Below, piece by piece: positions 1-64,000 of a stretch of 64,000 bases of DNA. Origin of the DNA: Planctomycetota bacterium (GTDB lineage Bacteria > Planctomycetota > UBA1135 > JAKEFM01). Made by a program: the position numbers and the translations under genes. Numbering within the stretch: the stretch's first letter is position 1; every line of letters starts with the position of its first letter. The stretch is from positions 1-64,000 of the forward strand of contig JAKEFM010000158.1 in the NCBI GenBank assembly GCA_022616055.1, read 5' to 3'. The notes beneath the pieces are model-generated. The model saw only the letters and a program-made list of their open reading frames with translations. It was not told the origin of the DNA and did not search any database.

Positions 1-1
1 C

Positions 2-412
2 GCGCGCATCGTCTTCGACGCCTGGACCCGGCCCGAGCACGTGGGGCGCTGGTGGGCGCCCAAGTCGCGCGGGGTCTCCTTCGCCGTCTGCGAGGCGGAC
101 GTCCGCGTCGGCGGCCGGTACCGCTACGTGCTCAAGCGCGACACGGGCGAGGCGTTCGAGTTCTCGGGCACCTACCGGGAGATCTCCCCTCCCTCGCGCC
201 TCGTCTACACGCAGGCCTTCGGGCCGACGGAGGCCGGGGGCGCGGCGCTCGTCACGGTCACGTTCGACGAGCGGGAGGGGAGGACCCACATGGTGTCGCG
301 GGAATTCTATCCGTCGAAGGAGGCGCTCGACGGCGCCCTCGAGGTGGGGATGGAGGACGGCGCGCGCGAGTCGCTCGACCAGCTCGACGAGCTGCTCGCC
401 TCGCTCCGCTGA
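2..412 (+). CDS. SRPBCC / AHSA1-like domain protein (5' truncated by window edge)
   Basis: The reading frame is open to the left edge, so the N-terminus is missing; the ATG at 41 in the ORF track is internal. The visible part has the Activator of Hsp90 homolog 1-like (AHSA1/START) pattern: an early 'AWTRPEHVGRWWAP' helix followed by 'VRVGGRYRYVL', a beta strand ending in 'FSGTYREI', and a C-terminal helix with 'GMEDGARESLDQLDELL'. Such proteins form a helix-grip hydrophobic cavity; many are uncharacterised and often lie beside ArsR regulators. The regulator, if any, would be left of the window. It is followed 13 bp later by a DUF998 gene, so the two may be co-transcribed. The family call is firm; the ligand is unknown. 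Confidence 0.85.
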   Translation, partial: ARIVFDAWTRPEHVGRWWAPKSRGVSFAVCEADVRVGGRYRYVLKRDTGEAFEFSGTYREISPPSRLVYTQAFGPTEAGGAALVTVTFDEREGRTHMVSREFYPSKEALDGALEVGMEDGARESLDQLDELLASLR

Positions 413-425
413 GGGAGGGCGGGCC

Positions 426-1187
426 ATGGAACTCGGAACGACCCGACGCGCGACGCCGGCCCTCTCCGTGCCCGCGGCGCGCCTCGCGCTCGCGGCCGTC
501 GCGGCCTCGGTCGCCTTCCTCGGGAGCCTGCACCTCCTCAGCCCGGAGTTCGATCCCTCCTGGCGGGTGGTGAGCGAGTACGCCTACGGCAAGGACGGCT
601 GGGCGCTCCTCCTGATGTTCGCGTCCGGCGCACTCGGCTCCTGGGCTCTCGCCTTCGCGATCCGCTCGCAGGTCCCGACGAGGGGCGGACGGATCGGCCT
701 CGCCTTCCTCGTCGCGGCGGGCGTCGGCGGGGCGATGGGCGCCCTGTTCGACATCCACCATCCGCTCCACGGGCTCGCGGGGGGGATCGGGGTTCTTTCC
801 TTTCCCGTCGCCGCGGTCCTGATCAGCGCGAGCCTCGGCCGTGCCCCGGCGTGGGCGGCCGCGAGGAGGTCGCTCCTCTGGACCGCCCATTCGACCTGGG
901 CGACCGTCGTCCTCATGACCGCGACGTTCGCCCTGATGATCGGAACTCTCCCCAGCGAGACTCGCTCCGCCAAGCCCGGGACCGTCACCACCTTGCCCGC
1001 CGGCGTCATCGCGCTCGTGGGCTACGCGAACCGGCTCCTCCTCCTCAGCCAGTGCGCGTGGGCGGCGCTCGTCGCCTGGCGCGCGATCGCGCTCGGGAGG
1101 AGGGAGCGGGCGGCTCCCTCGCCGGCGATCGGGCCGAGTCATCGTTCGATGAAGAGTCGTGGCTCGCAGACGGGAGCGGCGGGCTGA
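426..1187 (+). CDS. DUF998 family integral membrane protein
   Basis: The 253-residue protein has about six or seven hydrophobic segments (for example around residues 15-35, 57-78, 90-112 and 115-140) and family-typical features: an early 'SPEFDPSWRVVSEYAYG' loop, a 'DIHHPLHGLAGGIG' loop between helices, and a final segment with 'YANRLLLLSQCAW'. DUF998 proteins are inner-membrane proteins of unknown activity. The gene sits between an SRPBCC gene and a DUF1801 gene with very short gaps (13 bp and 1 bp), suggesting one transcript. ATG at 426 follows the purine-rich 'gagggagggcgggcc'. The family is recognised; no function can be assigned. Confidence 0.85.
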   Translation: MELGTTRRATPALSVPAARLALAAVAASVAFLGSLHLLSPEFDPSWRVVSEYAYGKDGWALLLMFASGALGSWALAFAIRSQVPTRGGRIGLAFLVAAGVGGAMGALFDIHHPLHGLAGGIGVLSFPVAAVLISASLGRAPAWAAARRSLLWTAHSTWATVVLMTATFALMIGTLPSETRSAKPGTVTTLPAGVIALVGYANRLLLLSQCAWAALVAWRAIALGRRERAAPSPAIGPSHRSMKSRGSQTGAAG

Positions 1188-1188
1188 C

Positions 1189-1578
1189 ATGGGTCGCTTC
1201 GAGTCGGTGGGGGAGTACGTCGCCGCGCAGCCGCCGGCCGCGCGACGCGCCCTCGCTCTCGTACGGAGCGCCATCCGGAAAGCTCTCCCCAATGCCGTGG
1301 AACGGATCTCCTACCACGTGCCGACGCACGACGTCGGCGGCCAACGGGCGCTCTTCTTCGCCTGCTGGAAGCGGCACTACTCGCTCTATCCCGCGACCGC
1401 CCGGCTCCTCGCCGCGTTCGGGGACGACCTCGCGCCCTACGAGGTCGAGAAAGCGACGATCCGCTTCCCGCTCTCGGGGCCCGTGCCGACGAGATTGATC
1501 GAGCGCATCGCGAGGTTCCGGGCGAAGGAGGTCGCTTCCGCCGGACGGCGCGGTTCCTGGTACGCGCCTCGAAGGTGA
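1189..1578 (+). CDS. DUF1801 / YdhG-like small protein
   Basis: The product is about 129 residues when started at the ATG at 1189, one base after the DUF998 stop codon; the ORF track begins 30 bp earlier inside the upstream gene. DUF1801 traits are visible: 'YVAAQPPAARRALALVRSAI' at the N-terminus, 'ERISYHVPTH' and 'FFACWKRHYSLYP' in the middle, and 'IRFPLSGPVP' near the end. Members include the YdhG/Fra frataxin-like iron chaperones and proteins of unknown role. Tight coupling to the DUF998 gene suggests an operon. Biochemical function is not predictable from this sequence alone. Confidence 0.85.
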   Translation: MGRFESVGEYVAAQPPAARRALALVRSAIRKALPNAVERISYHVPTHDVGGQRALFFACWKRHYSLYPATARLLAAFGDDLAPYEVEKATIRFPLSGPVPTRLIERIARFRAKEVASAGRRGSWYAPRR

Positions 1579-1596
1579 CGCCCGGGGCCGCCGTCC

Positions 1597-2808
1597 CTAC
1601 GGCTTCCAGGCGAGCACCGCCTCGAGCGCCGGGTCGCGCCCGGCGAGCCAGTCGGCGATCCTCGTCGGCGCGGGGAGGTCGAGGGGCACGGACTCCGGAT
1701 CCCCGTCGACCATCCGGAAGTGCTTCGTCGAGTACTGGACGGTCAGCTTCGTGCTCGGAAGGGCGAAGGTCCGCACCTCGCCGTAGTGGTTCGGCCTCCC
1801 GCCGGTCGGGGACCCGGCGATCCGCGCATGGACCTGGGCGCGCAGCTCGAGCGCGTTCATGACGGCCGAGGAGAAGGTGTGGCGCCCGACGATCGCGAAG
1901 ACCGCCCCCTTCCCGCGGAGTCGCGCATCTTCCTTCAACCGCTCGAGGAGGGGCCGGAACTGGGCGGAGTTCCCCCCGCCGTTGTGGCGCAGGTCGACGA
2001 CGAAGCGTTCGAGGGGCTTCCCCTCGACCTCCTTCCAGATCTCCCCGACCAGCGCGCGGAACCCCTCGGGGTCGCGGCACGCGTTGTACTTGAGGTAGAG
2101 AGTCCGGGACTCCTCGAGGTAGCGGTACCAGAAGGCGTCCCGCGGCCTCTCCTCGCAGAGCGGGATCGGGCGCGCGACCCTCTCCCACCCTTCCCTCGGG
2201 ACCTCCCCCCTCGGCACCGACGCGATCCGGGCCGCCTCGGTCCCTCCTCCCGAGGCGACGGCGTACTCGACGGAGTCGACGCCCCGCGCGACCCCGATCG
2301 CCTCGAGCACCTCGGGGACGGCGAGGAACCCCGACGCCCCGTTGCGGAATCCCGGCTCGTTGTCGTGCGCGAGGACTCCCCGTAGCGCCTGCGCGACCTC
2401 CTCGAACGGCTTCCCCTCGATCGCCGCCAGACGCTTCCCGAGGAGCGCCTTCCCGTCGGCCCTCGCCGCCGCGACGACGACGCCGTCCTCCAGCCAGTCG
2501 AACGCGATCGGGCAGACCCGGGACTCCTCGGCCGGCCAGCCGACGGCGGTGTGCCCGTCCCCGAGCGAGGCGACGAGGCGCATCAGTCCGACGACGAACT
2601 CGCGGCGCTCGAGCCCGGGGAGCGCCTCGCGGAGGCGGCCGACCTCGGCCTCCCACTTTTCGCGGGGGAGGAGGGCGTGGAGGTCCTTGTGCCGCTTGGG
2701 GAGTTCCGTCGCGAGGAACTCGAGATCCGTGCGCCACCCTTCCTCCGGCCGGGAGGTCGGGGCCTGCGCGGCGAGGGCGAGGAGGGCGACCGGAAGGGCG
2801 GCGGCCAT
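1597..2808 (-). CDS. S41-like (C-terminal processing) peptidase, secreted
   Basis: The 403-residue protein begins with a hydrophobic signal-like segment (residues 1-15). The N-terminal helical part ends in 'ASLGDGHTAVGW', the usual S41 pre-PDZ motif. The C-terminal part carries the tail-specific protease core: 'FVVDLRHNGGGNS' and then 'GRHTFSSAVMNA', where the first Ser of 'SSAV' is the expected nucleophile. The later 'GSPTGGRPNHYGE' and 'STKHFR' segments also fit S41 enzymes. It probably cleaves peptides outside the cytoplasmic membrane. It is convergent with the DUF1801 gene (18 bp apart). No purine-rich ribosome site precedes the ATG. Confidence 0.9.
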   Translation of the reverse strand: MAAALPVALLALAAQAPTSRPEEGWRTDLEFLATELPKRHKDLHALLPREKWEAEVGRLREALPGLERREFVVGLMRLVASLGDGHTAVGWPAEESRVCPIAFDWLEDGVVVAAARADGKALLGKRLAAIEGKPFEEVAQALRGVLAHDNEPGFRNGASGFLAVPEVLEAIGVARGVDSVEYAVASGGGTEAARIASVPRGEVPREGWERVARPIPLCEERPRDAFWYRYLEESRTLYLKYNACRDPEGFRALVGEIWKEVEGKPLERFVVDLRHNGGGNSAQFRPLLERLKEDARLRGKGAVFAIVGRHTFSSAVMNALELRAQVHARIAGSPTGGRPNHYGEVRTFALPSTKLTVQYSTKHFRMVDGDPESVPLDLPAPTRIADWLAGRDPALEAVLAWKP

Positions 2809-2910
2809 CGGGGGAGGGATTCGTCGCGGAGGGAGGGTATGGACGAGCCCGCCCGGATCAACCCCGGGAGCCGACCTCGCGCAAGGCCGCCGCCGGGGGA
2901 CGGAGCCCGA

Positions 2911-3666
2911 CTACTGCCGGATCAGGGGGAACCGGTGGGGCGGGGCGAAGACGACTTCCCCGGGCGTCACGATGACGTTCCCGGCCTCGTTCTCCACCGT
3001 GACGAGCCCCTCGACCGCCACGACCTCGAGGATCGGCCAGGCGGAGAAGGCCAGCTCCTTGCCGAGGGCCCACTCCTTCGACTTGGCGTCCGCGTCCCGC
3101 TCGAAGGAATCCCTCGAGGGCCAGAGCCGCGCGACGTAGGCGGCGGGTCCCCGCGCCTGGATCCGGGTTCCCTCGACCTGGACGAGGGTGTCGCGATCGC
3201 GCTCGACCTCGACGCGGACGGGGCCCGCGAGGAGGCGCTCGGCGTCGAGGCGGTCGCGCCTCGGACCGGACGGACGGATGAGGAACCCGCCCGTCACCGC
3301 CGCGGCGAGCGCCAGGAGGAGGAGGGGGGCGCGCTTGGGGTTCGGGTGCGGCGGGCGGGGGACCGGGGCCGCGGCCGCGCCCGGCGAGGAGGAGACGTGC
3401 ACCGCGTCCGGGACGGCGACTTCGGCGTCGAAGAGGGCCTGGACCTTCGCCTTCAGGATCTGGGCGCGCTCCCAGAGGTGGGGCCATCGGTTCGCCTCGC
3501 GGTGCCCGACCGCGCGCAGGAGGGCCCGGACCTGGTGAAACTCGTCCTCCGCGGCGCGGCAGCCGGCGCAGGAGCCGAGGTGTTCCCGGACCGCCGGCTC
3601 CTCGGACGGCGCGAGGTCCCCGTGCATCATCGCGACGAGGGACGGCCGCGCCTCCTCGCACTTCAC
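2911..3666 (-). CDS. Anti-sigma factor, zf-HC2 zinc finger + TM + FecR-like domain (copy A)
   Basis: I start this gene at GTG 3666, which overlaps the sigma gene stop by four bases (GTGA), giving 251 residues. The N-terminus has the anti-sigma zinc-binding motif 'HLGSCAGC' (HxxxCxxC) about 30 residues in. One transmembrane helix ('APLLLLALAAAVTGGFLI') follows near residue 115. The periplasmic part resembles a FecR-like barrel ending in 'VTPGEVVFAPPHRFPL'. The zinc finger should bind the ECF sigma factor encoded just upstream and hold it at the membrane until a signal arrives. It is a close paralog of the 4406-5215 gene; stretches such as 'RGPAAYVARLW' and 'DLAPSEEPAVREHL' are identical. Confidence 0.87.
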   Translation of the reverse strand: MKCEEARPSLVAMMHGDLAPSEEPAVREHLGSCAGCRAAEDEFHQVRALLRAVGHREANRWPHLWERAQILKAKVQALFDAEVAVPDAVHVSSSPGAAAAPVPRPPHPNPKRAPLLLLALAAAVTGGFLIRPSGPRRDRLDAERLLAGPVRVEVERDRDTLVQVEGTRIQARGPAAYVARLWPSRDSFERDADAKSKEWALGKELAFSAWPILEVVAVEGLVTVENEAGNVIVTPGEVVFAPPHRFPLIRQ

Positions 3667-4223
3667 CGCAGGGTGCCCCTCATCAGCCCGGTCAGGCGCG
3701 GGCGGAGGATCTCGAGCGCCCGGTTCCTGCGGTCCGCGAGGGTGCCCCGCGAGAGCCCGACCTCGCGGGCGAGGGCCGAGAGCCTCTCGCGTCCCATCTC
3801 CGCGCGCTCGACGACCACGCGCAGGTCGGGAGGCAGGGCCTCGACCTCCTGCCGGACGAACTCGTCGACGTCGTCGACCCAGCACGACTCCCCCCACCCG
3901 TCGGCGGGGCCCCCCTCGCGGAGCGCTTCGGCGCCAGCCGCGCGGTCCGGCGGGGCGGAGGCCGCCGCCCGCTCCTCGTCCCGCTCGCGGCGCCGGAGGC
4001 GGCGTTCGCACTCCGCTTCGAGGGCCTGGAACGCCCAGGTCTGGATGCGGCCCGGGTCGTGGACGGACTCGAGAGAGCGGATCGCCTGGCGCGCCGTCTC
4101 GCGGACCGCCTCCTCCGCCTCCTCGAGGCGGCGGAGGATCTTCCAGGCGCGGCCGAGCAGCGCCTCGCACTCCTCGAGGAAGAAACGGGCGAGCGCCAAC
4201 TTCGTGCTCACCGTGAGGGTCAT
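3663..4223 (-). CDS. ECF-type RNA polymerase sigma factor
   Basis: The ATG at 4223 gives a 186-residue protein, a usual ECF length. Region 2 corresponds to roughly residues 12-80, with helices rich in Glu and Arg including 'RIQTWAFQALEAECERRLRR'. Region 4 (residues about 118-178) has 'EALPPDLRVVVERAEMG', followed by the helix-turn-helix 'LSALAREVGLSRGTLADRR'. The linker is long and acidic. It directs RNA polymerase to a dedicated promoter set. The downstream anti-sigma gene overlaps it by GTGA, indicating translational coupling and a fixed ratio. A second anti-sigma gene lies 182 bp upstream on the same strand. Region 2 is divergent, so the ECF subgroup is uncertain. Confidence 0.85.
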   Translation of the reverse strand: MTLTVSTKLALARFFLEECEALLGRAWKILRRLEEAEEAVRETARQAIRSLESVHDPGRIQTWAFQALEAECERRLRRRERDEERAAASAPPDRAAGAEALREGGPADGWGESCWVDDVDEFVRQEVEALPPDLRVVVERAEMGRERLSALAREVGLSRGTLADRRNRALEILRPRLTGLMRGTLR

Positions 4224-4405
4224 GGCCGCGAGGGTCAGGGTCTTCGTCCCTCGGACGGGGCCGTTCGAGGAGTAGCTCCATCCGCGCCCGGTTCGAGGCC
4301 CATCGGGGACCGATCGGCCGTCCCGGGGAGGGCGGAGACCGGAGGGGGGGGGTACCGCCGGGGTGACTCCCCGGCGGCGTCCGTCCCCAGGGCGTCCGAG
4401 GCCGA

Positions 4406-5215
4406 TCAGCGCCACTCCCGGAGGAGTGGGAACCGGTTCGGCGTGACGAAGACGACCTCCCCCGGGCCCGCGGCGAGGGTCCGCCCCTCGTGCTGGACGG
4501 TGACCAGACCCGAGACCGCCGCGACCTCGAGGATCGGCCAGCCGGCGAGGACCAGCCCCGTCTGGGAGGCCCACGCCCTCGTCTTCAGATCCGCGCCCGA
4601 CTCGAAGGACTCCCAGGAGACCCAGAGCCGCGCGACGTAGGCGGCGGGCCCGCGCGCCTCGATCCGGGAGCCCTCGACCTCGAGGACGGAGAGGCGTTCC
4701 GGCTCGACCTCGATCCGGACGGGACCGGCGAGGAGCCGATCCGGGTCTGGCAACTCCACGACCCGGACGGGGCCGGCGAGGCGGCGATCCCGGCCGGGGA
4801 CCGCCTCGCGCCGGCCGGAGGGACGAAGCGGAAACGCGATGAACGCCACGACGGCGAGACCTGCGGTGAGCCCGAGCAGGCGCCTGAGGCGCGCGCCCGC
4901 CCGCGGAGGCGAGGGGACGAGGGTGGCCGGCGCGGCGGGGGGGGCGGGGGCGGGGTCCGGGCCCGAGGCCCTGCCTTCGAGGAGGGCCTGAAGCACCACC
5001 CGGAGGATCCCCGCGGGCTCCGGCGGGCGAACTTCCCCGTCCGCGTCGCGCCGCCCGGCGGAGCGGAGGAGGGCCCGCACCTTTCCGTAGTCGGCTTCCG
5101 CGGCGCGGCAATCGGCGCAGGAGGCGAGGTGCTCCCGGACCGCCGGTTCCTCGGAGGGGGCCAGGTCCCCGTGGGCCATCCCGACTAGGAGCGGCCTCGC
5201 GTCTTCGCAGTTCAT
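4406..5215 (-). CDS. Anti-sigma factor, zf-HC2 + TM + FecR-like domain (copy B)
   Basis: The ATG at 5215 has a good ribosome site (AGGAGGGAGACCCGGCG). The 269-residue product repeats the architecture of copy A: zinc finger 'HLASCADC', Pro/Ala-rich linker, one membrane helix ('LLGLTAGLAVVAFIAF') and a FecR-like outer domain ending 'AAGPGEVVFVTPNRFPLL'. It contains two copies of 'RLLAGPVR'-like sequence, at one of which copy A aligns. DNA identity with copy A is high over short stretches, for example 'agccgcgcgacgtaggcggcgg', so this is a fairly recent duplication. No sigma gene lies upstream of it; it either shares the downstream sigma factor or lost its own partner. Confidence 0.86.
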   Translation of the reverse strand: MNCEDARPLLVGMAHGDLAPSEEPAVREHLASCADCRAAEADYGKVRALLRSAGRRDADGEVRPPEPAGILRVVLQALLEGRASGPDPAPAPPAAPATLVPSPPRAGARLRRLLGLTAGLAVVAFIAFPLRPSGRREAVPGRDRRLAGPVRVVELPDPDRLLAGPVRIEVEPERLSVLEVEGSRIEARGPAAYVARLWVSWESFESGADLKTRAWASQTGLVLAGWPILEVAAVSGLVTVQHEGRTLAAGPGEVVFVTPNRFPLLREWR

Positions 5216-5561
5216 CGCCGGGTCTCCCTCCTCGTCATCGGCGTGTGGGCGGTGGCGGCGGGGGCACATATCGGGTTTCCGCCCGGGGGACGTTTGCGGC
5301 GGGGGGGACCGGGGGAAAGGGGGGGGCTGGGGGAAGGCGGCGAAGGGGCCGGTCGGACGGCCCCTCCTCGCCTGACGGAGGGTCGATGGCCCCGGCGGCC
5401 TCCGATGAACGGAGGGAGGCCGCCAGGCGGATCGACGACGGTTCGCGCGCGGGCGGGTCCGGCGGCGCGGCCCGTCAGATCTGCCGGCACTCCTCGAAGC
5501 AGGTTCCGTAACGCGCAATTTCAGGTGCACATCAGGCGGTCGCGCGGGTCCCGCCGGTCGA
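5216..5561. other. Intergenic region with five long G tracts (G-quadruplex-prone) at 5285-5333
   Basis: No credible gene was found in this 346 bp gap between the patatin gene and anti-sigma copy B. On the + strand it holds five runs of 5 to 8 consecutive G within about 50 bp (5285-5289, 5301-5307, 5311-5315, 5319-5326, 5329-5333). The region is the upstream leader of the minus-strand anti-sigma gene, so the G-rich strand is the template strand there. Short ORFs listed in this gap are low-complexity translations of the G tracts. Confidence 0.6.
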
Positions 5562-6515
5562 TCAGCTCGAGGCGAGGCCCAGGGCCTGCTCGATCGCGGG
5601 CCACTCCTCCCTGGCTTGGTCCCGGCCCTGCTTGAGGGCGGCCTTGATGTGGTCCGGGTCGAAGTCGAGGGTGTCGATCACGAGCTTCTTCGGGGCGAGG
5701 GTGTACGTCGGGATCACGGAGTACTCGCGGAGGAACTCGCGCAGGGGCGCGAGGGCCTGGAGGGCGGCGGCGTCGCCCAGCCCGCGGATCGTCGTCTCGG
5801 CCTGGTCGAGCGCCCGGAGGAGCCCGTTCACCCACCGGGCCTCCTCCAGATCGTTGTGGAGGACCTCGTCCGACATGATGTCGATCGCCCGCATCCCGAT
5901 CTTCACCAGGTTCGGGAACGGCTTCGCCGTCGGTTTCATCTTCAGCGGCGAGGCGAGGATCACGAGGCACGCGTCGGGCCGCTCGTCGATGACCCCACCG
6001 AGAGGCGTCACGTCCCGCACTCCGCCGTCGACGAACTGCTCCCCGAGTTTCTCGACGGGCTCGAAGAAGGCCGGGATCGCGGTGCTCGCCAGGATCCAGT
6101 CCTTGAGGCTCCCGCTCGTCTCCGTGACCAGCCGGTACTCGCCGGTCCGGAGGGAGGCGACGCCGATCCGCAGCTTCCGCCCGCTCGCCAGGATCCGCTC
6201 GGGCTTGACGTGCTTGCGGATCTTCTCCTCGAGCGGCTCGTTGCCGTAGACGCTGTCCGCGCCGAAGAGGCCGCCGAGGAGCCCTCCGATCCGCTCCGTG
6301 AAGATGTCGTCCGGCGACTCGATCCCCTTCCAGACCTCGAGGAGCTTGCCGACGTCCCCCTGGGCGACCATCACCGCCTGGAGCGCGCCCGTCGAGACCC
6401 CTCCGACGATCCGGAAGTCGACGCCCTTCTCGTTGACGAGGAAGTCGAGCGCGCCGACCTGGAAGGCCCCCTTCGCTCCTCCGCCGCTCAGCGCGAGACC
6501 GAGTTGTCCAGCCAT
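5562..6515 (-). CDS. Patatin-like phospholipase (lipid acyl hydrolase)
   Basis: I use ATG 6515, spaced 9 nt from AGGAGG; the ORF track's GTG at 6524 overlaps that ribosome site. The 317-residue protein has all patatin elements: the oxyanion loop 'GGGAKG' at residues 11-16, the nucleophile elbow 'GVSTGA' with Ser41, and the catalytic Asp in 'FVDGGVRD' (Asp163). No signal peptide or transmembrane segment is seen, so it is probably cytoplasmic or exported by another route. It would hydrolyse acyl ester bonds of phospholipids or related esters by a Ser-Asp dyad. It is divergent from the papain-like protease gene. No nucleotidyltransferase or other defence gene is adjacent. Confidence 0.92.
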   Translation of the reverse strand: MAGQLGLALSGGGAKGAFQVGALDFLVNEKGVDFRIVGGVSTGALQAVMVAQGDVGKLLEVWKGIESPDDIFTERIGGLLGGLFGADSVYGNEPLEEKIRKHVKPERILASGRKLRIGVASLRTGEYRLVTETSGSLKDWILASTAIPAFFEPVEKLGEQFVDGGVRDVTPLGGVIDERPDACLVILASPLKMKPTAKPFPNLVKIGMRAIDIMSDEVLHNDLEEARWVNGLLRALDQAETTIRGLGDAAALQALAPLREFLREYSVIPTYTLAPKKLVIDTLDFDPDHIKAALKQGRDQAREEWPAIEQALGLASS

Positions 6516-6735
6516 GCCTGGCACCCTCCTGGGTTCTTGGTCGAAGGAGCGAGCCTACCCGGGGCGAACCGGCGACCGGACGCCCAGCTCTCCTTGAACG
6601 CAGCAGGGCTCGGGAGGCGACAGGGTCCCGCGAGGGCCCGGCGACCCGCCCGCTCGAGGAGGTCCGTCCCGGATCCGGCGTTCTTGCGTTCTAGGGAGGT
6701 GGAGACTTTCGCCAACCAAGAACGGAGAGAGATCC

Positions 6736-7689
6736 ATGGACCGATCTGGACTGGGTGGCATGGGCTGGGAGCGTGACCTTCCCGACTTCCGCGACTACAC
6801 GGCCGCCGCCGAGCCGGTGAAGGCGATCCTCGCGAAGTCCCGCCGCCTGAGCGCGACGGTCGGGGCGGCCCTGCCTCCCTCCGTCGACCTGAGGCCGTGG
6901 TGCTCGCCGATCGAGGACCAGGGGAGCCTCGGGTCCTGCACGGCGAACGCCGGGGTCGCCCTGCTGGAGTACTTCGAGCGGCGCGCCTTCGGATCCCACC
7001 TCGACGCCTCGCGGCTCTTCCTCTACAAGGTCACCCGCAACCTCCTCGGCTGGACGGGGGACCAGAGGGCGTACCTCCGGGACACGATGAAGGCGATGGT
7101 CCTCCTCGGGGTCCCCCCGGAGGAGTACTTCCCCTACGACGTCGCCAGGTTCGACGACGAGCCCTCCGCCTTCTGCTACTCCCTCGGGCAGAGCTACCAG
7201 TCCGTCCGCTACTACCGGCACGATCCGCCGGGAACGGCGCCGGCGGCTCTCCTGACCTCCGTGAAGCGCTACCTCGCCGCGCAGCTCCCCTCGATGTTCG
7301 GCTTCACGGTCTACCGCTCGATGCCCCGACCGGGCGACGGGAGAAGCGAGATCCCCTTCCCCACCTCGACCGACCAGGCCCTCGGCGGCCACGCCATCGT
7401 CGCGGTCGGCTACGACGACGCGAAGAGGATCGGGGACCGGGCCGGGGCGCTCCTCATCCGGAACTCGTGGGGCGCCTCCTGGGGCGCGTCGGGCTACGGC
7501 TGGCTCCCCTACGCGTACGTGGAGTGGGGCCTCGCGGTCGACTTCTGGTCGCTCATCCGGTCGGAGTACGTCAACACCGGGCTCTTCGGGCTCGGGGACG
7601 AGTCGACGGGAGCGGACGTCCTCTCCGCCGCCCCGAAGCCGGAAGCTGCAGCCCCGCAACCGGCGCGCGGCCGCAGGGTGAAGGTGTGA
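6736..7689 (+). CDS. C1 family (papain-like) cysteine peptidase
   Basis: The 317-residue protein has the full papain catalytic set: oxyanion Gln62 and nucleophile Cys68 in 'DQGSLGSCTANA', His219 in 'ALGGHAIVAVGYDD', and Asn243 in 'IRNSWGASWG'. The mature-domain start 'LPPSVDLRPWC' is near residue 47, preceded by only a short pro-like segment. There is no obvious signal peptide, unlike eukaryotic cathepsins but common in bacterial C1 members. After the active-site Asn the chain continues about 70 residues into a Pro/Ala-rich tail. ATG 6736 is preceded by 'cggagagagatcc'. It probably cleaves peptides; substrate and location are unknown. Confidence 0.92.
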   Translation: MDRSGLGGMGWERDLPDFRDYTAAAEPVKAILAKSRRLSATVGAALPPSVDLRPWCSPIEDQGSLGSCTANAGVALLEYFERRAFGSHLDASRLFLYKVTRNLLGWTGDQRAYLRDTMKAMVLLGVPPEEYFPYDVARFDDEPSAFCYSLGQSYQSVRYYRHDPPGTAPAALLTSVKRYLAAQLPSMFGFTVYRSMPRPGDGRSEIPFPTSTDQALGGHAIVAVGYDDAKRIGDRAGALLIRNSWGASWGASGYGWLPYAYVEWGLAVDFWSLIRSEYVNTGLFGLGDESTGADVLSAAPKPEAAAPQPARGRRVKV

Positions 7690-7731
7690 CGCCGACGGCC
7701 GTCGGCGCCTGGCTCCTCCTCCTTCGGAGGA
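7690..7731 (+). terminator. Two short hairpins after the C1 peptidase gene
   Basis: A perfect 18-base palindrome (CGCCGACGGCCGTCGGCG, 7690-7707) starts next to the stop codon, followed by a second hairpin TCCTCC-TTC-GGAGGA. There is no T run, so if they terminate transcription it is by a weak or factor-assisted mechanism. Confidence 0.35.
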
Positions 7732-7920
7732 TTCGATCGCCAGAACACGGGTCTCGAAGCCCCGCGCGTCTGGAGTCCGGTCCGCGGAAGTCTGCGGACC
7801 CGGCATTCCGGCGGAAGTCGTGACGCGGGACGGACGCTGCATCGATGGACCCTGATCCCGGGCGTCGTCGTGCAGGTATAGTCGGACGCGCGACCGACGC
7901 CGCCTTCACGGAGAAACGCG

Positions 7921-8385
7921 ATGGAGATGCCGAAGCCCACTGCCGGACACAAGAAACTCGAGGCTCTCGCGGGGAACTGGACCGGGGAGGAGAAGATGTT
8001 CCCTTCGCCCTGGGAGCCGAAGGGCGGCGTGGCGACCGCCACGATCTCGGCTGAGGTCGCCTGCGACGGGTTCTGGGTGGTCGAGGACTACGCGCAGCGG
8101 CGCGGCCCGGTCGTCACCTTCCGCGGCCACGGGGTGCTCGGATACGAGCCGAAGACGGATGAGGTCGTGCTCCACTGGTTCGACTCCATGGGGATGGGGC
8201 CGGACCTCTTCCGCGGGAAGTTTGAGGGCCCCTCGCTCACGCTCACCTGCAAGAACCCGATGGGGACCCACCGGCTCACCTACGACCTTCGCGAGGCGGG
8301 GACGATCCGCTCGAAGATGGAGTCCTCGCAGGACGGGAAGACCTGGGCCCCGATGTTCGAGGGCGTCTACCACAAGAAGGGCTGA
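7921..8385 (+). CDS. DUF1579 family protein
   Basis: The 154-residue product matches the DUF1579 pattern of a small lipocalin-like beta barrel: 'LEALAGNWTGEEKM' near residue 14, 'DGFWVVEDYAQ' near 55, 'GHGVLGYEP' near 75 and 'EVVLHWFDSMG' near 85. It lacks a signal peptide and so should be cytoplasmic, unlike the second DUF1579 gene at 46766. ATG 7921 follows 'acggagaaacgcg'. A possible -10 element 'tatagt' is at 7877-7882. The domain family has no established activity. Confidence 0.9.
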   Translation: MEMPKPTAGHKKLEALAGNWTGEEKMFPSPWEPKGGVATATISAEVACDGFWVVEDYAQRRGPVVTFRGHGVLGYEPKTDEVVLHWFDSMGMGPDLFRGKFEGPSLTLTCKNPMGTHRLTYDLREAGTIRSKMESSQDGKTWAPMFEGVYHKKG

Positions 8386-8988
8386 GCGCGGGCGGACCGG
8401 CTGGCCCGGCCGCGCATCCCGAGCGGGATCGGGGGGCGGACTCGCCGCCCTTGCGGCGAGGAAGACTCGCATTAGGAACCTTGCGACGGCCTCCGTCGAG
8501 CGACGCGGGCCGTCGGGAGTGAGAAGGAGCCCTCCGATCCGCGACGCGACGATTCCCCGACCGGCGCAGCCGGCCCTCGCGAATGAAGAGGGTGGCGGGA
8601 TCGTCCGGATCCGCCCGGTCTCCATCCGGGACGAGAGCCCGCTTGGCGCCGGGGCCTCGATCGACCCCGGTTCGAAAGACCCAGGCGCGGAGAGACTTGC
8701 GCGCGCTGTCGGCCGGAAGCGCAACCCGTACCGGGAGGAGGGCGCCGCCGACTCTACGTATCCATGCCGGCATCCCGCCGGAGGCGGGGGCGAGGCAGCT
8801 TCGGGCCCTGCGTGCGGTCGTGAACGGTGAGCCGTGGACGGGGCCCCGAACCACCCTGATCCCTTCCTCCGGCGATTTCGTATAGTCCTCCACATCCCCG
8901 TTCCCGACCCCCGGCGAGGTCGAGCCTCTCTCGAGGCCCGCCAGGCGGGGTCGGAACCAGACCCCATCCCAAGCAGAGGGAGTTTTCG
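8386..8988. other. 603 bp intergenic region; one hairpin, no gene seen
   Basis: The ORFs here are short, Pro/Arg/Gly-rich and have no recognisable family. The only structures found are a perfect 8-bp stem with a CCTT loop (8441-8460, CTCGCCGC/GCGGCGAG), 56 nt after the DUF1579 stop and without a T run, and a possible -10 element TATAGT at 8881-8886 for the following gene. Confidence 0.5.
8441..8460 (+). terminator. Hairpin downstream of DUF1579 gene
   Basis: CTCGCCGC-CCTT-GCGGCGAG forms a perfect 8-bp stem. It lies 56 nt after the stop codon. The lack of a T tract makes intrinsic termination uncertain. Confidence 0.3.
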
Positions 8989-9957
8989 ATGAACAGTCTC
9001 TGGCTCGCGGGCGGCCTCCTCGTCCCGACGATCGGTTTCGTTCTCGCGGCGCATGGCGGCGACGAGAAGTGCACGGGCCAGGCGAAGGCCGCCGAGTGCC
9101 ACGGCGTCGCGAAGGGCGGCGAATGTCCGGCCGACGCGCTCGTCGCGAAGTGGGCGAAGGTCGGCGAGCAGATGGCGGCGATGTCCGCGGAGACCCGCGA
9201 GACCGTCGCCAAGGCGCGCGCCGTCGTCTCCGCCTCCTGCCCGGTCTGCCAGCAGGGGCCCGAGGCGTGGATGTTCCTCGCCCGGTTCTTCGACTCGGCG
9301 GTCTCCCTCGACAACCAGTTCCTCGCCGCCTGCGGCGAGGAGGGGAAGGCGAAGGAGTGCGAGGACACCCCGAAGGAGATCCACCAGGCCCTCGAGGAGC
9401 GGATCGCCATCGCCGCGAAGTCGAAGGACATCTACGCCGCGATGGGCAAGGTGATGGCCGCGGGCGAGAAGCAGGAGTGCCACGAGGGCGAGACCGCGAC
9501 GGTCATGGTGAAGAAGGCCTCGAAGCCGACCTTCGCCGAGGCCGGGAAGGACTTCGACTCGATCTCCCAGGATGCCGTCCGCTTCACGACGACGTGGGCC
9601 GGCATCCCGGCGAAGGCGGCGGCCCTCCCCGAGGCGAAGAAGACCGAGCTCCTCGCCGCGATGGACGTCGTCAAGAAGGCGGTCCCCGCCTGCGACCTCG
9701 TGAAGGAGACGATGGAGTTCCTCGTCAAGGGGCTCGACCGCCAGGTCGCGATCGACAAGATGCTCTGCCAGCACTTCGAGAAGGCCCCGAAGGAGCCCGC
9801 CGCGGAGATGCCGGCCGGATTCGAGGACATGATGAAGGCGGCCGAGGCGCGCGCGAGCGCGACGGCGAAGGTCGCCGAGCTCGTCCGCGCGATGAACAAG
9901 ACGATGACCCCGGACATCTTCCAGGCGAAGTCCGCGGCCGTCGGCGCGGGCAACTGA
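8989..9957 (+). CDS. Secreted Cys-rich helical protein with internal duplication; unknown function
   Basis: I do not recognise the family. The 322-residue protein begins with a signal peptide (residues 1-21, ending 'GFVLAAHG'). Mature cysteines occur singly and in a 'SCPVC' pair near residue 85. Two helical halves align: the first runs from 'KWAKVGEQMAAMSAET' to 'IYAAMGKVM', the second from 'TWAGIPAKAAALPEAK' to 'LVRAMNKTM', each with a central Cys and a 'FL...D...DNQFL/VAIDKML' helix. This suggests duplication of a unit of about 110 residues, possibly disulfide-stabilised or metal-binding in the periplasm. ATG 8989 follows 'cagagggagttttcg'. A strong terminator follows the gene, so it is probably transcribed alone. 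Confidence 0.85.
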   Translation: MNSLWLAGGLLVPTIGFVLAAHGGDEKCTGQAKAAECHGVAKGGECPADALVAKWAKVGEQMAAMSAETRETVAKARAVVSASCPVCQQGPEAWMFLARFFDSAVSLDNQFLAACGEEGKAKECEDTPKEIHQALEERIAIAAKSKDIYAAMGKVMAAGEKQECHEGETATVMVKKASKPTFAEAGKDFDSISQDAVRFTTTWAGIPAKAAALPEAKKTELLAAMDVVKKAVPACDLVKETMEFLVKGLDRQVAIDKMLCQHFEKAPKEPAAEMPAGFEDMMKAAEARASATAKVAELVRAMNKTMTPDIFQAKSAAVGAGN

Positions 9958-9974
9958 CCGACAGAGCGAACCGA

Positions 9975-10013
9975 GGAGGCGGGACGGAGCCGGCTCCGTC
10001 CCGCCTCCGTTTT
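9975..10013 (+). terminator. Strong intrinsic terminator
   Basis: GGAGGCGGGACGGAG-CCGG-CTCCGTCCCGCCTCC is a perfect 15-bp stem with a 4-base loop (9975-10008), followed by GTTTT. It begins 18 nt after the stop of the Cys-rich protein gene. It also lies beside the stop of the convergent minus-strand gene, although the T run only serves the + strand. Confidence 0.88.
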
Positions 10014-11077
10014 CAGCGATGTCCGCCGAGGGTGCCGAGCTGCATGCCCTCCCCGTACACGTAGGAGCCGCGGGTCACCCTCCGCAGATCGAAGTCGACG
10101 GCCGCGCGATCCCACACGAAGGACCGGCCGCCCGGGCCCCTCGCGTCGAGCCTCATGAAGACGGCGCGCCCGCCGCGGCCCACGACGATGTCCACCGCCT
10201 CCGCGTTGTCGCCCCGGTCGGCCCCCTCGTGGAGGCTCACGGGCGTCGAGAAGGTCTTCCCCCCGTCGCGGCTCGCGGCGAGAAACACCTTGCCGGCATT
10301 GGTCGTGCGATCCCATCGCCACTCGCGGTACCGGGAGTCGCACCAGGCGACGTAGACATCGCGGTCGCCGGCAGCCATGCAGGCGCTGCCGGCGGTCCTC
10401 GTGAGGAGATGCGGCTCGGTCCACTCGAGGTCGTCCGTCGCGGCGCTGAAGTGGTAGAGCGAGCAGCGGTAGGTCGACTCGTGCGTGGTCCAAATCAGGT
10501 GAAGCCGGTCGTCGGTCCTCGTGAGCTGGAGGTTCATGACCGGGCTGGCGCCCGCGAAGATCGTCCGCCGCGGGGAGAAGACGAGGCCCTCCTCGGCGAG
10601 GCTCGCGCGGACCTGCACGACCCGCGTTCCGTTCGGATAGACGACGAGGAAGCCTCCGGGGACCGGCTCGACCCCGAACCCGAGGTTCTCCCGGCCCATG
10701 GACGGCCCGGACTCCTCGACGAAGGGCGTCGTCGGCTTCCCCGCGCCGACCTCCAGCCAGTAGAGCGAGTGCTTCTCCGCCCATCCAGGCCGCCGGGAAC
10801 TGAAGACGAAGGAGCGGCCGGCGAGCCCGCGGAGGACGGCGTTGAACGAGACGTCCCGGCGGTCGGCAGCCTCCCGGGGAGGCAGGTCCGGCCAGAGGAG
10901 CACCGGGTCGACGTTCACGGGATCCGGCCGGAGCTGCTGGGCGCGATCCACGCGCAGGCCGTCGAAGGCCGACGCCAGGAGTTCCGGATCGTTCACCCCG
11001 GGCAGCTTCCGGCCCTCGCCGCACGCCCAGAGGGCGAGGGCGGTCGGGATCGCGAGGAGGTGCCTCCCGGGGGACAT
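10013..11077 (-). CDS. Sialidase/BNR (Asp-box) beta-propeller lipoprotein
   Basis: ATG 11077 gives 354 residues. The N-terminus is a lipoprotein signal with lipobox 'LWAC' (Cys at about residue 19). The rest looks like a six-bladed sialidase-type propeller: a clear Asp-box 'SRDGGKTFSTP' near residue 275, repeated 'LHLIWTTHEST', 'DVYVAWCDSRYREWRW' and 'AVFMRL' strands. Catalytic residues of true sialidases (Arg triad, Tyr/Glu pair) are not evident, so enzymatic activity is doubtful. It is probably an outer-membrane or periplasmic carbohydrate- or protein-binding lipoprotein. It is divergent from the phytase gene (226 bp apart). The longer ORF in the track extends upstream through non-coding-like sequence. 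Confidence 0.82.
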   Translation of the reverse strand: MSPGRHLLAIPTALALWACGEGRKLPGVNDPELLASAFDGLRVDRAQQLRPDPVNVDPVLLWPDLPPREAADRRDVSFNAVLRGLAGRSFVFSSRRPGWAEKHSLYWLEVGAGKPTTPFVEESGPSMGRENLGFGVEPVPGGFLVVYPNGTRVVQVRASLAEEGLVFSPRRTIFAGASPVMNLQLTRTDDRLHLIWTTHESTYRCSLYHFSAATDDLEWTEPHLLTRTAGSACMAAGDRDVYVAWCDSRYREWRWDRTTNAGKVFLAASRDGGKTFSTPVSLHEGADRGDNAEAVDIVVGRGGRAVFMRLDARGPGGRSFVWDRAAVDFDLRRVTRGSYVYGEGMQLGTLGGHR

Positions 11078-11303
11078 CCCGCGGCCATCGGCGCCTCTCA
11101 CCCGCCGCTGGAGCCTGGGCCCGGTCCCCCCGGTGAACCCCCGCTTGCCGAATTGCAAAGACCCGATTAGGGTCCCGCCCGGAAGTGACGCCGGGCCTCC
11201 CCGCCCGGCGGGTCCGTGAGTGGCCACGAGCGATCGGGGAAAAGCCAGGCGGCGGTGTGACCTCGCGGTCGTTCCTCGAAGGCATTCGTTGTGAGGTAGT
11301 CCG

Positions 11304-12788
11304 ATGACGACCCCCCTTGCCTCCTGGACGCCCCTCCTCGCGCCGACTCTTGCCATCTCCTTCCTCGCCGTCGTACCGCACGGACGCGCGCAGACGGCGA
11401 CCGTGGCCCCGACGGTCGAGACGGTCCCCGTCCCGACGACCGGGGACGCCGCCGACGACTCGGCCGTGTGGGTCCACCCCGTCGCCCCCGCCCTGAGCCT
11501 CGTCATCGGCACGAACAAGGAGGAGGGCCTCGCCGTCTACGACCTCGCCGGGACCCTGCGCCAGTACCTTCCCGACGGGGAATTGAACAACGTCGACCTG
11601 CGCTACGGCTTCCCCCTGGGGCTCCTCGACGTGGCGCTCGTCACGTCGGGGGAGCGGACGAACGACGTGATCGCGATCTATGCGGTCTCGCCGGACACGA
11701 GGACGTTGATGAACGTCGCCGCGGGCCCGATCGCGCTCGGATTCGACGTCTACGGTTGCTGCATGTACCGGAGCCAGGCGAGCGGCGAGTACTACTTCTT
11801 CGGCACCTCGGAGGCTGGGCTCATCGAGCAGTGGAGGCTCTTCGCGAGCCCCTCGGGGGGAGTCGACGCCCAGCAGGTCCGCTCCTTCAACGTCGGCGAC
11901 ACGGTCGAGGGGTGCGTCGCCGACGACGAGAACGGATGGCTCTTCCTGGCGGATGAGGACCAAGGCATCTGGCGCTACGGCGCCGAGCCGGGGGCCGGGA
12001 CCGCCGCGTTCCTCGTCGACACGACCGGCGCGGCCGGGAACCTCGACGCGGACGTCGAGGGGCTCGCGATCTACTACGCCTCGGGGGGAGGGGGCTACCT
12101 CCTCGCCTCGAGCCAGGGGAGCAGCACCTTCGCCGTCTACCAGCGCGCCGCGCCGCACGCCTACGTCGCGAGCTTCCAGGTCGGCGCGAACTCCGCCCTC
12201 GGCATCGACGCCGTCACCGGAACCGACGGCATCGACGTCACCAACCGGGGCCTCGGCGCCGCCTTCCCGGGCGGCGTCTTCGTCGCCCAGGACGACCTGA
12301 ACCTCGGGGCGAACCAAAACTTCAAGCTCGTCCCCTGGCCGAGCATCGCCGCGGCGACGAATCCGCCGCTCGCCGTCGATCCGGCGTACGACGCCCACGA
12401 CGCGGACTGCCCGCCTCCGAGCGCGACCATCCGGAACGGCTCGGGCGTGAACCCGCCGATCCTCGTCAACCTGCAGCCGCCCGCGATCGGATCGGCGTGG
12501 CAGGCGACCCTCGACTGCACGGGCCATGCCCCGAGCCTCGCCTTCCTCGTCGCCGTCCGCGCCCCCTCGAGCGGGACCCTCTTCGCGGGGGGGGAGGTGC
12601 TGGTCGACCTCTCGAGCGAGCTCGTGATGTACCTGGAGGTCCCGCACACGGGGAACGTCCTCGCCCTCGACTTCCCCGTCCCGCCCTATCTCATCCTCTG
12701 CGGCGTCGACTTCTCCTTCCAGGCCGCATGCGCCGGCGCCCCGGGGACGACCCTGTCGAACGCGATCGACATCGAGATCGGGTGGTAG
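11304..12788 (+). CDS. Beta-propeller phytase (3-phytase) with C-terminal module
   Basis: The 494-residue protein begins with a signal peptide ending near 'HGRAQT' (residue 30). The beta-propeller phytase signature is clear: 'DDSAVWVHP' (residues 52-60), 'LPDGELNNVDLRYGF', 'EGCVADDENGWLFLADED' with acidic calcium/phosphate ligands, and 'NLDADVEGLAIYY'. BPPs need calcium and release phosphate from phytate outside the cell. The usual catalytic domain ends near residue 360. About 130 further residues ('CTGHAPSLAFLVAV' to 'AIDIEIGW') form an extra beta domain with paired cysteines, like C-terminal modules of secreted planctomycete proteins. ATG 11304 follows 'gtgaggtagtccg'. Confidence 0.92.
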   Translation: MTTPLASWTPLLAPTLAISFLAVVPHGRAQTATVAPTVETVPVPTTGDAADDSAVWVHPVAPALSLVIGTNKEEGLAVYDLAGTLRQYLPDGELNNVDLRYGFPLGLLDVALVTSGERTNDVIAIYAVSPDTRTLMNVAAGPIALGFDVYGCCMYRSQASGEYYFFGTSEAGLIEQWRLFASPSGGVDAQQVRSFNVGDTVEGCVADDENGWLFLADEDQGIWRYGAEPGAGTAAFLVDTTGAAGNLDADVEGLAIYYASGGGGYLLASSQGSSTFAVYQRAAPHAYVASFQVGANSALGIDAVTGTDGIDVTNRGLGAAFPGGVFVAQDDLNLGANQNFKLVPWPSIAAATNPPLAVDPAYDAHDADCPPPSATIRNGSGVNPPILVNLQPPAIGSAWQATLDCTGHAPSLAFLVAVRAPSSGTLFAGGEVLVDLSSELVMYLEVPHTGNVLALDFPVPPYLILCGVDFSFQAACAGAPGTTLSNAIDIEIGW

Positions 12789-12812
12789 GCGCGCCCGAGC
12801 ACAGCGCCAGAG

Positions 12813-12858
12813 GGCGGGGGGAGGAGGGGGCCTGCGCCCCCGCGCCCCTCCTCCCGCC
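12813..12858. terminator. GC-rich stem-loop between convergent genes
   Basis: GGAGGAGGGG pairs with CCCCTCCTCC, extended by GGCGG/CGCC with a small bulge, around a loop of about 12 nt. It lies between the phytase gene and the convergent secreted-protein gene and could stop transcription from both sides. There is only a mixed C/T tail on the + strand. Confidence 0.5.
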
Positions 12859-12872
12859 ATCGATCCTCTTTC

Positions 12873-13595
12873 CTACTTCACGAACGTCCCTTCCGTGATC
12901 GACTGGCTCCCGCTCGCCTCGATCGCGAGGACCTCGAACGGGTTCGTCCCGGAGGGGAGGGACGTGACGAACTCCGGGGGAACCGTCACGGCGAAGGTCG
13001 TCGCCGGGAGGGTGACCTGGAAGCTCCCGACGATGACCTGGAACCCGACGACGTCGATCGGCAGGTCGGGGAACCCCGGCGGGGGAGAGGTGACCGGGCT
13101 CCAGCCGATGACGAGGGAGTTGCCTGGACCGACCACGGCCGAGACGTCGGGCCCGTCCGGGATGGCGTGGGAGAGCGTCGCCTCGCCGTCGATCTCCAGC
13201 ATGTCGACCGTCCTCCCCGAGAACTCGTAGGTCCCCGCCGGGAAGAGGGCGAGGAGATCGGCGAGCGGGACCTCGTCGAGGGTCGGCTCCGCGCCCTCGA
13301 AGAAGAGCTCGGTCATGCCGAGCTGCGCGTAGCCCTGTCTCCCCTCGACGTCGAAGATCGTCTGCCCCCCGGGCTTGACGATCTTCATCGTCTTCCAGTC
13401 CTCCCCGTCGAGGACGACGTGCACCCCGAGGTCGTTCGCGCTCGAGTTGAACTCGAAGAAGATCCGCGCGATGTCGAGGGGGACCTCGGTCCCGCCGGGG
13501 CCCTGGGTGGAGGGGCCGGCCCCGGGGAGGAGGGCGAGCCCGGCGAGGAGGGGGGCGGCCGGAACGCAGAAGCGAAGGAGTCTCTTTCGGTTCAT
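12873..13595 (-). CDS. Secreted beta-domain protein of unknown function
   Basis: The 240-residue protein starts with a signal peptide ('RLLRFCVPAAPLLAGLALLPGAG', residues 4-26). The mature part has a first domain with 'FFEFNSSANDLGVHVVLDGEDWKTMKI' and a second, fibronectin type III-like domain starting near 'LVIGWSPVTSPPPG' and ending 'VLAIEASGSQSITEG'. The same two-part arrangement is common in secreted proteins of uncharacterised environmental bacteria. No catalytic residues are apparent, and a binding or structural surface role is only inferred. ATG 13595 is preceded by 'gtgaggtttctccg'. It is convergent with the phytase gene, with a shared hairpin between them. Confidence 0.85.
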   Translation of the reverse strand: MNRKRLLRFCVPAAPLLAGLALLPGAGPSTQGPGGTEVPLDIARIFFEFNSSANDLGVHVVLDGEDWKTMKIVKPGGQTIFDVEGRQGYAQLGMTELFFEGAEPTLDEVPLADLLALFPAGTYEFSGRTVDMLEIDGEATLSHAIPDGPDVSAVVGPGNSLVIGWSPVTSPPPGFPDLPIDVVGFQVIVGSFQVTLPATTFAVTVPPEFVTSLPSGTNPFEVLAIEASGSQSITEGTFVK

Positions 13596-13780
13596 CGGAG
13601 AAACCTCACTTTCTGGCCGGGCCGTCTACCTCCCCGAACCTTAAGGGAACATGATGGGCCGGTGGTCGCGGACTCGGGGAGCGGGAGGGCTCGCGGAAGA
13701 GACCCGAGGAGCAGGTCTTGCGGTGTCGAGGGCGGGCGGAGGCTCGCGGGGCGCGCACGAACACCCTGCCGAGACTCGCG

Positions 13781-14410
13781 CTAGTCCCCGTCGTAGAGCC
13801 CGGTCGGGACCACGCGCTTCGGCCGGACCGGATCGACGAGGATCGCGAAGGAGTCCCCCGGCCGCAACGCCCGGTCCCGTTCGCTCCGCCGGATCGTCCT
13901 CCGCATCGAGCGTCGCTCGCCGCCGTGCTCGTACTCGAAACGGACGCGGCTGGTGCCCTTGGCGGTGGAGACCTTGCCCGTGGTCGCCTGGACGAGGTCG
14001 CCGACCCCGATCAGCCCGCGGATCCGCCAGGCCCGGAGCCATGCGAGCGCGCACAGGCTCGCCATGAGGACGGCGGTGACGGACATGAAGGCGCGCGTCG
14101 CTTCCAGGTCCACGGGTCTCCGCGATGGGCCCCGCCCGCCGTCCAGCGTCTCCACGATCCAGAAGAGGACCGAGAACGCGAAGAGCACGGTCCCGATGGA
14201 GGCCATCAGGAACGTGGGATTGTCGTGGCGCAGGATCTTCCGGAGGGAGACCTCGCGGTCGTCCCGCGGTTCGGGGACCTGCGGCGGCCGGCCCTCCTTC
14301 GCGAGCGCCAGACCGAGGGAACCGGAGCGATCCACGCACACCTTCTCGGCAGGCGGAGCGCGGGAACCGTGACGCTCTCGCTTGATCGAGACAGAGGGCG
14401 TGGACATCAT
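13781..14410 (-). CDS. DUF3592-like membrane protein (paralog 1)
   Basis: The 209-residue protein has a charged N-terminus, two transmembrane helices ('[20 protein letters not shown]' near 70-90; '[21 protein letters not shown]' near 112-132) and a C-terminal beta domain with '[11 protein letters not shown]', '[12 protein letters not shown]' and '[17 protein letters not shown]'. This is the layout of DUF3592-type proteins. A paralog with the same landmarks lies at 25929-26483. Adjacent ATG codons at 14410 and 14407 are equally possible starts; the ribosome site is weak. Function is unknown. Confidence 0.75.
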
Positions 14411-14562
14411 CCGCCCGAGGCCCGCTTGCGCTCGATGCCCAGCGGTCGATTCGTCGCCGGCCCGGGTTGCCCGGAGGGGGGGTTGGATCGTCTCGGCCTC
14501 GCCGCCGCCCTCCGGGAAGCGCGGCCTGCGGCGCCGGCCTCCGGAAGCCCGAGGAGGTCCCG

Positions 14563-15030
14563 ATGAACGCTCCCGAGAGGACCGGGTCTGCCGACGCCGC
14601 GGAGGACCGACGCACGGTCGTCGTCCGCGGGTCGGGGGCGGGATTCGCGCAGCAGATCGAGGTCGGGGGGCACCGGCTCGCGGCCGACGAGCCCGTGGCA
14701 GCCGGCGGCACGGACACCGGCCCCAACCCCTACGACTTCCTCCTCGCCGCGCTCGGAACCTGAACCTCGATGACCCTCGCGCTGTACGCGCGACGGAAGG
14801 GCTGGGCGCTCGAGGGGGTCACGATCCGGCTCCGGCACTCGCGGATCCACGCCGAGGACTGCGCGGACTGCGAGACGAAGGTCGGGAGGGTGGACCGGAT
14901 CGACCGGGAGATCCTCCTCGCGGGGAAGCTCGGAGAGGACCAGCGGAGCCGTCTCCTCGAGATCGCGGACAAGTGCCCGGTCCACCGGACGCTCACTTCG
15001 GAGATCAAGATCGATACGTCGCTAGAATGA
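14563..15030 (+). CDS. OsmC family protein with in-frame TGA, probable selenoprotein (Sec67)
   Basis: The ORF track shows two pieces (14467-14763 and 14770-15030) in one frame, separated by a single TGA at 14761-14763. Read through, they form one 155-residue OsmC protein from ATG 14563, six nt after GAGGAGG. Piece one ends '[14 protein letters not shown]' and piece two begins '[14 protein letters not shown]'. In OsmC/Ohr proteins the residue between them is the peroxidatic Cys, so TGA replaces that Cys (codon 67). The second conserved Cys is intact in 'DKCPVHRTL' (residue 138). Selenocysteine OsmC-like proteins are a known class. A SECIS-like hairpin follows the TGA. The likely role is thiol/selenol-dependent reduction of hydroperoxides. 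The alternative is a Cys-to-stop mutation. Confidence 0.85.
14774..14799 (+). promoter_or_regulatory. Candidate bacterial SECIS stem-loop after the OsmC TGA
   Basis: TCGCGC-TGTAC-GCGCGA is a perfect 6-bp stem with a five-base loop (14777-14793). It can be extended by two CC/GG pairs beyond a C-C mismatch (14774-14775 with 14795-14796). The loop has G as its second base, 20 nt after the TGA. Bacterial SECIS elements usually place a G in the first two loop bases, about 16-37 nt after the UGA, so the geometry fits SelB recognition. It lies wholly in coding sequence. Confidence 0.6.
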
Positions 15031-15092
15031 ACCGCGCGTCGAGACGGCGTCGCCCGACGGACGACCCACCCGACCCAGAAGGAGAAACGCCC

Positions 15093-15788
15093 ATGGCCCG
15101 ACGGAAACTGAGCGAGAAGGGGCTCCTGACCCCCGACAACTGCGTCGTCACCCAGATCGACCTCCAGCCGCAGATGCTGTTCGGCGTGACGAACTTCGAC
15201 CGCCAGGCGGTCATCAACAACAACGTCGCGCTCGCGAAGGCGACGCGGATCTTCGAGATCCCGTACGTCCTGACGACGGTGGAGACGAAGGGGTTCAGCG
15301 GCAACACCTGGCCGCAGGTCCAGGCGATCCACCCGGACGTGACGCCGATCGAGCGGTCCACGATGAACTCGTGGGACGACGAGAAGTTCGTCGCCGCGAT
15401 CAAGAAGACGGGACGGAAGAAGATCGTCCTCGCCGGGCTCTGGACCGAGACCTGCGTCGCGCTTCCGACCGTGCAGGCGATCCAGGACGGCTTCGAGGTC
15501 TTCGTCGTCGAGGACTGCTGCGGCGACGTGAACCAGCTCTCCCACGACAACGCGATGAAGCGCGTGGTCCAGGCGGGGGCCCGGCCCGTCACCGCGCTCT
15601 CCGTGATCCTCGAGTGGCAGCGCGACTGGGCGCTCAAGGACACCTACGACGCGGTCATGGACCTCGCGAAGACGCACTTCGGCGCGTACGGCTCCGGCGT
15701 CGAGTACGCCTACACGATGGTCCACAAGGCGCCGCCGACGAAGCTGCCGGAGTACGTCGTCCCGACCTCGGCGGCGACGCACTCGTAG
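15093..15788 (+). CDS. YcaC-like isochorismatase-family hydrolase
   Basis: I start at ATG 15093, preceded by 'aaggagaaacgccc', giving 231 residues. The isochorismatase-hydrolase fold is clear: Asp23 in 'QIDLQPQM', the Arg-containing 'IERSTMNSWDDEKFV' where YcaC also carries Arg, and Cys121 in 'AGLWTETCVALP' as nucleophile. The C-terminal half matches the YcaC branch ('FVVEDCCGDVNQLSHDNAM', 'LEWQRDW'). These are cytoplasmic, often multimeric hydrolases whose substrates are mostly unknown. It lies 62 bp after the OsmC gene and could be co-transcribed with it. The long ORF in the track extends upstream in the wrong frame across the OsmC gene. Confidence 0.93.
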   Translation: MARRKLSEKGLLTPDNCVVTQIDLQPQMLFGVTNFDRQAVINNNVALAKATRIFEIPYVLTTVETKGFSGNTWPQVQAIHPDVTPIERSTMNSWDDEKFVAAIKKTGRKKIVLAGLWTETCVALPTVQAIQDGFEVFVVEDCCGDVNQLSHDNAMKRVVQAGARPVTALSVILEWQRDWALKDTYDAVMDLAKTHFGAYGSGVEYAYTMVHKAPPTKLPEYVVPTSAATHS

Positions 15789-16025
15789 ACGGAGGGAGGG
15801 CCCCGGCATGTCCGCGGGGAGGGGCGCTCTTCCCGGGGGGAGGCCCGCTCGGTGGATCGGGTTTCCCGAACCGCGGCGCGCCGGCGGCCTCCACCTCCGG
15901 GCGGAGTCGAAGAAGGCACAACGGAAGGGGCCCCCCTCGATCGGGATCGACGGGCCCCCGACAGCATCGATCGGGGGCCCCGGCCCGTCGGGACCCCCCT
16001 CCGGACCGAGCCTCAGGAGGACGCC

Positions 16026-17786
16026 GTGGACACAGCCGACCTGGTCCTGAGGAACGGGAGGATCGCGACGCAGGACGACCGCCGCTCCTTCGCCTCCGCC
16101 CTCGCCGTGAAGGACGGCCGCGTCCTCGCGGCGGCATCCGAGAAGGAGGTCCTCGCGCGCGCGGGCCCCTCGACGCGCGTGATCGACGCGGGCGGGCGCA
16201 CGGTCGTGCCGGGCCTCAACGACTCGCACCTCCACGTGATCCGTGGCGGACTCCACTTCAACCTGGAGTTGCGCTGGGACGGGGTGCCCTCCCTCGCGGA
16301 TGCGCTCCGCATGCTGCGCGAGCAGGCGCGCCGCACCCCGCCGCCGCAGTGGGTGCGGGTTGTCGGCGGGTGGACGGAGTTCCAGTTCGCCGAGCGCCGC
16401 ATGCCGACGCTCGAGGAGATCAACGCCGCAGCGCCCGACACGCCCGTCTTCGTCCTCCACCTCTATGATCGCGCGATGCTCAATCGCGCCGCGGTGCGGG
16501 CCGTGGGCTACACGAAGGACACGCCCGAGCCCGCCGGCGGGACGATCGCGCGCGACCGCAACGGCGAGCCGACGGGTCTCCTTGTCGCGAGGCCGAACGC
16601 CTCGATCCTCTACTCCACCCTCGCCCGGGGGCCCCGGCTCGCCCCCGAGGACCAGCGCAACTCCTCGCGCCTCTTCATGCGCGAGCTGAATCGCCTGGGC
16701 CTCACGAGCGTGATCGACGCCGGGGGCGGGTTCCAGAACTACCCCGACGACTATGCCGTGATCGAGGACCTGCGCCGGCGCGGCGAGATGACGCTGCGGA
16801 TCGCCTACAACCTCTTCACGCAGCGGCCGGGGGAGGAGCTCGCCGACTTCACGACCTGGGCGGGGTTGACGAGCCCGGGGAAGGGGGACGACCTCCTGAG
16901 GATGAACGGGGCGGGGGAGATGCTCGTCTTCTCCGCGGCCGACTTCGAGGACTTCCTCGAGCCGCGGCCCGACCTTCCGACGAAGCTCGAGCGCGATCTC
17001 GGGGCGGTCGTCCGGCTCCTCGCGAGGAACCGCTGGCCCTTCCGGCTTCACGCGACCTATGGCGAGTCGATCTCCCGGTTCCTCGACGTCTTCGAGGAGG
17101 TCGACCGCGAGGTCCCCTTCGATGGCCTGCGGTGGTTCTTCGACCACTGCGAGACGATCCGGCCGCGTGACATCGAGCGTGTCCGCGCGCTCGGAGGCGG
17201 GATCTCGATCCAGCACCGGATGGCGTACCAGGGCGAGTACTTCCTCGACCGCTACGGCGCGAAGGTCGCCGAGGAGGCGCCGCCCGTCCGCCGCATGCTG
17301 GCGGCGGGGCTCCCCGTCGGCGCGGGGACCGACGGGACGCGCGTCGCGAGCTACAACCCCTGGGTCGCACTCTACTGGCTCACGACCGGGAAGACCGGCG
17401 GCGGCACGCGGCTCTACGGCGAGGGAAACCGCCTCGATCGCATGGAGGCCCTCCGGCTTCACACCGTTGGGAGCGCCTGGTTCTCCGGCGAGGAGGAGAA
17501 GAAGGGCGCCCTCGTCCCGGGCGCGCTCGCGGACTTCGCGGTCCTCTCGGCGGACTACTTCACGGTGCCCGACGAGGAGATCAAGCGGATCGAGTCTGTG
17601 CTCACCGTCCTCGGGGGCAAGGTCGTCCACGCGGCGGGCGAGTTCGTGCCGCTCGCACCGGCGCCGCCGCCGGCGAGCCCGGGCTGGTCCCCGATCGCGA
17701 CCTTCGGGGGCTACCACCGCGCGGCCGTCCGGGCGCTCGACGCTCCCCCGGGAGGCGGGTCCGGGGTCGGCTGCGCGGGATTCTGA
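16026..17786 (+). CDS. YtcJ-like metal-dependent amidohydrolase
   Basis: GTG 16026, five nt after AGGAGG, gives 586 residues; the ORF track begins upstream in unlikely sequence. The amidohydrolase-3/YtcJ pattern is present: N-terminal composite-domain strands '[13 protein letters not shown]', metal-binding '[10 protein letters not shown]' near residue 63, a TIM barrel with 'SVIDAGGGF', 'LHATYGES', 'WFFDHCETI' and the late Asp in '[15 protein letters not shown]', then C-terminal '[16 protein letters not shown]'. These enzymes hydrolyse C-N bonds of amides or cyclic ureides using zinc. No signal peptide is seen. It precedes an SDR gene by 14 bp and probably forms an operon with it. Confidence 0.94.
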
Positions 17787-17800
17787 CGCGAGAGACGCGG

Positions 17801-18589
17801 ATGAGCCCTTCCCCCGAGACCGAATTCGCCGGAAAGCGCGCTCTCGTGACCGGCGGCACGCGAGGCATCGGCGAGGCGGTCGTCCGACGCCTCGCCGGCG
17901 CGGGCGCCACGGTGGTCACGACGGTCCGGTCCACGCCCCGCGACTTGCCCCGGCCGGACCTCTTCGTGGAAGCCGACCTGAGCACGGCCGAGGGGTCGGA
18001 GAAGGTCGTCCGCGCGGTGCGGGATCGACTCGGCGGCCTGGACATCCTCGTCCACAACGTCGGCGGGTCCTCGGCGCCGGGCGGAGGGTTCGCCGCACTC
18101 ACGGACGAGGATTGGCGGCAGGCGTTGGAGGCCAACCTGATGGCCGCCGTCCGCATCGACCGGGGGCTGCTCCCCCTCATGCTGAGCCAGGGAGCTGGCG
18201 TGATCGTCCACATCTCTTCGATCCAGCGCCGCCTCCCGCTGTTCGAGGCGACCCTCGCCTACGCCGCCGCGAAGGCGGCGCTCACCACCTACAGCAAGGG
18301 CCTCTCGAACGAGGTCGGTCCGAAGGGCGTCCGCGTCGTCAGCGTGGCGCCGGGATTCACGGAGACGACGGCGGCCACGGCCCTCATCGACCGGCTGGCG
18401 GCGACCTCCGGCACCGACCGGCACGCGGCTCGCGAAGGGTTGATGGAGTCGCTCGGCGGCATCCCGATCGGCCGTCCGGCCCGGCCGGAGGAGGTGGCCG
18501 AGCTGGTCGCCTTCCTCGCCTCCGATCGCGCCGCTTCGATCACCGGGAGCGAGCATGTCATCGACGGGGGCACGGTCCCGACGATCTGA
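17801..18589 (+). CDS. Short-chain dehydrogenase/reductase (SDR)
   Basis: The 262-residue protein is a classical SDR. It has the cofactor motif 'TGGTRGIG' (residues 17-24), '[10 protein letters not shown]' for the NNAG position, the catalytic Ser in 'VHISSIQ', and the 'YAAAK' catalytic Tyr and Lys near residue 158. The C-terminus is typical ('[27 protein letters not shown]', 'HVIDGG'). It should catalyse an NAD(P)-dependent alcohol/ketone interconversion. It lies 14 bp after the amidohydrolase gene, suggesting a shared catabolic role. The stop at 18589 is followed by 211 bp before the next gene. Confidence 0.94.
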
Positions 18590-18800
18590 CCGTCCGGCTC
18601 GGGAGGATCTCTTCCCGGGCCTCGTCGTCGATGCTGGCGCGCTCCCCGAGTTCCCCGAAGGGGGGTCCGGCGCCGACCGGCGCGGGCCGTGTCGCGCGGA
18701 CGATCCCGACGAGGATGGCACCGACAAGCGCTTTTGCCCCGTAAGGCGGACGGAGCCCGGCACGGACGGGAGCCGTGAGGCGCGAGCGAGGGCCGTGGAG

Positions 18801-20174
18801 ATGCTCCTCCTCCTCGCCTTCCGGAGAGGTCCCCCGCAGCAGAGTGAGGCTCCTCCTCCTCCGCCCCCGTACAGGCAGCTTCGGTACGAGGAGGACTACG
18901 TCTACGTGCGCGAGGAAGACCGGCGGACGGACCCCTTCGATGCGTTGAGGTACAGCCCTCTCTCGGAATCCGGGGAGATCTGGCTCTCCCTCGGAAGGGA
19001 AGTGCGCGAGCGCTACGAGAAGTTCCACAACGCGAACTGGGGGGCGGGACCGCAGGGCGCCGCCGGCTACTTCCTCCAGCGCTACATGACCCATGCGGAC
19101 CTCCACCTCGGCGAGGAGTTCCGGCTCTTCGCCCAGCTCAAGAGCGGCCTCGAGGACGGGCGCACGGGCGCCCCCCGCGTGCCGGACGAGGATCGGCTCG
19201 ACCTCCACCAGGCCTTCGGCGACTGGTGGATCCGTCTCGACCCCGACCGGTCCCAGACCCTCCGGGCGGGGAGGCAGGAGATGGCCTACGGCTCCTCCCG
19301 GCTGGCCTCCCCGCGCGAGGGGCCCAACGTCCGGCAGAGTTTCGACGGAATTCGAGCCATCGCTCACGTCGAGGAGTGGAGGGCCGACGTCTTCCTCACG
19401 CGCCCGGTGGAGACGGACCCGGGCGTCTTCGACGACGGGAGCGACCGCGACCGCGTCTTCTGGGGAACCTACGCGACGACTCCCGTCGTCGAGGGGCGCT
19501 CCCTCGACCTCTACTACCTGGGCCTCGACTGGGAGCACGCGACCTTCGACCAGGGGACCGCCGACCAGACGCGTCACTCCGGCGGGGCGAGGCTCTGGGG
19601 GCGGCCGGAGCCGCGGGGCTTCAACCTCGAGCTGGTCTACCAGTTCGGGAAGTTCGGACCCGACCGGATCTCCGCCTGGACGATCGCCTCCGACACGGGC
19701 CTGACGCTCGGGGACTCGCCGTTCGAGCCGCGCCTCGGCCTCAAGGCGGATGTCGCGAGCGGCGACACCGATCCCTCCGATCCCGACCTCGGCACCTTCA
19801 ACGCGCTCTTCCCGAAGGGCCCCTCCTTCGCCGAGACGGACCTGGTCGGGCCCGCCAACCTCTACGACCTCCACTCCTCGCTCGAGCTCCGCCTGTCGGC
19901 GAATGCGACGCGGACCGCGGACGCGGACTTCTTCTGGCGCACCAGCCGCGGAGACGGGACCTACAGCGTCTCCCTGAACTTCCCGAGGCCCGGGAACCTG
20001 AGCGATGAGCGCTACATCGGAAGCCAGACCGCCACGGCGCTCGCATGGACCTTCGACCGGAACCTCGCCGCGACCCTCTACTACGCCCATTTCCTCGCGG
20101 GGCCCTTTCTCGAGGAGATTCCGCCGGGCGAGGACATGGACTTCGTGGCGACGTGGGTCACCTTCGAGTTCTAG
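18801..20174 (+). CDS. Alginate-export-type outer-membrane beta-barrel protein
   Basis: From ATG 18801 the product is about 457 residues; GTG 18795 is also possible. A short N-terminal hydrophobic and Pro-rich stretch is followed by many alternating amphipathic strands typical of a barrel: 'EIWLSLGREVRERYEKF', 'DLHLGEEFRLFAQLKSG', 'QTLRAGRQEMAYGSSRL', 'VRQSFDGIRA', 'DLYYLGLDWEHA', ending 'MDFVATWVTFEF' with the terminal Phe seen in outer-membrane barrels. These landmarks match the alginate-export domain family of porins. It would pass sugars or other small solutes. It is 9 bp upstream of an ABM-domain gene. The signal peptide is unusually short, leaving some doubt about the start. Confidence 0.86.
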   Translation: MLLLLAFRRGPPQQSEAPPPPPPYRQLRYEEDYVYVREEDRRTDPFDALRYSPLSESGEIWLSLGREVRERYEKFHNANWGAGPQGAAGYFLQRYMTHADLHLGEEFRLFAQLKSGLEDGRTGAPRVPDEDRLDLHQAFGDWWIRLDPDRSQTLRAGRQEMAYGSSRLASPREGPNVRQSFDGIRAIAHVEEWRADVFLTRPVETDPGVFDDGSDRDRVFWGTYATTPVVEGRSLDLYYLGLDWEHATFDQGTADQTRHSGGARLWGRPEPRGFNLELVYQFGKFGPDRISAWTIASDTGLTLGDSPFEPRLGLKADVASGDTDPSDPDLGTFNALFPKGPSFAETDLVGPANLYDLHSSLELRLSANATRTADADFFWRTSRGDGTYSVSLNFPRPGNLSDERYIGSQTATALAWTFDRNLAATLYYAHFLAGPFLEEIPPGEDMDFVATWVTFEF

Positions 20175-20183
20175 GAGCCTCCG

Positions 20184-20795
20184 ATGGAAGCGGAACAGGA
20201 ACGCGACCTGAGGGAAGGGACGCCCGTCCTGCTCGAGGACCGGCGGGTGCCCGTGACGGCGGTGATCCGGCGGCTCGTCAAGCCCGGCCGCGAGGGGGAG
20301 TTCGAGGAGTGGGTCCGGGGGATCTCGCGCGTGGCGGCGAGCTTCCCGGGCCACCTCGGGATCAACATCTTCCGGCCCCGGGACCCGGCACATCCGGAGT
20401 ATCTGCTGATCCTCCAGTTCGACCGGGAGGAGAACTTGCGGCGCTGGCTGGAGTCGGACGTCCGCCGGGACTGGATCCGCAGGAGCGACGACCTCACCCA
20501 GGGCCCCGAGCAACGGACGCAGGTCTCCGGCCTCGAGCACTGGTTCACGCTTCCGGGTCGCCCCGTCCCGCAGCCGCCCCCGAGATTCAAGATGGCGATC
20601 CTGACCGTCGCGGCGGCGTGGCCGATCGTCATGGGCGTGAGCGTCCTGCTCGGCGCGATCCTCCCCGGCCTCGGGATGCCGGGCGGCACGCTCCTGACCA
20701 CCGTCGTCCTGACGGCGCTCCTCACCTACGTCGCGATGCCGAACCTGACGCGCCTCTTCTACGGATGGCTCTATCCCTCCTCCGGGAAAGGGTGA
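20184..20795 (+). CDS. Antibiotic biosynthesis monooxygenase (ABM) domain membrane protein
   Basis: The 203-residue protein has a soluble ABM-fold half (residues about 20-110: 'VTAVIRRLVKPGREGEFEEWV', 'FPGHLGINIFRP', 'YLLILQFDREENLRRWLES') and two transmembrane helices at the C-terminus ('MAILTVAAAWPIVMGVSVLL', 'TLLTTVVLTALLTYVAMP'). This arrangement is a known ABM subgroup of unknown substrate. ATG 20184 is preceded by 'ctaggagcctccg', 9 bp after the porin stop, suggesting an operon. The first few residues contain no signal peptide, so the ABM half should face the cytoplasm. Confidence 0.88.
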   Translation: MEAEQERDLREGTPVLLEDRRVPVTAVIRRLVKPGREGEFEEWVRGISRVAASFPGHLGINIFRPRDPAHPEYLLILQFDREENLRRWLESDVRRDWIRRSDDLTQGPEQRTQVSGLEHWFTLPGRPVPQPPPRFKMAILTVAAAWPIVMGVSVLLGAILPGLGMPGGTLLTTVVLTALLTYVAMPNLTRLFYGWLYPSSGKG

Positions 20796-20871
20796 ACTGG
20801 CCGGGGCTGCCTCGGGAGACAGCGGGGGGCGGTGGCCCCCCGGTCGTCCGCGGGCGTCCCCCGATCACAAT

Positions 20872-21057
20872 GGTCCGGGAGGAGAAGGTGCGCCCGCAGG
20901 TCTCGCAGCGGAAGCGGGGGATGCGGAAGCGGGAGGACCGGGGACGGTAGGAACCGTAGCGGACGAAGAAGGAGGGGGTGGAACCGGCGTGCCGCGGGCA
21001 GGAGGGCCACGGGCAGCGCTCGGGGAGGAAGGCGAGCTTTCCAGGCGGACGGACCAT
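20872..21057 (-). pseudogene. Remnant of a transposase-type zinc-ribbon protein
   Basis: About 62 residues from ATG 21057 (GGAGG five nt upstream) resemble the N-terminal zinc ribbon of IS-type transposase-related proteins: 'CPWPSCP' for the first Cys pair and 'RFRCETCGRTFSSRT' for the second. After 'SSRT' the frame becomes low-complexity Pro/Gly/Arg sequence and runs into the ABM gene on the other strand (stop at 20722). No helix-turn-helix or catalytic part follows in any frame. It is best read as a truncated fragment, with the alternative of a short stand-alone zinc-ribbon protein. Confidence 0.45.
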
Positions 21058-21162
21058 GAGGGCCTCCGCAAGGAAAGACGCGGACGGTTACACCGGCGGA
21101 CCCGACCGCGAGAGTTTCCCCACGTGGAAGGGGAGAGCCATCCACATGCGTCCTGGGCCGTC

Positions 21163-21759
21163 TCAGGCCGTGACCTTCTCCCGGTGCTCGACCCTCGTGC
21201 CGAGGACCTCGAGGAACTTCGCGAGCCAGGTCGGGTGAGCCGGCCACGCGGGGGCCGTGACGAGGTTCGAGTCGACGTGCGCCTGGTCGATGGGAACCTC
21301 GACCCACTTGGCGCCCGCCGCCTTCGCCTCGGGCCCGCACGCGGGATAGCCCGTCACCACCCGGCCCTTCACGATCCCCGCGGCCGCGAGGATCTGCACG
21401 GCGTGGCAGATCGCGGCGATCGGCTTCTTGGCGCCGTCGAAGTGGCGCACGGTCTCGATCACCCGCGCGTCGAGACGGATGTACTCCGGGGCGCGTCCGC
21501 CCGGGAGGAGGAGCGCGTCGTAGTCCCTCGCCCGGACCTGGTCGAAGGCGGCGTTCAGGCGGAAATCGTGGCCGCGCTTCTCGCTGTAGGTCTGGTCCCC
21601 CTCGAAGTCGTGGACGGCGGTCCGGATCGTTTCCCCCTTCTCCTTCCCCGGGCAGACGGCATGAACGGTGTAGCCGACCATCTGCAGCGCCTGGAAGGGG
21701 ACCATGACCTCGTAGTCCTCCGCGTAGTCGCCGACCAGCATCAGGATCTTCTTCGCCAT
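21163..21759 (-). CDS. DJ-1/PfpI family protein (protease/deglycase type)
   Basis: ATG 21759 with 'GGAAGG' nine nt upstream gives 198 residues. The class I glutamine amidotransferase-like fold of PfpI is clear: '[17 protein letters not shown]' with the conserved Glu near residue 17, '[14 protein letters not shown]', and the nucleophile elbow 'AAICHAVQ' with Cys118 and His119. The later '[19 protein letters not shown]' is typical too. Members act as cytoplasmic peptidases or as glyoxalase/deglycase-like enzymes protecting against reactive carbonyls. The long ORF in the track extends upstream in implausible sequence. It appears monocistronic. Confidence 0.94.
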
Positions 21760-22299
21760 GTCGTTCACCTTCCGTGGGGTCGCTCGCCTGCCTCCGGGTG
21801 CGCGGCGCCCGGCGCGCCCCGTCCGTGGACTGGTCCGGGCCGCAAGATGTCGGTGGGAGCCCCCTCCGTCAATTCCGGGCCGGCCGCCTCCCCACGCACG
21901 CGGGCGGGGTCGGGTCTCCGTCGGGCATCGGAGGTGCCGCCCCGCCCCTCCCCGGATCGAAGTGGGAGAGGGTGCCCCCGCTCCAGGGGGCGGCCCCGAG
22001 GTCCTCCACCGCCGCGAGTTCGGCCCGGCGGGAGGGCGGCTCTTCCCACGGTCCCTCGGGTCCCTGGTGGGGCCAAGCCGGAAAGCGCGCGGGGGAGGCC
22101 GGCGGGAAGCGCGCTCGCCGCCTGGTTCCCGAGATCCTCGGAGGGACTCTGCCAGGATCGTCGGCTCCCGCTTCCTCGGTCGCGTTGCGGTCTGCTCGTC
22201 CGGGGCACCCTGCACGAGAGGGCTCTTCAGGGAAACCGTGGTGCGTGGGGCTTGCGCGTTCAGATCCACGGGCGGAGGATGCGTCCCCGCCCTGGAGGG
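21760..22299. other. 540 bp intergenic region without recognised features
   Basis: This gap separates the divergent DJ-1/PfpI gene and the small secreted-protein gene. Open frames exist on both strands but are Pro/Gly/Arg-rich, overlap each other and match no family. No repeat, hairpin with T run, or RNA gene was seen. Confidence 0.5.
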
Positions 22300-22773
22300 A
22301 TGGTCAGGAAGAGTCGCAGACGGTTGGCCTTGTTCCTCGCGATCGGTGCCGCCTTCGCATCGCCCTTCGCGGATCCGGCCCGCTGCGGGGGTCCCGGGTG
22401 CAACTCGACCGGCGGTCCAGTCCCGGTCGCCGGCGTGGCGCCTCCCCCGGCCATCGGTGGGGGTTTCGCCTGGACGGCGACACCCTTTCTCCCGGGGATG
22501 CCCGTCTTGATGGTGATCGGGACTCCCACCCCCGGATTCGACATGTTCGCGTTCGGCCTCCCGATCCCGCCCGGGACCTGCTTCCTCTACTCCCTCCCCA
22601 TCGCCTTGTTCGCGGGCGGGGTTCCGGATGCGGCGGGCACCCTGACCCTCTTCTTCCTCGTGCCGCCCGACCCGGGGCTCGCCGGATCAGGCTGGAATCT
22701 CCAGGGCTTTCAGCTCGTCCCCCCGGTCCCGATCGACCTCGTCGCCTCGAGCGGGGTCACGTTCGTCCTGTAA
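22300..22773 (+). CDS. Small secreted protein with planctomycete-style beta module
   Basis: The 157-residue product starts at ATG 22300 (or 22279 in the same frame). It has a classical signal peptide: '[19 protein letters not shown]', cleaved near residue 27. The mature part opens with two Cys in '[12 protein letters not shown]', followed by a module with strands '[18 protein letters not shown]', '[13 protein letters not shown]' and '[22 protein letters not shown]', ending in 'GVTFVL'. This resembles the C-terminal 100-residue beta module of other secreted proteins in this window, such as the CHRD protein at 45.3 kb. Function is unknown; a surface role is inferred. Ribosome sites for both starts are closely spaced, so the start is uncertain. 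Confidence 0.62.
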
Positions 22774-23020
22774 CCTCGGGATCGCGAGCTTCGGTCCATC
22801 CCCGGGACGCGCATCCGATCGGCGGTCGAGGGCGTCCTGGGCGCCGGGCGGGCCCGATCGAGACGCCGGCGCGTCTCGCCGTCGCCCGGGAGTCAAGGAG
22901 GCGGCGTCGACGGAAGGCTATCTCCCCGGGGAAGGAGCCGCCGCGGGGATCGTCCGTGCGGGCTGCGTCGCCCGGACCCACGGCTCCGGCCGGATGGTCG
23001 AGCCTCGGGCAGAGGGGGAC

Positions 23021-23050
23021 TTGAACACGCAACTCTATCTATATAGAGTT
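23021..23050 (+). promoter_or_regulatory. Promoter and palindromic operator of the PadR operon
   Basis: AACTCTAT-CTAT-ATAGAGTT (23031-23050) is a perfect 8-bp inverted repeat with a 4-bp spacer, strikingly AT-rich for this genome. It overlaps a possible -10 (TATAGA, 23042-23047), with TTGAAC as -35 at 23021-23026 (15-bp spacing). The PadR start codon is only 8 nt beyond the -10, with no Shine-Dalgarno sequence. It is the obvious autoregulatory binding site for the PadR protein. Confidence 0.65.
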
Positions 23051-23055
23051 ATCGC

Positions 23056-23376
23056 ATGATTCGCTCCCGCCGACCTTCGGCGCAGGCCACGGCGGTGCTC
23101 CTCGCCCTGGCCGAGGACCGCGCCGTCTGGCGCTACGGCTACGACCTCTGCCAGCAGACCGGCCTCAAGGCCGGGTCCATGTACCCGATCCTCATGCGGC
23201 TCGCCGACCGCGGGCTGCTCGAGACCCGCTGGGAGAGCGACCTGCCCGAGGGCCGACCCCCCCGTCACCTGTACCGCCTCACCCGCGCGGGCCTGAAGGC
23301 GGCGGCGGATCTCGCGAGGGCGGCCGGCCCGGCCGAGGGCCGCGTCGGGCTGCGGGCGCGACTGGAGGGCGCATGA
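23056..23376 (+). CDS. PadR family transcriptional regulator
   Basis: The 106-residue protein is a compact PadR repressor: winged helix with 'ATAVLLALAEDRAVWRYGYDLCQQTGLKAG', the recognition-helix motif 'GSMYPILMRLADRGLLETRWE', and the wing 'GRPPRHLYRLTRAGL'. The short C-terminus fits the small PadR subgroup that dimerises through a single helix. It should repress its own operon through the palindrome at 23031-23050. The stop overlaps the next gene by ATGA. No ribosome site precedes the ATG; the message is probably leaderless. Confidence 0.93.
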   Translation: MIRSRRPSAQATAVLLALAEDRAVWRYGYDLCQQTGLKAGSMYPILMRLADRGLLETRWESDLPEGRPPRHLYRLTRAGLKAAADLARAAGPAEGRVGLRARLEGA

Positions 23377-24590
23377 AGGGAGCGGACCGCCGGCACGAGC
23401 GCCTCGTGACCGCGGCCGTCGCCGCGCCGTTCGCGGCGTTCTGGGTGATCGTCTTCGCCCTCGGCGAACCTCCGGAGTTCCCGTCGAAGTACGCGACCTC
23501 CGCGATCCTCGTGGCGGGGATCGCCACGCCGTGGGTGATCGCGGCTCGGCTGCTCTGGCGCGACTGGTGGGCGCGGAGCGGAGCCCGGCTGTCGACGGTC
23601 GACGGACCCGCGCGGCTCCTCGCCGCGGCGGTCGCGACGCTCCCCGGGGAACGACGCGACTGGGGAGCGGCGATGGCGGCCGAGCTGGGCCGGGTGCAGG
23701 GGTCCTCGGAACGGTGGAGGTTCGCGGCCGGCTGCGCCCGCGCGGCGATCTTCCCGCCGCGCGCCAGTCGGGTTCCCGTGCTGGTGGTCGCGGCGCTGTC
23801 GGCGGGGGCGCTGGCGGCTGCGGAGATCGGGCTCGGCCACACCCTGCCCGGGATGCGGTTCTTCGGCGTGCTCTTCGTCGCGCTCGTCGGCGCGATGGCC
23901 ACGCTTGCGGCCGCCCGTTCGCGGGGGGTGCTCGCGACCGCGCCGGGCCCGACCCTCGCCGGGGCCGGAGTGCTCGGCGTGGCCGCCTGCATCGCCGCCA
24001 CCGCCAACTTCCTGGTCGAGAACCCGGCGGCCGGGGAGCATCTCGCGCCGTCCGCCGCGGCGGTCCTCGCCGCCGTGCTCGCCGGGTGCCTCTGGCTCGC
24101 GCTCACTCCGCCGCGGGGGCTGACGACGGAACGTCTCTCACGCGGACTCGGAGTCGTGGCGGGACTGGCGCTCGGGCTCGGGTGCGTCTTTACCTCGCGT
24201 TTGTCGATCCACACGAACGGCGGACCGGTCGTGTGGGTGATCCTCGCCCCGGCCGTGATCTTCTTCGCCGCCTCCGCCGTGGCCGCCTCCGTCGGCCGGT
24301 CGTTCCGAGCCGGCGTCCAGGCCGCGGTGTGGACCGGGGTGGTCGGGGCGCTCCTGGTCTTCGCCGTCTGGCTGCCGGAGGCCCTGCACCGGTACGGGGT
24401 CGACGCGCGCCTCCTCCTCGACGGCGAGAGGGGCCACTCCATCGGCGAGAACCTCGACGACGCCGTCTGGGTCCTCGTGGCGGTCCCGATCCTGGGGCTC
24501 CCCTTCGGGGTGATCGGCGCGGCCGCCGCCCGCCGTTGGCGGGGCGCGCCCCCTTCGGGGACGAATCTTCCGGAGAACGCTCGATGCTGA
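23373..24590 (+). CDS. PadR-associated polytopic membrane protein
   Basis: The 405-residue protein starts by a 4-bp ATGA overlap with the PadR gene and has about eight to ten hydrophobic segments, including 'VPVLVVAALSAGALAAAEIGL', 'FFGVLFVALVGAMATLAAA' and 'VWVILAPAVIFFAASAVAAS'. A cytoplasmic segment near residue 90 carries 'LPGERRDWGAAMAAELGRV', a motif I associate with membrane proteins encoded next to PadR-type regulators. No ATPase partner is present. Its role, perhaps in transport or membrane-stress sensing, is unknown. It overlaps the next gene by 7 bp, so all three are one operon. Confidence 0.88.
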   Translation: MKGADRRHERLVTAAVAAPFAAFWVIVFALGEPPEFPSKYATSAILVAGIATPWVIAARLLWRDWWARSGARLSTVDGPARLLAAAVATLPGERRDWGAAMAAELGRVQGSSERWRFAAGCARAAIFPPRASRVPVLVVAALSAGALAAAEIGLGHTLPGMRFFGVLFVALVGAMATLAAARSRGVLATAPGPTLAGAGVLGVAACIAATANFLVENPAAGEHLAPSAAAVLAAVLAGCLWLALTPPRGLTTERLSRGLGVVAGLALGLGCVFTSRLSIHTNGGPVVWVILAPAVIFFAASAVAASVGRSFRAGVQAAVWTGVVGALLVFAVWLPEALHRYGVDARLLLDGERGHSIGENLDDAVWVLVAVPILGLPFGVIGAAAARRWRGAPPSGTNLPENARC

Positions 24591-25816
24591 CATTCGCCGT
24601 GGCGCCCTGCGTCCTGTTCGCGCTCCAGGCGTCCCAGCCCGGGACGGAACTCCTCCCGCCGCCCACCGGCCCGCACGGCACGGGACGGATGAGCTTCCAC
24701 TGGAAGGACGCGGCGCGGGAGGAGCTCGAGACGCTCGCGGGCGACGACAAGCGCGAGCTGATGGTGCACGTCTTCTATCCGGCCGACCCGGAGGCCAAGG
24801 AGCCGAGGGCGACGTACATGCCCGACGCCGACGCCATGCGCCCGCCGTTCAGCGAGGCGCAGCTCGCGGCGGTGAGCGCGCTGCGCGCGACGAGTCTCCA
24901 GGGGGCCGCGCTCCCGCCCGGCGACGCGCGGTTCCCGGTCGTGCTGTTCCAGCCCGGCGGGGGGATGAAGGGGCTGACCTACCACACGCTCTGCGAGGAC
25001 CTCGCGAGCCACGGCTGGGTCGTCGCCGCGATCGACCCGCCGTACAACGCCCGCTCCGTCCGCTTCCCCGACGGGCGCGTCCTCGGGGGGCTCCGGCCCG
25101 CCGAGCGGGGATGGAAGTCGCCCCATGACTGGGAGGAGAACCTCCGCAACTACAAGGAGCGGATCGTCCACTGGACGAACGACGCCGCCTTCGTGATCGA
25201 CCGGCTCGCGGATCTCGACCGCGGGGAAGGGCCGCTCGCGAAGCGGCTCGACCTAGCGCGCGGCGTCGGCATCGCCGGCCACTCGCGCGGCGGGCAGGCG
25301 GCGGGCACCGTCCGCATGCTCGACGCCCGCGTGCGGGGGGGCATCAACATCGACGGCACGCAGGGGCCGTACCCCTTCCAGCCGGTGAAGGGGGAGGAGG
25401 TGTCGGGCGAGGCGCCGTTCCTCTGGATCCAGCAACCGCTGCCTCCGCCGCCGAGCGAGGAGAGGCTCAAGCAGCAGGGAAAGACGCGCGCGGACTACGA
25501 AGCCGAGATCGAGAAGATCACGGGGACCTGGCACCGGCGGCTGGAGGCGATCGCGGGCGGCGCGGCGATGGTCACCTTCGCCCGGCCCGGGATCGCCCAC
25601 ATCGACTTCTCCGACGAGCCGCTCTGGGACGTCGGGATGTCGGCGGAGGATCGCGCCGGCAAGCTCGCGACCATCGCCGACACGCGCGTGTGGGTGCGGG
25701 CGTTCTTCGACGGGGCGGTGCGGGGCGACTGGGAGCCCTTCAAGAAGGTCGTCGCCGAGGCGGGGAAGTCGCGGCCCGAGATCCGGGCGCAGGTCTTCGG
25801 GAAACTGTGGCCGTAG
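24584..25816 (+). CDS. Alpha/beta hydrolase, PAF-acetylhydrolase/dienelactone-hydrolase-like
   Basis: ATG 24584 gives 410 residues with a short signal-like N-terminus ('MLTFAVAPCVLFALQASQPG'). The fold is that of platelet-activating-factor acetylhydrolase-type enzymes: 'RELMVHVFYPADP', 'FPVVLFQPGGGMKGLTYH' for the oxyanion loop, 'DLASHGWVVAAIDPPYN', and nucleophile elbow 'GIAGHSRGGQAAG'. A His in 'GIAHIDFSD' is a good candidate for the triad base. It probably hydrolyses an ester or lactone. It is the third gene of the PadR operon, so its substrate may be linked to the signal sensed by PadR. Confidence 0.9.
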   Translation: MLTFAVAPCVLFALQASQPGTELLPPPTGPHGTGRMSFHWKDAAREELETLAGDDKRELMVHVFYPADPEAKEPRATYMPDADAMRPPFSEAQLAAVSALRATSLQGAALPPGDARFPVVLFQPGGGMKGLTYHTLCEDLASHGWVVAAIDPPYNARSVRFPDGRVLGGLRPAERGWKSPHDWEENLRNYKERIVHWTNDAAFVIDRLADLDRGEGPLAKRLDLARGVGIAGHSRGGQAAGTVRMLDARVRGGINIDGTQGPYPFQPVKGEEVSGEAPFLWIQQPLPPPPSEERLKQQGKTRADYEAEIEKITGTWHRRLEAIAGGAAMVTFARPGIAHIDFSDEPLWDVGMSAEDRAGKLATIADTRVWVRAFFDGAVRGDWEPFKKVVAEAGKSRPEIRAQVFGKLWP

Positions 25817-25928
25817 ACGGCGCTGCCCCTACGGCCCCCGTGTCTCCCAGGCGGCGAGCGAGCGAGATCTGCCGGCCAGGAACGCGTCGAGCCCCCCGAG
25901 GCGATCGCCTCGGGAGGCGCGCATCCTT

Positions 25929-26483
25929 CTACCCCCGGTCGTAGAGCTCGGCCAGGACCACCCGCCTCGGTCGGTCCGGATCCACGAGGATCGCGAGCGA
26001 GTCCCCGGGCTTCAACGCGCGGGCTCGCGCGCTTTTCCGGATCGACCTGCGGAGCGAGCAGCGCGTGCCGCGGTGTTCGTAGTCGAATCTCACCCGGCTG
26101 GTGCCCTTGGCATACGTGACGCGCTCGACGGTCGCCTGGACGACGTCGCCGACCTCGAACAAGCCGCGGATCCGCCACGCGCGCAGCCCCGCGATCGCGC
26201 ACAGGCTCGCCATCAACAAGGCGGCCACGGACAGGAAAGCCCGCGCTTCCTCCGGGTCCACGGGTCTCGCCGGGCGTCCCCGGCCGCCGGGCATCCTCCC
26301 CGTGATCCAGACGAGGAGCGAGAAGGCGAAGAGCACGATCCCGAAGGCAACCATCGGGAACCAATGAGGGTCGTGCCGGAGGATCTTCCAGAGGGTGATC
26401 TCGCGGAGGCTCCGCGGGTCGGGGCTCTGGGCTTCCCGGTCCTCGCGGACGAGCGCCGCTCCGAGGAGCCGAGGGCGATCCAT
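25929..26483 (-). CDS. DUF3592-like membrane protein (paralog 2)
   Basis: ATG 26483 gives 184 residues. It shares with the 13781-14410 protein the 'LWKILRHD' helix, two transmembrane segments ('MVAFGIVLFAFSLLVWI', 'FLSVAALLMASLCAIAGLRAW') and the beta domain '[26 protein letters not shown]' and 'GDSLAILVDPDRPRRVV'. The longer ORF in the track adds an N-terminal extension of poor coding character. The gene stands alone, convergent with the PadR operon. Function is unknown; the dispersed paralogs suggest a small family in this genome. Confidence 0.75.
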   Translation of the reverse strand: MDRPRLLGAALVREDREAQSPDPRSLREITLWKILRHDPHWFPMVAFGIVLFAFSLLVWITGRMPGGRGRPARPVDPEEARAFLSVAALLMASLCAIAGLRAWRIRGLFEVGDVVQATVERVTYAKGTSRVRFDYEHRGTRCSLRRSIRKSARARALKPGDSLAILVDPDRPRRVVLAELYDRG

Positions 26484-26685
26484 GACCGTTTTATCGGCCG
26501 GGGGGGGCGAGAACCTGCCGCGGCGGGGATGGAGGATCGAACTCGCGGCCGACCCGCGCTCTCGAGTTCCTTCCGGCACGCACCTCCATGCGGGTCGGCT
26601 GGCTCCGTGCCGGGTCGCCCCCGGCCGCTGCCCGCGCCGCTTCGCCTCCGGACTCCGGAGCGCCGGCCGCGGGCTACACTTCTCG

Positions 26686-27375
26686 ATGCATCGGGAGCGG
26701 CCCGGCCTGGCGCCGGGTCCGGCAACCTGCGACACCAAGGTGCCTTCCCGCGAACGCGGGGATGCGGCCGGGGCGTGCCCGGCAAAGTGTCGAGCGGCGG
26801 ATCCCCGGAACCTGCGGGCCCTCGGGATCCTGCCCGGAGCCGGACCGCGGCCTTCCTCCCGGCGCGAGGACGAAGAACCCGTGTGCTGGCTCGATGGGCT
26901 GTCTCGCGCACCGCGGCCTCCGGAACCGGAGGAGAGGAAGCCCGTTCCACCTCCGCGCGGGCGCACGCCGGAGGAGGAGGAGGAGACCCGGAGATTCCTG
27001 GAGCGGCGGATGGCGGACGAGCGCCGCGCTCGACGGGAGGGGATGGCGTTCGTCGACCTCCTGGAGCGGCGCTGCCCGCCGTGCTTCACGGTGAGGTATG
27101 TCCGGCTCGGGAAGGCTCCCGTGACTCGCTTCTGGCACTCCGTGAGCGTCCGGTGCGAGTTTGGTTCGATCCTCCAATTCGCCATCTGGAAGGACGACTA
27201 CAGGTTCTACGAGTATTCCGGTCTCCTGGGCTACCACGGCGGTCGGGGGACGTACACCTGTCACAGCCTGTTCGAGGTGCTCGGGCTCGCCGAGCGGATG
27301 ATCGAGATCGCGCTTGCCCGGAGGTCGAAGTACGGCCACCTCCGGAACTGCGACTGGCTGAGGAGCCGACCCTGA
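26686..27375 (+). CDS. Hypothetical protein; C-terminal 120 residues look genuine
   Basis: I do not recognise this family. The convincing part begins near residue 66 with charged helices ('PEEEEETRRFLERRMADERR') and continues as a compact domain with Cys residues and aromatic strands ('CPPCFTVRYVRLG', 'SILQFAIWKDDYRFYEY', 'FEVLGLAERMIEIAL'). Starts at ATG 26686, GTG 26881 and ATG 27010 are all possible. I chose 26686 because a -10-like TACACT lies 5 nt upstream, the spacing seen at other probable leaderless genes here. The first 65 residues are Pro/Arg/Gly-rich and may be untranslated. Confidence 0.5.
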   Translation: MHRERPGLAPGPATCDTKVPSRERGDAAGACPAKCRAADPRNLRALGILPGAGPRPSSRREDEEPVCWLDGLSRAPRPPEPEERKPVPPPRGRTPEEEEETRRFLERRMADERRARREGMAFVDLLERRCPPCFTVRYVRLGKAPVTRFWHSVSVRCEFGSILQFAIWKDDYRFYEYSGLLGYHGGRGTYTCHSLFEVLGLAERMIEIALARRSKYGHLRNCDWLRSRP

Positions 27376-27599
27376 CGAGGGCGTCCCACGCTCTCCAACT
27401 CACCGCCGCGGTCGAGGCGACGCCGGAGTTGGTGCGGAAGGTGTTCCCGGAGACCGCGGCCCGGCTCGCCCGCCAGCGCCGAGGCGGACTCGCATGGAGA
27501 GGCGCCGGCCCCTCCCGGCGTCCAACCGGGTGGAGGGACTGGCTCCCCTCGGGTAGAGACCCGCCCTCCCCTCCCGTTCAGACCCGAGTTCCACGCGGA

Positions 27600-27708
27600 A
27601 GGGTCGAGGCTACGCTCCCCCCCGGCTCGACCCCGCCGGCCGTGGGCGGGCTCCGGCGGGGCGCGAGGGGTCGGCGAGCCCGCCCGGACCCCTACGAAGG
27701 ATAGGGCC
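27600..27708 (+). repeat. Upstream region duplicated with tandem paralog (copy 1)
   Basis: The 5' region of the 27709 gene resembles that of the 28843 gene: 'cgaggcta', later 'ggggcgcgagg' and 'tcggcgagcccgcccggaccc' occur in the same order and spacing in both. The shared part includes a -10-like box (TACGCT, 27611-27616) and the ribosome site, so promoter and leader were duplicated with the gene. The bases 27376-27599 contain no recognised feature. Confidence 0.6.
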
Positions 27709-28605
27709 ATGAAGATGTATCTGTGGTCGGCTGTCGTCGGTTCGATCGTCGGAGTCTGCGTCGGGACCCTCCCCGCGTTCGCGCAGGGACCGCCCCCCCC
27801 TCCCACCCCCTCCGAAGCGGCGGCCCAGCTGCGCAACGCTTCGAAGGCGGAGCTGGCCGCCCTCAAGGCCGCGCTCTCGACGAACCTCTCCGGCTTCGAG
27901 ACCAACCTCTCCACACACCTCCTCGCGGTCGGGGGAGGGTCGGCGACGCCGCAGCAGAGCCTCGAGAACGCGGCGGGCAACCTCGTCGACGCGATGAACG
28001 CGCTGCGGGACAAGACGAACCTGGCCGAGCGCAACCTCGAGGCCCAGGCGGCGGGGCTCCTCAGGGGTCTCGGCGGGACGGACTATCCGCTCGGATTCCT
28101 CGTCGGGGATGCCCAGACCCTCGACAAGTTCGTCGCGGCGATCGGGAAGGAGGTCGGGAAGAACCGCGCGAAGTTCCTGAAGGACATGCAGAAGTTCGCG
28201 CGGGGCCTCTCCTCGGCCGAGTACACGATCCTCGCGTGGGTCCCCGACCTGGGCGACACCGCCCCGCCCTCCCCGAATCCGGGGCCGGCGCCCGCGGCGG
28301 GGGCGCTCCCCCTCGCGATCCACGGAATCGCGGCGGGGGCCGGCTCGATGACGGCGAACGACGGGAAGATCTGCGTCGGCGGGCTCGCCGACGCCGCCGG
28401 GGGATCCTTGACCGTGACGATCACGGGCCCGGCCGCAACGACGCAGACGCAGACGGTCACGGTCACGACGAGTGGAAGGTGGTACGCCTGCTTCCCGCCG
28501 ATCGGGACGGCCGGCAACCTCTCCGAGGGAAACTACACGGTCCAGGCGACGCAGGGGACGACCACGCCCATCTCGACGAGCGCCGCGATCGGGGTTCCGG
28601 AATAG
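27709..28605 (+). CDS. Secreted tandem-paralog protein A (unknown family)
   Basis: The 298-residue protein has a signal peptide (residues 1-25, ending 'LPAFAQ'). Residues about 35-165 are helical ('AEAAAQLRNASKAELAALKAAL'-type helices and 'DAQTLDKFVAAIGKEVGKNRAKFLKDMQKFARGL'). A Pro-rich linker ('PPSPNPGPAPAAG') leads to a C-terminal Ig-like beta domain with two Cys ('GKICVGGLADAAGGSLTVTITGP', 'GRWYACFPPIGTAGNLSEGNYTV'). The same layout recurs in the next gene. I know no function for this family; a periplasmic or surface-binding role is inferred. It is led by 'gaaggatagggcc'. Confidence 0.88.
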   Translation: MKMYLWSAVVGSIVGVCVGTLPAFAQGPPPPPTPSEAAAQLRNASKAELAALKAALSTNLSGFETNLSTHLLAVGGGSATPQQSLENAAGNLVDAMNALRDKTNLAERNLEAQAAGLLRGLGGTDYPLGFLVGDAQTLDKFVAAIGKEVGKNRAKFLKDMQKFARGLSSAEYTILAWVPDLGDTAPPSPNPGPAPAAGALPLAIHGIAAGAGSMTANDGKICVGGLADAAGGSLTVTITGPAATTQTQTVTVTTSGRWYACFPPIGTAGNLSEGNYTVQATQGTTTPISTSAAIGVPE

Positions 28606-28653
28606 CCCCGACTCCCCCGAGCGGGACTCTCGGGCACGGCACCGGCCTTCGGG

Positions 28654-28688
28654 GGCCTCCGGCCGTCGCGCGGCGCCGGCCGGAGGCC
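28654..28688 (+). terminator. Hairpin between the tandem paralogs
   Basis: GGCCTCCGGCC pairs perfectly with GGCCGGAGGCC (11 bp) around a 13-nt loop, 48 nt after the stop of paralog A. There is no T run; it may attenuate read-through into paralog B or simply stabilise the 3' end. Confidence 0.4.
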
Positions 28689-28735
28689 AACGGGGATCCT
28701 CGTCGACATCCGGAGGGGTGTCGTTGTGGCGCCGA

Positions 28736-28842
28736 GGGGCCGAGGCTATCTTCCGCGCCCCTCGGCCCCGTCCCTCGCCGGCGGGCTCAAGCGGGGCGCG
28801 AGGATTCGGCGAGCCCGCCCGGACCCGAAAGGAACAAGGGAC
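28736..28842 (+). repeat. Upstream region duplicated with tandem paralog (copy 2)
   Basis: This copy of the duplicated leader contains 'cgaggctatctt' (a -10-like TATCTT at 28747-28752), 'ggggcgcgagg' and 'tcggcgagcccgcccggaccc' in the same order as copy 1 at 27600. It implies that paralog B has its own promoter rather than relying on read-through. Confidence 0.6.
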
Positions 28843-29727
28843 ATGAGGATGAAGCTCTGGTCGGCGATCGCGGTCTCCTGCCTCGGGGCCTCCCTCGCGG
28901 CGCTCCCCGTCCTCGCGCAGGGGGAGGGCGGGCCCACCCCGGCCGAGGCGGCGACCCAGCTGAAGAACGCCACGAAGGCCGAGCTCCTCATGCTCAAGAT
29001 CGCGCTCCTGACGAGCGGCGCCGACCTCCGGGACGACCTCTTCTCGCACATCTTCGCCATCCTGGGCGGCGGGGCGACCCCGGAGGACGGCCTCGAGAAC
29101 GCGACGAGCGACCTCGTCGATTCGAGGAACGAGACCTGGGGCTCTGCGGAGACGGTCCAGCGCAACCTCGAGATCTTCGGCTTCACCCTCCTCCAGGGCC
29201 TCGGCCCCGGGGTCTTCCCGCTCGGGTTCCTGCTCGGCGACTGCCAGACGATCGACAAGTTCGTCGCCGCGATCGAGAAGGAGCTCGCGAAGGGGCGCGC
29301 GAAGACCTTGAAGGACCTGAAGAGGTTCGCGAAGTTCCTCGCGAGCCTCGACTACGCGATGAATCCGGGACTGCCCCCCCTCGCCCCCACGGCGCCGCCG
29401 GCCCCGAACCCCACCCCGCCTCCCGCGCCGGGCCCCAACCCGCTCAAGATCCACGGACTCGCGGGGGGGAGCAGCACGCTCGCGACGCTCGACGGCAAGC
29501 TCTGCGTCGGGGGGATCGCCGATTCCGCCGGGGGCGACGTCTCCGTGACGATCACGGGTCCGGGCGGGGCCACGCAGCAGCAGACGGTCCCGGTCGACAT
29601 CGACCGGAAGTGGTACGTCTGCTTCCCGCCGGTGGGCGTCCCGGGCAACCTCCCCGAGGGGAACTACACCGTGGAGGCGACGCAGGGGGGGAGCTCGGCG
29701 AGCGCGGCGATCGGGGTTCCCGGCTAG
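28843..29727 (+). CDS. Secreted tandem-paralog protein B (unknown family)
   Basis: ATG 28843 follows 'aaaggaacaagggac', giving 294 residues. The signal peptide ends near 'LPVLAQG' (residue 25). The helical part ('AATQLKNATKAELLMLKIALL', 'CQTIDKFVAAIEKELAKGRAKTL') and the C-terminal Ig-like domain ('GKLCVGGIADSAGGDVSVTI', 'KWYVCFPPVGVPGNLPEGNYTV') parallel paralog A, with about half of residues matching. The two Cys of the beta domain are conserved in both, which supports a disulfide. The linker is even more Pro-rich ('PPAPNPTPPPAPGPNP'). The product should be periplasmic or exposed. The next gene is convergent 7 bp away. Confidence 0.88.
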   Translation: MRMKLWSAIAVSCLGASLAALPVLAQGEGGPTPAEAATQLKNATKAELLMLKIALLTSGADLRDDLFSHIFAILGGGATPEDGLENATSDLVDSRNETWGSAETVQRNLEIFGFTLLQGLGPGVFPLGFLLGDCQTIDKFVAAIEKELAKGRAKTLKDLKRFAKFLASLDYAMNPGLPPLAPTAPPAPNPTPPPAPGPNPLKIHGLAGGSSTLATLDGKLCVGGIADSAGGDVSVTITGPGGATQQQTVPVDIDRKWYVCFPPVGVPGNLPEGNYTVEATQGGSSASAAIGVPG

Positions 29728-29734
29728 CCCCCGC

Positions 29735-31171
29735 TCACCCCCGCGCCGCGGCGGCGCCGAGGCCCGCCATCGACTCCCAGCCGCCCCCGAGCGCCCGGTA
29801 GAGCGCGACGAGGGTCGCCGCGACGGCCGCCTCGCTGCGGGCGACGTCGTCCTCGAGGTCGGAGAGGGTGCGCTGGGAGTCGAGGACCGGCTGGAAGTCC
29901 GAGAGGCCGTCGGCGTACTGGCGCTGCGCGAGGTCGGCGGCGAGGCGCGCGTGGGCGACGGCCTCGAGGAGCGCCCGGCGCCGGGCCTGCTCGCGCAGGA
30001 ACAGCGTCATCGCGTTCTCGCCTTCCTCGAGGGCGAGGAGGACGGCGCGCTCCCACCGGATCAGGGCCTGCTCCGCCCGTGCCTCCGAGGCGTGAACGAG
30101 GTCGCGGAGGCGGCCGGCGTCGAAGAGGTTCCACCGGATCGAGGGGCCGACCCCGAAGAAGGTGCTGCCGGTCTCGAAGAAATCGCGCGGCTTGTCCGCG
30201 GCGAGGCCGAGGTTCCCGAGGAGGGTGAGGCGCGGGTAGAGGTCGCCCTCCGCGACGCCGATGCGCGCATGCTCGGCCGCGAGGGCGCGCTCGGCGCGGC
30301 GCACGTCGGCCCGGCGGCGCAGGAGGTCGGCCGGGACGCCGACCGCTACCTCCGGCGGCGGGACGGGGATCGGGGCCGGGGGGGCGAGCTCTTCGGCGAG
30401 GGCTCCGGGCGGGAGGCCGAGGAGGACCGCGAGGCGGTTCTCGGCGGCGCGGAGGCCGAACTCGAGGGCGGGGATCCGGGCGCGCGTCGTCTCGACCTGG
30501 GTCGCCGCCTGCGCGACGTCCCGCTCCCGCACGAGGCCGGCGTCGAACCGGGCGCGGACGAGGGCGAGCGTCTCCTCCTGGAGGGCGAGCTGGTCGAGCG
30601 AGATCTCGAGGCGTCGCTGGAAGGCGCGGAACTGGAAGTAGCTGATCGCCGTCTCGGCGGCGGCGGTCACCGCGACGTCGCGGGCGTCCTCGACGATCGC
30701 CTCGAGGTCGGCGTCGGAGGCCTGGATCGCGCGGCGGACCCGTCCCCACAGATCGATCTCCCAGGCCGTATCGAGGCTGGCGCCGTAGCGGTTCCAGTCG
30801 GGGACGAACTCCCCGAAGGGGGTGTTCTCGCTTTCCCCAAAATAGGTGTAGGAGGCGTTGGCGTCGAGCGTGGGATAGAGGTCCGCGGCGACCGCGCCGC
30901 GCAGGGCGAGAGCCTCGCTCACGCGCGCGAGGGCCTCCCGGAGGTCGAGCCCCTGGCGCGTCGCGCGCTCGACGAGCCCGTCGAGGACGGGGTCTCCGAG
31001 GTGGCTCCACCAGGAGGAGAGGTCGGCCGCGCGCGCGGGGAGCGTCGTCGACGTCGTCTCGCGCCACGCGGGGGGGACCGCGATCTCGGGTCGCTCGTAG
31101 TCCGGCCCGACCTTGCAGCCGGCGGCGAGGAGGAGGGCGGCCGCGGCCGGGATTCCGTTCCCGAGGTTCAT
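29735..31171 (-). CDS. TolC/NodT-type outer-membrane efflux channel lipoprotein
   Basis: ATG 31171 overlaps the RND gene stop by ATGA, giving 478 residues. It is a lipoprotein (lipobox 'LLAAGC', Cys near residue 19) with the NodT-family start 'KVGPDYERPEIAVPPAWRE' and two tandem outer-membrane efflux domains: 'WWSHLGDPVLDGLVERA', 'AWEIDLWGRVRRAIQASDADL', 'RADVRRAERALAAEHARIGVAEGDLYPRLTL'. These trimeric channels connect RND pumps to the outside. It is the last gene of the methyltransferase-RND-channel operon. The matching periplasmic adaptor is not adjacent but lies at 38297-39409. Confidence 0.94.
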   Translation of the reverse strand: MNLGNGIPAAAALLLAAGCKVGPDYERPEIAVPPAWRETTSTTLPARAADLSSWWSHLGDPVLDGLVERATRQGLDLREALARVSEALALRGAVAADLYPTLDANASYTYFGESENTPFGEFVPDWNRYGASLDTAWEIDLWGRVRRAIQASDADLEAIVEDARDVAVTAAAETAISYFQFRAFQRRLEISLDQLALQEETLALVRARFDAGLVRERDVAQAATQVETTRARIPALEFGLRAAENRLAVLLGLPPGALAEELAPPAPIPVPPPEVAVGVPADLLRRRADVRRAERALAAEHARIGVAEGDLYPRLTLLGNLGLAADKPRDFFETGSTFFGVGPSIRWNLFDAGRLRDLVHASEARAEQALIRWERAVLLALEEGENAMTLFLREQARRRALLEAVAHARLAADLAQRQYADGLSDFQPVLDSQRTLSDLEDDVARSEAAVAATLVALYRALGGGWESMAGLGAAAARG

Positions 31172-34100
31172 GCCATCCCCAGGGCAGGGGCGGCCTGCCC
31201 GAGCGCGGGCTCGTCCTCCTCGGCGGATGCCTCGCTCGGCCGATGCTCGGCGGCGATGAGGGAGTAGAAGACCGGGACGACGAAGAGGGTGAAGAGCGTG
31301 CCGACGGTCATCCCCGCGACGAGGACCGTCCCGATGCTGTTCCGCGCCTGCGCGCCGGGCCCGGTGACGAGGACGAGGGGGAAGTGGCCGAACACGGTGG
31401 CGGCCGACGTCATCAGCACGGGCCGCAGGCGCGTCAGGCAGGCCTCGCGCAGCGCCGCGGCCTTCGGCATGCCGGTCTCCGCCAGCGCGTTCGCGAACTG
31501 GACGATGAGGATGCCGTTCTTCGCGATCAGCCCGACGAGCGTGATCAGGCCGACCTGGGAGTAGATGTTGATCGTCGTGAACTCGAGGAACGGGAAGACG
31601 AGGGCCCCGGAGATCGCGAGCGGCACCGAGCCGAGGAGCACGATCAGGGGATCGCGGAAGGATCGGAACTGCGCCGCGAGGACGAGGTAGATCAGGACGA
31701 CCGCGAAGCCGAGCGTGACCGTGAGGGCCGAGCCCTCGCGGCGGATCTGGCGCGACTCCCCGGCGTGGTCGAGGTCGACGTTCGGGCCCCCCGCGGCCGC
31801 CGCCGCCTTCTCGAGGACCTCGAGCCCCTCCTCCTTGGTGATCCCCGGCTGGACGCCGCCGAAGACACGCACGGCGTTGCGCTGCTGGAAGCGGTTGAGC
31901 GTGCGCGCCTCGGTCGTCGGCTCGATCCTCACGAAGGCCGAGACCGGCACGAGCCCCCCCGAGGGGGTCTTGATCTTGAGATCGAGGAGCGGCCCGAGCG
32001 TCGAGCGGTCCGTCTCGTCGAGCTGCGGGATCACCTTGTAGGAGCGGTCGAAGTAGTTGAAGCGGTTGACGTAGGCGCCGCCGAGGAGGGTGCCCAGTTC
32101 CCGGCCGACGCCGGCGAGGTCGAGGCCGAGGTCGGCGACCCGCTCCCGGTCGATCGCGACGCGCGCGAGGGGCCGGTCGATCTTGAGGTCGGTGTCGACG
32201 TAGAGGAACTTCCCGCTCGCCCAGCCCGCGCCGACGACCGCGCCGGCGGTCTCGAGCATCTGCTCGGCGCTCGCCGCGCTCTGGAGGACCAGCTCGACGT
32301 CGTACTGGCCGGCGTTGGGGAGCGGGGGATCGAGGCGGGGGAAGACGCGCACGCCCGGGATCTGCGAGACCGCGCCGAAGACGGGCCCGAAGAGCTCCTC
32401 GGTCGAGCGCGCGCGGTGGCGCCAGTCCTTCGTCACCATCCCGCCGAACCCTCCCCAGGCGGCCGTGAGGGACCACATGAACTCCGCCTCGGGGAACGAG
32501 GTGATCGCCTTTACGATCTTGAGGGACTCGCGGTTCGCCGCCTCGATCGTGGAGTCGGGGGAGGTGTCGAGGAAGAGGCTGATGTGCCCCTGGTCCTCGA
32601 CGGGGGCGAGCTCGCGCCGCGAGTAGGAGTAGAGGGGCCAGGCCCCGGCCATGACGAGGAGGGAGGCGGCGACGACCGCCCCGCGCATGGAGAGGGCGCC
32701 GTCGAGCGCCCGCGCGTAGCCGCGCCGGACCGCCTCGAAGCCGCGGTGGACGAGCCGCGTCAGGCGCCCCTCCTCCCCGTGGGCGTGGACGAAGCGCGAG
32801 CTCATGACAGGGGACAGCGTGACCGCGACGAGCCCCGACACGACGACGGCCGCGGCGAGCGTGATCGCGAACTCGAGGAAGAGCGACCCGGTGAGGCCTC
32901 CCTGGAACGCGATGGGGGTGTAGACCGCCGCCAGCGTGACCGTCATCGCGAGGATCGGGCCGACCAGCTCCCGCGCCCCGACGAGGGCCGCCGAGAGGCG
33001 CGTTCTCCCCTCCCGGACGTGGCGCTCGACGTTCTCGACGACGACGATCGCGTCGTCGACGACGAGGCCGACGGAGAGCACGATCGCGAGGATCGTCAGC
33101 AGGTTCAGGCTGAAGCCGAAGGCGAGCATCACGATCGCCGCGCCGACGAGGGAGACCGGCATCGCGACGAGGGGGACGAGCGCCGTGCGCACGGAGCCCA
33201 TGAAGAGGAAGACGACGAAGCCGACGATCGCGATCGTCTCCCCCAGCGTCTTCGTGATCTCCGTGAGCGCGTTCTCCATGAACACCGTCGCGTCGTAGGC
33301 GAGGCGCATGTCGACGTCCTTCGGGAGCGTCGGCCGCAGGCGATCCATCTCCGCGCGCAGGCGGTGGGCGACCTCGATCTCGTTCGTCCCCGCGAGCGGA
33401 TAGACCCCGAGGTAGACCGCCTCCTTGTCGCTGAACTTCGCGACGAAGTCGGGCTCTTCCGAGCCGAGCTCGACCCGGGCGACGTCGGAGAGGCGCACGA
33501 TCCCGCCTTTGCGGTCGGCGACGACGAGGTCCTCGAACTCCCGGACGGTGCGCAGATCCGTGTTCGCGAGGAGGTCGACCTGGACCAGGTTCCCCTTTGT
33601 CTGCCCGACCGCGGCGAGGAAGTTGTTGCGCAGGAGCGCCGCCTGCAGGTCGCCCGGGGCGAGGTTCGCCGCCGCGAGCCGGTCGGGGTCGATCCAGACC
33701 CGCATGGCGATTGGGCGGCCCCCGACGACCTCGACCCGCTGCACGCCCGGGAGCGTCGCGAGCTGCGGCTGGATCGAGCGCGCGAGCCAGTCGGTGAGGG
33801 CGGGGATCCCCCGCTCGCTCGAGGTGAAGCTGAGATAGAAGGAGGCGTACGGCCGGTCCGCGCGCTGCACCTCGACGACGGGGGGCTCGGCCTCGGCCGG
33901 CAGCTCCGAGCGGACCTGCTGGAGGCGCGCGGTGATCTCGGCCAGCGCGGTCGTGCTGCTGTGGTTCAGCTTCAGCCGCACGGTGACCTGGCTCACCCCC
34001 GCCCGGCTCGTCGACTCGATCGTGTCGATCCCGCTGATCGCCGAGACGACCCGCTCGATCGGGGTCGTGAGGAAGCCCCGGACGTTCTGGGCGCTCGCCC

Positions 34101-34260
34101 CGGTGTAGACCGTCGTGATCAGGACCGCGGAGCTCTCGATCCTCGGGTACTGCTGCACGGGGAGCGTCGTCAGCGCCCGCCAGCCGACGAGGACGATGCC
34201 GAGGTTGACGACCGCGGCGAGGACGGGGTGCCGGATGAAGACGTCGGTGAAGAACTTCAC
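31168..34260 (-). CDS. RND efflux transporter inner-membrane pump (AcrB/HAE1 type)
   Basis: The 1030-residue protein starts at GTG 34260, two bases after the methyltransferase stop. It has the AcrB layout: TM1 near residues 12-30, a periplasmic porter domain beginning 'PVQQYPRIESSAVLITTVYTGAS', TM4 with 'LSVGLVVDDAIVVVENVERH' carrying the two proton-relay Asp residues, a central loop, second porter domain and final TM block ending near 1010. It uses proton motive force to expel hydrophobic compounds. Length is standard. It overlaps the channel gene. Its adaptor is probably the protein at 38297-39409, regulated by the neighbouring TetR gene. Confidence 0.97.
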   Translation of the reverse strand: MKFFTDVFIRHPVLAAVVNLGIVLVGWRALTTLPVQQYPRIESSAVLITTVYTGASAQNVRGFLTTPIERVVSAISGIDTIESTSRAGVSQVTVRLKLNHSSTTALAEITARLQQVRSELPAEAEPPVVEVQRADRPYASFYLSFTSSERGIPALTDWLARSIQPQLATLPGVQRVEVVGGRPIAMRVWIDPDRLAAANLAPGDLQAALLRNNFLAAVGQTKGNLVQVDLLANTDLRTVREFEDLVVADRKGGIVRLSDVARVELGSEEPDFVAKFSDKEAVYLGVYPLAGTNEIEVAHRLRAEMDRLRPTLPKDVDMRLAYDATVFMENALTEITKTLGETIAIVGFVVFLFMGSVRTALVPLVAMPVSLVGAAIVMLAFGFSLNLLTILAIVLSVGLVVDDAIVVVENVERHVREGRTRLSAALVGARELVGPILAMTVTLAAVYTPIAFQGGLTGSLFLEFAITLAAAVVVSGLVAVTLSPVMSSRFVHAHGEEGRLTRLVHRGFEAVRRGYARALDGALSMRGAVVAASLLVMAGAWPLYSYSRRELAPVEDQGHISLFLDTSPDSTIEAANRESLKIVKAITSFPEAEFMWSLTAAWGGFGGMVTKDWRHRARSTEELFGPVFGAVSQIPGVRVFPRLDPPLPNAGQYDVELVLQSAASAEQMLETAGAVVGAGWASGKFLYVDTDLKIDRPLARVAIDRERVADLGLDLAGVGRELGTLLGGAYVNRFNYFDRSYKVIPQLDETDRSTLGPLLDLKIKTPSGGLVPVSAFVRIEPTTEARTLNRFQQRNAVRVFGGVQPGITKEEGLEVLEKAAAAAGGPNVDLDHAGESRQIRREGSALTVTLGFAVVLIYLVLAAQFRSFRDPLIVLLGSVPLAISGALVFPFLEFTTINIYSQVGLITLVGLIAKNGILIVQFANALAETGMPKAAALREACLTRLRPVLMTSAATVFGHFPLVLVTGPGAQARNSIGTVLVAGMTVGTLFTLFVVPVFYSLIAAEHRPSEASAEEDEPALGQAAPALGMA

Positions 34261-34261
34261 G

Positions 34262-34894
34262 TCACGCCTTCCGGCGGAAGACGGCGAACCAGCCCTTCGG
34301 CCCGCCCGGCGAGTACGCGGTCCCCTCGTTCACCTCGAACTGGACGCCTTCGATCGACTCGATCGCCCAGCCCTCGGCGAAGGCCTCCTCCAGCTCCCGG
34401 CGCGAGATCCTCCGCGGCCCCTGCGTTCCGGGCTCCTCGTCGCTGAAGCAGGCGAGGAAGACCCGGCCGACCGGCTCGAGCGCGGCCGAAAGTCCCTCGA
34501 CGTAGCGGCGACGGTCCCCGTCGGAGAAGACATGGAAGAGGCCCGAGTCGATCGCGGTGGCGAACCGCCGGCCCCAACCCTGGAGCGTGAGTGCGTCCTT
34601 GACGAGGAACTCGGCCGAGAGACCCCGCTTCTTCGCCTTCTCTCTCGCGCGCCGCACCGCCTGGACGACGAAGTCGATCCCGGTGACCTCGTGGCCACGG
34701 GCGGCGAGGAACAGGGCGATCTCGCCCGTGCCGCAGCCGGCGTCGAGGACGGGGCTCACGATCCGGTCGGCGACGGCGACGAACTCGGCCCGCGGCCTGC
34801 CGATGTCCCAGGGGGGCGTCCCGGCGTAGCTCTCCTCGAAGCGGGCGCGGTCGAGGGGCGCGGCCGCGCCGCCATCCTCGTTCCGCGCGGTCAC
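34262..34894 (-). CDS. Class I SAM-dependent methyltransferase
   Basis: I start at GTG 34894, where GTGA overlaps the stop of the upstream hydrolase remnant, giving 210 residues. It has the 'FEESYAGTPPWDIGRPRAEF' entrance segment, the SAM-binding 'VLDAGCGTGEIALFLAARGHEVTGID' (motif I, residues about 46-70) and 'DSGLFHVFSD' near the post-I strand. The sequence resembles thiopurine-methyltransferase-like class I enzymes that act on small molecules. The acceptor is not predictable, but position at the head of an efflux operon suggests detoxification of a compound later exported. The track ORF begins upstream in the wrong context. Confidence 0.88.
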   Translation of the reverse strand: MTARNEDGGAAAPLDRARFEESYAGTPPWDIGRPRAEFVAVADRIVSPVLDAGCGTGEIALFLAARGHEVTGIDFVVQAVRRAREKAKKRGLSAEFLVKDALTLQGWGRRFATAIDSGLFHVFSDGDRRRYVEGLSAALEPVGRVFLACFSDEEPGTQGPRRISRRELEEAFAEGWAIESIEGVQFEVNEGTAYSPGGPKGWFAVFRRKA

Positions 34895-35097
34895 TTCGGC
34901 CGCTCCGGCGCCGTCACGGGAGCGTCGAGGAAGGCCGGGAGGATCGAGAGGGGCAGATCGGACCGCATCGGGAGCGCCCCGGGCCGGGCGCGGGGGAGCG
35001 AGCGGAATACCCGCACCGCGCGCTCGGGCCGCACGATATCGGCGTCCCGGATCCCGATCAACGCCGGCGCCGCGATCGACCTGAGGTCCTCCTGCCT
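34891..35097 (-). pseudogene. C-terminal remnant of an alpha/beta hydrolase
   Basis: About 68 residues in the 34891-35295 frame match the end of an alpha/beta hydrolase: 'EDLRSIAAPALIGIRDADIV' resembles the strand carrying the late catalytic Asp, and 'RPERAVRVFRSLPRA' and 'LPAFLDAP' match the end of such enzymes. The catalytic His loop is missing, and nothing hydrolase-like lies further upstream. Its stop overlaps the methyltransferase start by GTGA, so a full hydrolase was probably once the first gene of this operon. It could also be a degraded copy related to the 35262 gene. Confidence 0.55.
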
Positions 35098-35261
35098 GCA
35101 CCTCACGCACTCGTTCGGGGAGCGCCGGGTGCCGACCCGACGGGAGGCGACCCCGCGAATCCTTGATTCAGGGAACCCTCGATCGACGTAATGAACCAGG
35201 CGCCGTGCGCCGCCCGCCCCCAACCCCCTCCATGACCCCGAGACGGCAAGGAGCACTTCCC

Positions 35262-36305
35262 ATGTCATTCCTGCGGATCGTCGAGGCCGACGCACCCTCC
35301 GAGACGACCCTTCCCCCGACCGGGGAGAGGATCGTGGAAAGGGAAAGGCAGGCGCGCATGAGAAGAGGAATCCTCGCGACCGCGGGGGCCCTGCTCGCGG
35401 CGCCGATCCTGGTCGCCCACGCGTCCCCGGCGGGCCCGATCCCCCAGGGGAACCGTGGGGCGGAGATCAAGCCGACGAGGTCCGGCTTCGCGGAGGTGAA
35501 CGGCTTCCGGCTCTACCACGAGATCTTCGGGGAGGGGGAGCCCGTCGTCGTCCTGCACGGCGGCCTGATGACGATCCCCGAGATGTCGTCCCTGGTCCAG
35601 CCGCTGGCGCGAGGGCGGCGGGTGATCGCGGTCGAGCTGCAGGGCCACGGGCACTCCGCCGACACGGACCGGCCGCTCCGGGTGGAGACGATGGGAGACG
35701 ACGTCGGCGCGCTGATCGAGCACCTCGGCCTCGGGAAGGCGGATGTCGTCGGGTTCTCGCTGGGCGGCCACGTGGCCCTGCGCGCCGCGATCCAGCATCC
35801 CGACCGCGTGCGCCGCCTCGTCCTGCTGTCGACCCCCTTCGCGCGCTCCGGCTGGTTTCCGGAGGTGCAGGCCGGAATGTCGCAGGTCGGCTCGAAGATG
35901 GCCGAGATGTTGAAGGGGATGCCGACGGCCATCGCCGCGCGCGCCTGGCCGCAGCCCGAACGCTTCCCGAAGTTCCTCGACAAGCTCGGCGCGATGATGG
36001 CCGAGGACTACGACTGGTCGGCGGAGGTCCGGCGGCTCCCCATGCCGGTGATGCTGGTCTACCCCGACCACGACGCCATCTCGACCCGGCACATGGCGGA
36101 GTTCTACGGCCTGCTCGGCGGAGGGCTCAAGGATCCCGGCTTTCTGAACCCGCAGTTCACCCGGGCGCGGCTCTCCATCGTGCCGGGGACCACCCACTAC
36201 AACCTCCACACCGCGCCGGAGGTGGGACCGATCGTCGAGTCGTTCCTCTCCGACGCCCGGACGAATCCGGGGGGAGGCGAGACCCCATCGAAGTCCGCGA
36301 AGTGA
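35262..36305 (+). CDS. Alpha/beta hydrolase fold protein
   Basis: ATG 35262, eight nt after AAGGAG, gives 347 residues; ATG 35358 would begin exactly at a signal peptide ('MRRGILATAGALLAAPILVAHA') and is a good alternative. The hydrolase core is complete: oxyanion loop 'VVVLHGGLM', nucleophile elbow 'VVGFSLGGHVALRAA' with Ser, 'RRLVLLSTPFARSG', late Asp in 'MLVYPDHDAIST' and His in 'VPGTTHYNLH'. It should be exported and hydrolyse small esters or related substrates. It heads a + strand group (OsmC, ACT, NmrA genes) that separates the two halves of the efflux system. Confidence 0.88.
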   Translation: MSFLRIVEADAPSETTLPPTGERIVERERQARMRRGILATAGALLAAPILVAHASPAGPIPQGNRGAEIKPTRSGFAEVNGFRLYHEIFGEGEPVVVLHGGLMTIPEMSSLVQPLARGRRVIAVELQGHGHSADTDRPLRVETMGDDVGALIEHLGLGKADVVGFSLGGHVALRAAIQHPDRVRRLVLLSTPFARSGWFPEVQAGMSQVGSKMAEMLKGMPTAIAARAWPQPERFPKFLDKLGAMMAEDYDWSAEVRRLPMPVMLVYPDHDAISTRHMAEFYGLLGGGLKDPGFLNPQFTRARLSIVPGTTHYNLHTAPEVGPIVESFLSDARTNPGGGETPSKSAK

Positions 36306-36327
36306 TCGCCCCAGGGAGGGTGTGAGG

Positions 36328-36810
36328 GTGGCGGAACACAGGTCCGTGGTGGTCTGGAGCCGCGACGGCGCGGCGTTCACGGACAATCGCTACAGCCGGG
36401 GCCATCGGTGGCTGTTCGACGGCGGCGTCGAGGTGCCCGCGTCCTCCTCGCCGGAAGTGGTCCCCTTGCCCCTCTCGGTGCCGGCGGCCGTCGATCCCGA
36501 GGAAGCGTTCGTCGCGAGTCTCTCGAGCTGCCACATGCTCTGGTTCCTCTCGATCGCCGCCCGTCGGGGGTTCGTCGTCGATCTCTACCGGGACGAGGCC
36601 GTCGGCGTGATGGCGAAGGACGGCGACGGCAAGCCGGCGATGACGCTGGTCACGCTCCGCCCCGCGGTCGCGTTCGGCGGCGGGCGCCTGCCGACCCGCG
36701 CCGAGGAAGAGGCGATGCACGAGGAGGCGCATGCGCAGTGCTTCCTCGCCCGGTCGGTCCGATCCGAACTCCGCTGCGAGCCGGCGTGGCCTCCCGGCTC
36801 TCACGCCTGA
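36328..36810 (+). CDS. OsmC family protein (Cys form)
   Basis: GTG 36328, eight nt after GGAGG, gives 160 residues; the track starts at GTG 36322. The OsmC pattern is visible: 'FTDNRYSRGHRWLFDGGVEV', 'PEEAFVASLSSCHMLWFLSIAARRGFVVD' with the peroxidatic Cys in 'SSCHML', and the second Cys in 'EAHAQCFLARSV'. Both catalytic Cys are normal codons, in contrast to the OsmC gene at 14563, where the first is TGA. It is expected to detoxify organic hydroperoxides in the cytoplasm. It lies 22 bp after the hydrolase gene and 28 bp before the ACT gene, so co-transcription is likely. Confidence 0.82.
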   Translation: MAEHRSVVVWSRDGAAFTDNRYSRGHRWLFDGGVEVPASSSPEVVPLPLSVPAAVDPEEAFVASLSSCHMLWFLSIAARRGFVVDLYRDEAVGVMAKDGDGKPAMTLVTLRPAVAFGGGRLPTRAEEEAMHEEAHAQCFLARSVRSELRCEPAWPPGSHA

Positions 36811-36838
36811 CGCCGCGGCGGATTCCTCTGGGAGCGGG

Positions 36839-37225
36839 ATGAAAGACCTCGCGATCGAGCTGGAGAACCGACCCGGAGCGCTCGCCCGCATGGGCGAGGC
36901 GCTCGGCCGGGCGGGCGTGAGCATCGAAGGGGGAGGGGCATGGGTCGTGGGGGGGAAGGGCGTCGCTCATTTCCTCTTCGAGGACGGGGCGGCGGCGCGC
37001 AGCGCGCTCGAAGAGGCCGGGATCCGCGTCCTCGCGGACCGGGAAGTCGTCGCGCTCCGTCTGAAGCAGGCGGTGCCCGGGCAGCTGGGCCTGCTCGGCC
37101 GCCGCATGGCGGAAGCCGGGGTCAACATCGAGGTGCAGTACAGCGACCATCAGAACCGGTTGATCCTGGTCGTGGACGACCTCGGCCGAGGGCGGAGGGT
37201 GGCCGAGGAGTGGACGCGGGAATGA
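36839..37225 (+). CDS. Tandem ACT-domain protein
   Basis: ATG 36839 after 'ctgggagcggg' gives 128 residues. Two ACT domains are visible: 'KDLAIELENRPGALARMGEALGRAGVSIEGGG' (residues 2-33), and a second starting 'VVALRLKQAVPGQLGLLGRRMAEAGVNIEVQYSD' (residues about 65-98). ACT domains bind amino acids and act as allosteric sensors; stand-alone tandem ACT proteins are usually regulatory. No enzyme domain is fused and no amino-acid gene is near, so its target is unknown. It is in the same direction as the OsmC and NmrA-like genes. Confidence 0.88.
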   Translation: MKDLAIELENRPGALARMGEALGRAGVSIEGGGAWVVGGKGVAHFLFEDGAAARSALEEAGIRVLADREVVALRLKQAVPGQLGLLGRRMAEAGVNIEVQYSDHQNRLILVVDDLGRGRRVAEEWTRE

Positions 37226-37353
37226 ACAGCGCCATGCGCCGCCCGGCTTCCAGCGGCGGCGCTCCGCTCCTAGCCTTCGCGTCCGGCGCGCCTGGTCCCG
37301 GCCGACGTGGACAGGCGTCGCAGTTCGCTGCCCCTCCCCGGAGGTAACGAAGC

Positions 37354-38214
37354 ATGATCTGCGTGACGGGAGCCGGTGGAATGGTCGGCGGCGAAGTCCT
37401 TCGTCAGCTCCAATCCGCGCGGGTGCCTTTCCGCGCGGCCTACTTCTCGAAGGGGAAGGCGGAGGCCGCGCGCGCGAGGGACATCGAGGCGGTCCTCCTC
37501 GACTACGGCCGCCGCGAGACCCTCGAGGCCGCGTTCAAGGGCTGCGACGTCCTCTTCCTCCTCGGGCCGACCGACCCGAACCAGACGCGGCTCGAGCTGA
37601 ACGCGGTCGAGGCGGCGAAGGAGGCCGGGCTTCGGCGGATCGTCAAGCTGTCCGTCTTGGGGGCGGACGAGGAGGCCTTCGGCTTCGCGCGGGTCCATCG
37701 CCCGGTCGAGAAGGCGATCGAATCGAGCGGCCTCGCATGGACGTTCCTGCGCCCCAACAGCTTCATGCAAGACGTCGAGAGGTTCAGGGGCGGCACGATC
37801 CGCGCGGAAGGGGCCTTCCACACCGCGAGCGGCGACGCGAGGATCAGCCACGTCGACGTGCGCGACATCGCCGCCGTCGCGGTGAAGGCCCTGACGGGGC
37901 CCGGTCACGAACGCAAGGCCTACACCCTCACCGGTCCCGAAGCGTTGACCAACGACGATCTGGCGGGCGAGCTGACCCGGGCGCTGGGACGACCGATCCG
38001 CCACGTCCGGATCTCGCCGGCCGACATGCGGGCAGGCATGCTCGCGGAGGGAATGGCGGAGCCGATCGTCGACATGCTGATCGACCTCGAACGGTACTAC
38101 CGCGAGGACGGCGCGAGCCGCGTCGCGAACGACATCCGGCAGGTCACGGGTCGGGACGCGGGACGGTTCGCCTCGTACGCGCGCGAGTGCGCGCCCCTCC
38201 TCCAGCCGACCTGA
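37354..38214 (+). CDS. NmrA-like NAD(P)-binding atypical SDR
   Basis: The 286-residue protein belongs to the NmrA/QorB-type atypical SDRs: glycine motif 'MICVTGAGGMVGGEVLRQL' (residues 1-19), 'DVLFLLGPTDPNQTRLELNAVEAAKEAG', 'LAWTFLRPNSFMQDV', and 'HVDVRDIAAVAVKALT'. Such proteins bind NAD(P)H; some reduce quinones and others are redox sensors. The classical Tyr-x3-Lys is absent, as is usual for the group. ATG 37354 follows 'ggaggtaacgaagc'. It ends the + strand group inserted between the two efflux gene blocks. Confidence 0.94.
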   Translation: MICVTGAGGMVGGEVLRQLQSARVPFRAAYFSKGKAEAARARDIEAVLLDYGRRETLEAAFKGCDVLFLLGPTDPNQTRLELNAVEAAKEAGLRRIVKLSVLGADEEAFGFARVHRPVEKAIESSGLAWTFLRPNSFMQDVERFRGGTIRAEGAFHTASGDARISHVDVRDIAAVAVKALTGPGHERKAYTLTGPEALTNDDLAGELTRALGRPIRHVRISPADMRAGMLAEGMAEPIVDMLIDLERYYREDGASRVANDIRQVTGRDAGRFASYARECAPLLQPT

Positions 38215-38296
38215 ACCGAGGACAAGGAGCGGATCGGGGATCGACCAGCCCGCACTCCGCCCGGTCCGCGCGCTTGACCCGCCGACCGGGCCGCCG

Positions 38297-39409
38297 CTAC
38301 CGGATCCCGCTCTCGCTCGCCGCCCCCCCGTTCGCGATCGAGACGAGGGCGGCCTCGCGCAGCTTGAAGGACCCGGAGGCGGCGACCTGCTCGCCGGGCT
38401 TGAGCCCCGACTCGATCACGACCTCGTCGCCGAGCACCGGGCCGCTCTCGACCCGGCGCACGTGGGCGCGCTGCTTGCCGTGCGCGTCCGGCTCGATCAC
38501 GAAGACGTGGTCCCCGTCGGGCCCCTTGCGCAGCGCCGTCACCGGGACGGAGACGGCGCTCTCCGGCGGGCCGACCGGGACCCGGACGCGGACGGAGCTT
38601 CCGGGCGCCGGCGAGCCGGGCCCTCCCTCGATCCGCGCCCGCGCGGTGGCGTTCCTCGTCGCGGGGTCGACCTTCGCATCGACGGCGACGATCCGCGCCG
38701 GCCGCGGCGTCGTCTCGCCCGAGGCGAAGACCTGGACGGGGTCCCCCTCCTTCAGGAGGGCGGCGACCTGCTGCGGGACGATGAAGTCGATGTTCGCTTC
38801 CTCGTCGACGCCCTGGAGCGTCGTGAGCATCGTCCCCTCGTCCAGGTACTGGCCCGGATGAACGTCGGAGATCCCGACCCGCGCCCGGAACGGCGCGCGG
38901 ATCTTCTTCCGGGCGAGGATCGCCTGGGTGCGGTCGACCTGGGCGAGCGCCACGTCGCGCTCCGCGCGAGCGCGGTCGACGTCCGTCTCGGACGCGGCGC
39001 GGTTCTTGAGCGCCTTCTCCATCCGGGCGAGGAGGGTCTCGGCGAGCGCGGCCTGCGCCTGCTGGGCCCGCAGTTCCGCCTCCTCGACCGACACGTCGAG
39101 CGCGACCAGCAAGGTCCCCTCCTCGACGATCGCCCCGGGCGCGAGATGCACCTCGTGGACCGTCCCCGGCAGTTCATTCCGGAGCGTGATTGACCGGAGC
39201 GCGACGACCGTCCCGATCGAGATCGTCGTGCGGCGGTGCTCCCGCTCCTTGGCGGCGGCGACGGTCACCGACTCCATCGGCTCGGGCTGGCTCGCCGCGA
39301 CGGCGTTCGCCTTGCGGACCGAGGCGGCCTTCCAGACGGCGAGGCAGCCTCCGATCGCGGCAACCGCGGCGAGGAGGATCAGGGAACCGACGCGGCCGAG
39401 GCGCCTCAT
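38297..39409 (-). CDS. RND efflux periplasmic adaptor (membrane fusion protein)
   Basis: ATG 39409 overlaps the TetR stop by ATGA and gives 370 residues. An N-terminal membrane anchor or lipobox ('ILLAAVAAIGGC') is followed by the biotinyl-lipoyl-like half 'GTVHEVHLAPGAIVEEGTLLVALDV', an alpha-hairpin (residues about 105-165), the second lipoyl half 'IRAPFRARVGISDVHPGQYLDEGTML', and the beta-barrel and C-terminal parts ending 'VIESGLKPGEQVAASGSFKL'. Adaptors bridge the RND pump and outer-membrane channel. Its most likely partners are the pump and channel at 29735-34260, 4 kb away. Expression should be controlled by the overlapping TetR gene. Confidence 0.94.
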   Translation of the reverse strand: MRRLGRVGSLILLAAVAAIGGCLAVWKAASVRKANAVAASQPEPMESVTVAAAKEREHRRTTISIGTVVALRSITLRNELPGTVHEVHLAPGAIVEEGTLLVALDVSVEEAELRAQQAQAALAETLLARMEKALKNRAASETDVDRARAERDVALAQVDRTQAILARKKIRAPFRARVGISDVHPGQYLDEGTMLTTLQGVDEEANIDFIVPQQVAALLKEGDPVQVFASGETTPRPARIVAVDAKVDPATRNATARARIEGGPGSPAPGSSVRVRVPVGPPESAVSVPVTALRKGPDGDHVFVIEPDAHGKQRAHVRRVESGPVLGDEVVIESGLKPGEQVAASGSFKLREAALVSIANGGAASESGIR

Positions 39410-40179
39410 CGACGGAGATCTCCCTGGCGCCTCACGACGAGCCCCGCGCGACCCACGTGGGTCGCCGCCCTCCCGCGGGGGAGGGGGGACCGCTCGCGGC
39501 GTTCCACGGGGAGGGGACGGAGAGATCGTCCAGAGGAGCCGGCGGGGGAGAGTCCTGCGGAGCGCATCGTGCGACCTCCCTCCTCCGGACGGAGGAGCGA
39601 GTCGAAGACGAAGACGAGGAAGTCCTCCACGGGCTGGAGGCTCCGGTCGATCTGCATGCGGATCGTCGCTCCCTCCCAGAGCATGACGAGGACGCTCGCG
39701 AGCCGGACGGCATCCTGCCGGCGGTCGATCTCGCCGGCCCCCTGCGCCTCCCGGATGACCCGCGCGAGGAGCGCCGCCCACTGGTCGTAGGCGAACTTGA
39801 CCGCCGCGCGGACCGGTCGGTTCAGCTGCGAGGTCTCGACCGCCAGCTTCGGGATCAGGCACTGGCGGGCCGCCCCGTTCGCGGCGCACTCGTCGCGCCC
39901 CTTCTCGAAGATCGCCCGCAGGCGCTTCACCGGCGACCGCCTCCGGTCGCTCACGATCGGCCGGAGCATCTCGAGGAACTCCTCGGCCGCCTTCTCGATC
40001 AGGGCGACGCCGAAGTCCTCCTTCGAGCCGAAGTAGTGGTAGAAGGACCCCTTCGGCACGCCCGCGAGATCGAGGATCTCGGCGAGGCCGCACCCCTCGA
40101 AGCTCTTCTCGGCGATCGCCTGGGCGCCCGCCTCGAGGATCCTCTCTCGGGTCCCGTTCGACCGCGTCCGGGGGGGCAT
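39406..40179 (-). CDS. TetR family transcriptional regulator with long C-terminal tail
   Basis: The 257-residue protein has a typical TetR DNA-binding domain: 'TRERILEAGAQAIAEKSFEGCGLAEILDLAGVPKGSFYHYFGSKEDF' (residues 9-56, HTH within). The ligand-binding domain runs to about residue 200 ('FLVFVFDSLLRPEEG'). Unusually, about 55 more residues of Arg/Gly/Pro-rich sequence follow, where most relatives stop; they may be real or reflect a lost stop. It overlaps the adaptor gene by ATGA. A -10 (TACTAT) lies 7 nt before its ATG and a GACCGGTC palindrome precedes that, so it is probably self-repressing and leaderless. Confidence 0.93.
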   Translation of the reverse strand: MPPRTRSNGTRERILEAGAQAIAEKSFEGCGLAEILDLAGVPKGSFYHYFGSKEDFGVALIEKAAEEFLEMLRPIVSDRRRSPVKRLRAIFEKGRDECAANGAARQCLIPKLAVETSQLNRPVRAAVKFAYDQWAALLARVIREAQGAGEIDRRQDAVRLASVLVMLWEGATIRMQIDRSLQPVEDFLVFVFDSLLRPEEGGRTMRSAGLSPAGSSGRSLRPLPVERRERSPLPRGRAATHVGRAGLVVRRQGDLRR

Positions 40180-40186
40180 GGGGCGA

Positions 40187-40215
40187 ATAGTAGACCGGTC
40201 GTCTCTCTTCTCGAA
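40187..40215 (-). promoter_or_regulatory. TetR-adaptor promoter with palindromic operator
   Basis: Reading the minus strand: TTCGAG (40210-40215), 17 bp, TACTAT (40187-40192), 7 nt, ATG. A perfect palindrome GACCGGTC (40193-40200), embedded in TAGACCGGTCGT, lies between the boxes. AGACC/GGTCT half-sites are typical of several TetR-family operators, so binding here would block RNA polymerase. Confidence 0.5.
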
Positions 40216-40279
40216 GCCCCCGTTTCGCCGCGCCGGCGTCCGCGGAGCGCCGGGCTACCGTGGCGAGGGAGGTCCCGAC

Positions 40280-40315
40280 ATGATCCTAGGCGCGTCGGAG
40301 AGGACCGCTCGGTGA
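40280..40315 (+). CDS. 11-codon upstream ORF coupled to the 40312 gene
   Basis: ATG 40280 has a strong ribosome site (GGGAGG, 8 nt away) and encodes only MILGASERTAR before TGA at 40313-40315. That stop overlaps the GTG start of the large downstream gene (GTGA). A -10-like TACCGT lies at 40256-40261. It may be a leader peptide that couples translation. Alternatively it is the true N-terminus of the large protein, split by a one-base change. Confidence 0.35.
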   Translation: MILGASERTAR

Positions 40316-42624
40316 CGCTCCTGAGCCGCAACCCGAGGAATCCCACCGGCTCGAGTCGCGGTCGCGCCGGGACCGCGACCCTCCTGTTGGCGGCGGCGGT
40401 CGTGACCGCCCTCATTCTCGCGAAGAGCCGGCGGATGGAGGGCGGAGTCCGCGAAGTCGCCGGCCCCGGGGATTCCGCGACCTCCAGCGAGCCGCCGTTC
40501 CCCGGCGCTCCGGTTCGTCGCTCCCGGCAGGACGGTTCGGCTCGTTCGCCGACCTCCGCCGCCGAGCCGAGCCGGCGTGACCAACGCGAGGGGTCTTCCA
40601 CGGGGATCGCCGGCGTCGCGGTCGACGGGGACACCGGTTCGCCCCTCGAGTCGTTCTCCGTCCGCATCGAGGTCCCCCAAGCCAACCGGGGCTGGCTCGC
40701 CCGGCTCCTCGGGAGCGGCGGCCCGCGCGAACGGATCTTCAGGAACCCGGACGGCGTCTTCGAGATCCTCGACCTCCGGCCGGACCTCTACAAGTTCCGC
40801 TTCGAGGCGGAGGGGTACTTCCCGGTGACGCTCGAGGACGTGCCGGCGAGGAGGGGAATCGTCCGACGCGGGCTCCGCGTGAAACTCCGTCGCGTGGCGA
40901 CTCTGGAGGGCACCGTCGTCGAGGAGGGCTCGGGGGCTCCCGTGAGGGCCGCGACGGTCCAGGTTCAGACGGCCGAGGGGAGTTCGGTTGAGGACGTCGA
41001 GGGGAAGTGGCAGTTTCTCACGGACCTCGACGGCCGGTTCCGGATCCGGACGGGGCCGGGGACGCTGGTCCTCCGGGCGAGCCGCGACGAGTTCGTCGAG
41101 TGGATCGGCGATCCGATGGATCTTGGCCCGGGCGAGAGCGAAGCGATCGTCGTGACGCTCCGTCGCGGCGGAGGCATTGAAGGCACCGTGCCCGGGCACT
41201 CCCGGTCCTCCAGTGCCTGGGTGTCGGTCATGTCCGAGGACCCGGAGTCCTCCCGCTCGAGAGGAGTGCAAGCGGACGCGGAGGGCCACTTCCGGTTCCT
41301 CGGCCTCGCGGCTGGGCGCTACCGCGTCGCGGCCTTCTTCGCGCCGCCTCCGCCCGGGAGCGCCTCGCCGCGGCGGCCCCTGCTGACCCGGGTCGAGGTC
41401 GAGGAGGGACGGACCGCGAGGGCCGAGTTCCCCCCGCCCCCCGAAGAGGGGTGCGTCGTTCGCGGGCGCGTCCTGAGGAAGGGGGAGCCAGTGGCGCGCG
41501 CGGACGTCTCGATCGGCCCCGCGCCCACGGCGGGGACGGCTCTCGACCAATTCGAGACCTTCGTCTTGCTCCGCCCTCAGAGGGTGACCGGGAAGGACGG
41601 GGCCTTCGCCTTGGAAGGCGTCCCGCCCGGGGAGGCTTCGCTGCGCGTCCTGCTGTTTCCTCCCGGGAAGAAGGAGGGCGACCTCTACACCAAGACCTAC
41701 CCGATCCTCGTCCCCGGACCCCCGGAACTCGTCCTCGACGTCGCCCTTCCTGCGGGCGAGATTGCCGGCCGGGTCTTCCGGGCCTCCGATGGCTCGCCGA
41801 TCTCGGGCGTGAACGTGGGCGTCTTCCAGCTGGAGCCCGCCCTTCCCTCCGGCTTCTCCGAGTCGGTCTTCAGCGACACAGACGCCCGGGGGCGGTACCG
41901 CATCGTCGACGTGGGGCCGGGGGAATACTACGTCCGAGTGGATGCGCACCCCCCGGGTCGCAACCGCGACCCGTTCGGCGATCCGCCGGCCTGTTTGTTC
42001 GTCGGCCCCGTGGCGGTGGCCGAGTCGACCGTCTCCCTCGACCTCGCCCTCCCCGAAGGAGGGGACGCGGTGGTCCGGGTCCGCGATCCCTCCGGGCGTG
42101 TCGTCATGGGCGCCATCGTCTCTCTGCGTCACTCGGATTTGCCGTGCGAGCCCGGGATGACCTTCGACGAGTGGGCGGAGGCGGAGCCGGGGGAGGAGGG
42201 GGTCTATCGCGCGGACGGTCTCCGCCCGGGCTCCTACTCCGCGAAGGTCGTGGCTCGGGGCTTCGCGCTGGCGTTCGCCGAGGGGTGGCAGATCGTGGAA
42301 GGGGAGGAATCCGCCTTCGACGTGGACCTCGTACGGGGAACGCGCGTCCTCGTGAAGGCGATCGACGAGGCAGGCTCGTCGGCCGACCTCTTCTGCGTCG
42401 ACGTCGCGGATTCGCAGGGGAGGCCGTTCCGCACATTCCGCGACGTCTCCGGAAAGACGCGGGTCAGCGAGAAAGGGGGGATCGTCGTCTTCCTCGCGCC
42501 TGGCGAGTACCACCTATCGGGGGGGTCGGGGAGGGGTCAGGGGAAAGCGACGCAGGTCCGAGTGGGCGGGGAAGCCGAGCAGGAGGTCGTCCTCCAAATC
42601 GAGACGGGTCAGGGGCGGAGGTAG
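40312..42624 (+). CDS. Large protein with repeated carboxypeptidase-regulatory-like domains
   Basis: GTG 40312 gives 770 residues. A membrane anchor lies near residues 22-36 ('TATLLLAAAVVTALILA'), then a Ser/Arg-rich stretch, then at least six beta domains of carboxypeptidase-regulatory type. Each opens with a 'GIAGVAVDGDTGSPL' or 'GEIAGRVFRASDGSPISGV'-like strand and ends with 'GRYRVAAF' or 'GEYYVRVDA'-like motifs. A conserved 'LRRGGGIEGTV' joint recurs in related proteins at 54906, 58375 and 61877. There is no peptidase catalytic domain, so it is a periplasmic or surface structural or binding protein. Its translation start is coupled to an 11-codon ORF. Confidence 0.85.
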   Translation: MTLLSRNPRNPTGSSRGRAGTATLLLAAAVVTALILAKSRRMEGGVREVAGPGDSATSSEPPFPGAPVRRSRQDGSARSPTSAAEPSRRDQREGSSTGIAGVAVDGDTGSPLESFSVRIEVPQANRGWLARLLGSGGPRERIFRNPDGVFEILDLRPDLYKFRFEAEGYFPVTLEDVPARRGIVRRGLRVKLRRVATLEGTVVEEGSGAPVRAATVQVQTAEGSSVEDVEGKWQFLTDLDGRFRIRTGPGTLVLRASRDEFVEWIGDPMDLGPGESEAIVVTLRRGGGIEGTVPGHSRSSSAWVSVMSEDPESSRSRGVQADAEGHFRFLGLAAGRYRVAAFFAPPPPGSASPRRPLLTRVEVEEGRTARAEFPPPPEEGCVVRGRVLRKGEPVARADVSIGPAPTAGTALDQFETFVLLRPQRVTGKDGAFALEGVPPGEASLRVLLFPPGKKEGDLYTKTYPILVPGPPELVLDVALPAGEIAGRVFRASDGSPISGVNVGVFQLEPALPSGFSESVFSDTDARGRYRIVDVGPGEYYVRVDAHPPGRNRDPFGDPPACLFVGPVAVAESTVSLDLALPEGGDAVVRVRDPSGRVVMGAIVSLRHSDLPCEPGMTFDEWAEAEPGEEGVYRADGLRPGSYSAKVVARGFALAFAEGWQIVEGEESAFDVDLVRGTRVLVKAIDEAGSSADLFCVDVADSQGRPFRTFRDVSGKTRVSEKGGIVVFLAPGEYHLSGGSGRGQGKATQVRVGGEAEQEVVLQIETGQGRR

Positions 42625-42644
42625 ACCGCGCGCGCCCGGTGGGC

Positions 42645-43757
42645 CTACTTCGCGGATCCGGCCCGAAGGGATGCGGCCCCTCGCGCCGGCAACTCCTGCG
42701 GCGAGGCGAGGGAGAGCGCGACCACGGTCGCGAAGATCGCCTGCCCGCGGCGCGCCATGAGGGCGGGGTCGAGCTTCTCCGGCGTGTCGGTCGGGGCGTG
42801 GTAGTCGTCCGATTCCCCCGAACCGTAGAAGATCGTCGGGATCCCCGCGTGCTCGAAGGCGGCGTGGTCCCCCCGATCCTTGGTCACCCCTTCGAGGATG
42901 TTCGAGAGCGGAGGCGGGAAGTCCTCCGGAGCGAAGGCGCGCAGCCCGGCGCGAGCGCATGCGGCCTCCACGATCCGGCGGAACGCGGGGCGGCCCTTCG
43001 TCCCGACGACGCCGACCGCCTTCGAGCCCTCGATCCCGAGCAGGGCCTTCGGCGCCGCCAGCGCCTTCTGGTCCGCGAGGGGCCGGCCGATCATGTCCAC
43101 GTTGACCATCGCCGCGATCCGGTCGAGGTCCACGGGCGGGGCGACGACGAATCCCCGGCTGCCGTCCATCGCGCGCTCCTCGGAGCCGAAGAAGACGACG
43201 AGGACGGAGCGGCCGAGGAGGTCGGAGGAGGCCTCGAGGAGGGAGGCCACCTCGAGGAGAACGGCCACGCCGGAGGCGTTGTCCTCCGCGCCGCGCAGCG
43301 TCTTCCCCTCCCGGACCCCGAGGGCATCGAAGTGGGCGCCGAGGACGACGACCTGGTCGCGCAGGTCCGGCCTCGCGCCCTCGATGAAGCCGAGGACGTT
43401 CCGGCTCGTCTCCTTCGTGGGTCGGACCTCGAGAAGCGAACCCGAGGCATCGAGGGTCCGGATCTGGACCATCTCCGGGATGGCGAACTCCTGGAATCGA
43501 CGGCCCCCCGGCATCGGCGCGACGCCCGCCGCGTCGAGCCGTGTCGCGACGTACTGGGCCGCCACGCGCTCGGCGTTCGACCCCGCCTCGCGGCCGAGGA
43601 GGTCCTCGCAAGCCAGGAACTCGACGTGGGCCATGAGCCTGCGGGTCGAGATCGGCGGCAGGGGGACCTCGGCCTCCTGCGCACTTGCGAGGGGGGCGAG
43701 ACCGAGGGAGAGAAGGGGAAGGGAGAAGGAGACCTTCAAGAGCGCGGGCGGGAGCAT
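42645..43757 (-). CDS. M28 family zinc aminopeptidase, secreted
   Basis: ATG 43757 (ten nt after AGGAGG; GTG 43763 is also possible) gives 370 residues. A signal peptide ends near 'LAPLASAQE' (residue 26). The M28 zinc ligands are complete: His in 'VLGAHFDALG', bridging Asp in 'GAEDNASGVAVLLE', Glu pair in 'FFGSEERAMDGS', Asp in 'NVDMIGR' and the final His in 'SDDYHAPTDTPEKLD'. The family releases N-terminal residues from peptides outside the cytoplasm. It is convergent with the regulatory-domain gene 20 bp away. A -10-like TAGGAT lies 64 nt upstream (43822-43827, minus strand). Confidence 0.94.
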   Translation of the reverse strand: MLPPALLKVSFSLPLLSLGLAPLASAQEAEVPLPPISTRRLMAHVEFLACEDLLGREAGSNAERVAAQYVATRLDAAGVAPMPGGRRFQEFAIPEMVQIRTLDASGSLLEVRPTKETSRNVLGFIEGARPDLRDQVVVLGAHFDALGVREGKTLRGAEDNASGVAVLLEVASLLEASSDLLGRSVLVVFFGSEERAMDGSRGFVVAPPVDLDRIAAMVNVDMIGRPLADQKALAAPKALLGIEGSKAVGVVGTKGRPAFRRIVEAACARAGLRAFAPEDFPPPLSNILEGVTKDRGDHAAFEHAGIPTIFYGSGESDDYHAPTDTPEKLDPALMARRGQAIFATVVALSLASPQELPARGAASLRAGSAK

Positions 43758-44055
43758 CCTCACGTCGCCTCCTTGAGCGAACCGCGAATCGGGGACCGGG
43801 CGGCGTCCCGGCGTCGAGTGAATCCTAGCCTCGCCTCCCGACTCGCGCGGCACGGGCGCGTCGACGCCCGGTTCCCGCCGGCATTCGCGAGGCGCGAGTG
43901 TCGCGGAACGGGGTGGGAACCTGTTACCCGCGCACCCGGTGCGCCTAAGGAAACCGAGCCCAAGCCGAAAGGACGGCGTCCGTTCCGGAGAAGCCGCTTT
44001 CCTCGCGCGGATCCGCCTTCGGGAAACCCGCCCGTGCGCCGGGTACGGTCCAGAC

Positions 44056-45066
44056 TTGAACCTCGCCGCGGTCACGACCCTCTGGATCTCGCTTTCGGCG
44101 GCTCCCCTCCTCGCCCAGGACCGTGAGGTCCCCGAGTCGGGCGACGCCCTCCTCCGCCGGGCGGAGCAGGCTCGTCGGGGGAGCGACCCCGACCCGGAGA
44201 AGGTCCTCGAGCTCCTCGACCAGGCCGCTCTCCAGTTCTGGTTGGAGGGGCCGACGGGTCCGGTGGCCGTCCGGTCCCCCGTGAACGACGGATTCCGCTG
44301 GGCGGCCGGGTTCCATGCGGAGCGCGAGGAGTGGCAGAAGGCCCTCGACACCTGGCGGCGATGGACGCCGGTGACCACGTGCAAGAACGAGTGGTGGGTG
44401 ATGCTGGCGGAGCGCGCGGGGAACATCGCGCTCTGCCAGGCCTGGATCGGGGGGCGCGACGCCGCGATCCCGGAGCCGCAGGTCGAGGCTCCCGGATGGG
44501 GCGGGGGCCCCTACCGGGAGGCGTTCCACTATCTCCAGTGCGTCGATCACTTCTGGCGGGTCGACTTTCCCAAGGAGAGGCTGAGGTCGTGGGGTCGACC
44601 CCGCGTGCCCTCCGTCGTCCTCGAGCCCTACGGCTCCCCCCCTCCCGGGGAGGACTGGCACCCCTATCGCACCGCGCTCGCCCTCCTCTCGGCCTACGAC
44701 GAGGGGGATCCCGTCCGGATCCTGGCCGCGCTGGACCTCGAGTGGGACCCGGTCCGGATGTACGACTTCGAGAAGGAACGCTCCGTCCCTCCGCAGGCGT
44801 ACATCTTCGCGGGGAGGGCCCTGGCGAGCTTCGGACCGCCCGCGACCAATCTCGTCACGAAGGCGATCAAGGAGGGGAACCCGCGGGCCTTCAAGGTCGC
44901 CGGGTTCACGGGGCGGGAGGAACTCACCTCGGCGCTGAAGGCCCGGGCTCGGACCGAGACCGAGGATGTCAGGAAGGGTCTGATCGACGACGCGCTCCAG
45001 CACCTCCGCGTGGAGGAAGTTCCCGCGTCGGGTCCGGCGTCGCGACCCTCGGACGTAGCGCGCTGA
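44056..45066 (+). CDS. Secreted hypothetical protein, possibly alpha-helical repeats
   Basis: I do not recognise the family. TTG 44056 gives about 336 residues and begins exactly at a signal peptide ('NLAAVTTLWISLSAAPLLAQ'). GTG 43939 would add 39 residues of poor coding quality. A -10-like TACGGT lies 6 nt before the TTG. The mature protein is rich in Trp and aromatic residues ('GFRWAAGFHAEREEWQKALDTW', 'NEWWVMLAERAGNIALCQAW') with TPR- or HEAT-like helices towards the end ('YIFAGRALASFGPPATNLVTKA'). A periplasmic role is inferred. It is divergent from the M28 peptidase gene. Confidence 0.7.
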   Translation: MNLAAVTTLWISLSAAPLLAQDREVPESGDALLRRAEQARRGSDPDPEKVLELLDQAALQFWLEGPTGPVAVRSPVNDGFRWAAGFHAEREEWQKALDTWRRWTPVTTCKNEWWVMLAERAGNIALCQAWIGGRDAAIPEPQVEAPGWGGGPYREAFHYLQCVDHFWRVDFPKERLRSWGRPRVPSVVLEPYGSPPPGEDWHPYRTALALLSAYDEGDPVRILAALDLEWDPVRMYDFEKERSVPPQAYIFAGRALASFGPPATNLVTKAIKEGNPRAFKVAGFTGREELTSALKARARTETEDVRKGLIDDALQHLRVEEVPASGPASRPSDVAR

Positions 45067-45286
45067 GGGAGTCTCCCCTCGACCCTCGGAGACGATCGCG
45101 CCGCTCGAGGGGGTGCCGTGGACCTGCGGGGACACCGTCCGAACTGCAGGGGTCCCCTGACCGCTCGAGATCTCGTGAGCTGGACGAGGGGGGAAGGGGG
45201 CACTCCATCCGGAGGTCGAGTTCGCGCCTCGCAGGGAGACGCCGTTCGCTCGGGGCTGAATCCCGGCTCTCCGGGGATGGAAAACC

Positions 45287-46495
45287 ATGCGTGGCGCCAT
45301 CCTCGCCCTCGCCGCGGCGCTGCTCCCGGTCGCCGAAGGAGCCCGAGCGCAGGGCGTCCACAACGCCCAGCTGAACGGAGGGAACGAGGTCCCCCCGGTC
45401 TCGACTGGAGGCAAAGGCGTTGGAACGTTCGTGCTCAACGTCGACGACACCCTCGCCTACTAAGTCGCGACGAGCGGACTCTCCGGGCCGATCCTCTCCG
45501 CCGGCATCCGGTCCGGAATGAGCACACGCGTGGGGCCCCTCGTCTACTCGCTGACCCTGTGCGGGCCGACGACCGCCTGCGGGACGACGACGCCGCTCAC
45601 GCCGGGATTGAGGGCGGACCTCCTCGCCGGCGCGCTCTACGTGGAGGTCGTCACGCCGAGCTACTTCGGCGGAGAGATCCGCGGCCAGATCCGTCCGCCG
45701 GTCTGGTCCGACCTCCGCGGCGCGAGCACCTGCCATCCGTCCGCTCCCGCCGGGACCGGCTCCTTCGGCGCGAGGATCGGTTCCGACGGTTCGATCACGT
45801 ACGCCTGCATGGTCGTCGGGATCGTGGGGATCCCCGTGGCTCTCGACATCCACGCGAACCCGGGGGCCTGTCTCGATGGAGAGGTCGCCCTCCCCCTCGA
45901 ACCCCTCGTCGGTCCCGCCGGGGGGCCCTTCACGACGGGGATTCGGAGCGCAGGGCCCGATGCCGATCCCTCGCTCGCGGGCCTCTACGCCGGGGGTTTC
46001 TACTGCGACCTCCACACGACGGCGTTTCCGGGGGGCGCGCTCCGCGGCGAGGTCCGCGGAGGGACGCTGCCCATGTCGCAGCCGGGCGGCTGCGCCGGGG
46101 CGGGAGGACTCTCGCCTCGACTCGAGTGGATGGGGGGGCCGTCGCGCCTCACGCTGCCCGGTTTGTACACCGTGCTCCTGTCCGACGCCCTCCCCGGCGC
46201 GCCTTTCCTGCTCCTCGTCGGCCTCACGAACTCCGCTCCCTACCCGATTGATCTCCAGCCGAGCCTCGGCGGGTCGGGGGCGTGCCTCCTCCTGAACGAC
46301 TCCCCGCTCCTGATCCCTGGCGCGACCGCGGCCAGCGGGTTCTGCGCGGGGAAGGGCCACCACCTGTTCCCGACCCTCTCCGGCGCTTCGATCGGAGGGA
46401 CCGTCTACCTCCAGGCGGTCGTGATGGATCCGGGAGGCCCGCTCGACATGCCTCTCGTCCTGTCGAACGGCCTGACGGTGACCATCCAGACCTGA
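45287..46495 (+). pseudogene. CHRD-domain secreted protein interrupted by an in-frame TAA
   Basis: From ATG 45287 the frame reads through one TAA at 45461-45463 (codon 59) to 46495; the track shows only the part after it. The product has a signal peptide ('AILALAAALLPVAEGARAQG'), a first CHRD domain ('VHNAQLNGGNEVPPVST', with the stop in 'DDTLAY*VATSGLSGP'), a second CHRD domain ('TGSFGARIGSDGSITYACMVVG', 'ALDIHANPG'), and a C-terminal beta module of planctomycete type ending 'LSNGLTVTI'. TAA cannot be selenocysteine. The stop is either a nonsense mutation or an assembly error; the rest shows no further decay. Confidence 0.8.
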
Positions 46496-46765
46496 TCGCG
46501 GGGGGAGCGGCCGCTCCCCGCGGACGCGGGGTGAGATTGTCCTTTGGTCGAGGATGCGGCGGGAGACAGGGGGAGAGCATCAGGAGCCGATGCCGAGGGG
46601 ATCCTCGAGAGTATCGGGGCCCGTCCTCGGGCCCGGGAGTCCCGGGAGGGGGGGTTGCGCCGGGAGGGAGAGGCGCTATGTACCGGACCCCCCAGGTCCG
46701 GAGGCTCCTCCCCGGGCGGTGCCGCCCGAGCCCCCGCGACCGGCTGAACTCGAGAAGGAGAATCC

Positions 46766-47362
46766 ATGAACCGCCAGATCGGGCTCGTCGCCCTGCTCGC
46801 GCTCCCCGCCGTGGCCCTCGCCGGCTTCTCGGCCCAGGACAAGAAAGCCCCGGAGAAGGGCCCGCCCGCCGACATGCAGGGGATGATGCCCCAGCCCGGG
46901 CCGCATCACGCCCGGATCAAGGACTTCGAGGGGACCTGGGACTGCGACGTCCAGAGCTTCATGGCTCCCGAGGGGATGCCGGCGACGTCGAAGGCGGTCG
47001 AGGTCGACCGTCCGGTCGGCGGCTTCTGGAACGTGATGGACGCCACCGGGTCCTTCGGCGGAATGGCGTTCCAGGGGCACGGGACGAGCGGCTACGACTC
47101 GAAGAAGAAGAAGCACGTCGGGACGTGGATCGACAACTTCGGCGACTACATCATGCTCAGCGAGGGGGACTGCGACGGGACCTGCAAGGTCGAGACGACC
47201 TACTCCGAGTCCCCGGACATGATGGGCGGCCCGGGCATGGTGAAGGTGAAGAACGTCCACACGTGGGTGGACAAGGACAACCGGACCTACGAGATGTTCA
47301 TGCAGGGGGAGGGCGGGAAGTGGAACCCCTGGATAAAGATCACCTACAAGCGCCGCAAGTAG
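46766..47362 (+). CDS. DUF1579 family protein, secreted
   Basis: The 198-residue protein carries a signal peptide ('IGLVALLALPAVALAGFSAQ', residues 5-24), then the DUF1579 barrel: 'IKDFEGTWDCDVQSFM' (residue 51 on), 'DRPVGGFWNVMDATG', 'GHGTSGYDSKKKKHVGTWIDN', 'RTYEMFMQG'. A Met-rich stretch ('ADMQGMMPQPG') lies between signal and domain. ATG 46766 has an excellent ribosome site ('cgagaaggagaatcc'). It is the exported relative of the cytoplasmic DUF1579 protein at 7921. Its activity is unknown. A strong terminator follows, so the unit ends here. Confidence 0.88.
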   Translation: MNRQIGLVALLALPAVALAGFSAQDKKAPEKGPPADMQGMMPQPGPHHARIKDFEGTWDCDVQSFMAPEGMPATSKAVEVDRPVGGFWNVMDATGSFGGMAFQGHGTSGYDSKKKKHVGTWIDNFGDYIMLSEGDCDGTCKVETTYSESPDMMGGPGMVKVKNVHTWVDKDNRTYEMFMQGEGGKWNPWIKITYKRRK

Positions 47363-47382
47363 GCGCCGCGACGCGTGGAACG

Positions 47383-47421
47383 GGCGAGGCCGCGGAGAGA
47401 CCGCGGCCTCGCCTTCTCCTT
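47383..47421 (+). terminator. Strong intrinsic terminator after DUF1579 gene
   Basis: GGCGAGGCCGCGG-AGAGA-CCGCGGCCTCGCC is a perfect 13-bp stem with a five-base loop (47383-47413), followed by TTCTCCTT. It lies 20 nt after the stop codon and between convergent genes. Confidence 0.82.
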
Positions 47422-47447
47422 CGAGGCCGATCCCGAGGGGGCCCGAG

Positions 47448-49643
47448 TCACCACCAGATCGGGTTCGCCGCGATGAAGTCCTCGAACGCGACGTACTTCG
47501 GGGCGGTCGCCGGGTCCTGGTCGTGCCACTCGAGGAGGCCCCAGCGGCCGAACTGGGTGTAGCGGGACATCGACGCGAAGGCGACCAACGTCTTGCCGCC
47601 GAGGGTCCTCCAGCCGTCGAGGAGCTGGAGGTAGAGGAGGTACATCCCGGGGTCGCGGTTCGCGAGGTCGAAGAGGAGGTTCAGGGGACCGCTCGTCTCG
47701 CACCCCCCGAAGCCGGAGAGGTGCTGGCCCCCCTCGTAGCCGAGGAGGTCGAGGCCGCGCGCGGCGGCGTTCGCCTGGTTCGCGAGCACGTCGTCGAAGA
47801 CGACGGCGAGGTGGCTCTGGCACGCCGCGAGGAGGGCCGGCACCGTCAGGGCGGCCGTCTCCTCGCAGATCGCGGGGCCGCCGAGGTCGTTCCCGAAGTA
47901 GGGGGCCACGGCGAGGGCGTCGGCGCTCGCGGAGGCCCCCTGCCAGTCCATCACCTCGGCCCCCGCCGCCGGATTGGCGTTCTGGCCGCCGAGGACGCGG
48001 ACGAGCCGGTCGTTCGAGCCGAAGACGGCCGACCAGATCCCGAAGACCTGGACGGCGCGCTGAGAGTAGAAGCGGAGCCCCGCGAAGAAGGGGTCGGGAC
48101 CGAGGCCGAGCGCGAGGCCCTGCTGGCGGCACCAGTCCGTCTGGTCGAAGACCGAGTTCCAGGTCTCGTTCGAGTACTCGACGTGGACCTTCAGGTCCGG
48201 GTCGAGGTGGTCGCGCACCAGGGTCGCGAACTGGGCCACGTACGCGTCGGTCGCCTGGTGCGGCATGCAGAACCAGGGGTCGGCCTTGAGCCGGTTCGCG
48301 AGCGCGATCATGTGCTCGAGGGCCACGCCCTTCGGCCCCCCCTGCGTCTGCAGGCTCGGCAGCGCCCGGTCCGGCCAGTCGACCTGCGCGGAGTCGTTCG
48401 TCCCCTGCCAGCCCATGAAGCGCAGGACCTTCGCCGTGTCCCACCGCGCGAGGAACGCGGGATGAAAGACCTGCGGGCCGCCCGCCTCGAAGCCGGGCAG
48501 GAGGAGGCGGACGTTCCGGATGCGATCGGCCGGATCCGTCGCCGTGATCTGCAGGCCGATCCCGGCGTCGGTGGGGGTGACGTCGAGGACGGCGTGGCCC
48601 TCGCGGGCGCTCGCCACCTGGGCGTCGAACTGGAACTCGAGCGTCCCCGACCCCTCGTAGAAGCAGTGGTACGTCCCCGCCGGGTAGTGCCCCTGGAGGC
48701 CGGAGCACCTCAGGGTCCACGCGACCTCCCCGGGCCCGAGGCTCGCGGGATACCCCGTCGGCAGGAGCGGGAACGTGCCGCTCTCGGAGAACGGGCGGGA
48801 CTGCCGGAAGACGTCGACGAAGACCAGCTCCGGCGAGAAGTAGGTCACCCCCGAGAGGTTGATCCCGAGGGGCGATTGCTCGTTCGGCGGCGGGCCCTCC
48901 TGCGCCGCTTCCCCTGGCGGAACGACAAGCGTGACCGCGACGCTCGCGCCGTTCGTCCCCTGCGCGGGGAGCGGGGAGAGGACGACGACGCCTTCGCGCG
49001 TGCTCGGCGGGAGCGCGCCGGGGCTTGGCGTGAGCGTCAGCGTCTCGGGGTCGGAGAGTCCGAGGCTCGGGCCGGTGTTCCCCGTGACGAGGAGCCAGGG
49101 CGGAGCCTCGACCTCGAACTGGAGGCTCCCCGTCCCCGCGTTCCACACGAGGAGGTCGAGGGGGAGGTCGCCGGCGGTGAAGATGTGGGCGCTCGCGCTC
49201 GTCGCGATGCCGACGACGTCGACGGAGACCGACAGGGTCTGGCTGTTCGGGCCGGCGGAGACGACGACCTCGGCGGCGTGGTTGCCGGGGGGGAGGAGCG
49301 AGCGGTCCACGGTGACCTCGATCGGATCGTGCTCCCCGGTCGTCGTCCCCGCGGTGGGGGAGACCGAGATCCAGCCCTCCGGGCCGCCCCCGGGCTCGAC
49401 CGTGATGGCGTACTCGAGCCGTCCGCTCCCTTCCGTCCAGACCTCGAACGTGCTCGTCGACGTGGAGTCCCCGAAGGAGATGTCCTCCGAGGAGACGGCG
49501 ATCCCGTGGGTGTCGCGGCTCCTCGAGCAGCCGGCGAGGAGCAGAGCCTGGAGGAAGAGGGCCCCTCCGAAGGAACGGCCCGGCCGGCGGGCGCGGGGAC
49601 GCGGCTCGGGAGCCGACGCCTTCGCACCCGTCGGGTTGCGCAT
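47448..49643 (-). CDS. Lipoprotein with BACON-like Ig domains and a glycosidase-like C-terminal domain
   Basis: The 731-residue protein has an Arg/Pro-rich N-terminus and lipobox 'LLLAGC' near residue 39. Residues about 45-230 hold two BACON-like Ig domains ('DISFGDSTSTSTFEVWTEGSGRL', 'STREGVVVLSPLPAQG'). The C-terminal 430 residues resemble a TIM-barrel carbohydrate-active domain: 'AKVLRFMGWQGTNDS', 'VHVEYSNETWNS', 'ADALAVAPYFGND', 'LGYEGGQHLSGFGG', 'FASMSRYTQFGRWGLLEW'. Glu in 'EYSNETWN' and 'GYEGGQH' are candidate catalytic acids. Proteins of this type are often annotated cellulose-binding. It is probably surface-anchored. A -10-like TAGGGT lies 6 nt before the ATG. Confidence 0.88.
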   Translation of the reverse strand: MRNPTGAKASAPEPRPRARRPGRSFGGALFLQALLLAGCSRSRDTHGIAVSSEDISFGDSTSTSTFEVWTEGSGRLEYAITVEPGGGPEGWISVSPTAGTTTGEHDPIEVTVDRSLLPPGNHAAEVVVSAGPNSQTLSVSVDVVGIATSASAHIFTAGDLPLDLLVWNAGTGSLQFEVEAPPWLLVTGNTGPSLGLSDPETLTLTPSPGALPPSTREGVVVLSPLPAQGTNGASVAVTLVVPPGEAAQEGPPPNEQSPLGINLSGVTYFSPELVFVDVFRQSRPFSESGTFPLLPTGYPASLGPGEVAWTLRCSGLQGHYPAGTYHCFYEGSGTLEFQFDAQVASAREGHAVLDVTPTDAGIGLQITATDPADRIRNVRLLLPGFEAGGPQVFHPAFLARWDTAKVLRFMGWQGTNDSAQVDWPDRALPSLQTQGGPKGVALEHMIALANRLKADPWFCMPHQATDAYVAQFATLVRDHLDPDLKVHVEYSNETWNSVFDQTDWCRQQGLALGLGPDPFFAGLRFYSQRAVQVFGIWSAVFGSNDRLVRVLGGQNANPAAGAEVMDWQGASASADALAVAPYFGNDLGGPAICEETAALTVPALLAACQSHLAVVFDDVLANQANAAARGLDLLGYEGGQHLSGFGGCETSGPLNLLFDLANRDPGMYLLYLQLLDGWRTLGGKTLVAFASMSRYTQFGRWGLLEWHDQDPATAPKYVAFEDFIAANPIWW

Positions 49644-49805
49644 CCCTGAACCCTAGGCGGGACGCGCCGGCCGCCAATCGGGTCGTTGACGGAGCACCCC
49701 CTCCGGCGGATCCCCGAGGGGGACCGGCCCGGCCGGATTCGAAAGAACCACGGCCCCCCGCGAACGGCCTCGCGTGGAGGGGGCCGGGTCCCGCCGCCTG
49801 GTCCC

Positions 49806-49834
49806 TTGTGCCGGGGGGCGGAAGGGACTATCCT
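49806..49834 (+). promoter_or_regulatory. Promoter for the RRM gene leader
   Basis: TTGTGC (49806-49811), a 17-bp spacer and TATCCT (49829-49834) form a good sigma-70-type promoter. Transcription would begin near 49841 and first meet the hairpin terminator at 49878-49909, then the RRM gene at 50088. Confidence 0.5.
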
Positions 49835-49840
49835 CCACGC

Positions 49841-49909
49841 GTTCGCGTTCGAGCTGACACCCCTTCGCGCCCATGAGACGCCTTCGGGTCACGGCCCGAA
49901 GGCGTTTTT
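49841..49909 (+). ncRNA. Candidate short leader RNA ending at a terminator
   Basis: Between the predicted transcription start and the hairpin terminator is an RNA of about 70 nt with no open frame of note. It could be a small RNA or the prematurely terminated leader of the RRM mRNA. It is inferred only from the promoter and terminator. Confidence 0.35.
49878..49909 (+). terminator. Intrinsic terminator/attenuator upstream of the RRM gene
   Basis: ACGCCTTCGGG-TCACGG-CCCGAAGGCGT is a perfect 11-bp stem with a six-base loop, followed directly by TTTT. There is no + strand protein gene before it; the nearest upstream gene runs the other way. It sits about 180 bp before the RRM start codon. Confidence 0.88.
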
Positions 49910-50087
49910 CGTTCTCTCCCGCGGTCTCGGGGGCGGGGCACGGCCGATCAAGGCCGGCACCGGTCCCCTCGAGATCTCGGCAGCGGGGAAGGGTGGGCCT
50001 TCACGGTCCGCACCCGCCCCGGTCTCCGCTACCGGCGGGAGGGACGGCGTTTGCGACGATGGCGGACCGGGAAAAAGTAGAGATTCA

Positions 50088-50381
50088 ATGGGTTCGAGAC
50101 TGTACGTGGGGAACCTGCCTTTCACCGCCGACGAGAGCTCGCTGCGAGCCCTCGTCGTCGCAGCAGGCCACCAGCCGACCGACATCACGGTCGTCAAGGA
50201 CCGGGAGACCGGTCGCTCTCGCGGCTTCGCCTTCGTGACGCTCGCCTCGGAGGGAGCGGCGCAGGCCGTCGTGCAGGCGCTCAACGGCAAGGATCTGGAG
50301 GGTCGCGCGCTCACGGTGAACGAGGCACGCGAGAGGACCGCGGGCGGCGGATCCGGGGGCGGGCGCGGGGGCCGCTACTAG
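50088..50381 (+). CDS. RRM-domain RNA-binding protein (Rbp type)
   Basis: ATG 50088 gives a 97-residue protein consisting of one RRM plus a Gly-rich tail. RNP2 is 'RLYVGNLPF' (residues 4-12) and RNP1 is 'RSRGFAFVTL' (residues 43-52). The tail 'TAGGGSGGGRGGRY' resembles those of cyanobacterial and planctomycete Rbp proteins, which bind RNA and are often cold-induced. The track ORF extends upstream without coding character. The ribosome site is weak. A terminator hairpin in the upstream leader suggests that its expression is attenuated. Confidence 0.94.
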   Translation: MGSRLYVGNLPFTADESSLRALVVAAGHQPTDITVVKDRETGRSRGFAFVTLASEGAAQAVVQALNGKDLEGRALTVNEARERTAGGGSGGGRGGRY

Positions 50382-50502
50382 GTTCGCACGGGCCGCCCGG
50401 ACGGCCCGGTCGTTCGCTTCGTTCGTTCCGGCGGGCCCCTCCGCGGGGTCCGCCGGGTCTTGCCCCGTCCCGCAGGTCCACGTCCACGAGGAGGCGCCTC
50501 CA

Positions 50503-50739
50503 ATGCAGCTTGCACGATGGGTCCCGAAGCAGCCGCTCGTCGTCGAGCGCTGGAGGCTCGGCGAGGACATCGCGGAGGTCGCGACGGTCGGGGGGAAGGG
50601 GGGCTGGCGAGTGACGATCTTCCGCAAGCGCCGCGACGCCTGGCGCCGCGAGGTCCGCACCTTCCGCACGAACCGCGCGATCCCGGCGACCCTGGAGGCC
50701 CTGGGCTTCGCGAAGTGCGAGCGCACCGGGCGGAACTGA
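50503..50739 (+). CDS. Small basic hypothetical protein (78 aa)
   Basis: The frame has a strong ribosome site (AGGAGG, 8-9 nt before ATG 50503). The product is basic, with a central 'GWRVTIFRKRRDAWRREVRTFRTNRAIP' stretch and no signal peptide or membrane segment. It lies 121 bp after the RRM gene, in the same direction. I do not recognise it. Its reality rests mainly on the ribosome site and codon composition. Confidence 0.5.
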   Translation: MQLARWVPKQPLVVERWRLGEDIAEVATVGGKGGWRVTIFRKRRDAWRREVRTFRTNRAIPATLEALGFAKCERTGRN

Positions 50740-50963
50740 AGAAAGTTGGTCCAGGCAGCGCGCGCGGCGCGATGGCTCCCTTTCAGTTGGATCGCGCAGA
50801 CTGCCGAAAGCGGAAACGGGGAGCCGGATCGGAGTTCCGTCCGGACTCCGATCGCGAGCTCGCCCGGGGCGAAAGGCGAACCTCCCTTGAGTAGACGGCC
50901 GGTCGACGGACGGAGGGGTCTCGGGCTCCGGGTGCGCGAGGGCCCTTCGAGGCCGGGCGGTCC

Positions 50964-51569
50964 TTGCTGATTCCCCTCGCATCCCTCGCGGCGGCGGTCG
51001 GCGCCTCCGTGAGCGCGTTCGCGGCCGTCTTCGTCTACTCGAGTCTCTTCGAGTGGACCCTCCACCGCTATCTGATGCACCGGCCCTTCCTCCTCCGCTA
51101 CCCCTACCGGACGCACACCCTCACCCACCACCGCCTGTTCCGCGCCGACTCGAGCTACGTCCTCTCCCGCGAGGAGGACATGCACGACGTCCGCTTCGCC
51201 ATCTGGAACGCGCCGCTCCTGATCGGGCTCCACGCCCCTCTCCTCTGGCTCCTCGGCCGGGCGACCGGATGGCCCGTCCTCATCCCGGGGCTCCTGGCGA
51301 TGGGGGTCTACTACGCGCTCTACGAGTCCCTCCACTGGTGCATGCACGTCCCGAAGGACCGCCGGATCGAGAGGACGGCGGTCTTTCGATGGCTGTCCGC
51401 TCACCACCGGGCCCACCACCGGCGCCACGACACGAACCTGAACGTGGTCCTTCCCCTGGCCGACCTCCTGTTCGGCACGTTGCGACCCGGGACGCCGGCG
51501 GCCGGCCTCGCCCAGGTCGAGACCGGGAAGAGAGCGCCGCCGGGATCCTCGGATCGAGGGCAGACCTAG
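50964..51569 (+). CDS. Fatty-acid-hydroxylase-superfamily membrane protein
   Basis: The 201-residue protein has three or four membrane segments and the di-iron His clusters of the sterol desaturase/fatty acid hydroxylase superfamily: 'HRYLMH' (near residue 34), 'HTLTHH' (near 50), 'HWCMH' (near 129) and 'HHRAHHRRHD' (near 152). These enzymes use iron and oxygen to hydroxylate or desaturate lipids in the inner membrane. The start is TTG 50964 without a clear ribosome site; a later GTG is possible. Its stop overlaps that of the convergent metallopeptidase gene in a shared CTAG. Confidence 0.88.
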   Translation: MLIPLASLAAAVGASVSAFAAVFVYSSLFEWTLHRYLMHRPFLLRYPYRTHTLTHHRLFRADSSYVLSREEDMHDVRFAIWNAPLLIGLHAPLLWLLGRATGWPVLIPGLLAMGVYYALYESLHWCMHVPKDRRIERTAVFRWLSAHHRAHHRRHDTNLNVVLPLADLLFGTLRPGTPAAGLAQVETGKRAPPGSSDRGQT

Positions 51570-52966
51570 AACCGCTCGAGCCAGGTCCCGAAGCCCTTCT
51601 CCAGGTCCTCGAGCTTCTCCCCGATCGTCCTGAGGAAGAGCGCCTCGGCCTCGGCGCGGTCGGTCTTCAGCGGCGCGCCCGCCTCGGCGCCGATCGCGGA
51701 GCCGCGACACATCGCCTCCCACCGCCCGAGGCGGTCGGCGATCTCGGCCCCCGCGCCCGTCCGGAGGTAGCGGAGGAACGCCCAGGATTGGGCGTAGAAG
51801 CGCAAGGTTGCCTCCCGGTCTCTCCCCCAGAGTTCCAGGGGATCGGCCGTCAGGAACTCCCCCAAGGGGAAGCGGTTCGTCCGCAGCTCCTCGATCCGGC
51901 CCCGGTCGAAGTCCTCGCCGGTCTCCAGTCGAGTCCCGTCCCATCGAAAGACCCCATCCCCCCCGTAGGTCTCGGCGAACCCTTCCATGTACCAGCCCGG
52001 CATCACGGCGCTGGAGCAGCCGCGCTCGAAGAGGTGGGCGAGCTCGTGGAGCGCTACGCGCTGGAGGGTCGGCTCGGCCATCCCCTCCGCGCAGACGAGG
52101 GCGACGAAGGCGTCCCGGTCCGCGAAGCCGTCCACGGTCTTGTGCCCCTCGAGATTCGCCGCGTCGAGGTAGGCCTCGTAGGTCTTCCTCTCGCCGAGGA
52201 GGACGAGCTGGAGGCGGCGGCCGGGGCGCGCGCCGATGTCCGTCTCGAGGCGGGGGAGGAGGGCCGACGCCAGGGCGCGGAACGCCTCCGCCTCCTCGGT
52301 GCTCCGCGTCGACCTCACCCGCAGCTCGGGAGTCGTCTTCTCGAAGATGCTGGCGAGACGCGGGAGGCGGGAGAGGAAGAGGTCTCGACCGTAGAGCCGG
52401 CCGTTGATCTCGATCGCCTCCTCCCGGATCGGGCCCGAGACCGCCGGCGGGATCTGCTCCCCCTCGAGGAGGAGGGAGCCCGAGGCGTCGAACTCGAGGG
52501 GATCGTCCCGCGAGGCGAGAAGGCGGCGGATCTCCCGGTCGGCTTCCCCCCCGAGCCCGCGCGCGTGGGCGAGGAGGGCGAGGTCGACGCGCTCCTTCCG
52601 GGCCTGGCGCGCGAGCTTCGCGGCCTTCTCCGCGTACGCGTCGATCCCCGCCTTCGTCGGCTTCGGCGCCTTCTTCGACCAGAACTTGTCGTCGAGCGCG
52701 CGCATGAGGGAGAGGACCTGCGTCGCGCCGGGGTTCCTCCCCTCCGAGACCTCGACGGCGAGCAGGATCTGCTCGGCGGCCTGGGTCGTGAGGCCCCGCT
52801 TGCGCAGCTCGACCCCGTACTCGAGGTGGCGCTGTCCGGCCCGGAGCACGGTCTCCTCCCTTTTCTTCTCGAACTCCCTCCGCGCGACGTCCTGCTGCCC
52901 CCGCGCGGCCGCGCCGAGGCCGGCGAGCGCGATCGAGGCGAGGAAGTGAAGCCGCGTCCAGGCCAC
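51566..52966 (-). CDS. Secreted HExxH metallopeptidase-like protein
   Basis: GTG 52966 gives 466 residues. A signal peptide covers residues 1-23 ('LHFLASIALAGLGAAARGQ'). The N-terminal half is helical and charged ('KKREETVLRAGQRHLEYGVELRKRG'). The second half holds 'ALHELAHLFERG', a zinc-binding HExxH, followed about 15 residues later by 'WYMEGFAETYGG', whose Glu fits the third ligand of gluzincins such as the DUF1570/peptidase-MA group. It probably cleaves proteins outside the cytoplasm. Just before the start, the DNA can form a small GGGGG/CCCCC hairpin (52971-52986). The stop shares CTAG with the convergent gene. Confidence 0.85.
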   Translation of the reverse strand: MAWTRLHFLASIALAGLGAAARGQQDVARREFEKKREETVLRAGQRHLEYGVELRKRGLTTQAAEQILLAVEVSEGRNPGATQVLSLMRALDDKFWSKKAPKPTKAGIDAYAEKAAKLARQARKERVDLALLAHARGLGGEADREIRRLLASRDDPLEFDASGSLLLEGEQIPPAVSGPIREEAIEINGRLYGRDLFLSRLPRLASIFEKTTPELRVRSTRSTEEAEAFRALASALLPRLETDIGARPGRRLQLVLLGERKTYEAYLDAANLEGHKTVDGFADRDAFVALVCAEGMAEPTLQRVALHELAHLFERGCSSAVMPGWYMEGFAETYGGDGVFRWDGTRLETGEDFDRGRIEELRTNRFPLGEFLTADPLELWGRDREATLRFYAQSWAFLRYLRTGAGAEIADRLGRWEAMCRGSAIGAEAGAPLKTDRAEAEALFLRTIGEKLEDLEKGFGTWLERF

Positions 52967-53012
52967 GACGGGGGGGATGTTACCCCCAGGGTAGGCCGCC
53001 GCCGGCCTGCGG

Positions 53013-53315
53013 TCACCGCTCCTCGAGGATGCCCTTGTACAAGGGGGCTCCGCGCGACACCGGACCTCGCTTGCGGAGCCTCGCCAGGAATCCCGGTGGG
53101 AAGGTCCCCGTGCCTCGCCGCACGAGCCCCTTTCGCTCCAGCCGTTCGATGCGCTCCGCGTCGGCCTTCGAGACGCCCGGAGGACGGGGAGAGATCGGCC
53201 GGATCTCCGCGGTGGGGCGATCTCGGTCGAGGACGATCACGGTGCCGCCCGCGCGCACGTGGTCGAGATAGCGGCGCAACCGGCCACGAAGCTCGGAGAT
53301 CCTGACGCGCTTCAT
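53013..53315 (-). CDS. Phd/YefM-type antitoxin, apparently orphan
   Basis: The 100-residue protein opens with the prevent-host-death pattern: 'MKRVRISELRGRLRRYLDHVRAGGTVIVLDRDRPTAEIRPI' (residues 1-41), the DNA-binding fold of Phd/YefM antitoxins. The C-terminal half, which normally wraps a toxin, is basic ('RIERLERKGLVRRGTG'). No toxin gene adjoins: the next gene downstream is the metallopeptidase and upstream is a divergent gene. It may pair with a toxin elsewhere, such as the PIN protein 4 kb away, or be a lone repressor. A -10-like TAGGAT lies 6 nt before the ATG, so the message may be leaderless. Confidence 0.78.
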   Translation of the reverse strand: MKRVRISELRGRLRRYLDHVRAGGTVIVLDRDRPTAEIRPISPRPPGVSKADAERIERLERKGLVRRGTGTFPPGFLARLRKRGPVSRGAPLYKGILEER

Positions 53316-53444
53316 GAGGCCATCCTAGCCAGGTGCCGTAGGACTCGAGTGGAGGCCGACGAAACCCTCGCCTCTGCCCCTCCCAGCCCATCCAGGTTCG
53401 TCGGAAGCGACTACGATGGTCCGCCGACACTCCGGCGCATCGCG

Positions 53445-54782
53445 ATGAGTCCGGACATTGCCAGGCACGGGACAGTCGTCCTGCTCTGCAGCCTGACGCG
53501 CTCCCTGGGTTGGATCCTCGCCGCCTTCCCGGCGAGTGCCCAAGCCCAGGTCGGGACCTCCGGGGCCGCCGGACAGGTCGTCGATCCGCGCGCGACGGAG
53601 GGGACCGCCCTCGTCTATTCCGAGGACTCCGCCGAGCCCCTCGTCGCCTCCGCCGACTCGCCCCAATGGCTCGACGGCGCGAGCGTCGTCTCCATCGAGT
53701 GGACCTACGGAGCGTCCGATCCGGTCTCCCCCGTCGGGGCGATCGGCGGCGGGAAGCGGTGGCCGTTCCACCTCGATCGGGCGAAGCGGTGGGCCGTGCT
53801 CAAGGTGACCGACGAGATCCGCGAGGCGTGGGAGACCGCAGGCACGCTCGGGATCTCCTGCGAGGGGAATCGGTTGGTCGAGCTGCGGTGTCGGCCGCGA
53901 CGGCTGCTCCTCGGACCGGAGGGGGAGGAGTTCTCGGTGGACCAGCGCTCCTCCGGCCTCGTGCCGGGTTCCCGGGAGTGGGTGGAGGTCCTCGTCGGCG
54001 ACATCCTGTTCGGGAGCGGGCGTCTGGGCGTCTACACGGTCGAGGGCGAGACCCTGGCGCGCCCGCGGCCCGTCGCGGTCGGGGACGAGGTGCCCTTCCG
54101 GATCGGCGAGGAGGAATACCGGATCGAGGTGGGGCTCTTGCAGGGAGGACTCATCGGCTCGCACTTCGCGAAGCTCCTCGTGAAGAAGGCGGCCGGGGCC
54201 GAGATGCCGGCGCAGACGATGCGGACCAGGCTGATCGCGCTCGTCGAGCAGGAACTCGCGAAGGTCGATCGGGATTTCGACCACGCCATGAGGCTGCGGC
54301 GCGCGGGACGGGAGGGGGAGGGGCGCGCGGCCCTCGAGACGGCGAGACGCATCGCCGATGACGTGCGGCGGGGGCTGAGGTCGATCGAGAGACTCGCCCC
54401 GCGGCTCGAGAAGATGGCTCCGTACCTCTCGATCATCAAGGCGCGCATCGTGCGTCCGCCTCCTCCGGAGGGGCCCTTCGATTCCCCCGAACCGGCAGAG
54501 GCGAAGGTCCTCGAAGTCCGCAAGGTCGGGAGGAAGTACGAGCCTTGGACGATTCGGGGGAGGCAGCATCCGTTCGCGAAGCGGGGCGATCTCGTCCGGG
54601 GGCAGTCGGTGAAGCTCAGTTTCTACGACGGGGACCCGGAGATCCTCGTCGACAAGGTCGAGGACGGCCCGGCCTACTGGCTCGTGCTGGGGACGTCGGT
54701 GGCAATGGACGGCCCCCCGCGGTTGATGGGAGCCCCGGGTCGGTCGGACGTCGTCTTCGCGATGCCGGTGCGGGAGCCCTGA
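53445..54782 (+). CDS. Secreted hypothetical protein
   Basis: ATG 53445 gives 445 residues; the track ORF begins further upstream. A signal peptide ('TVVLLCSLTRSLGWILAAFPASAQ') ends near residue 34. The mature protein has three parts: an N-terminal beta part ('SVVSIEWTYGASDPVSP', 'WVEVLVGDILFGSGR'), a charged coiled-coil-like stretch ('RTRLIALVEQELAKVDRDFDHAMRLRRAG', residues about 258-310), and a C-terminal beta domain ('KYEPWTIRGRQHPFAKRGD', 'YWLVLGTSVAM'). I do not recognise it. A -10-like TACGAT lies 28 bp upstream (53412-53417). Confidence 0.75.
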   Translation: MSPDIARHGTVVLLCSLTRSLGWILAAFPASAQAQVGTSGAAGQVVDPRATEGTALVYSEDSAEPLVASADSPQWLDGASVVSIEWTYGASDPVSPVGAIGGGKRWPFHLDRAKRWAVLKVTDEIREAWETAGTLGISCEGNRLVELRCRPRRLLLGPEGEEFSVDQRSSGLVPGSREWVEVLVGDILFGSGRLGVYTVEGETLARPRPVAVGDEVPFRIGEEEYRIEVGLLQGGLIGSHFAKLLVKKAAGAEMPAQTMRTRLIALVEQELAKVDRDFDHAMRLRRAGREGEGRAALETARRIADDVRRGLRSIERLAPRLEKMAPYLSIIKARIVRPPPPEGPFDSPEPAEAKVLEVRKVGRKYEPWTIRGRQHPFAKRGDLVRGQSVKLSFYDGDPEILVDKVEDGPAYWLVLGTSVAMDGPPRLMGAPGRSDVVFAMPVREP

Positions 54783-54905
54783 GCGCTTGGCGACGCCGGA
54801 GGTCCATCCGACGCGGATCTCGAGACCTCCCTCTGCCAGGGATCCTGAACCGGGGGGCGGTCCGAGACGTTTCCGCGGTCGCCGCGGTAACGTCCGAGGT
54901 GCCCG

Positions 54906-56186
54906 ATGAACCTCCCGACGCTCCCCATTCCGGTGCTCCTCCTCCTAGCGGTCCGCCTGACCTCCGGAGCGAACGTCGCTCGCATGCAGGACGCTGCGCG
55001 CCTCCCGAAAGGGGAAGCCCGCATCCAGGGCGAGGTCGTCCACGACGAGGACTCGGCGCCGGTTCGGAGCTTCCGCATCCACCTGCGGGGGGAGCGGATG
55101 GAGGGGACGGAGACCGACGGTTGGGAGTACCCCGGGAAGAAGGGGGGATGGATCTGCACGCCGTTGCATCGGGGCGGGTGGGGGGAGGACGGGCCGGAGG
55201 ACACCGTCGAGGAGGAACCTTTCCTCGCGATCGGCGATTGGAAGAGCGCTCCTGACGAGTACCGCTTCGATCGCGCCGTGCGCGGAGGCGAGGGGCGGTT
55301 CGAGTGGGTGGTGGCCGCGAGCGGTTGCGACCTGGCGCGAGGCTTCGTGACGCTGGAGAAGGGTCGAGCCTCCGACCTGGGGGAGGTGCGACTCCGCCGG
55401 GGGAGCGCGGCGATCGAGGGACATGTCGTCGACGCGATCGGTCGTCCGGTCGCGGAGGCCAGCATCCGGCTGACCGGGCTCCTGCGTCCGAAGTCGGGGG
55501 TCCTGGGGTGGGCCAACCGGATCCGGACGGACGAAATGGGTTTCTATCGCTTCGATCGCGTGCCGGCGGGGAAGGGGTACGTCCACGTCCAGCCTGGACC
55601 CGTGGCCGCCATGCCGCCGATTCCCTTGACGGTCCAGCCGGGGAGCACGAACCGCGTCGATTTCCGGCCCGAGGTCGGGACGCTCCGCGTGGCCGTCGAG
55701 GTCGGGGAGGGAGAGGGATGGACGCGGCCGTTCAAGCTCTGCCTCCAGAGCGTGAAGGGCAGGACGTTCGTGCGCTGGCCCGTCTTCCCGACTCACCTGG
55801 CGCCGGGCTCGATCCTGGGGCGCTCCGTTTTTTCTGGTGGTGTCGCATGCGGCCGCCGCCCGGAGGCGATCGAGCTCCGCGCCGTCCGAATCGACGAACC
55901 CCCCGGCTGGGAGCCGCGCCCCCCGACGGTGTCCGGCGACGGCTCGGGGAACGACGTGGCGATCGGCGCGGACGGCAAGTCGTTCCGGATCGCGAACGTT
56001 CCTGCCGGAGAGTGGCGGGTGAGCCTCCGAGCCGTGGAGCGCAATCGTCCCGCCAGAGAGGGCGAGGAAGTCTCCGGAGTCTGGCCGGGATCGGAGCGAT
56101 GGGAGGTGCCCCCGCTTCGGCCCTCGCCGGAGATCGTCGAGGTGCGCGCCGGAGAGGAGACGTCCCTCACCCTCCTCGCGAAGTGA
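54906..56186 (+). CDS. Secreted carboxypeptidase-regulatory-like domain protein
   Basis: The 426-residue protein has a signal peptide ('LPIPVLLLLAVRLTSGAN', residues 6-23), a first beta domain ('ARIQGEVVHDEDSAPVRSF'), a second regulatory-like domain ('AAIEGHVVDAIGRPVAEASIRL' with 'MGFYRFDRVPAGKGYVHV', residues about 170-230) and a third beta region ending 'FRIANVPAGEWRVSLRAVE'. It is a smaller relative of the proteins at 40312, 58375 and 61877. No enzyme domain is fused. A binding or structural surface role is inferred. It follows the 53445 gene by 123 bp in the same direction. Confidence 0.85.
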   Translation: MNLPTLPIPVLLLLAVRLTSGANVARMQDAARLPKGEARIQGEVVHDEDSAPVRSFRIHLRGERMEGTETDGWEYPGKKGGWICTPLHRGGWGEDGPEDTVEEEPFLAIGDWKSAPDEYRFDRAVRGGEGRFEWVVAASGCDLARGFVTLEKGRASDLGEVRLRRGSAAIEGHVVDAIGRPVAEASIRLTGLLRPKSGVLGWANRIRTDEMGFYRFDRVPAGKGYVHVQPGPVAAMPPIPLTVQPGSTNRVDFRPEVGTLRVAVEVGEGEGWTRPFKLCLQSVKGRTFVRWPVFPTHLAPGSILGRSVFSGGVACGRRPEAIELRAVRIDEPPGWEPRPPTVSGDGSGNDVAIGADGKSFRIANVPAGEWRVSLRAVERNRPAREGEEVSGVWPGSERWEVPPLRPSPEIVEVRAGEETSLTLLAK

Positions 56187-56309
56187 CGCCGGGAGAGCCC
56201 TCCGGGTGAGGAGAATCTCGGCGCCCCCACGAGGAGGAGAACCGCACCGGATCGGCGCAGTTTCGTCCTGGGTAGACTGGCTCGACCTCGCCTTCCCCGG
56301 AGAACCCAA

Positions 56310-57419
56310 CTGAAGGCCCTGATCGCCGCCTCGCTCGCCTTCGGCGCGGCGGGGACCGTCCAGGACTCCCCGAAGACGCCGCCCGCGCACACGCTCCGGC
56401 TCGCCGCGGAGCCCGGCTCCGGCTGGGTCTCGAGGAGCCAGCGGACCCGCGATTCCGAGGCGAGCCGCAAGACGAAGGTGAAAACCACCCACGCGGGGGA
56501 GACCCGGGACGACGATCGCAACCTCGACGAGCACGTCCACGAGGAGCTCCGTTCCCGGGTGAAGCTCGAGGTCCTCGAGGCCGAGGGGGGCCAGGTCCGC
56601 GCCGTCCGCACCACCTTCGAGGAGAGCCGCTCGAAGGTCACGGTCGAGCGCGACGGGAAGACGATCCGGAAGGGGGACGCCTTCGAGGCGGCCCCGTTCG
56701 AGGGGGTCGAGGTGACGCTCCGCTGGGGGAAGGACGAGAACGACGTCTCGATCAAGGGGGGCTTCTCCGACGAGGCCCAGCGCGAGGACGTGAAGCGGGG
56801 CCTGCTCTACCGGGACCTCGAGCCGCTCGTATCCTACCTGCTGCCGAAGGAGCCGGTGAAGGCGGGGGACACGTGGGCGATCGAGGGCCGCGCGCTCGGC
56901 CAGGTCCTCGCGCAGACCCTCGGGAACGGCGAGGACCACGACCGGGCGCGGAAGGCGATCCCGGTGGAGATCAAGACCGACCGCGAGACGATCGGGGCGC
57001 TGACGGCGAAGCTCGTGGAGGTGGAGGAGGCGGGCGGGCACACGCTCGCGACGGTCTCGATCGCGGGGAAGCCGGGGGAGGATCGGACGACGGAGGCGAA
57101 GGACGCCGAGTCCACGGCGACGACCACCTACGACGTGCGGGCGACCTTCGTCTTCGTCGTCGATCTCGGCCTGCCGCGCTCCCTCGAGTGGAACTCGTCC
57201 TGGAAGTCGAAGCTCACGGCGAGCGGCGAGCGGAGCGATCCCCAGCAGGACCTGGAGATGTCCTTCACGCAGTCGAGCGAGGAGGAGGTGACGTTCGACT
57301 CGAAGACCGAGTACGAGCCGCTCGAGGGTGCCGCCTCGAGGCCCTCCGCCGGCGAGAAGAGCGAGGGCGGCGAGAAGAAGCCCGAGAAGGCGACCGGTCC
57401 GGCCCCGTCCGGACGCTAG
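56310..57419 (+). CDS. Secreted hypothetical protein with probable CTG start (DUF6263-like)
   Basis: The ORF track starts at GTG 56478, but the frame remains open upstream and encodes a signal peptide ('KALIAASLAFGAAGTVQD') beginning at CTG 56310. That CTG has a good ribosome site (GGAG, 7 nt away) and no in-frame ATG, GTG or TTG is nearby. This gives 369 residues. The mature part has charged strands: 'HEELRSRVKLEVLEAEGGQV', 'EPVKAGDTWAIEGRALGQVL', 'TTYDVRATFVFVVDLGLPRS'. It resembles secreted DUF6263-type proteins. The tail is Lys/Glu-rich. Function is unknown. It is convergent with the toxin-antitoxin pair. Confidence 0.76.
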   Translation: MKALIAASLAFGAAGTVQDSPKTPPAHTLRLAAEPGSGWVSRSQRTRDSEASRKTKVKTTHAGETRDDDRNLDEHVHEELRSRVKLEVLEAEGGQVRAVRTTFEESRSKVTVERDGKTIRKGDAFEAAPFEGVEVTLRWGKDENDVSIKGGFSDEAQREDVKRGLLYRDLEPLVSYLLPKEPVKAGDTWAIEGRALGQVLAQTLGNGEDHDRARKAIPVEIKTDRETIGALTAKLVEVEEAGGHTLATVSIAGKPGEDRTTEAKDAESTATTTYDVRATFVFVVDLGLPRSLEWNSSWKSKLTASGERSDPQQDLEMSFTQSSEEEVTFDSKTEYEPLEGAASRPSAGEKSEGGEKKPEKATGPAPSGR

Positions 57420-57442
57420 ATCGGCCAGGACCTCGAAGCGCC

Positions 57443-57850
57443 TCAGCTGCGCGCCTTCGGAACCCTGTAGCGGACGAGGCCCTCCGCGTCGAAGTCCGGA
57501 TCGAAGCCGATGTAGGTGCGAACGGCGTTCCTCCTGGCGAGTTCCAGGCTCGCGCAGTCGACGAGGCTCAGGCGCCTTCCGCCCGAGCGGAATCGCCGAA
57601 CGGCCGCGTCGTGCAGCTCGCGGTCGACCCACTCCAGGAGCACGTTCTCGAGATCGTGGAGGAACCGCCGCACCGCGGACATCCCGAGCCGACGCTGCAT
57701 CAGGGCGGCTGTCTCGACGACGACGTAGTTGTGCGTGAGTAGGACTTCCCCGCCGCGGGACGCCGCCTCGAGCGCCTCCTTGGCCTCGCGATGGTGGAGG
57801 TCGTCCCGGTCGGCGAGCGCGAAGAAGGCGGAGGTGTCGACGAGGATCAA
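57443..57850 (-). CDS. PIN-domain ribonuclease toxin (VapC type)
   Basis: TTG 57850 overlaps the antitoxin stop (TTGA), giving 135 residues; the track starts upstream inside the antitoxin gene. The PIN acidic residues are present: Asp5 in 'ILVDTSAFFAL', Glu in 'VVVETAALM', Asp in 'RLSLVDCASLELAR' and a later Asp in 'GFDPDFDAEGL'. VapC toxins are magnesium-dependent ribonucleases that cut tRNA or rRNA and slow growth. The coupled start keeps toxin production below that of the antitoxin. The rare TTG start fits this. Confidence 0.93.
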   Translation of the reverse strand: MILVDTSAFFALADRDDLHHREAKEALEAASRGGEVLLTHNYVVVETAALMQRRLGMSAVRRFLHDLENVLLEWVDRELHDAAVRRFRSGGRRLSLVDCASLELARRNAVRTYIGFDPDFDAEGLVRYRVPKARS

Positions 57851-58083
57851 TCGTCCGCCGACCCGAGCGCCTCGTCGTGTTCCTCGGACAGTCGCCCGTG
57901 GCCGGAACGCCCGGCCCCGGTGCTGGTCCACCTCACCCGACGGGGAGAGCGCCCGAGCCCGTTCCCCAGGGCGCGGCGGAGCAGGTCCCGGACGACCGCC
58001 GCGATCGAGCGCCCCTCCCGGTGGGCCCGCTCGCGGATCCCTGCGTAGGTCTCCTCGTCAATCGTGATCTGGGTGCGCCGCAC
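57847..58083 (-). CDS. Ribbon-helix-helix antitoxin (VapB type)
   Basis: GTG 58083 gives 78 residues; the 949-residue frame in the track is an artefact of high GC. The N-terminus has the ribbon-helix-helix fold: 'RRTQITIDEETYAGIRERAHREGRSIAAVVRDLLRRALG' (residues 2-40), DNA-binding and dimerising. The C-terminal 35 residues are disordered and would wrap the PIN toxin encoded next. A near-consensus promoter (TTGACA, 17 bp, TACGTT) lies so close that transcription should start at or next to the GTG, making the operon leaderless. Autorepression is expected. Confidence 0.87.
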   Translation of the reverse strand: MRRTQITIDEETYAGIRERAHREGRSIAAVVRDLLRRALGNGLGRSPRRVRWTSTGAGRSGHGRLSEEHDEALGSADD

Positions 58084-58090
58084 GAGAGGG

Positions 58091-58119
58091 AACGTAGGCG
58101 CATGCCACAATGATGTCAA
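58091..58119 (-). promoter_or_regulatory. Promoter of the VapBC-like operon
   Basis: On the minus strand TTGACA (58114-58119), an exact 17-bp spacer and TACGTT (58091-58096) are followed after 7 nt by the GTG start. The spacing leaves no room for a ribosome site. Confidence 0.68.
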
Positions 58120-58374
58120 GACGACGCCCCCCGCCCGTGCGCGGTGGGCGGCGACGAGAGGGCTCGATCCTCCCCGCTCCGGCTCCTCCTCGTCGAGGAC
58201 GACAGTCCCCGCCTTCGGGGAGGCCGCGCGGACCAAGAGCACCGGCTCATCCGCCGGGTGGTCCGGAGACGCGCCGAACCGTCGATTCTCGGCTGGGGCC
58301 CGCTGCGCGGCGACCGCGGTCCCCACGGAGCGGGCGTTCCGGAATAGAATGCGCCTCCCGGACCGGAGACGGGC

Positions 58375-61300
58375 ATGTCGCGCGGCGCAGGTTCGCTCGC
58401 GGGGCTGGTCCTCCTCGCCGTCGTTGGCGGGATCGTCTACCTCGCCACCAGCCCAGGACGGGAGACGCTTCCCGAGGCGCCTGCATCCACTGTCGCGCCT
58501 CCCGCCGCGAGTCGCCTGAAGAGTCCCGCCCGGCTCGAGGTCGAAGTTCCTCCTGGCGCGCCAGCCTCTCCGGCCGAGGCAGTCGCCCGAGAATCGGGAG
58601 CGCCCGGACGCTCGGAGGTCTCCCTCCCTCGGGAAGAGGGGCGGACCCTCGCGATCGGCGGCCGACTCGTCGTCAGGGGACGAGGTCCGCTCGGGCGGGC
58701 CTCCGTGACGGTGCGGACGTGGCAGAAGGAGCTCGACTTCCCAGAGACGATCGCCCTCCTCGGAGGTCCGGCTGCGACCGCGAGGATGACGCTCCACGAC
58801 CGCGACGGGCTCGAGGCGAAGGTCCGCGTCTCCGGCGGTTGGCGACCCGCCCACCGAGCCGAGGCGGCACCCGACGGGACCTTCGAGATCGCCGTTCCGA
58901 CCGATCTCCCCTCCTTCGGCTTCGAGGTCGAGGCGGAGTTCGCCTGTTTCACCCAAGGCGGGGACCGCTACGAGATCGACGGGGCGGAGGCGAAGGCAGG
59001 CTTCGTCCTCGAGCTGGAGCCCGCCGGCAAGATCGAGGGATCGATCACGGGCCCGAGCGGTCCGGTGACCGGCGCGAGGGTCGCCGTCGTCCACCCGACG
59101 AGGATGTTCCGCGTGGAGGCGGACGCGTCCGGTCGATTCGCGATTCTCGGCGTGCCGCCCGGGAGGTACCGCGCCGCCGCCCTCGCGGAAGGGTGCGCAC
59201 CCGAACTGCGGGAGAACATCGACGCCCTCTCGGGAACGACGACCCGGGTCGATTTCCTGCTCCACCGCGAGTCGTCCATCTCGGGCCGCGTCGTCGGGCC
59301 TTCGGGTGACGGGATCGTCGGGGCGCGGGTGGGGGCGTGGCCCGAGGACCTCGAGGTGGCGAGCGCCCTCAATGGGATCTCCTACGGCGCCTCGACGTCG
59401 GGGAGGGAGGGCCGATTCAGGATCGGGTCCCTCCGGCATGGCACGCACAAGACCTACGCGTCGGCGGACGGCTTTCTCCGGTCTTCCAGCAATTCGGTCG
59501 AGGTGCCGCCGGCGGGCGGTGTCGAGGGGATCGTCCTCGCGCTCGCGACCGGACACATCGTCGCCGGACGCGTGACGGACGCAATGGGGCTCCCGGTCGC
59601 GGACGCGCGCGTCACGGCCGAGACGGACCCCGATTTGTACGACAAGCGCGGATCCTCCAAGCCCCCGGTCTACTCGCGCCAATCCTGTGCCACGCCAGGA
59701 GACGGCACATTTCGCCTCGCCGGGCTCGGCGAGGGTCCCTACGTGGTCCGGGCCGAGGCGATCGGCCACCAGAAGGTCGAGAAAAGGAATGTCGCGCCCG
59801 ACACGGAGCGACTCGCGCTGGTCTTTGGCGCGGCGACCGGGATCGCGGGGGTCGTGCGCGCGGCGCCGGGAGGGGAGCCCGTGCGGGAGTTCGAGGCGAG
59901 CCTGTCGTGGATCGTGACGATGCGGGACGCGAGCGGCGCTCCGTTCGAGTTCCGACGAGATGGGCCGAGCCGCGCCTTCCGGTCCGAGGACGGGGCTTTC
60001 GAATGGTCGGGACTCGAGCCGGGAGTCTTCGACCTTCGCATCCGGTCGGGGGGATTCGTCCCGGAGACCCTCCGCGAGGTCGCGGTGACGGCCGGGGAGG
60101 TGCGCCGCGGCCTCGAGGTGAGGCTCCGTCCCGGGGCCGTGGTGACGGGGACCGTGCGCGAGCGACCCTCCGGCTCGCCCGTTCCGGGGGTCCTCGTCCG
60201 TGTCGTCACGAGGGAGGCCGGCATGGACCCGATGGGGTCCGGTCCGGAGACGTCCGCGCGCGCGGAGGAGGACGGATCGTTCTCGATCGGGGGGCTCGAA
60301 CCGGGTTTCTTCCGACTTCGGGCGACCCACGACGCCTTCGTCGCGGAGACCACCGACGTCCTCGAGGTTGCCGAGGGGGGAGCCCTCGACGGGGTCGAGA
60401 TCCGGCTCGGGCGTGGCGGGGCATGGATGGCTTCGCGCGGAGCGCGGAAGGAAAGCCCCAAGCGGAAGCGAACGTCGTCGTTTTCCCGCCGGATGTCCTC
60501 GCCCGGAAGGGGAAGCAAGCCGAGACCAACGCATCGGGGTACTTCCGCGTCGAGGGGCTCGTCCCGGGGAGACACCTGGTCCGGGTCTACCCGAGAGGCG
60601 AGGAGGGGGAGGGGGAGAGGGAGGAAATGCGCAGGGTGGTCTCCGCCTACGCCGAGGTGAGGGAAGGGGAAGTGACGCGGGTCGAGTTCGAGACATCCCC
60701 CCGCGGCTGCCTCCTGCGCGGCAGGGTGTTGCGAGGGGGCGGTCCTGTCGAGAGAGCGGAACTCATCCTCCATCCCGCGCGGCTCTCCTCCCGGGCGAAG
60801 AAGCTCCGGATCGTGGACCGCCTGCGGGACAGGACAGGGGCCGACGGGTCGTACTCGATCGACGGGGTCCCCTCCGGTGTCGCGACACTCTACGTTCACG
60901 TGATGGGCGAGCAGGCCGGAGGGTCCGCGTGGACGAGCCAGACCTTCCGGATCGACGTCCCCGACGCGGCGGAAGATGTGTTCGACGCATTCCTGCCGTC
61001 GGGGGAGATCTCCGGCCGCATCCGCCGCGCCGAGGACGGGCAGCCGCTTCCCGGGATCTTCGTCCTCGCCCTCCCGTTCGATCCGGACTCCCAGAGGGAA
61101 GGGGCCTCGGCTTCCGGCGGGACAAGTTCCGGGCCGGACGGACGCTATCGGATCCGCGGCCTGCCGGGCGGGACGTGGCGACTGCGCGCGCGATTCCAGG
61201 ATCCGACCGGCGAGGGAGGCTCCTCCCTCGCTGGCTTCGTCGAGGAGGAGAAGGGCCCCGTCGAGCTTTCCGAGGGGGGAAAGGCGATCGCCGACTTCGC

Positions 61301-61880
61301 TCTCTCGACCGGGGGGACCGCGGTCGTGACGGTCCGGGATCCCACCGGGCGTCCGGTCCCGCGGTCGTCAGTCGCCGTCTTTCCGGCCGGGGCGCAGCCC
61401 TACGACCCGAGGGGGGAGTTCCACGCCCCCGTCGCGAAGGCGAACGAGATCGGACTCGCGCGCGTGCGCGGAATCGCGCCGGGCCTGTGCGTCGCCCGCG
61501 TCCTCTTCACCCCGGCCTGGGCCTCCGCCGACTCGGAGCCCCGACCGGTCCGAGCGGGGGAGGAGACCTCCTTCACTGTCGAAGTGAAGGCGGGGACGCG
61601 GGTGAGGTTCCGCCTCGTCGACGAGGAGGGTGAAGCGATCGATCAGGGGATGGTCCTCGCGCGCGACCGGGAGGGCCGGGCGGTCCACACCTACGTCCAG
61701 ATGGGGGAGGCGATCGTACCTGGCGAGGAGGAGGTCGCGAGCCTCGTCCTCGTCCCGGGCGAGTACACCGTCGAGGCCTTGTCTTGGAGATTCGAGAAGA
61801 GGTCGATGGCGATCCGGGTCGGCGAGACCTCGCCGCAGGACGTCATGATCCGGTTGGATCGGGCGGAGCGGCCTCGATGA
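58375..61880 (+). CDS. Giant regulatory-domain membrane protein, split by a one-base frameshift near 60420
   Basis: Two overlapping track ORFs (58375-60660 and 59337-61880) are one gene of about 1168 residues. The first frame is good until 'VEIRLGRGG' at about 60418; the second is good from 'MDGFARSAEGKPQAEANVVVF' on. Adding one G to the GGGG run at 60418-60421 restores 'RGGGMDG', the joint seen as 'RGGGIEG' in the 40312 protein. N-terminal membrane anchor ('AGLVLLAVVGGIVYLA') is followed by about nine carboxypeptidase-regulatory-like domains. The stop overlaps the next gene by ATGA. The lesion is a real mutation or a homopolymer error. A surface role is inferred. Confidence 0.82.
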
Positions 61881-63355
61881 AGAGCCTGCTCCGCTGGATC
61901 CCGTGGTTCCGGACGGCGAGGGACTGGGGTGCGACGGGGATGACTGCCGCAGTCGCCGGGCGCGCCAGACGGACCCTCGCGACGGCTGCGATCCTCGCCG
62001 TCGTTCTCGGTGGCGCCGTCCTGTTCTTGAGGGGCCGACCCGAGAAGGCGCCCTCTCCGTCTCCCTCGGCCGCCGACGCCCGAGACGCCATCCTCGAATC
62101 CGGGCCCGCGGAAGCCGCGTTCCCCCCCGCTCCCGTCGTGCGCGAGGCGATCTTCGAGACGGCGGCCGCGTCCGAGTCCGACCCGGAGGAACGCGAGGCG
62201 ACCGAGGCCATGGGCGCCCTGGAGGTCCGCGTCGTCGATCCCTGGGACCGTCTCGTCGAATCCGCCGAGATCCGTGCACGGAGATTGGACGTTTCGGACG
62301 CGGAGCCGATCCTCCATCCGCGAGGAGAAAGGACGTTCGACCTCCCTCTCGGCGTCCCGCACCGGATCGACGTGCTGACCCACTTGTGCTTCGAGCCCGC
62401 CGTCCGGGAACCGGTGTACGCGGAATGGGGCACGGTCACGGTGCAGCTCGCCTCGCGGTGCGCCCGGATCTCCGGCCGAGTCGTCGAGGCGGAGACGGGC
62501 GAGACCCTGTCGTACGCCCAACTCGCCTACAAGGCGGAAAGGGGCTCGGGCGGCGCCTCCGGGGGGTCCGGCGCGTTCGACCTGCTCGTGCCCGCGGGGG
62601 ACCTGCGGCTCGTCGCGGGGGCCGCGGAACGCGAGACTGCGATCGGCAAGTTTCGACTGGGATCCGGAGAGTGGCTCCGAGACGTCGAGATCCCTCTCGC
62701 GAAGGTCCCCCGAGTCGTGGTGGAAGGCCGAGTCCTGGACGCCGGGGGCAGTCCCGTCATCGGGGCGAAGGTGACGTTCGGGACCGTCACGGAGGCGCGT
62801 ACCGAGTTCAGCTCCGCTGAGAGCCGAGAGGTCCTCGGGAAGACGCGCACGGGCGACTCGGGCTCGTTCGAGGTGTCGGTCCCCGCGGGCACCGCCGTCC
62901 TCCACGTGGAGGCCGCGGGTTTCGAGCCCTCCGGCCCCATCTCGTTCGAGGTCCGGGGCAGCCGCGAGGAGGTGGAGATCACCCTCGCGCGCGGGGGTCG
63001 GCTGCGGATCCGCGGGATCCGCGCCGACGGCTCGGCCGTGGCTCCGACGGAGATCACCGTGCGGAGGGAAGCCGAGGTCATGCTCCGGGCGAGAGGCGGC
63101 TACGTCGAGCGCGCCGTCCTCCGTGCCAAGGTGAGCGGAAGCGCGAGGGTGTATTCGATGGGACGCGAGAGCCTCGGCACCGAACGGGCGGCCGTCGACC
63201 GGGAGAAGTACCTGACGATCGAGGGGGTTCCGCTCGGGGAGTACTTGGTCGTGGTCACGGCGGGCGCCTTCAAGGGGGAAGCGATGGCCTTCCTGCCGGC
63301 GGTCGAGACGGTCGTCGTGGACGTGCCCGTCGCGGAGTCGCGCGACGGGAAGTGA
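61877..63355 (+). CDS. Membrane-anchored regulatory-like domain protein
   Basis: ATG 61877 overlaps the previous stop by ATGA, giving 492 residues. A membrane anchor lies near residues 34-51 ('LATAAILAVVLGGAVLFL'). It is followed by an acidic linker and about three beta domains of carboxypeptidase-regulatory type ('ARISGRVVEAETGETLSYAQL', 'VVEGRVLDAGGSPVIGAKVTF', 'GRLRIRGIRADGSAVAPTEI'), each ending with a 'GSFEVSVPAGTAVLHVE'-like strand. It is in an operon with the 58375 gene and probably works with it at the cell surface. No catalytic residues are seen. Confidence 0.86.
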   Translation: MKSLLRWIPWFRTARDWGATGMTAAVAGRARRTLATAAILAVVLGGAVLFLRGRPEKAPSPSPSAADARDAILESGPAEAAFPPAPVVREAIFETAAASESDPEEREATEAMGALEVRVVDPWDRLVESAEIRARRLDVSDAEPILHPRGERTFDLPLGVPHRIDVLTHLCFEPAVREPVYAEWGTVTVQLASRCARISGRVVEAETGETLSYAQLAYKAERGSGGASGGSGAFDLLVPAGDLRLVAGAAERETAIGKFRLGSGEWLRDVEIPLAKVPRVVVEGRVLDAGGSPVIGAKVTFGTVTEARTEFSSAESREVLGKTRTGDSGSFEVSVPAGTAVLHVEAAGFEPSGPISFEVRGSREEVEITLARGGRLRIRGIRADGSAVAPTEITVRREAEVMLRARGGYVERAVLRAKVSGSARVYSMGRESLGTERAAVDREKYLTIEGVPLGEYLVVVTAGAFKGEAMAFLPAVETVVVDVPVAESRDGK

Positions 63356-63426
63356 CGGGGAGGCCTCCCGCGCGATCGCCCCCGTCTGCGGTCGAACCGC
63401 GAGCCCGGGCTATCGTTGTGGGCGCC

Positions 63427-64000
63427 ATGACCGCGGCCGGTCCCGCCTTCGCGATCCTTGCGCTGACCCAGGCCGCCGTCGGCCAGGACTCGGTCCCCTC
63501 GCGGCCAACGTCCCTGATGGAGGGGAAGACCTTCACGACCGAGTGGCGGGAAGCGCCCGAGTGGGAGCCCGAGACGGAGGTCGATGTCGGTTCCGCCTCC
63601 GGCCACGGCGGGAACCTGCGCTGGATCCGGCTGCGACCCGCCGGAGAGGAGGTCGAGGTGCTCAACCTCGAGTACCAGGGGCGGAGCCTCGGCCGGAAGG
63701 CCCCCCCGGCCGTGACCGCGAAACTCGGCCGTCTCTCCCGCTCCGCGTACGCGGAGGTGCTGCACGATCTCGTGAGGATCGAGGCCGCGCGCCTCGTCCG
63801 GGAACCACCCTCCCGTTCGAGGTGGTCGACGACGGGGGACTTCTGGGCCTCCATCCGGATCGCGCGCGGCGATGCGGTCCGGTTCGAGGACGAGTGGTGC
63901 GGCTACCCGAACAGCACGGACGAGGCTCGCTACGCCAAGGTCGCGGCCGCCGTCGCCCGGGTCCAGTCCGCCGTCCGGGACGCCGAGGCGGCGTCGCACG
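63427..64000 (+). CDS. Secreted hypothetical protein (3' end beyond window)
   Basis: This frame is absent from the ORF track because it runs off the right edge, but I see no stop from ATG 63427 to 64000 (191 codons). A short signal peptide ('AGPAFAILALTQAAVGQ') is followed by 'TFTTEWREAPEWEPETEVDVG', 'VEVLNLEYQGRSLG' and 'AYAEVLHDLVRIEAARL'. I do not recognise the family. A -10-like TATCGT preceded by GGC lies at 63411-63416, 10 nt before the ATG, and no ribosome site is visible. It follows the regulatory-domain operon by 71 bp. Confidence 0.7.
   Translation, partial: MTAAGPAFAILALTQAAVGQDSVPSRPTSLMEGKTFTTEWREAPEWEPETEVDVGSASGHGGNLRWIRLRPAGEEVEVLNLEYQGRSLGRKAPPAVTAKLGRLSRSAYAEVLHDLVRIEAARLVREPPSRSRWSTTGDFWASIRIARGDAVRFEDEWCGYPNSTDEARYAKVAAAVARVQSAVRDAEAASH

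Follow-up and report, generated by a model that had tools for sequence, protein, structure and literature searches.

A candidate transcription attenuator with two mutually exclusive predicted folds in the 5' leaders of two RRM protein genes of a Planctomycetota bacterium

The DNA analyzed here, hereafter the window, is a GC-rich stretch of 64,000 nt from a Planctomycetota bacterium, and the locus of interest is a plus-strand gene at 50088..50381 whose 97-aa product carries a single RRM and a short glycine-rich tail (Pfam RRM_1, 63.9 bits). The upstream neighbor, on the minus strand at 47448-49643, has a product of 731 aa with a BACON_2 domain close to the N-terminus; the gene is divergent from the RRM gene and points away from it, so that a hairpin lying between the two is not the terminator of this neighbor. 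The plus-strand DNA further upstream is antisense to the neighboring gene. Downstream of the RRM gene, a 78-aa ORF at 50503-50739, with no match in Pfam or NCBIfam, may be a real small gene. Directly past the RRM stop codon, at 50410-50430, lie GTTCG-type repeats (CGTTCGCTTCGTTCGTTCC) that resemble the tandem CGTTCG of a leader block described below; no such repeat run was seen after the paralogous RRM gene.

The initial annotation had placed a perfect hairpin with a T run ahead of the RRM gene, and we confirm it. At 49878-49905 of the plus strand, an 11-bp perfect stem encloses a 6-nt loop (ACGCCTTCGGG-TCACGG-CCCGAAGGCGT) and runs into a T run (TTTTT, 49905..49909; the U tract of the transcript) that ends 178 nt short of the RRM ORF, and no convincing protein gene intervenes, again as first described. 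On the two strands of the 64 kb window no other perfect stem of at least 7 bp precedes a TTTT; 40 runs of first-order Markov sequences with the dinucleotide make-up of the window yielded 0.1 stems of at least 7 bp with TTTT per window and none of at least 9 bp. Judged by that single case (stem of at least 7 bp plus TTTT), perfect-stem intrinsic terminators seem very rare across positions 1-64000. The hairpin with its T run (49878-49909) is absent from the output of a generic terminator scan of the window, presumably because the scan demands at least five T after the stem.

Upstream of the hairpin stands a promoter-like site, TTGTGC-17-TATCCT (49806..49834). The initial annotation had called this a good promoter; the site is indeed present, but its strength is modest, matching the sigma-70 consensus at 7/12 positions and falling under the promoter-scan threshold. 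Its -10 element, TATCCT, is the only TANNNT in 49790-50087. Five nucleotides past it begins a 16-nt block, CGTTCGCGTTCGAGCT (49840..49855), which contains the tandem CGTTCG and lies at the predicted start of a short transcript of ~69 nt, predicted from the sequence to begin near 49841. An intrinsic terminator is thereby placed between a promoter-like site and an ATG, and there is no gene for it to end.

The same arrangement recurs at a second locus. The genome holds three RRM genes, and the closest paralog of the window gene (76% amino acid identity) lies on another contig among different neighbors, its upstream gene likewise pointing away; the third RRM gene is without the element. The paralog leader presents TTGCAT-16-TACAGT, an identical CGTTCGCGTTCGAGCT beginning 6 nt past the -10, and a hairpin with TTTTTC, the ATG following after 200 nt. 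Identity between the copies is 78% over the 71-nt element, compared with 79% for the coding region. Over the ~150 nt past the element no significant local match joins the two leaders; similarity returns in a short stretch just ahead of the ATG, where GCGGACCGGGA (50062..50072) is conserved in both. As at the window locus, the paralog terminator sits between promoter-like site and ATG with no gene to end; it carries two mismatches in the 11-bp hairpin, the lower six pairs being intact in both copies, and is weaker (-14 kcal/mol, against -23.7 kcal/mol for the window hairpin). Nearer the start codon, CGGTCCGC (50004..50011) is complementary to GCGGACCG at 50062-50069, and both are found in the paralog (L002 1400, 1461); we tentatively suggest that such a predicted helix just before the start codon could add translational control, noting that the pairing is absent from the minimum-energy fold. 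We also considered a small conserved peptide within the element and rejected it, as a one-base indel between the copies breaks the reading frame.

What the two copies conserve as a structure is not the 11-bp hairpin but a longer rod, overlooked in the initial annotation. The RNAalifold consensus of both copies is an imperfect, antiterminator-like rod of 18 bp (49844..49904, plus strand; CGC.UUCG.GCUG..ACCC....GCG / CGC....GGGU..CGGC.CGAA.GCG) that joins the beginning of the transcript to the 3' arm and the loop side of the compact hairpin, so that one terminator arm is used by a competing fold present in both copies; most of the 5' arm is supplied by the identical 16-nt block. All 18 of the 18 rod pairs are kept in both copies, and two of them differ on both sides in a compensatory way (G-C to C-G and A-U to G-C). 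When the 16-mer and the U tract are left aside, 4/26 rod-paired columns carry substitutions, as against 12/22 unpaired columns (p = 0.006), and the four in paired columns are precisely the two compensated pairs. The consensus energy of -26.5 kcal/mol compares with -11.1 +/- 3.0 for column shuffles (z -5.2; 0/2000 as low), and random placement of the substitutions preserved all rod pairs in 0.02% of trials. Two compensations arose in 7.6% of trials when letters were shuffled with the substituted positions fixed, and shuffles of the 5' half alone gave a rod energy as low as the real one in 5.4% of cases for the window copy and in 2.4% for the paralog. As the covariation rests on two pairs, there being two known copies in one genome, we regard this two-sequence support for conservation of the predicted rod as good but not final.

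We searched for further copies by DNA search, with two covariance models (hairpin and rod) and with the 16-mer, in the genome itself and across its order, 154 genomes in all (the class-level search comprised the same 154 genomes). The element was found nowhere else in its own genome nor in the 153 other genomes of the order, and the weak matches examined lay in other contexts without the full layout. The rod model, run also over 392 genomes of the phylum, returned two weak matches that had no U tract and stood at the level expected by chance. We set aside an exact match of 24 bases in G053, as it lies within apparent coding sequence (AFAFEL). Of the other near matches of the 16-mer in the genome, none of those checked was followed by a T run, and no second, non-RRM site of similar setting was found that would mark the 16-mer as the operator of a DNA-binding repressor.

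The initial annotation had offered two readings of the leader terminator, an attenuator or a small RNA, and this framing is supported, with the attenuator favored on three grounds: the link to an RRM gene at a second locus at a similar distance, the lack of any other TANNNT before either ATG, and the conserved antiterminator-like fold with its compensatory changes. On balance we read the element as a cis-acting transcription attenuator in the RRM gene 5' leader, and lend this reading slightly more belief than doubt. In its favor, the same element recurs at 178 and 200 nt from an ATG at loci with different neighbors, and its conservation equals that of the coding sequence while most of the intervening leader cannot be aligned; against it stand the weaker, twice-mismatched paralog terminator (-14 kcal/mol), a promoter of 7/12 and the possibility that the rod, itself adjoining the U tract, acts as a terminator. 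The small-RNA reading would instead have an independent ~70-nt sRNA in two copies, each just upstream of an RRM gene, with the 16-mer as a possible seed; the RRM product may then be a partner of the sRNA, and the RRM gene may be served by a promoter of its own or by read-through. A promoter-like site, an identical 16-nt 5' end and a terminator do compose the usual anatomy of an sRNA, with a promoter and terminator of its own as far as the sequence tells, the copies are conserved where most of the stretch from element to gene is not, and the multicopy FopS sRNA family of Bacteroides is linked with an RRM protein, RbpB (PMC11697453). Yet the 16-mer is largely paired in the predicted rod rather than free to act as a seed, the element is found only before these two RRM genes, and it has no Rfam match. 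Nor does a TANNNT from which the RRM genes might be separately transcribed occur between the element and either ATG, a point to be read with the caution that chance alone would leave about half of comparable GC-rich stretches without one. We hold an independent sRNA to be possible but on the whole unlikely.

Returning to the attenuator, the rod and the compact hairpin exclude each other because they have a common 3' arm (CGAAGGCG), and the U tract adjoins both. The two copies are computed to prefer opposite folds. In the window copy, the compact-hairpin state lies at -30.2 kcal/mol and the rod at -25.6, a gap of +4.6; in the paralog, the rod lies at -27.7 kcal/mol and the hairpin state at -20.6, a gap of -7.1. 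When the growing transcript is folded, the rod is the most stable structure between about nt 58 and nt 64; with the 3' arm complete, the compact hairpin becomes best in the window copy and the rod is still best in the paralog. From these computations we propose a mechanism in which transcription would start near 49841 and the first ~65 nt would fold either as the long rod or as the compact hairpin, both using the 3' arm CGAAGGCG just ahead of the U5 tract. If the compact hairpin formed, transcription would end after ~69 nt; if the rod were held, whether through the pace of the polymerase or through binding of a protein (the RRM protein itself being one possibility), the polymerase would read through into the RRM gene. 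The start and end of the transcript at these sites, like the trigger that would decide between the folds, are inferred, and the rod, which also reaches the U tract but with a weaker, mismatched base, would represent the read-through state. With two exclusive folds before a stop signal and the same element at the sister gene, the element before both RRM genes is probably a switch deciding whether the genes are read.

Two other accounts would dispense with switching of this kind. A constitutive leader terminator could set a low, fixed level of RRM protein or block stray transcription from upstream; the strength of the window hairpin (-23.7 kcal/mol) suits it, as does the plus-strand DNA upstream being antisense to the neighboring gene, but it leaves unexplained the identical 5' block, the adjoining promoter-like site and the compensatory changes in a second fold, and we consider it improbable. 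Alternatively, the rod, which likewise stops immediately short of the U tract, might act as a terminator and not as an antiterminator: it would then be an imperfect but functional terminator, or else a hairpin bound by protein, and the 11-bp stem of the window a functionless secondary state. This account agrees with the rod being both the preferred paralog fold and the two-copy consensus, and with its abutting the U tract; a perfect 11-bp stem with TTTT is nevertheless not expected by chance, and both copies retain the lower six pairs of the compact hairpin. To this reading we give least credence, as very improbable.

As to what might throw the switch, the attenuator reading can be carried further, to a bistable leader RNA through which the RRM protein controls its own gene by antitermination, the switches of the two paralogs standing in opposite resting states. 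That an RRM protein might autoregulate its own leader is plausible by analogy; the full proposal, with opposite resting states, we rate as doubtful. Temperature control, which the initial annotation had found attractive, goes unsupported: under a simple energy model the energy gap separating the folds does not change sign in either copy between 5 and 45 C, so that direct temperature sensing by the switch is not supported, and no RNA thermometer signature, that is, a temperature-dependent fold preference, was seen over this range.

A comparison of RRM gene leaders among relatives, which the initial annotation had suggested, gave a divided answer: several groups of the order have long, conserved, structured leaders, but the terminator element was found in this genome only. 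Across the 86 RRM gene leaders of the order that were scanned, leader terminators followed no consistent pattern. Several leader groups are long and conserved between genera and even families, and in two of them the conserved fold lies well below shuffles (z -3.9 and -4.6), with 11 and 12 pairs changed on both sides. The first of these groups (L020, L027, L033, L114, L127, L147 and L164; z -3.9, 11 pairs) is conserved across two families around the block TGCAGTCTGATCGAATTCGCGTGCGTACGCGGCGGC and is possibly a new cis-regulatory RNA family. The leaders of the second (L006, L154, L159 and L161; z -4.6) bear a CCAGTCG...CGACTGG hairpin, and in the same leaders GGACCCG pairs with CGGGTCC just before the start codon. 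Given conserved structured leaders in several groups, regulated leaders seem usual for RRM genes of this order, the present genome having its own version.

Little is known of how bacterial RRM proteins are themselves controlled. The element, if confirmed, would be a compact terminator-based switch in an RRM gene leader, offering two natural variants of opposite computed preference that can be directly compared in vitro, and, to judge from the structured leaders of several other groups of the order, control of RRM genes through their leaders seems more general than this element. The nearest kind described is the Chlorobi-RRM motif (RF01697), a structured RNA named for the bacterial RRM genes with which it is associated and likely cis-regulatory (Weinberg et al. 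2010, PMC2864571). It is, as here, a structured RNA tied to RRM genes, but in a different lineage, and its covariance model matched neither the window leader nor the paralog leader, nor any of 61 genomes (this one and relatives; 0/61); neither of the two leaders has an Rfam match of any kind.

Among better-studied systems, CspA-family proteins of E. coli antiterminate (Bae 2000; Phadtare 2002; reviewed in PMC4347634). As outlined there, small RNA-binding chaperones act on the choice between terminator and antiterminator, and the same would hold for a chaperone that acted on the leader of its own gene; the domain in that family is the cold-shock domain, unlike the RRM here, and action of the RRM protein on its leader is proposed by analogy. 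Cyanobacterial class I rbp genes have cold-response boxes in their 5' UTRs (Maruyama 1999, as cited in PMC9333190; Sato and Nakamura 1998, as cited in PMC6091082), and these accounts describe a similar long regulatory 5' leader on a glycine-rich RRM gene; the fold balance computed for the present leaders has no temperature switch. FopS of Bacteroides is a multicopy sRNA family in which a single-stranded conserved 5' stretch is followed by an intrinsic terminator, and the rbpB mRNA carries an RbpB site that the authors connect to potential autoregulation (PMC11697453). The likeness lies in a multicopy RNA with a conserved 5' end, an intrinsic terminator and a link to an RRM protein; FopS copies are, however, scattered and are not leaders of RRM genes, whereas the element here precedes them. 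By analogy with the CspA, cyanobacterial rbp and RbpB/FopS precedents, an autoregulated attenuator and an sRNA would both be reasonable.
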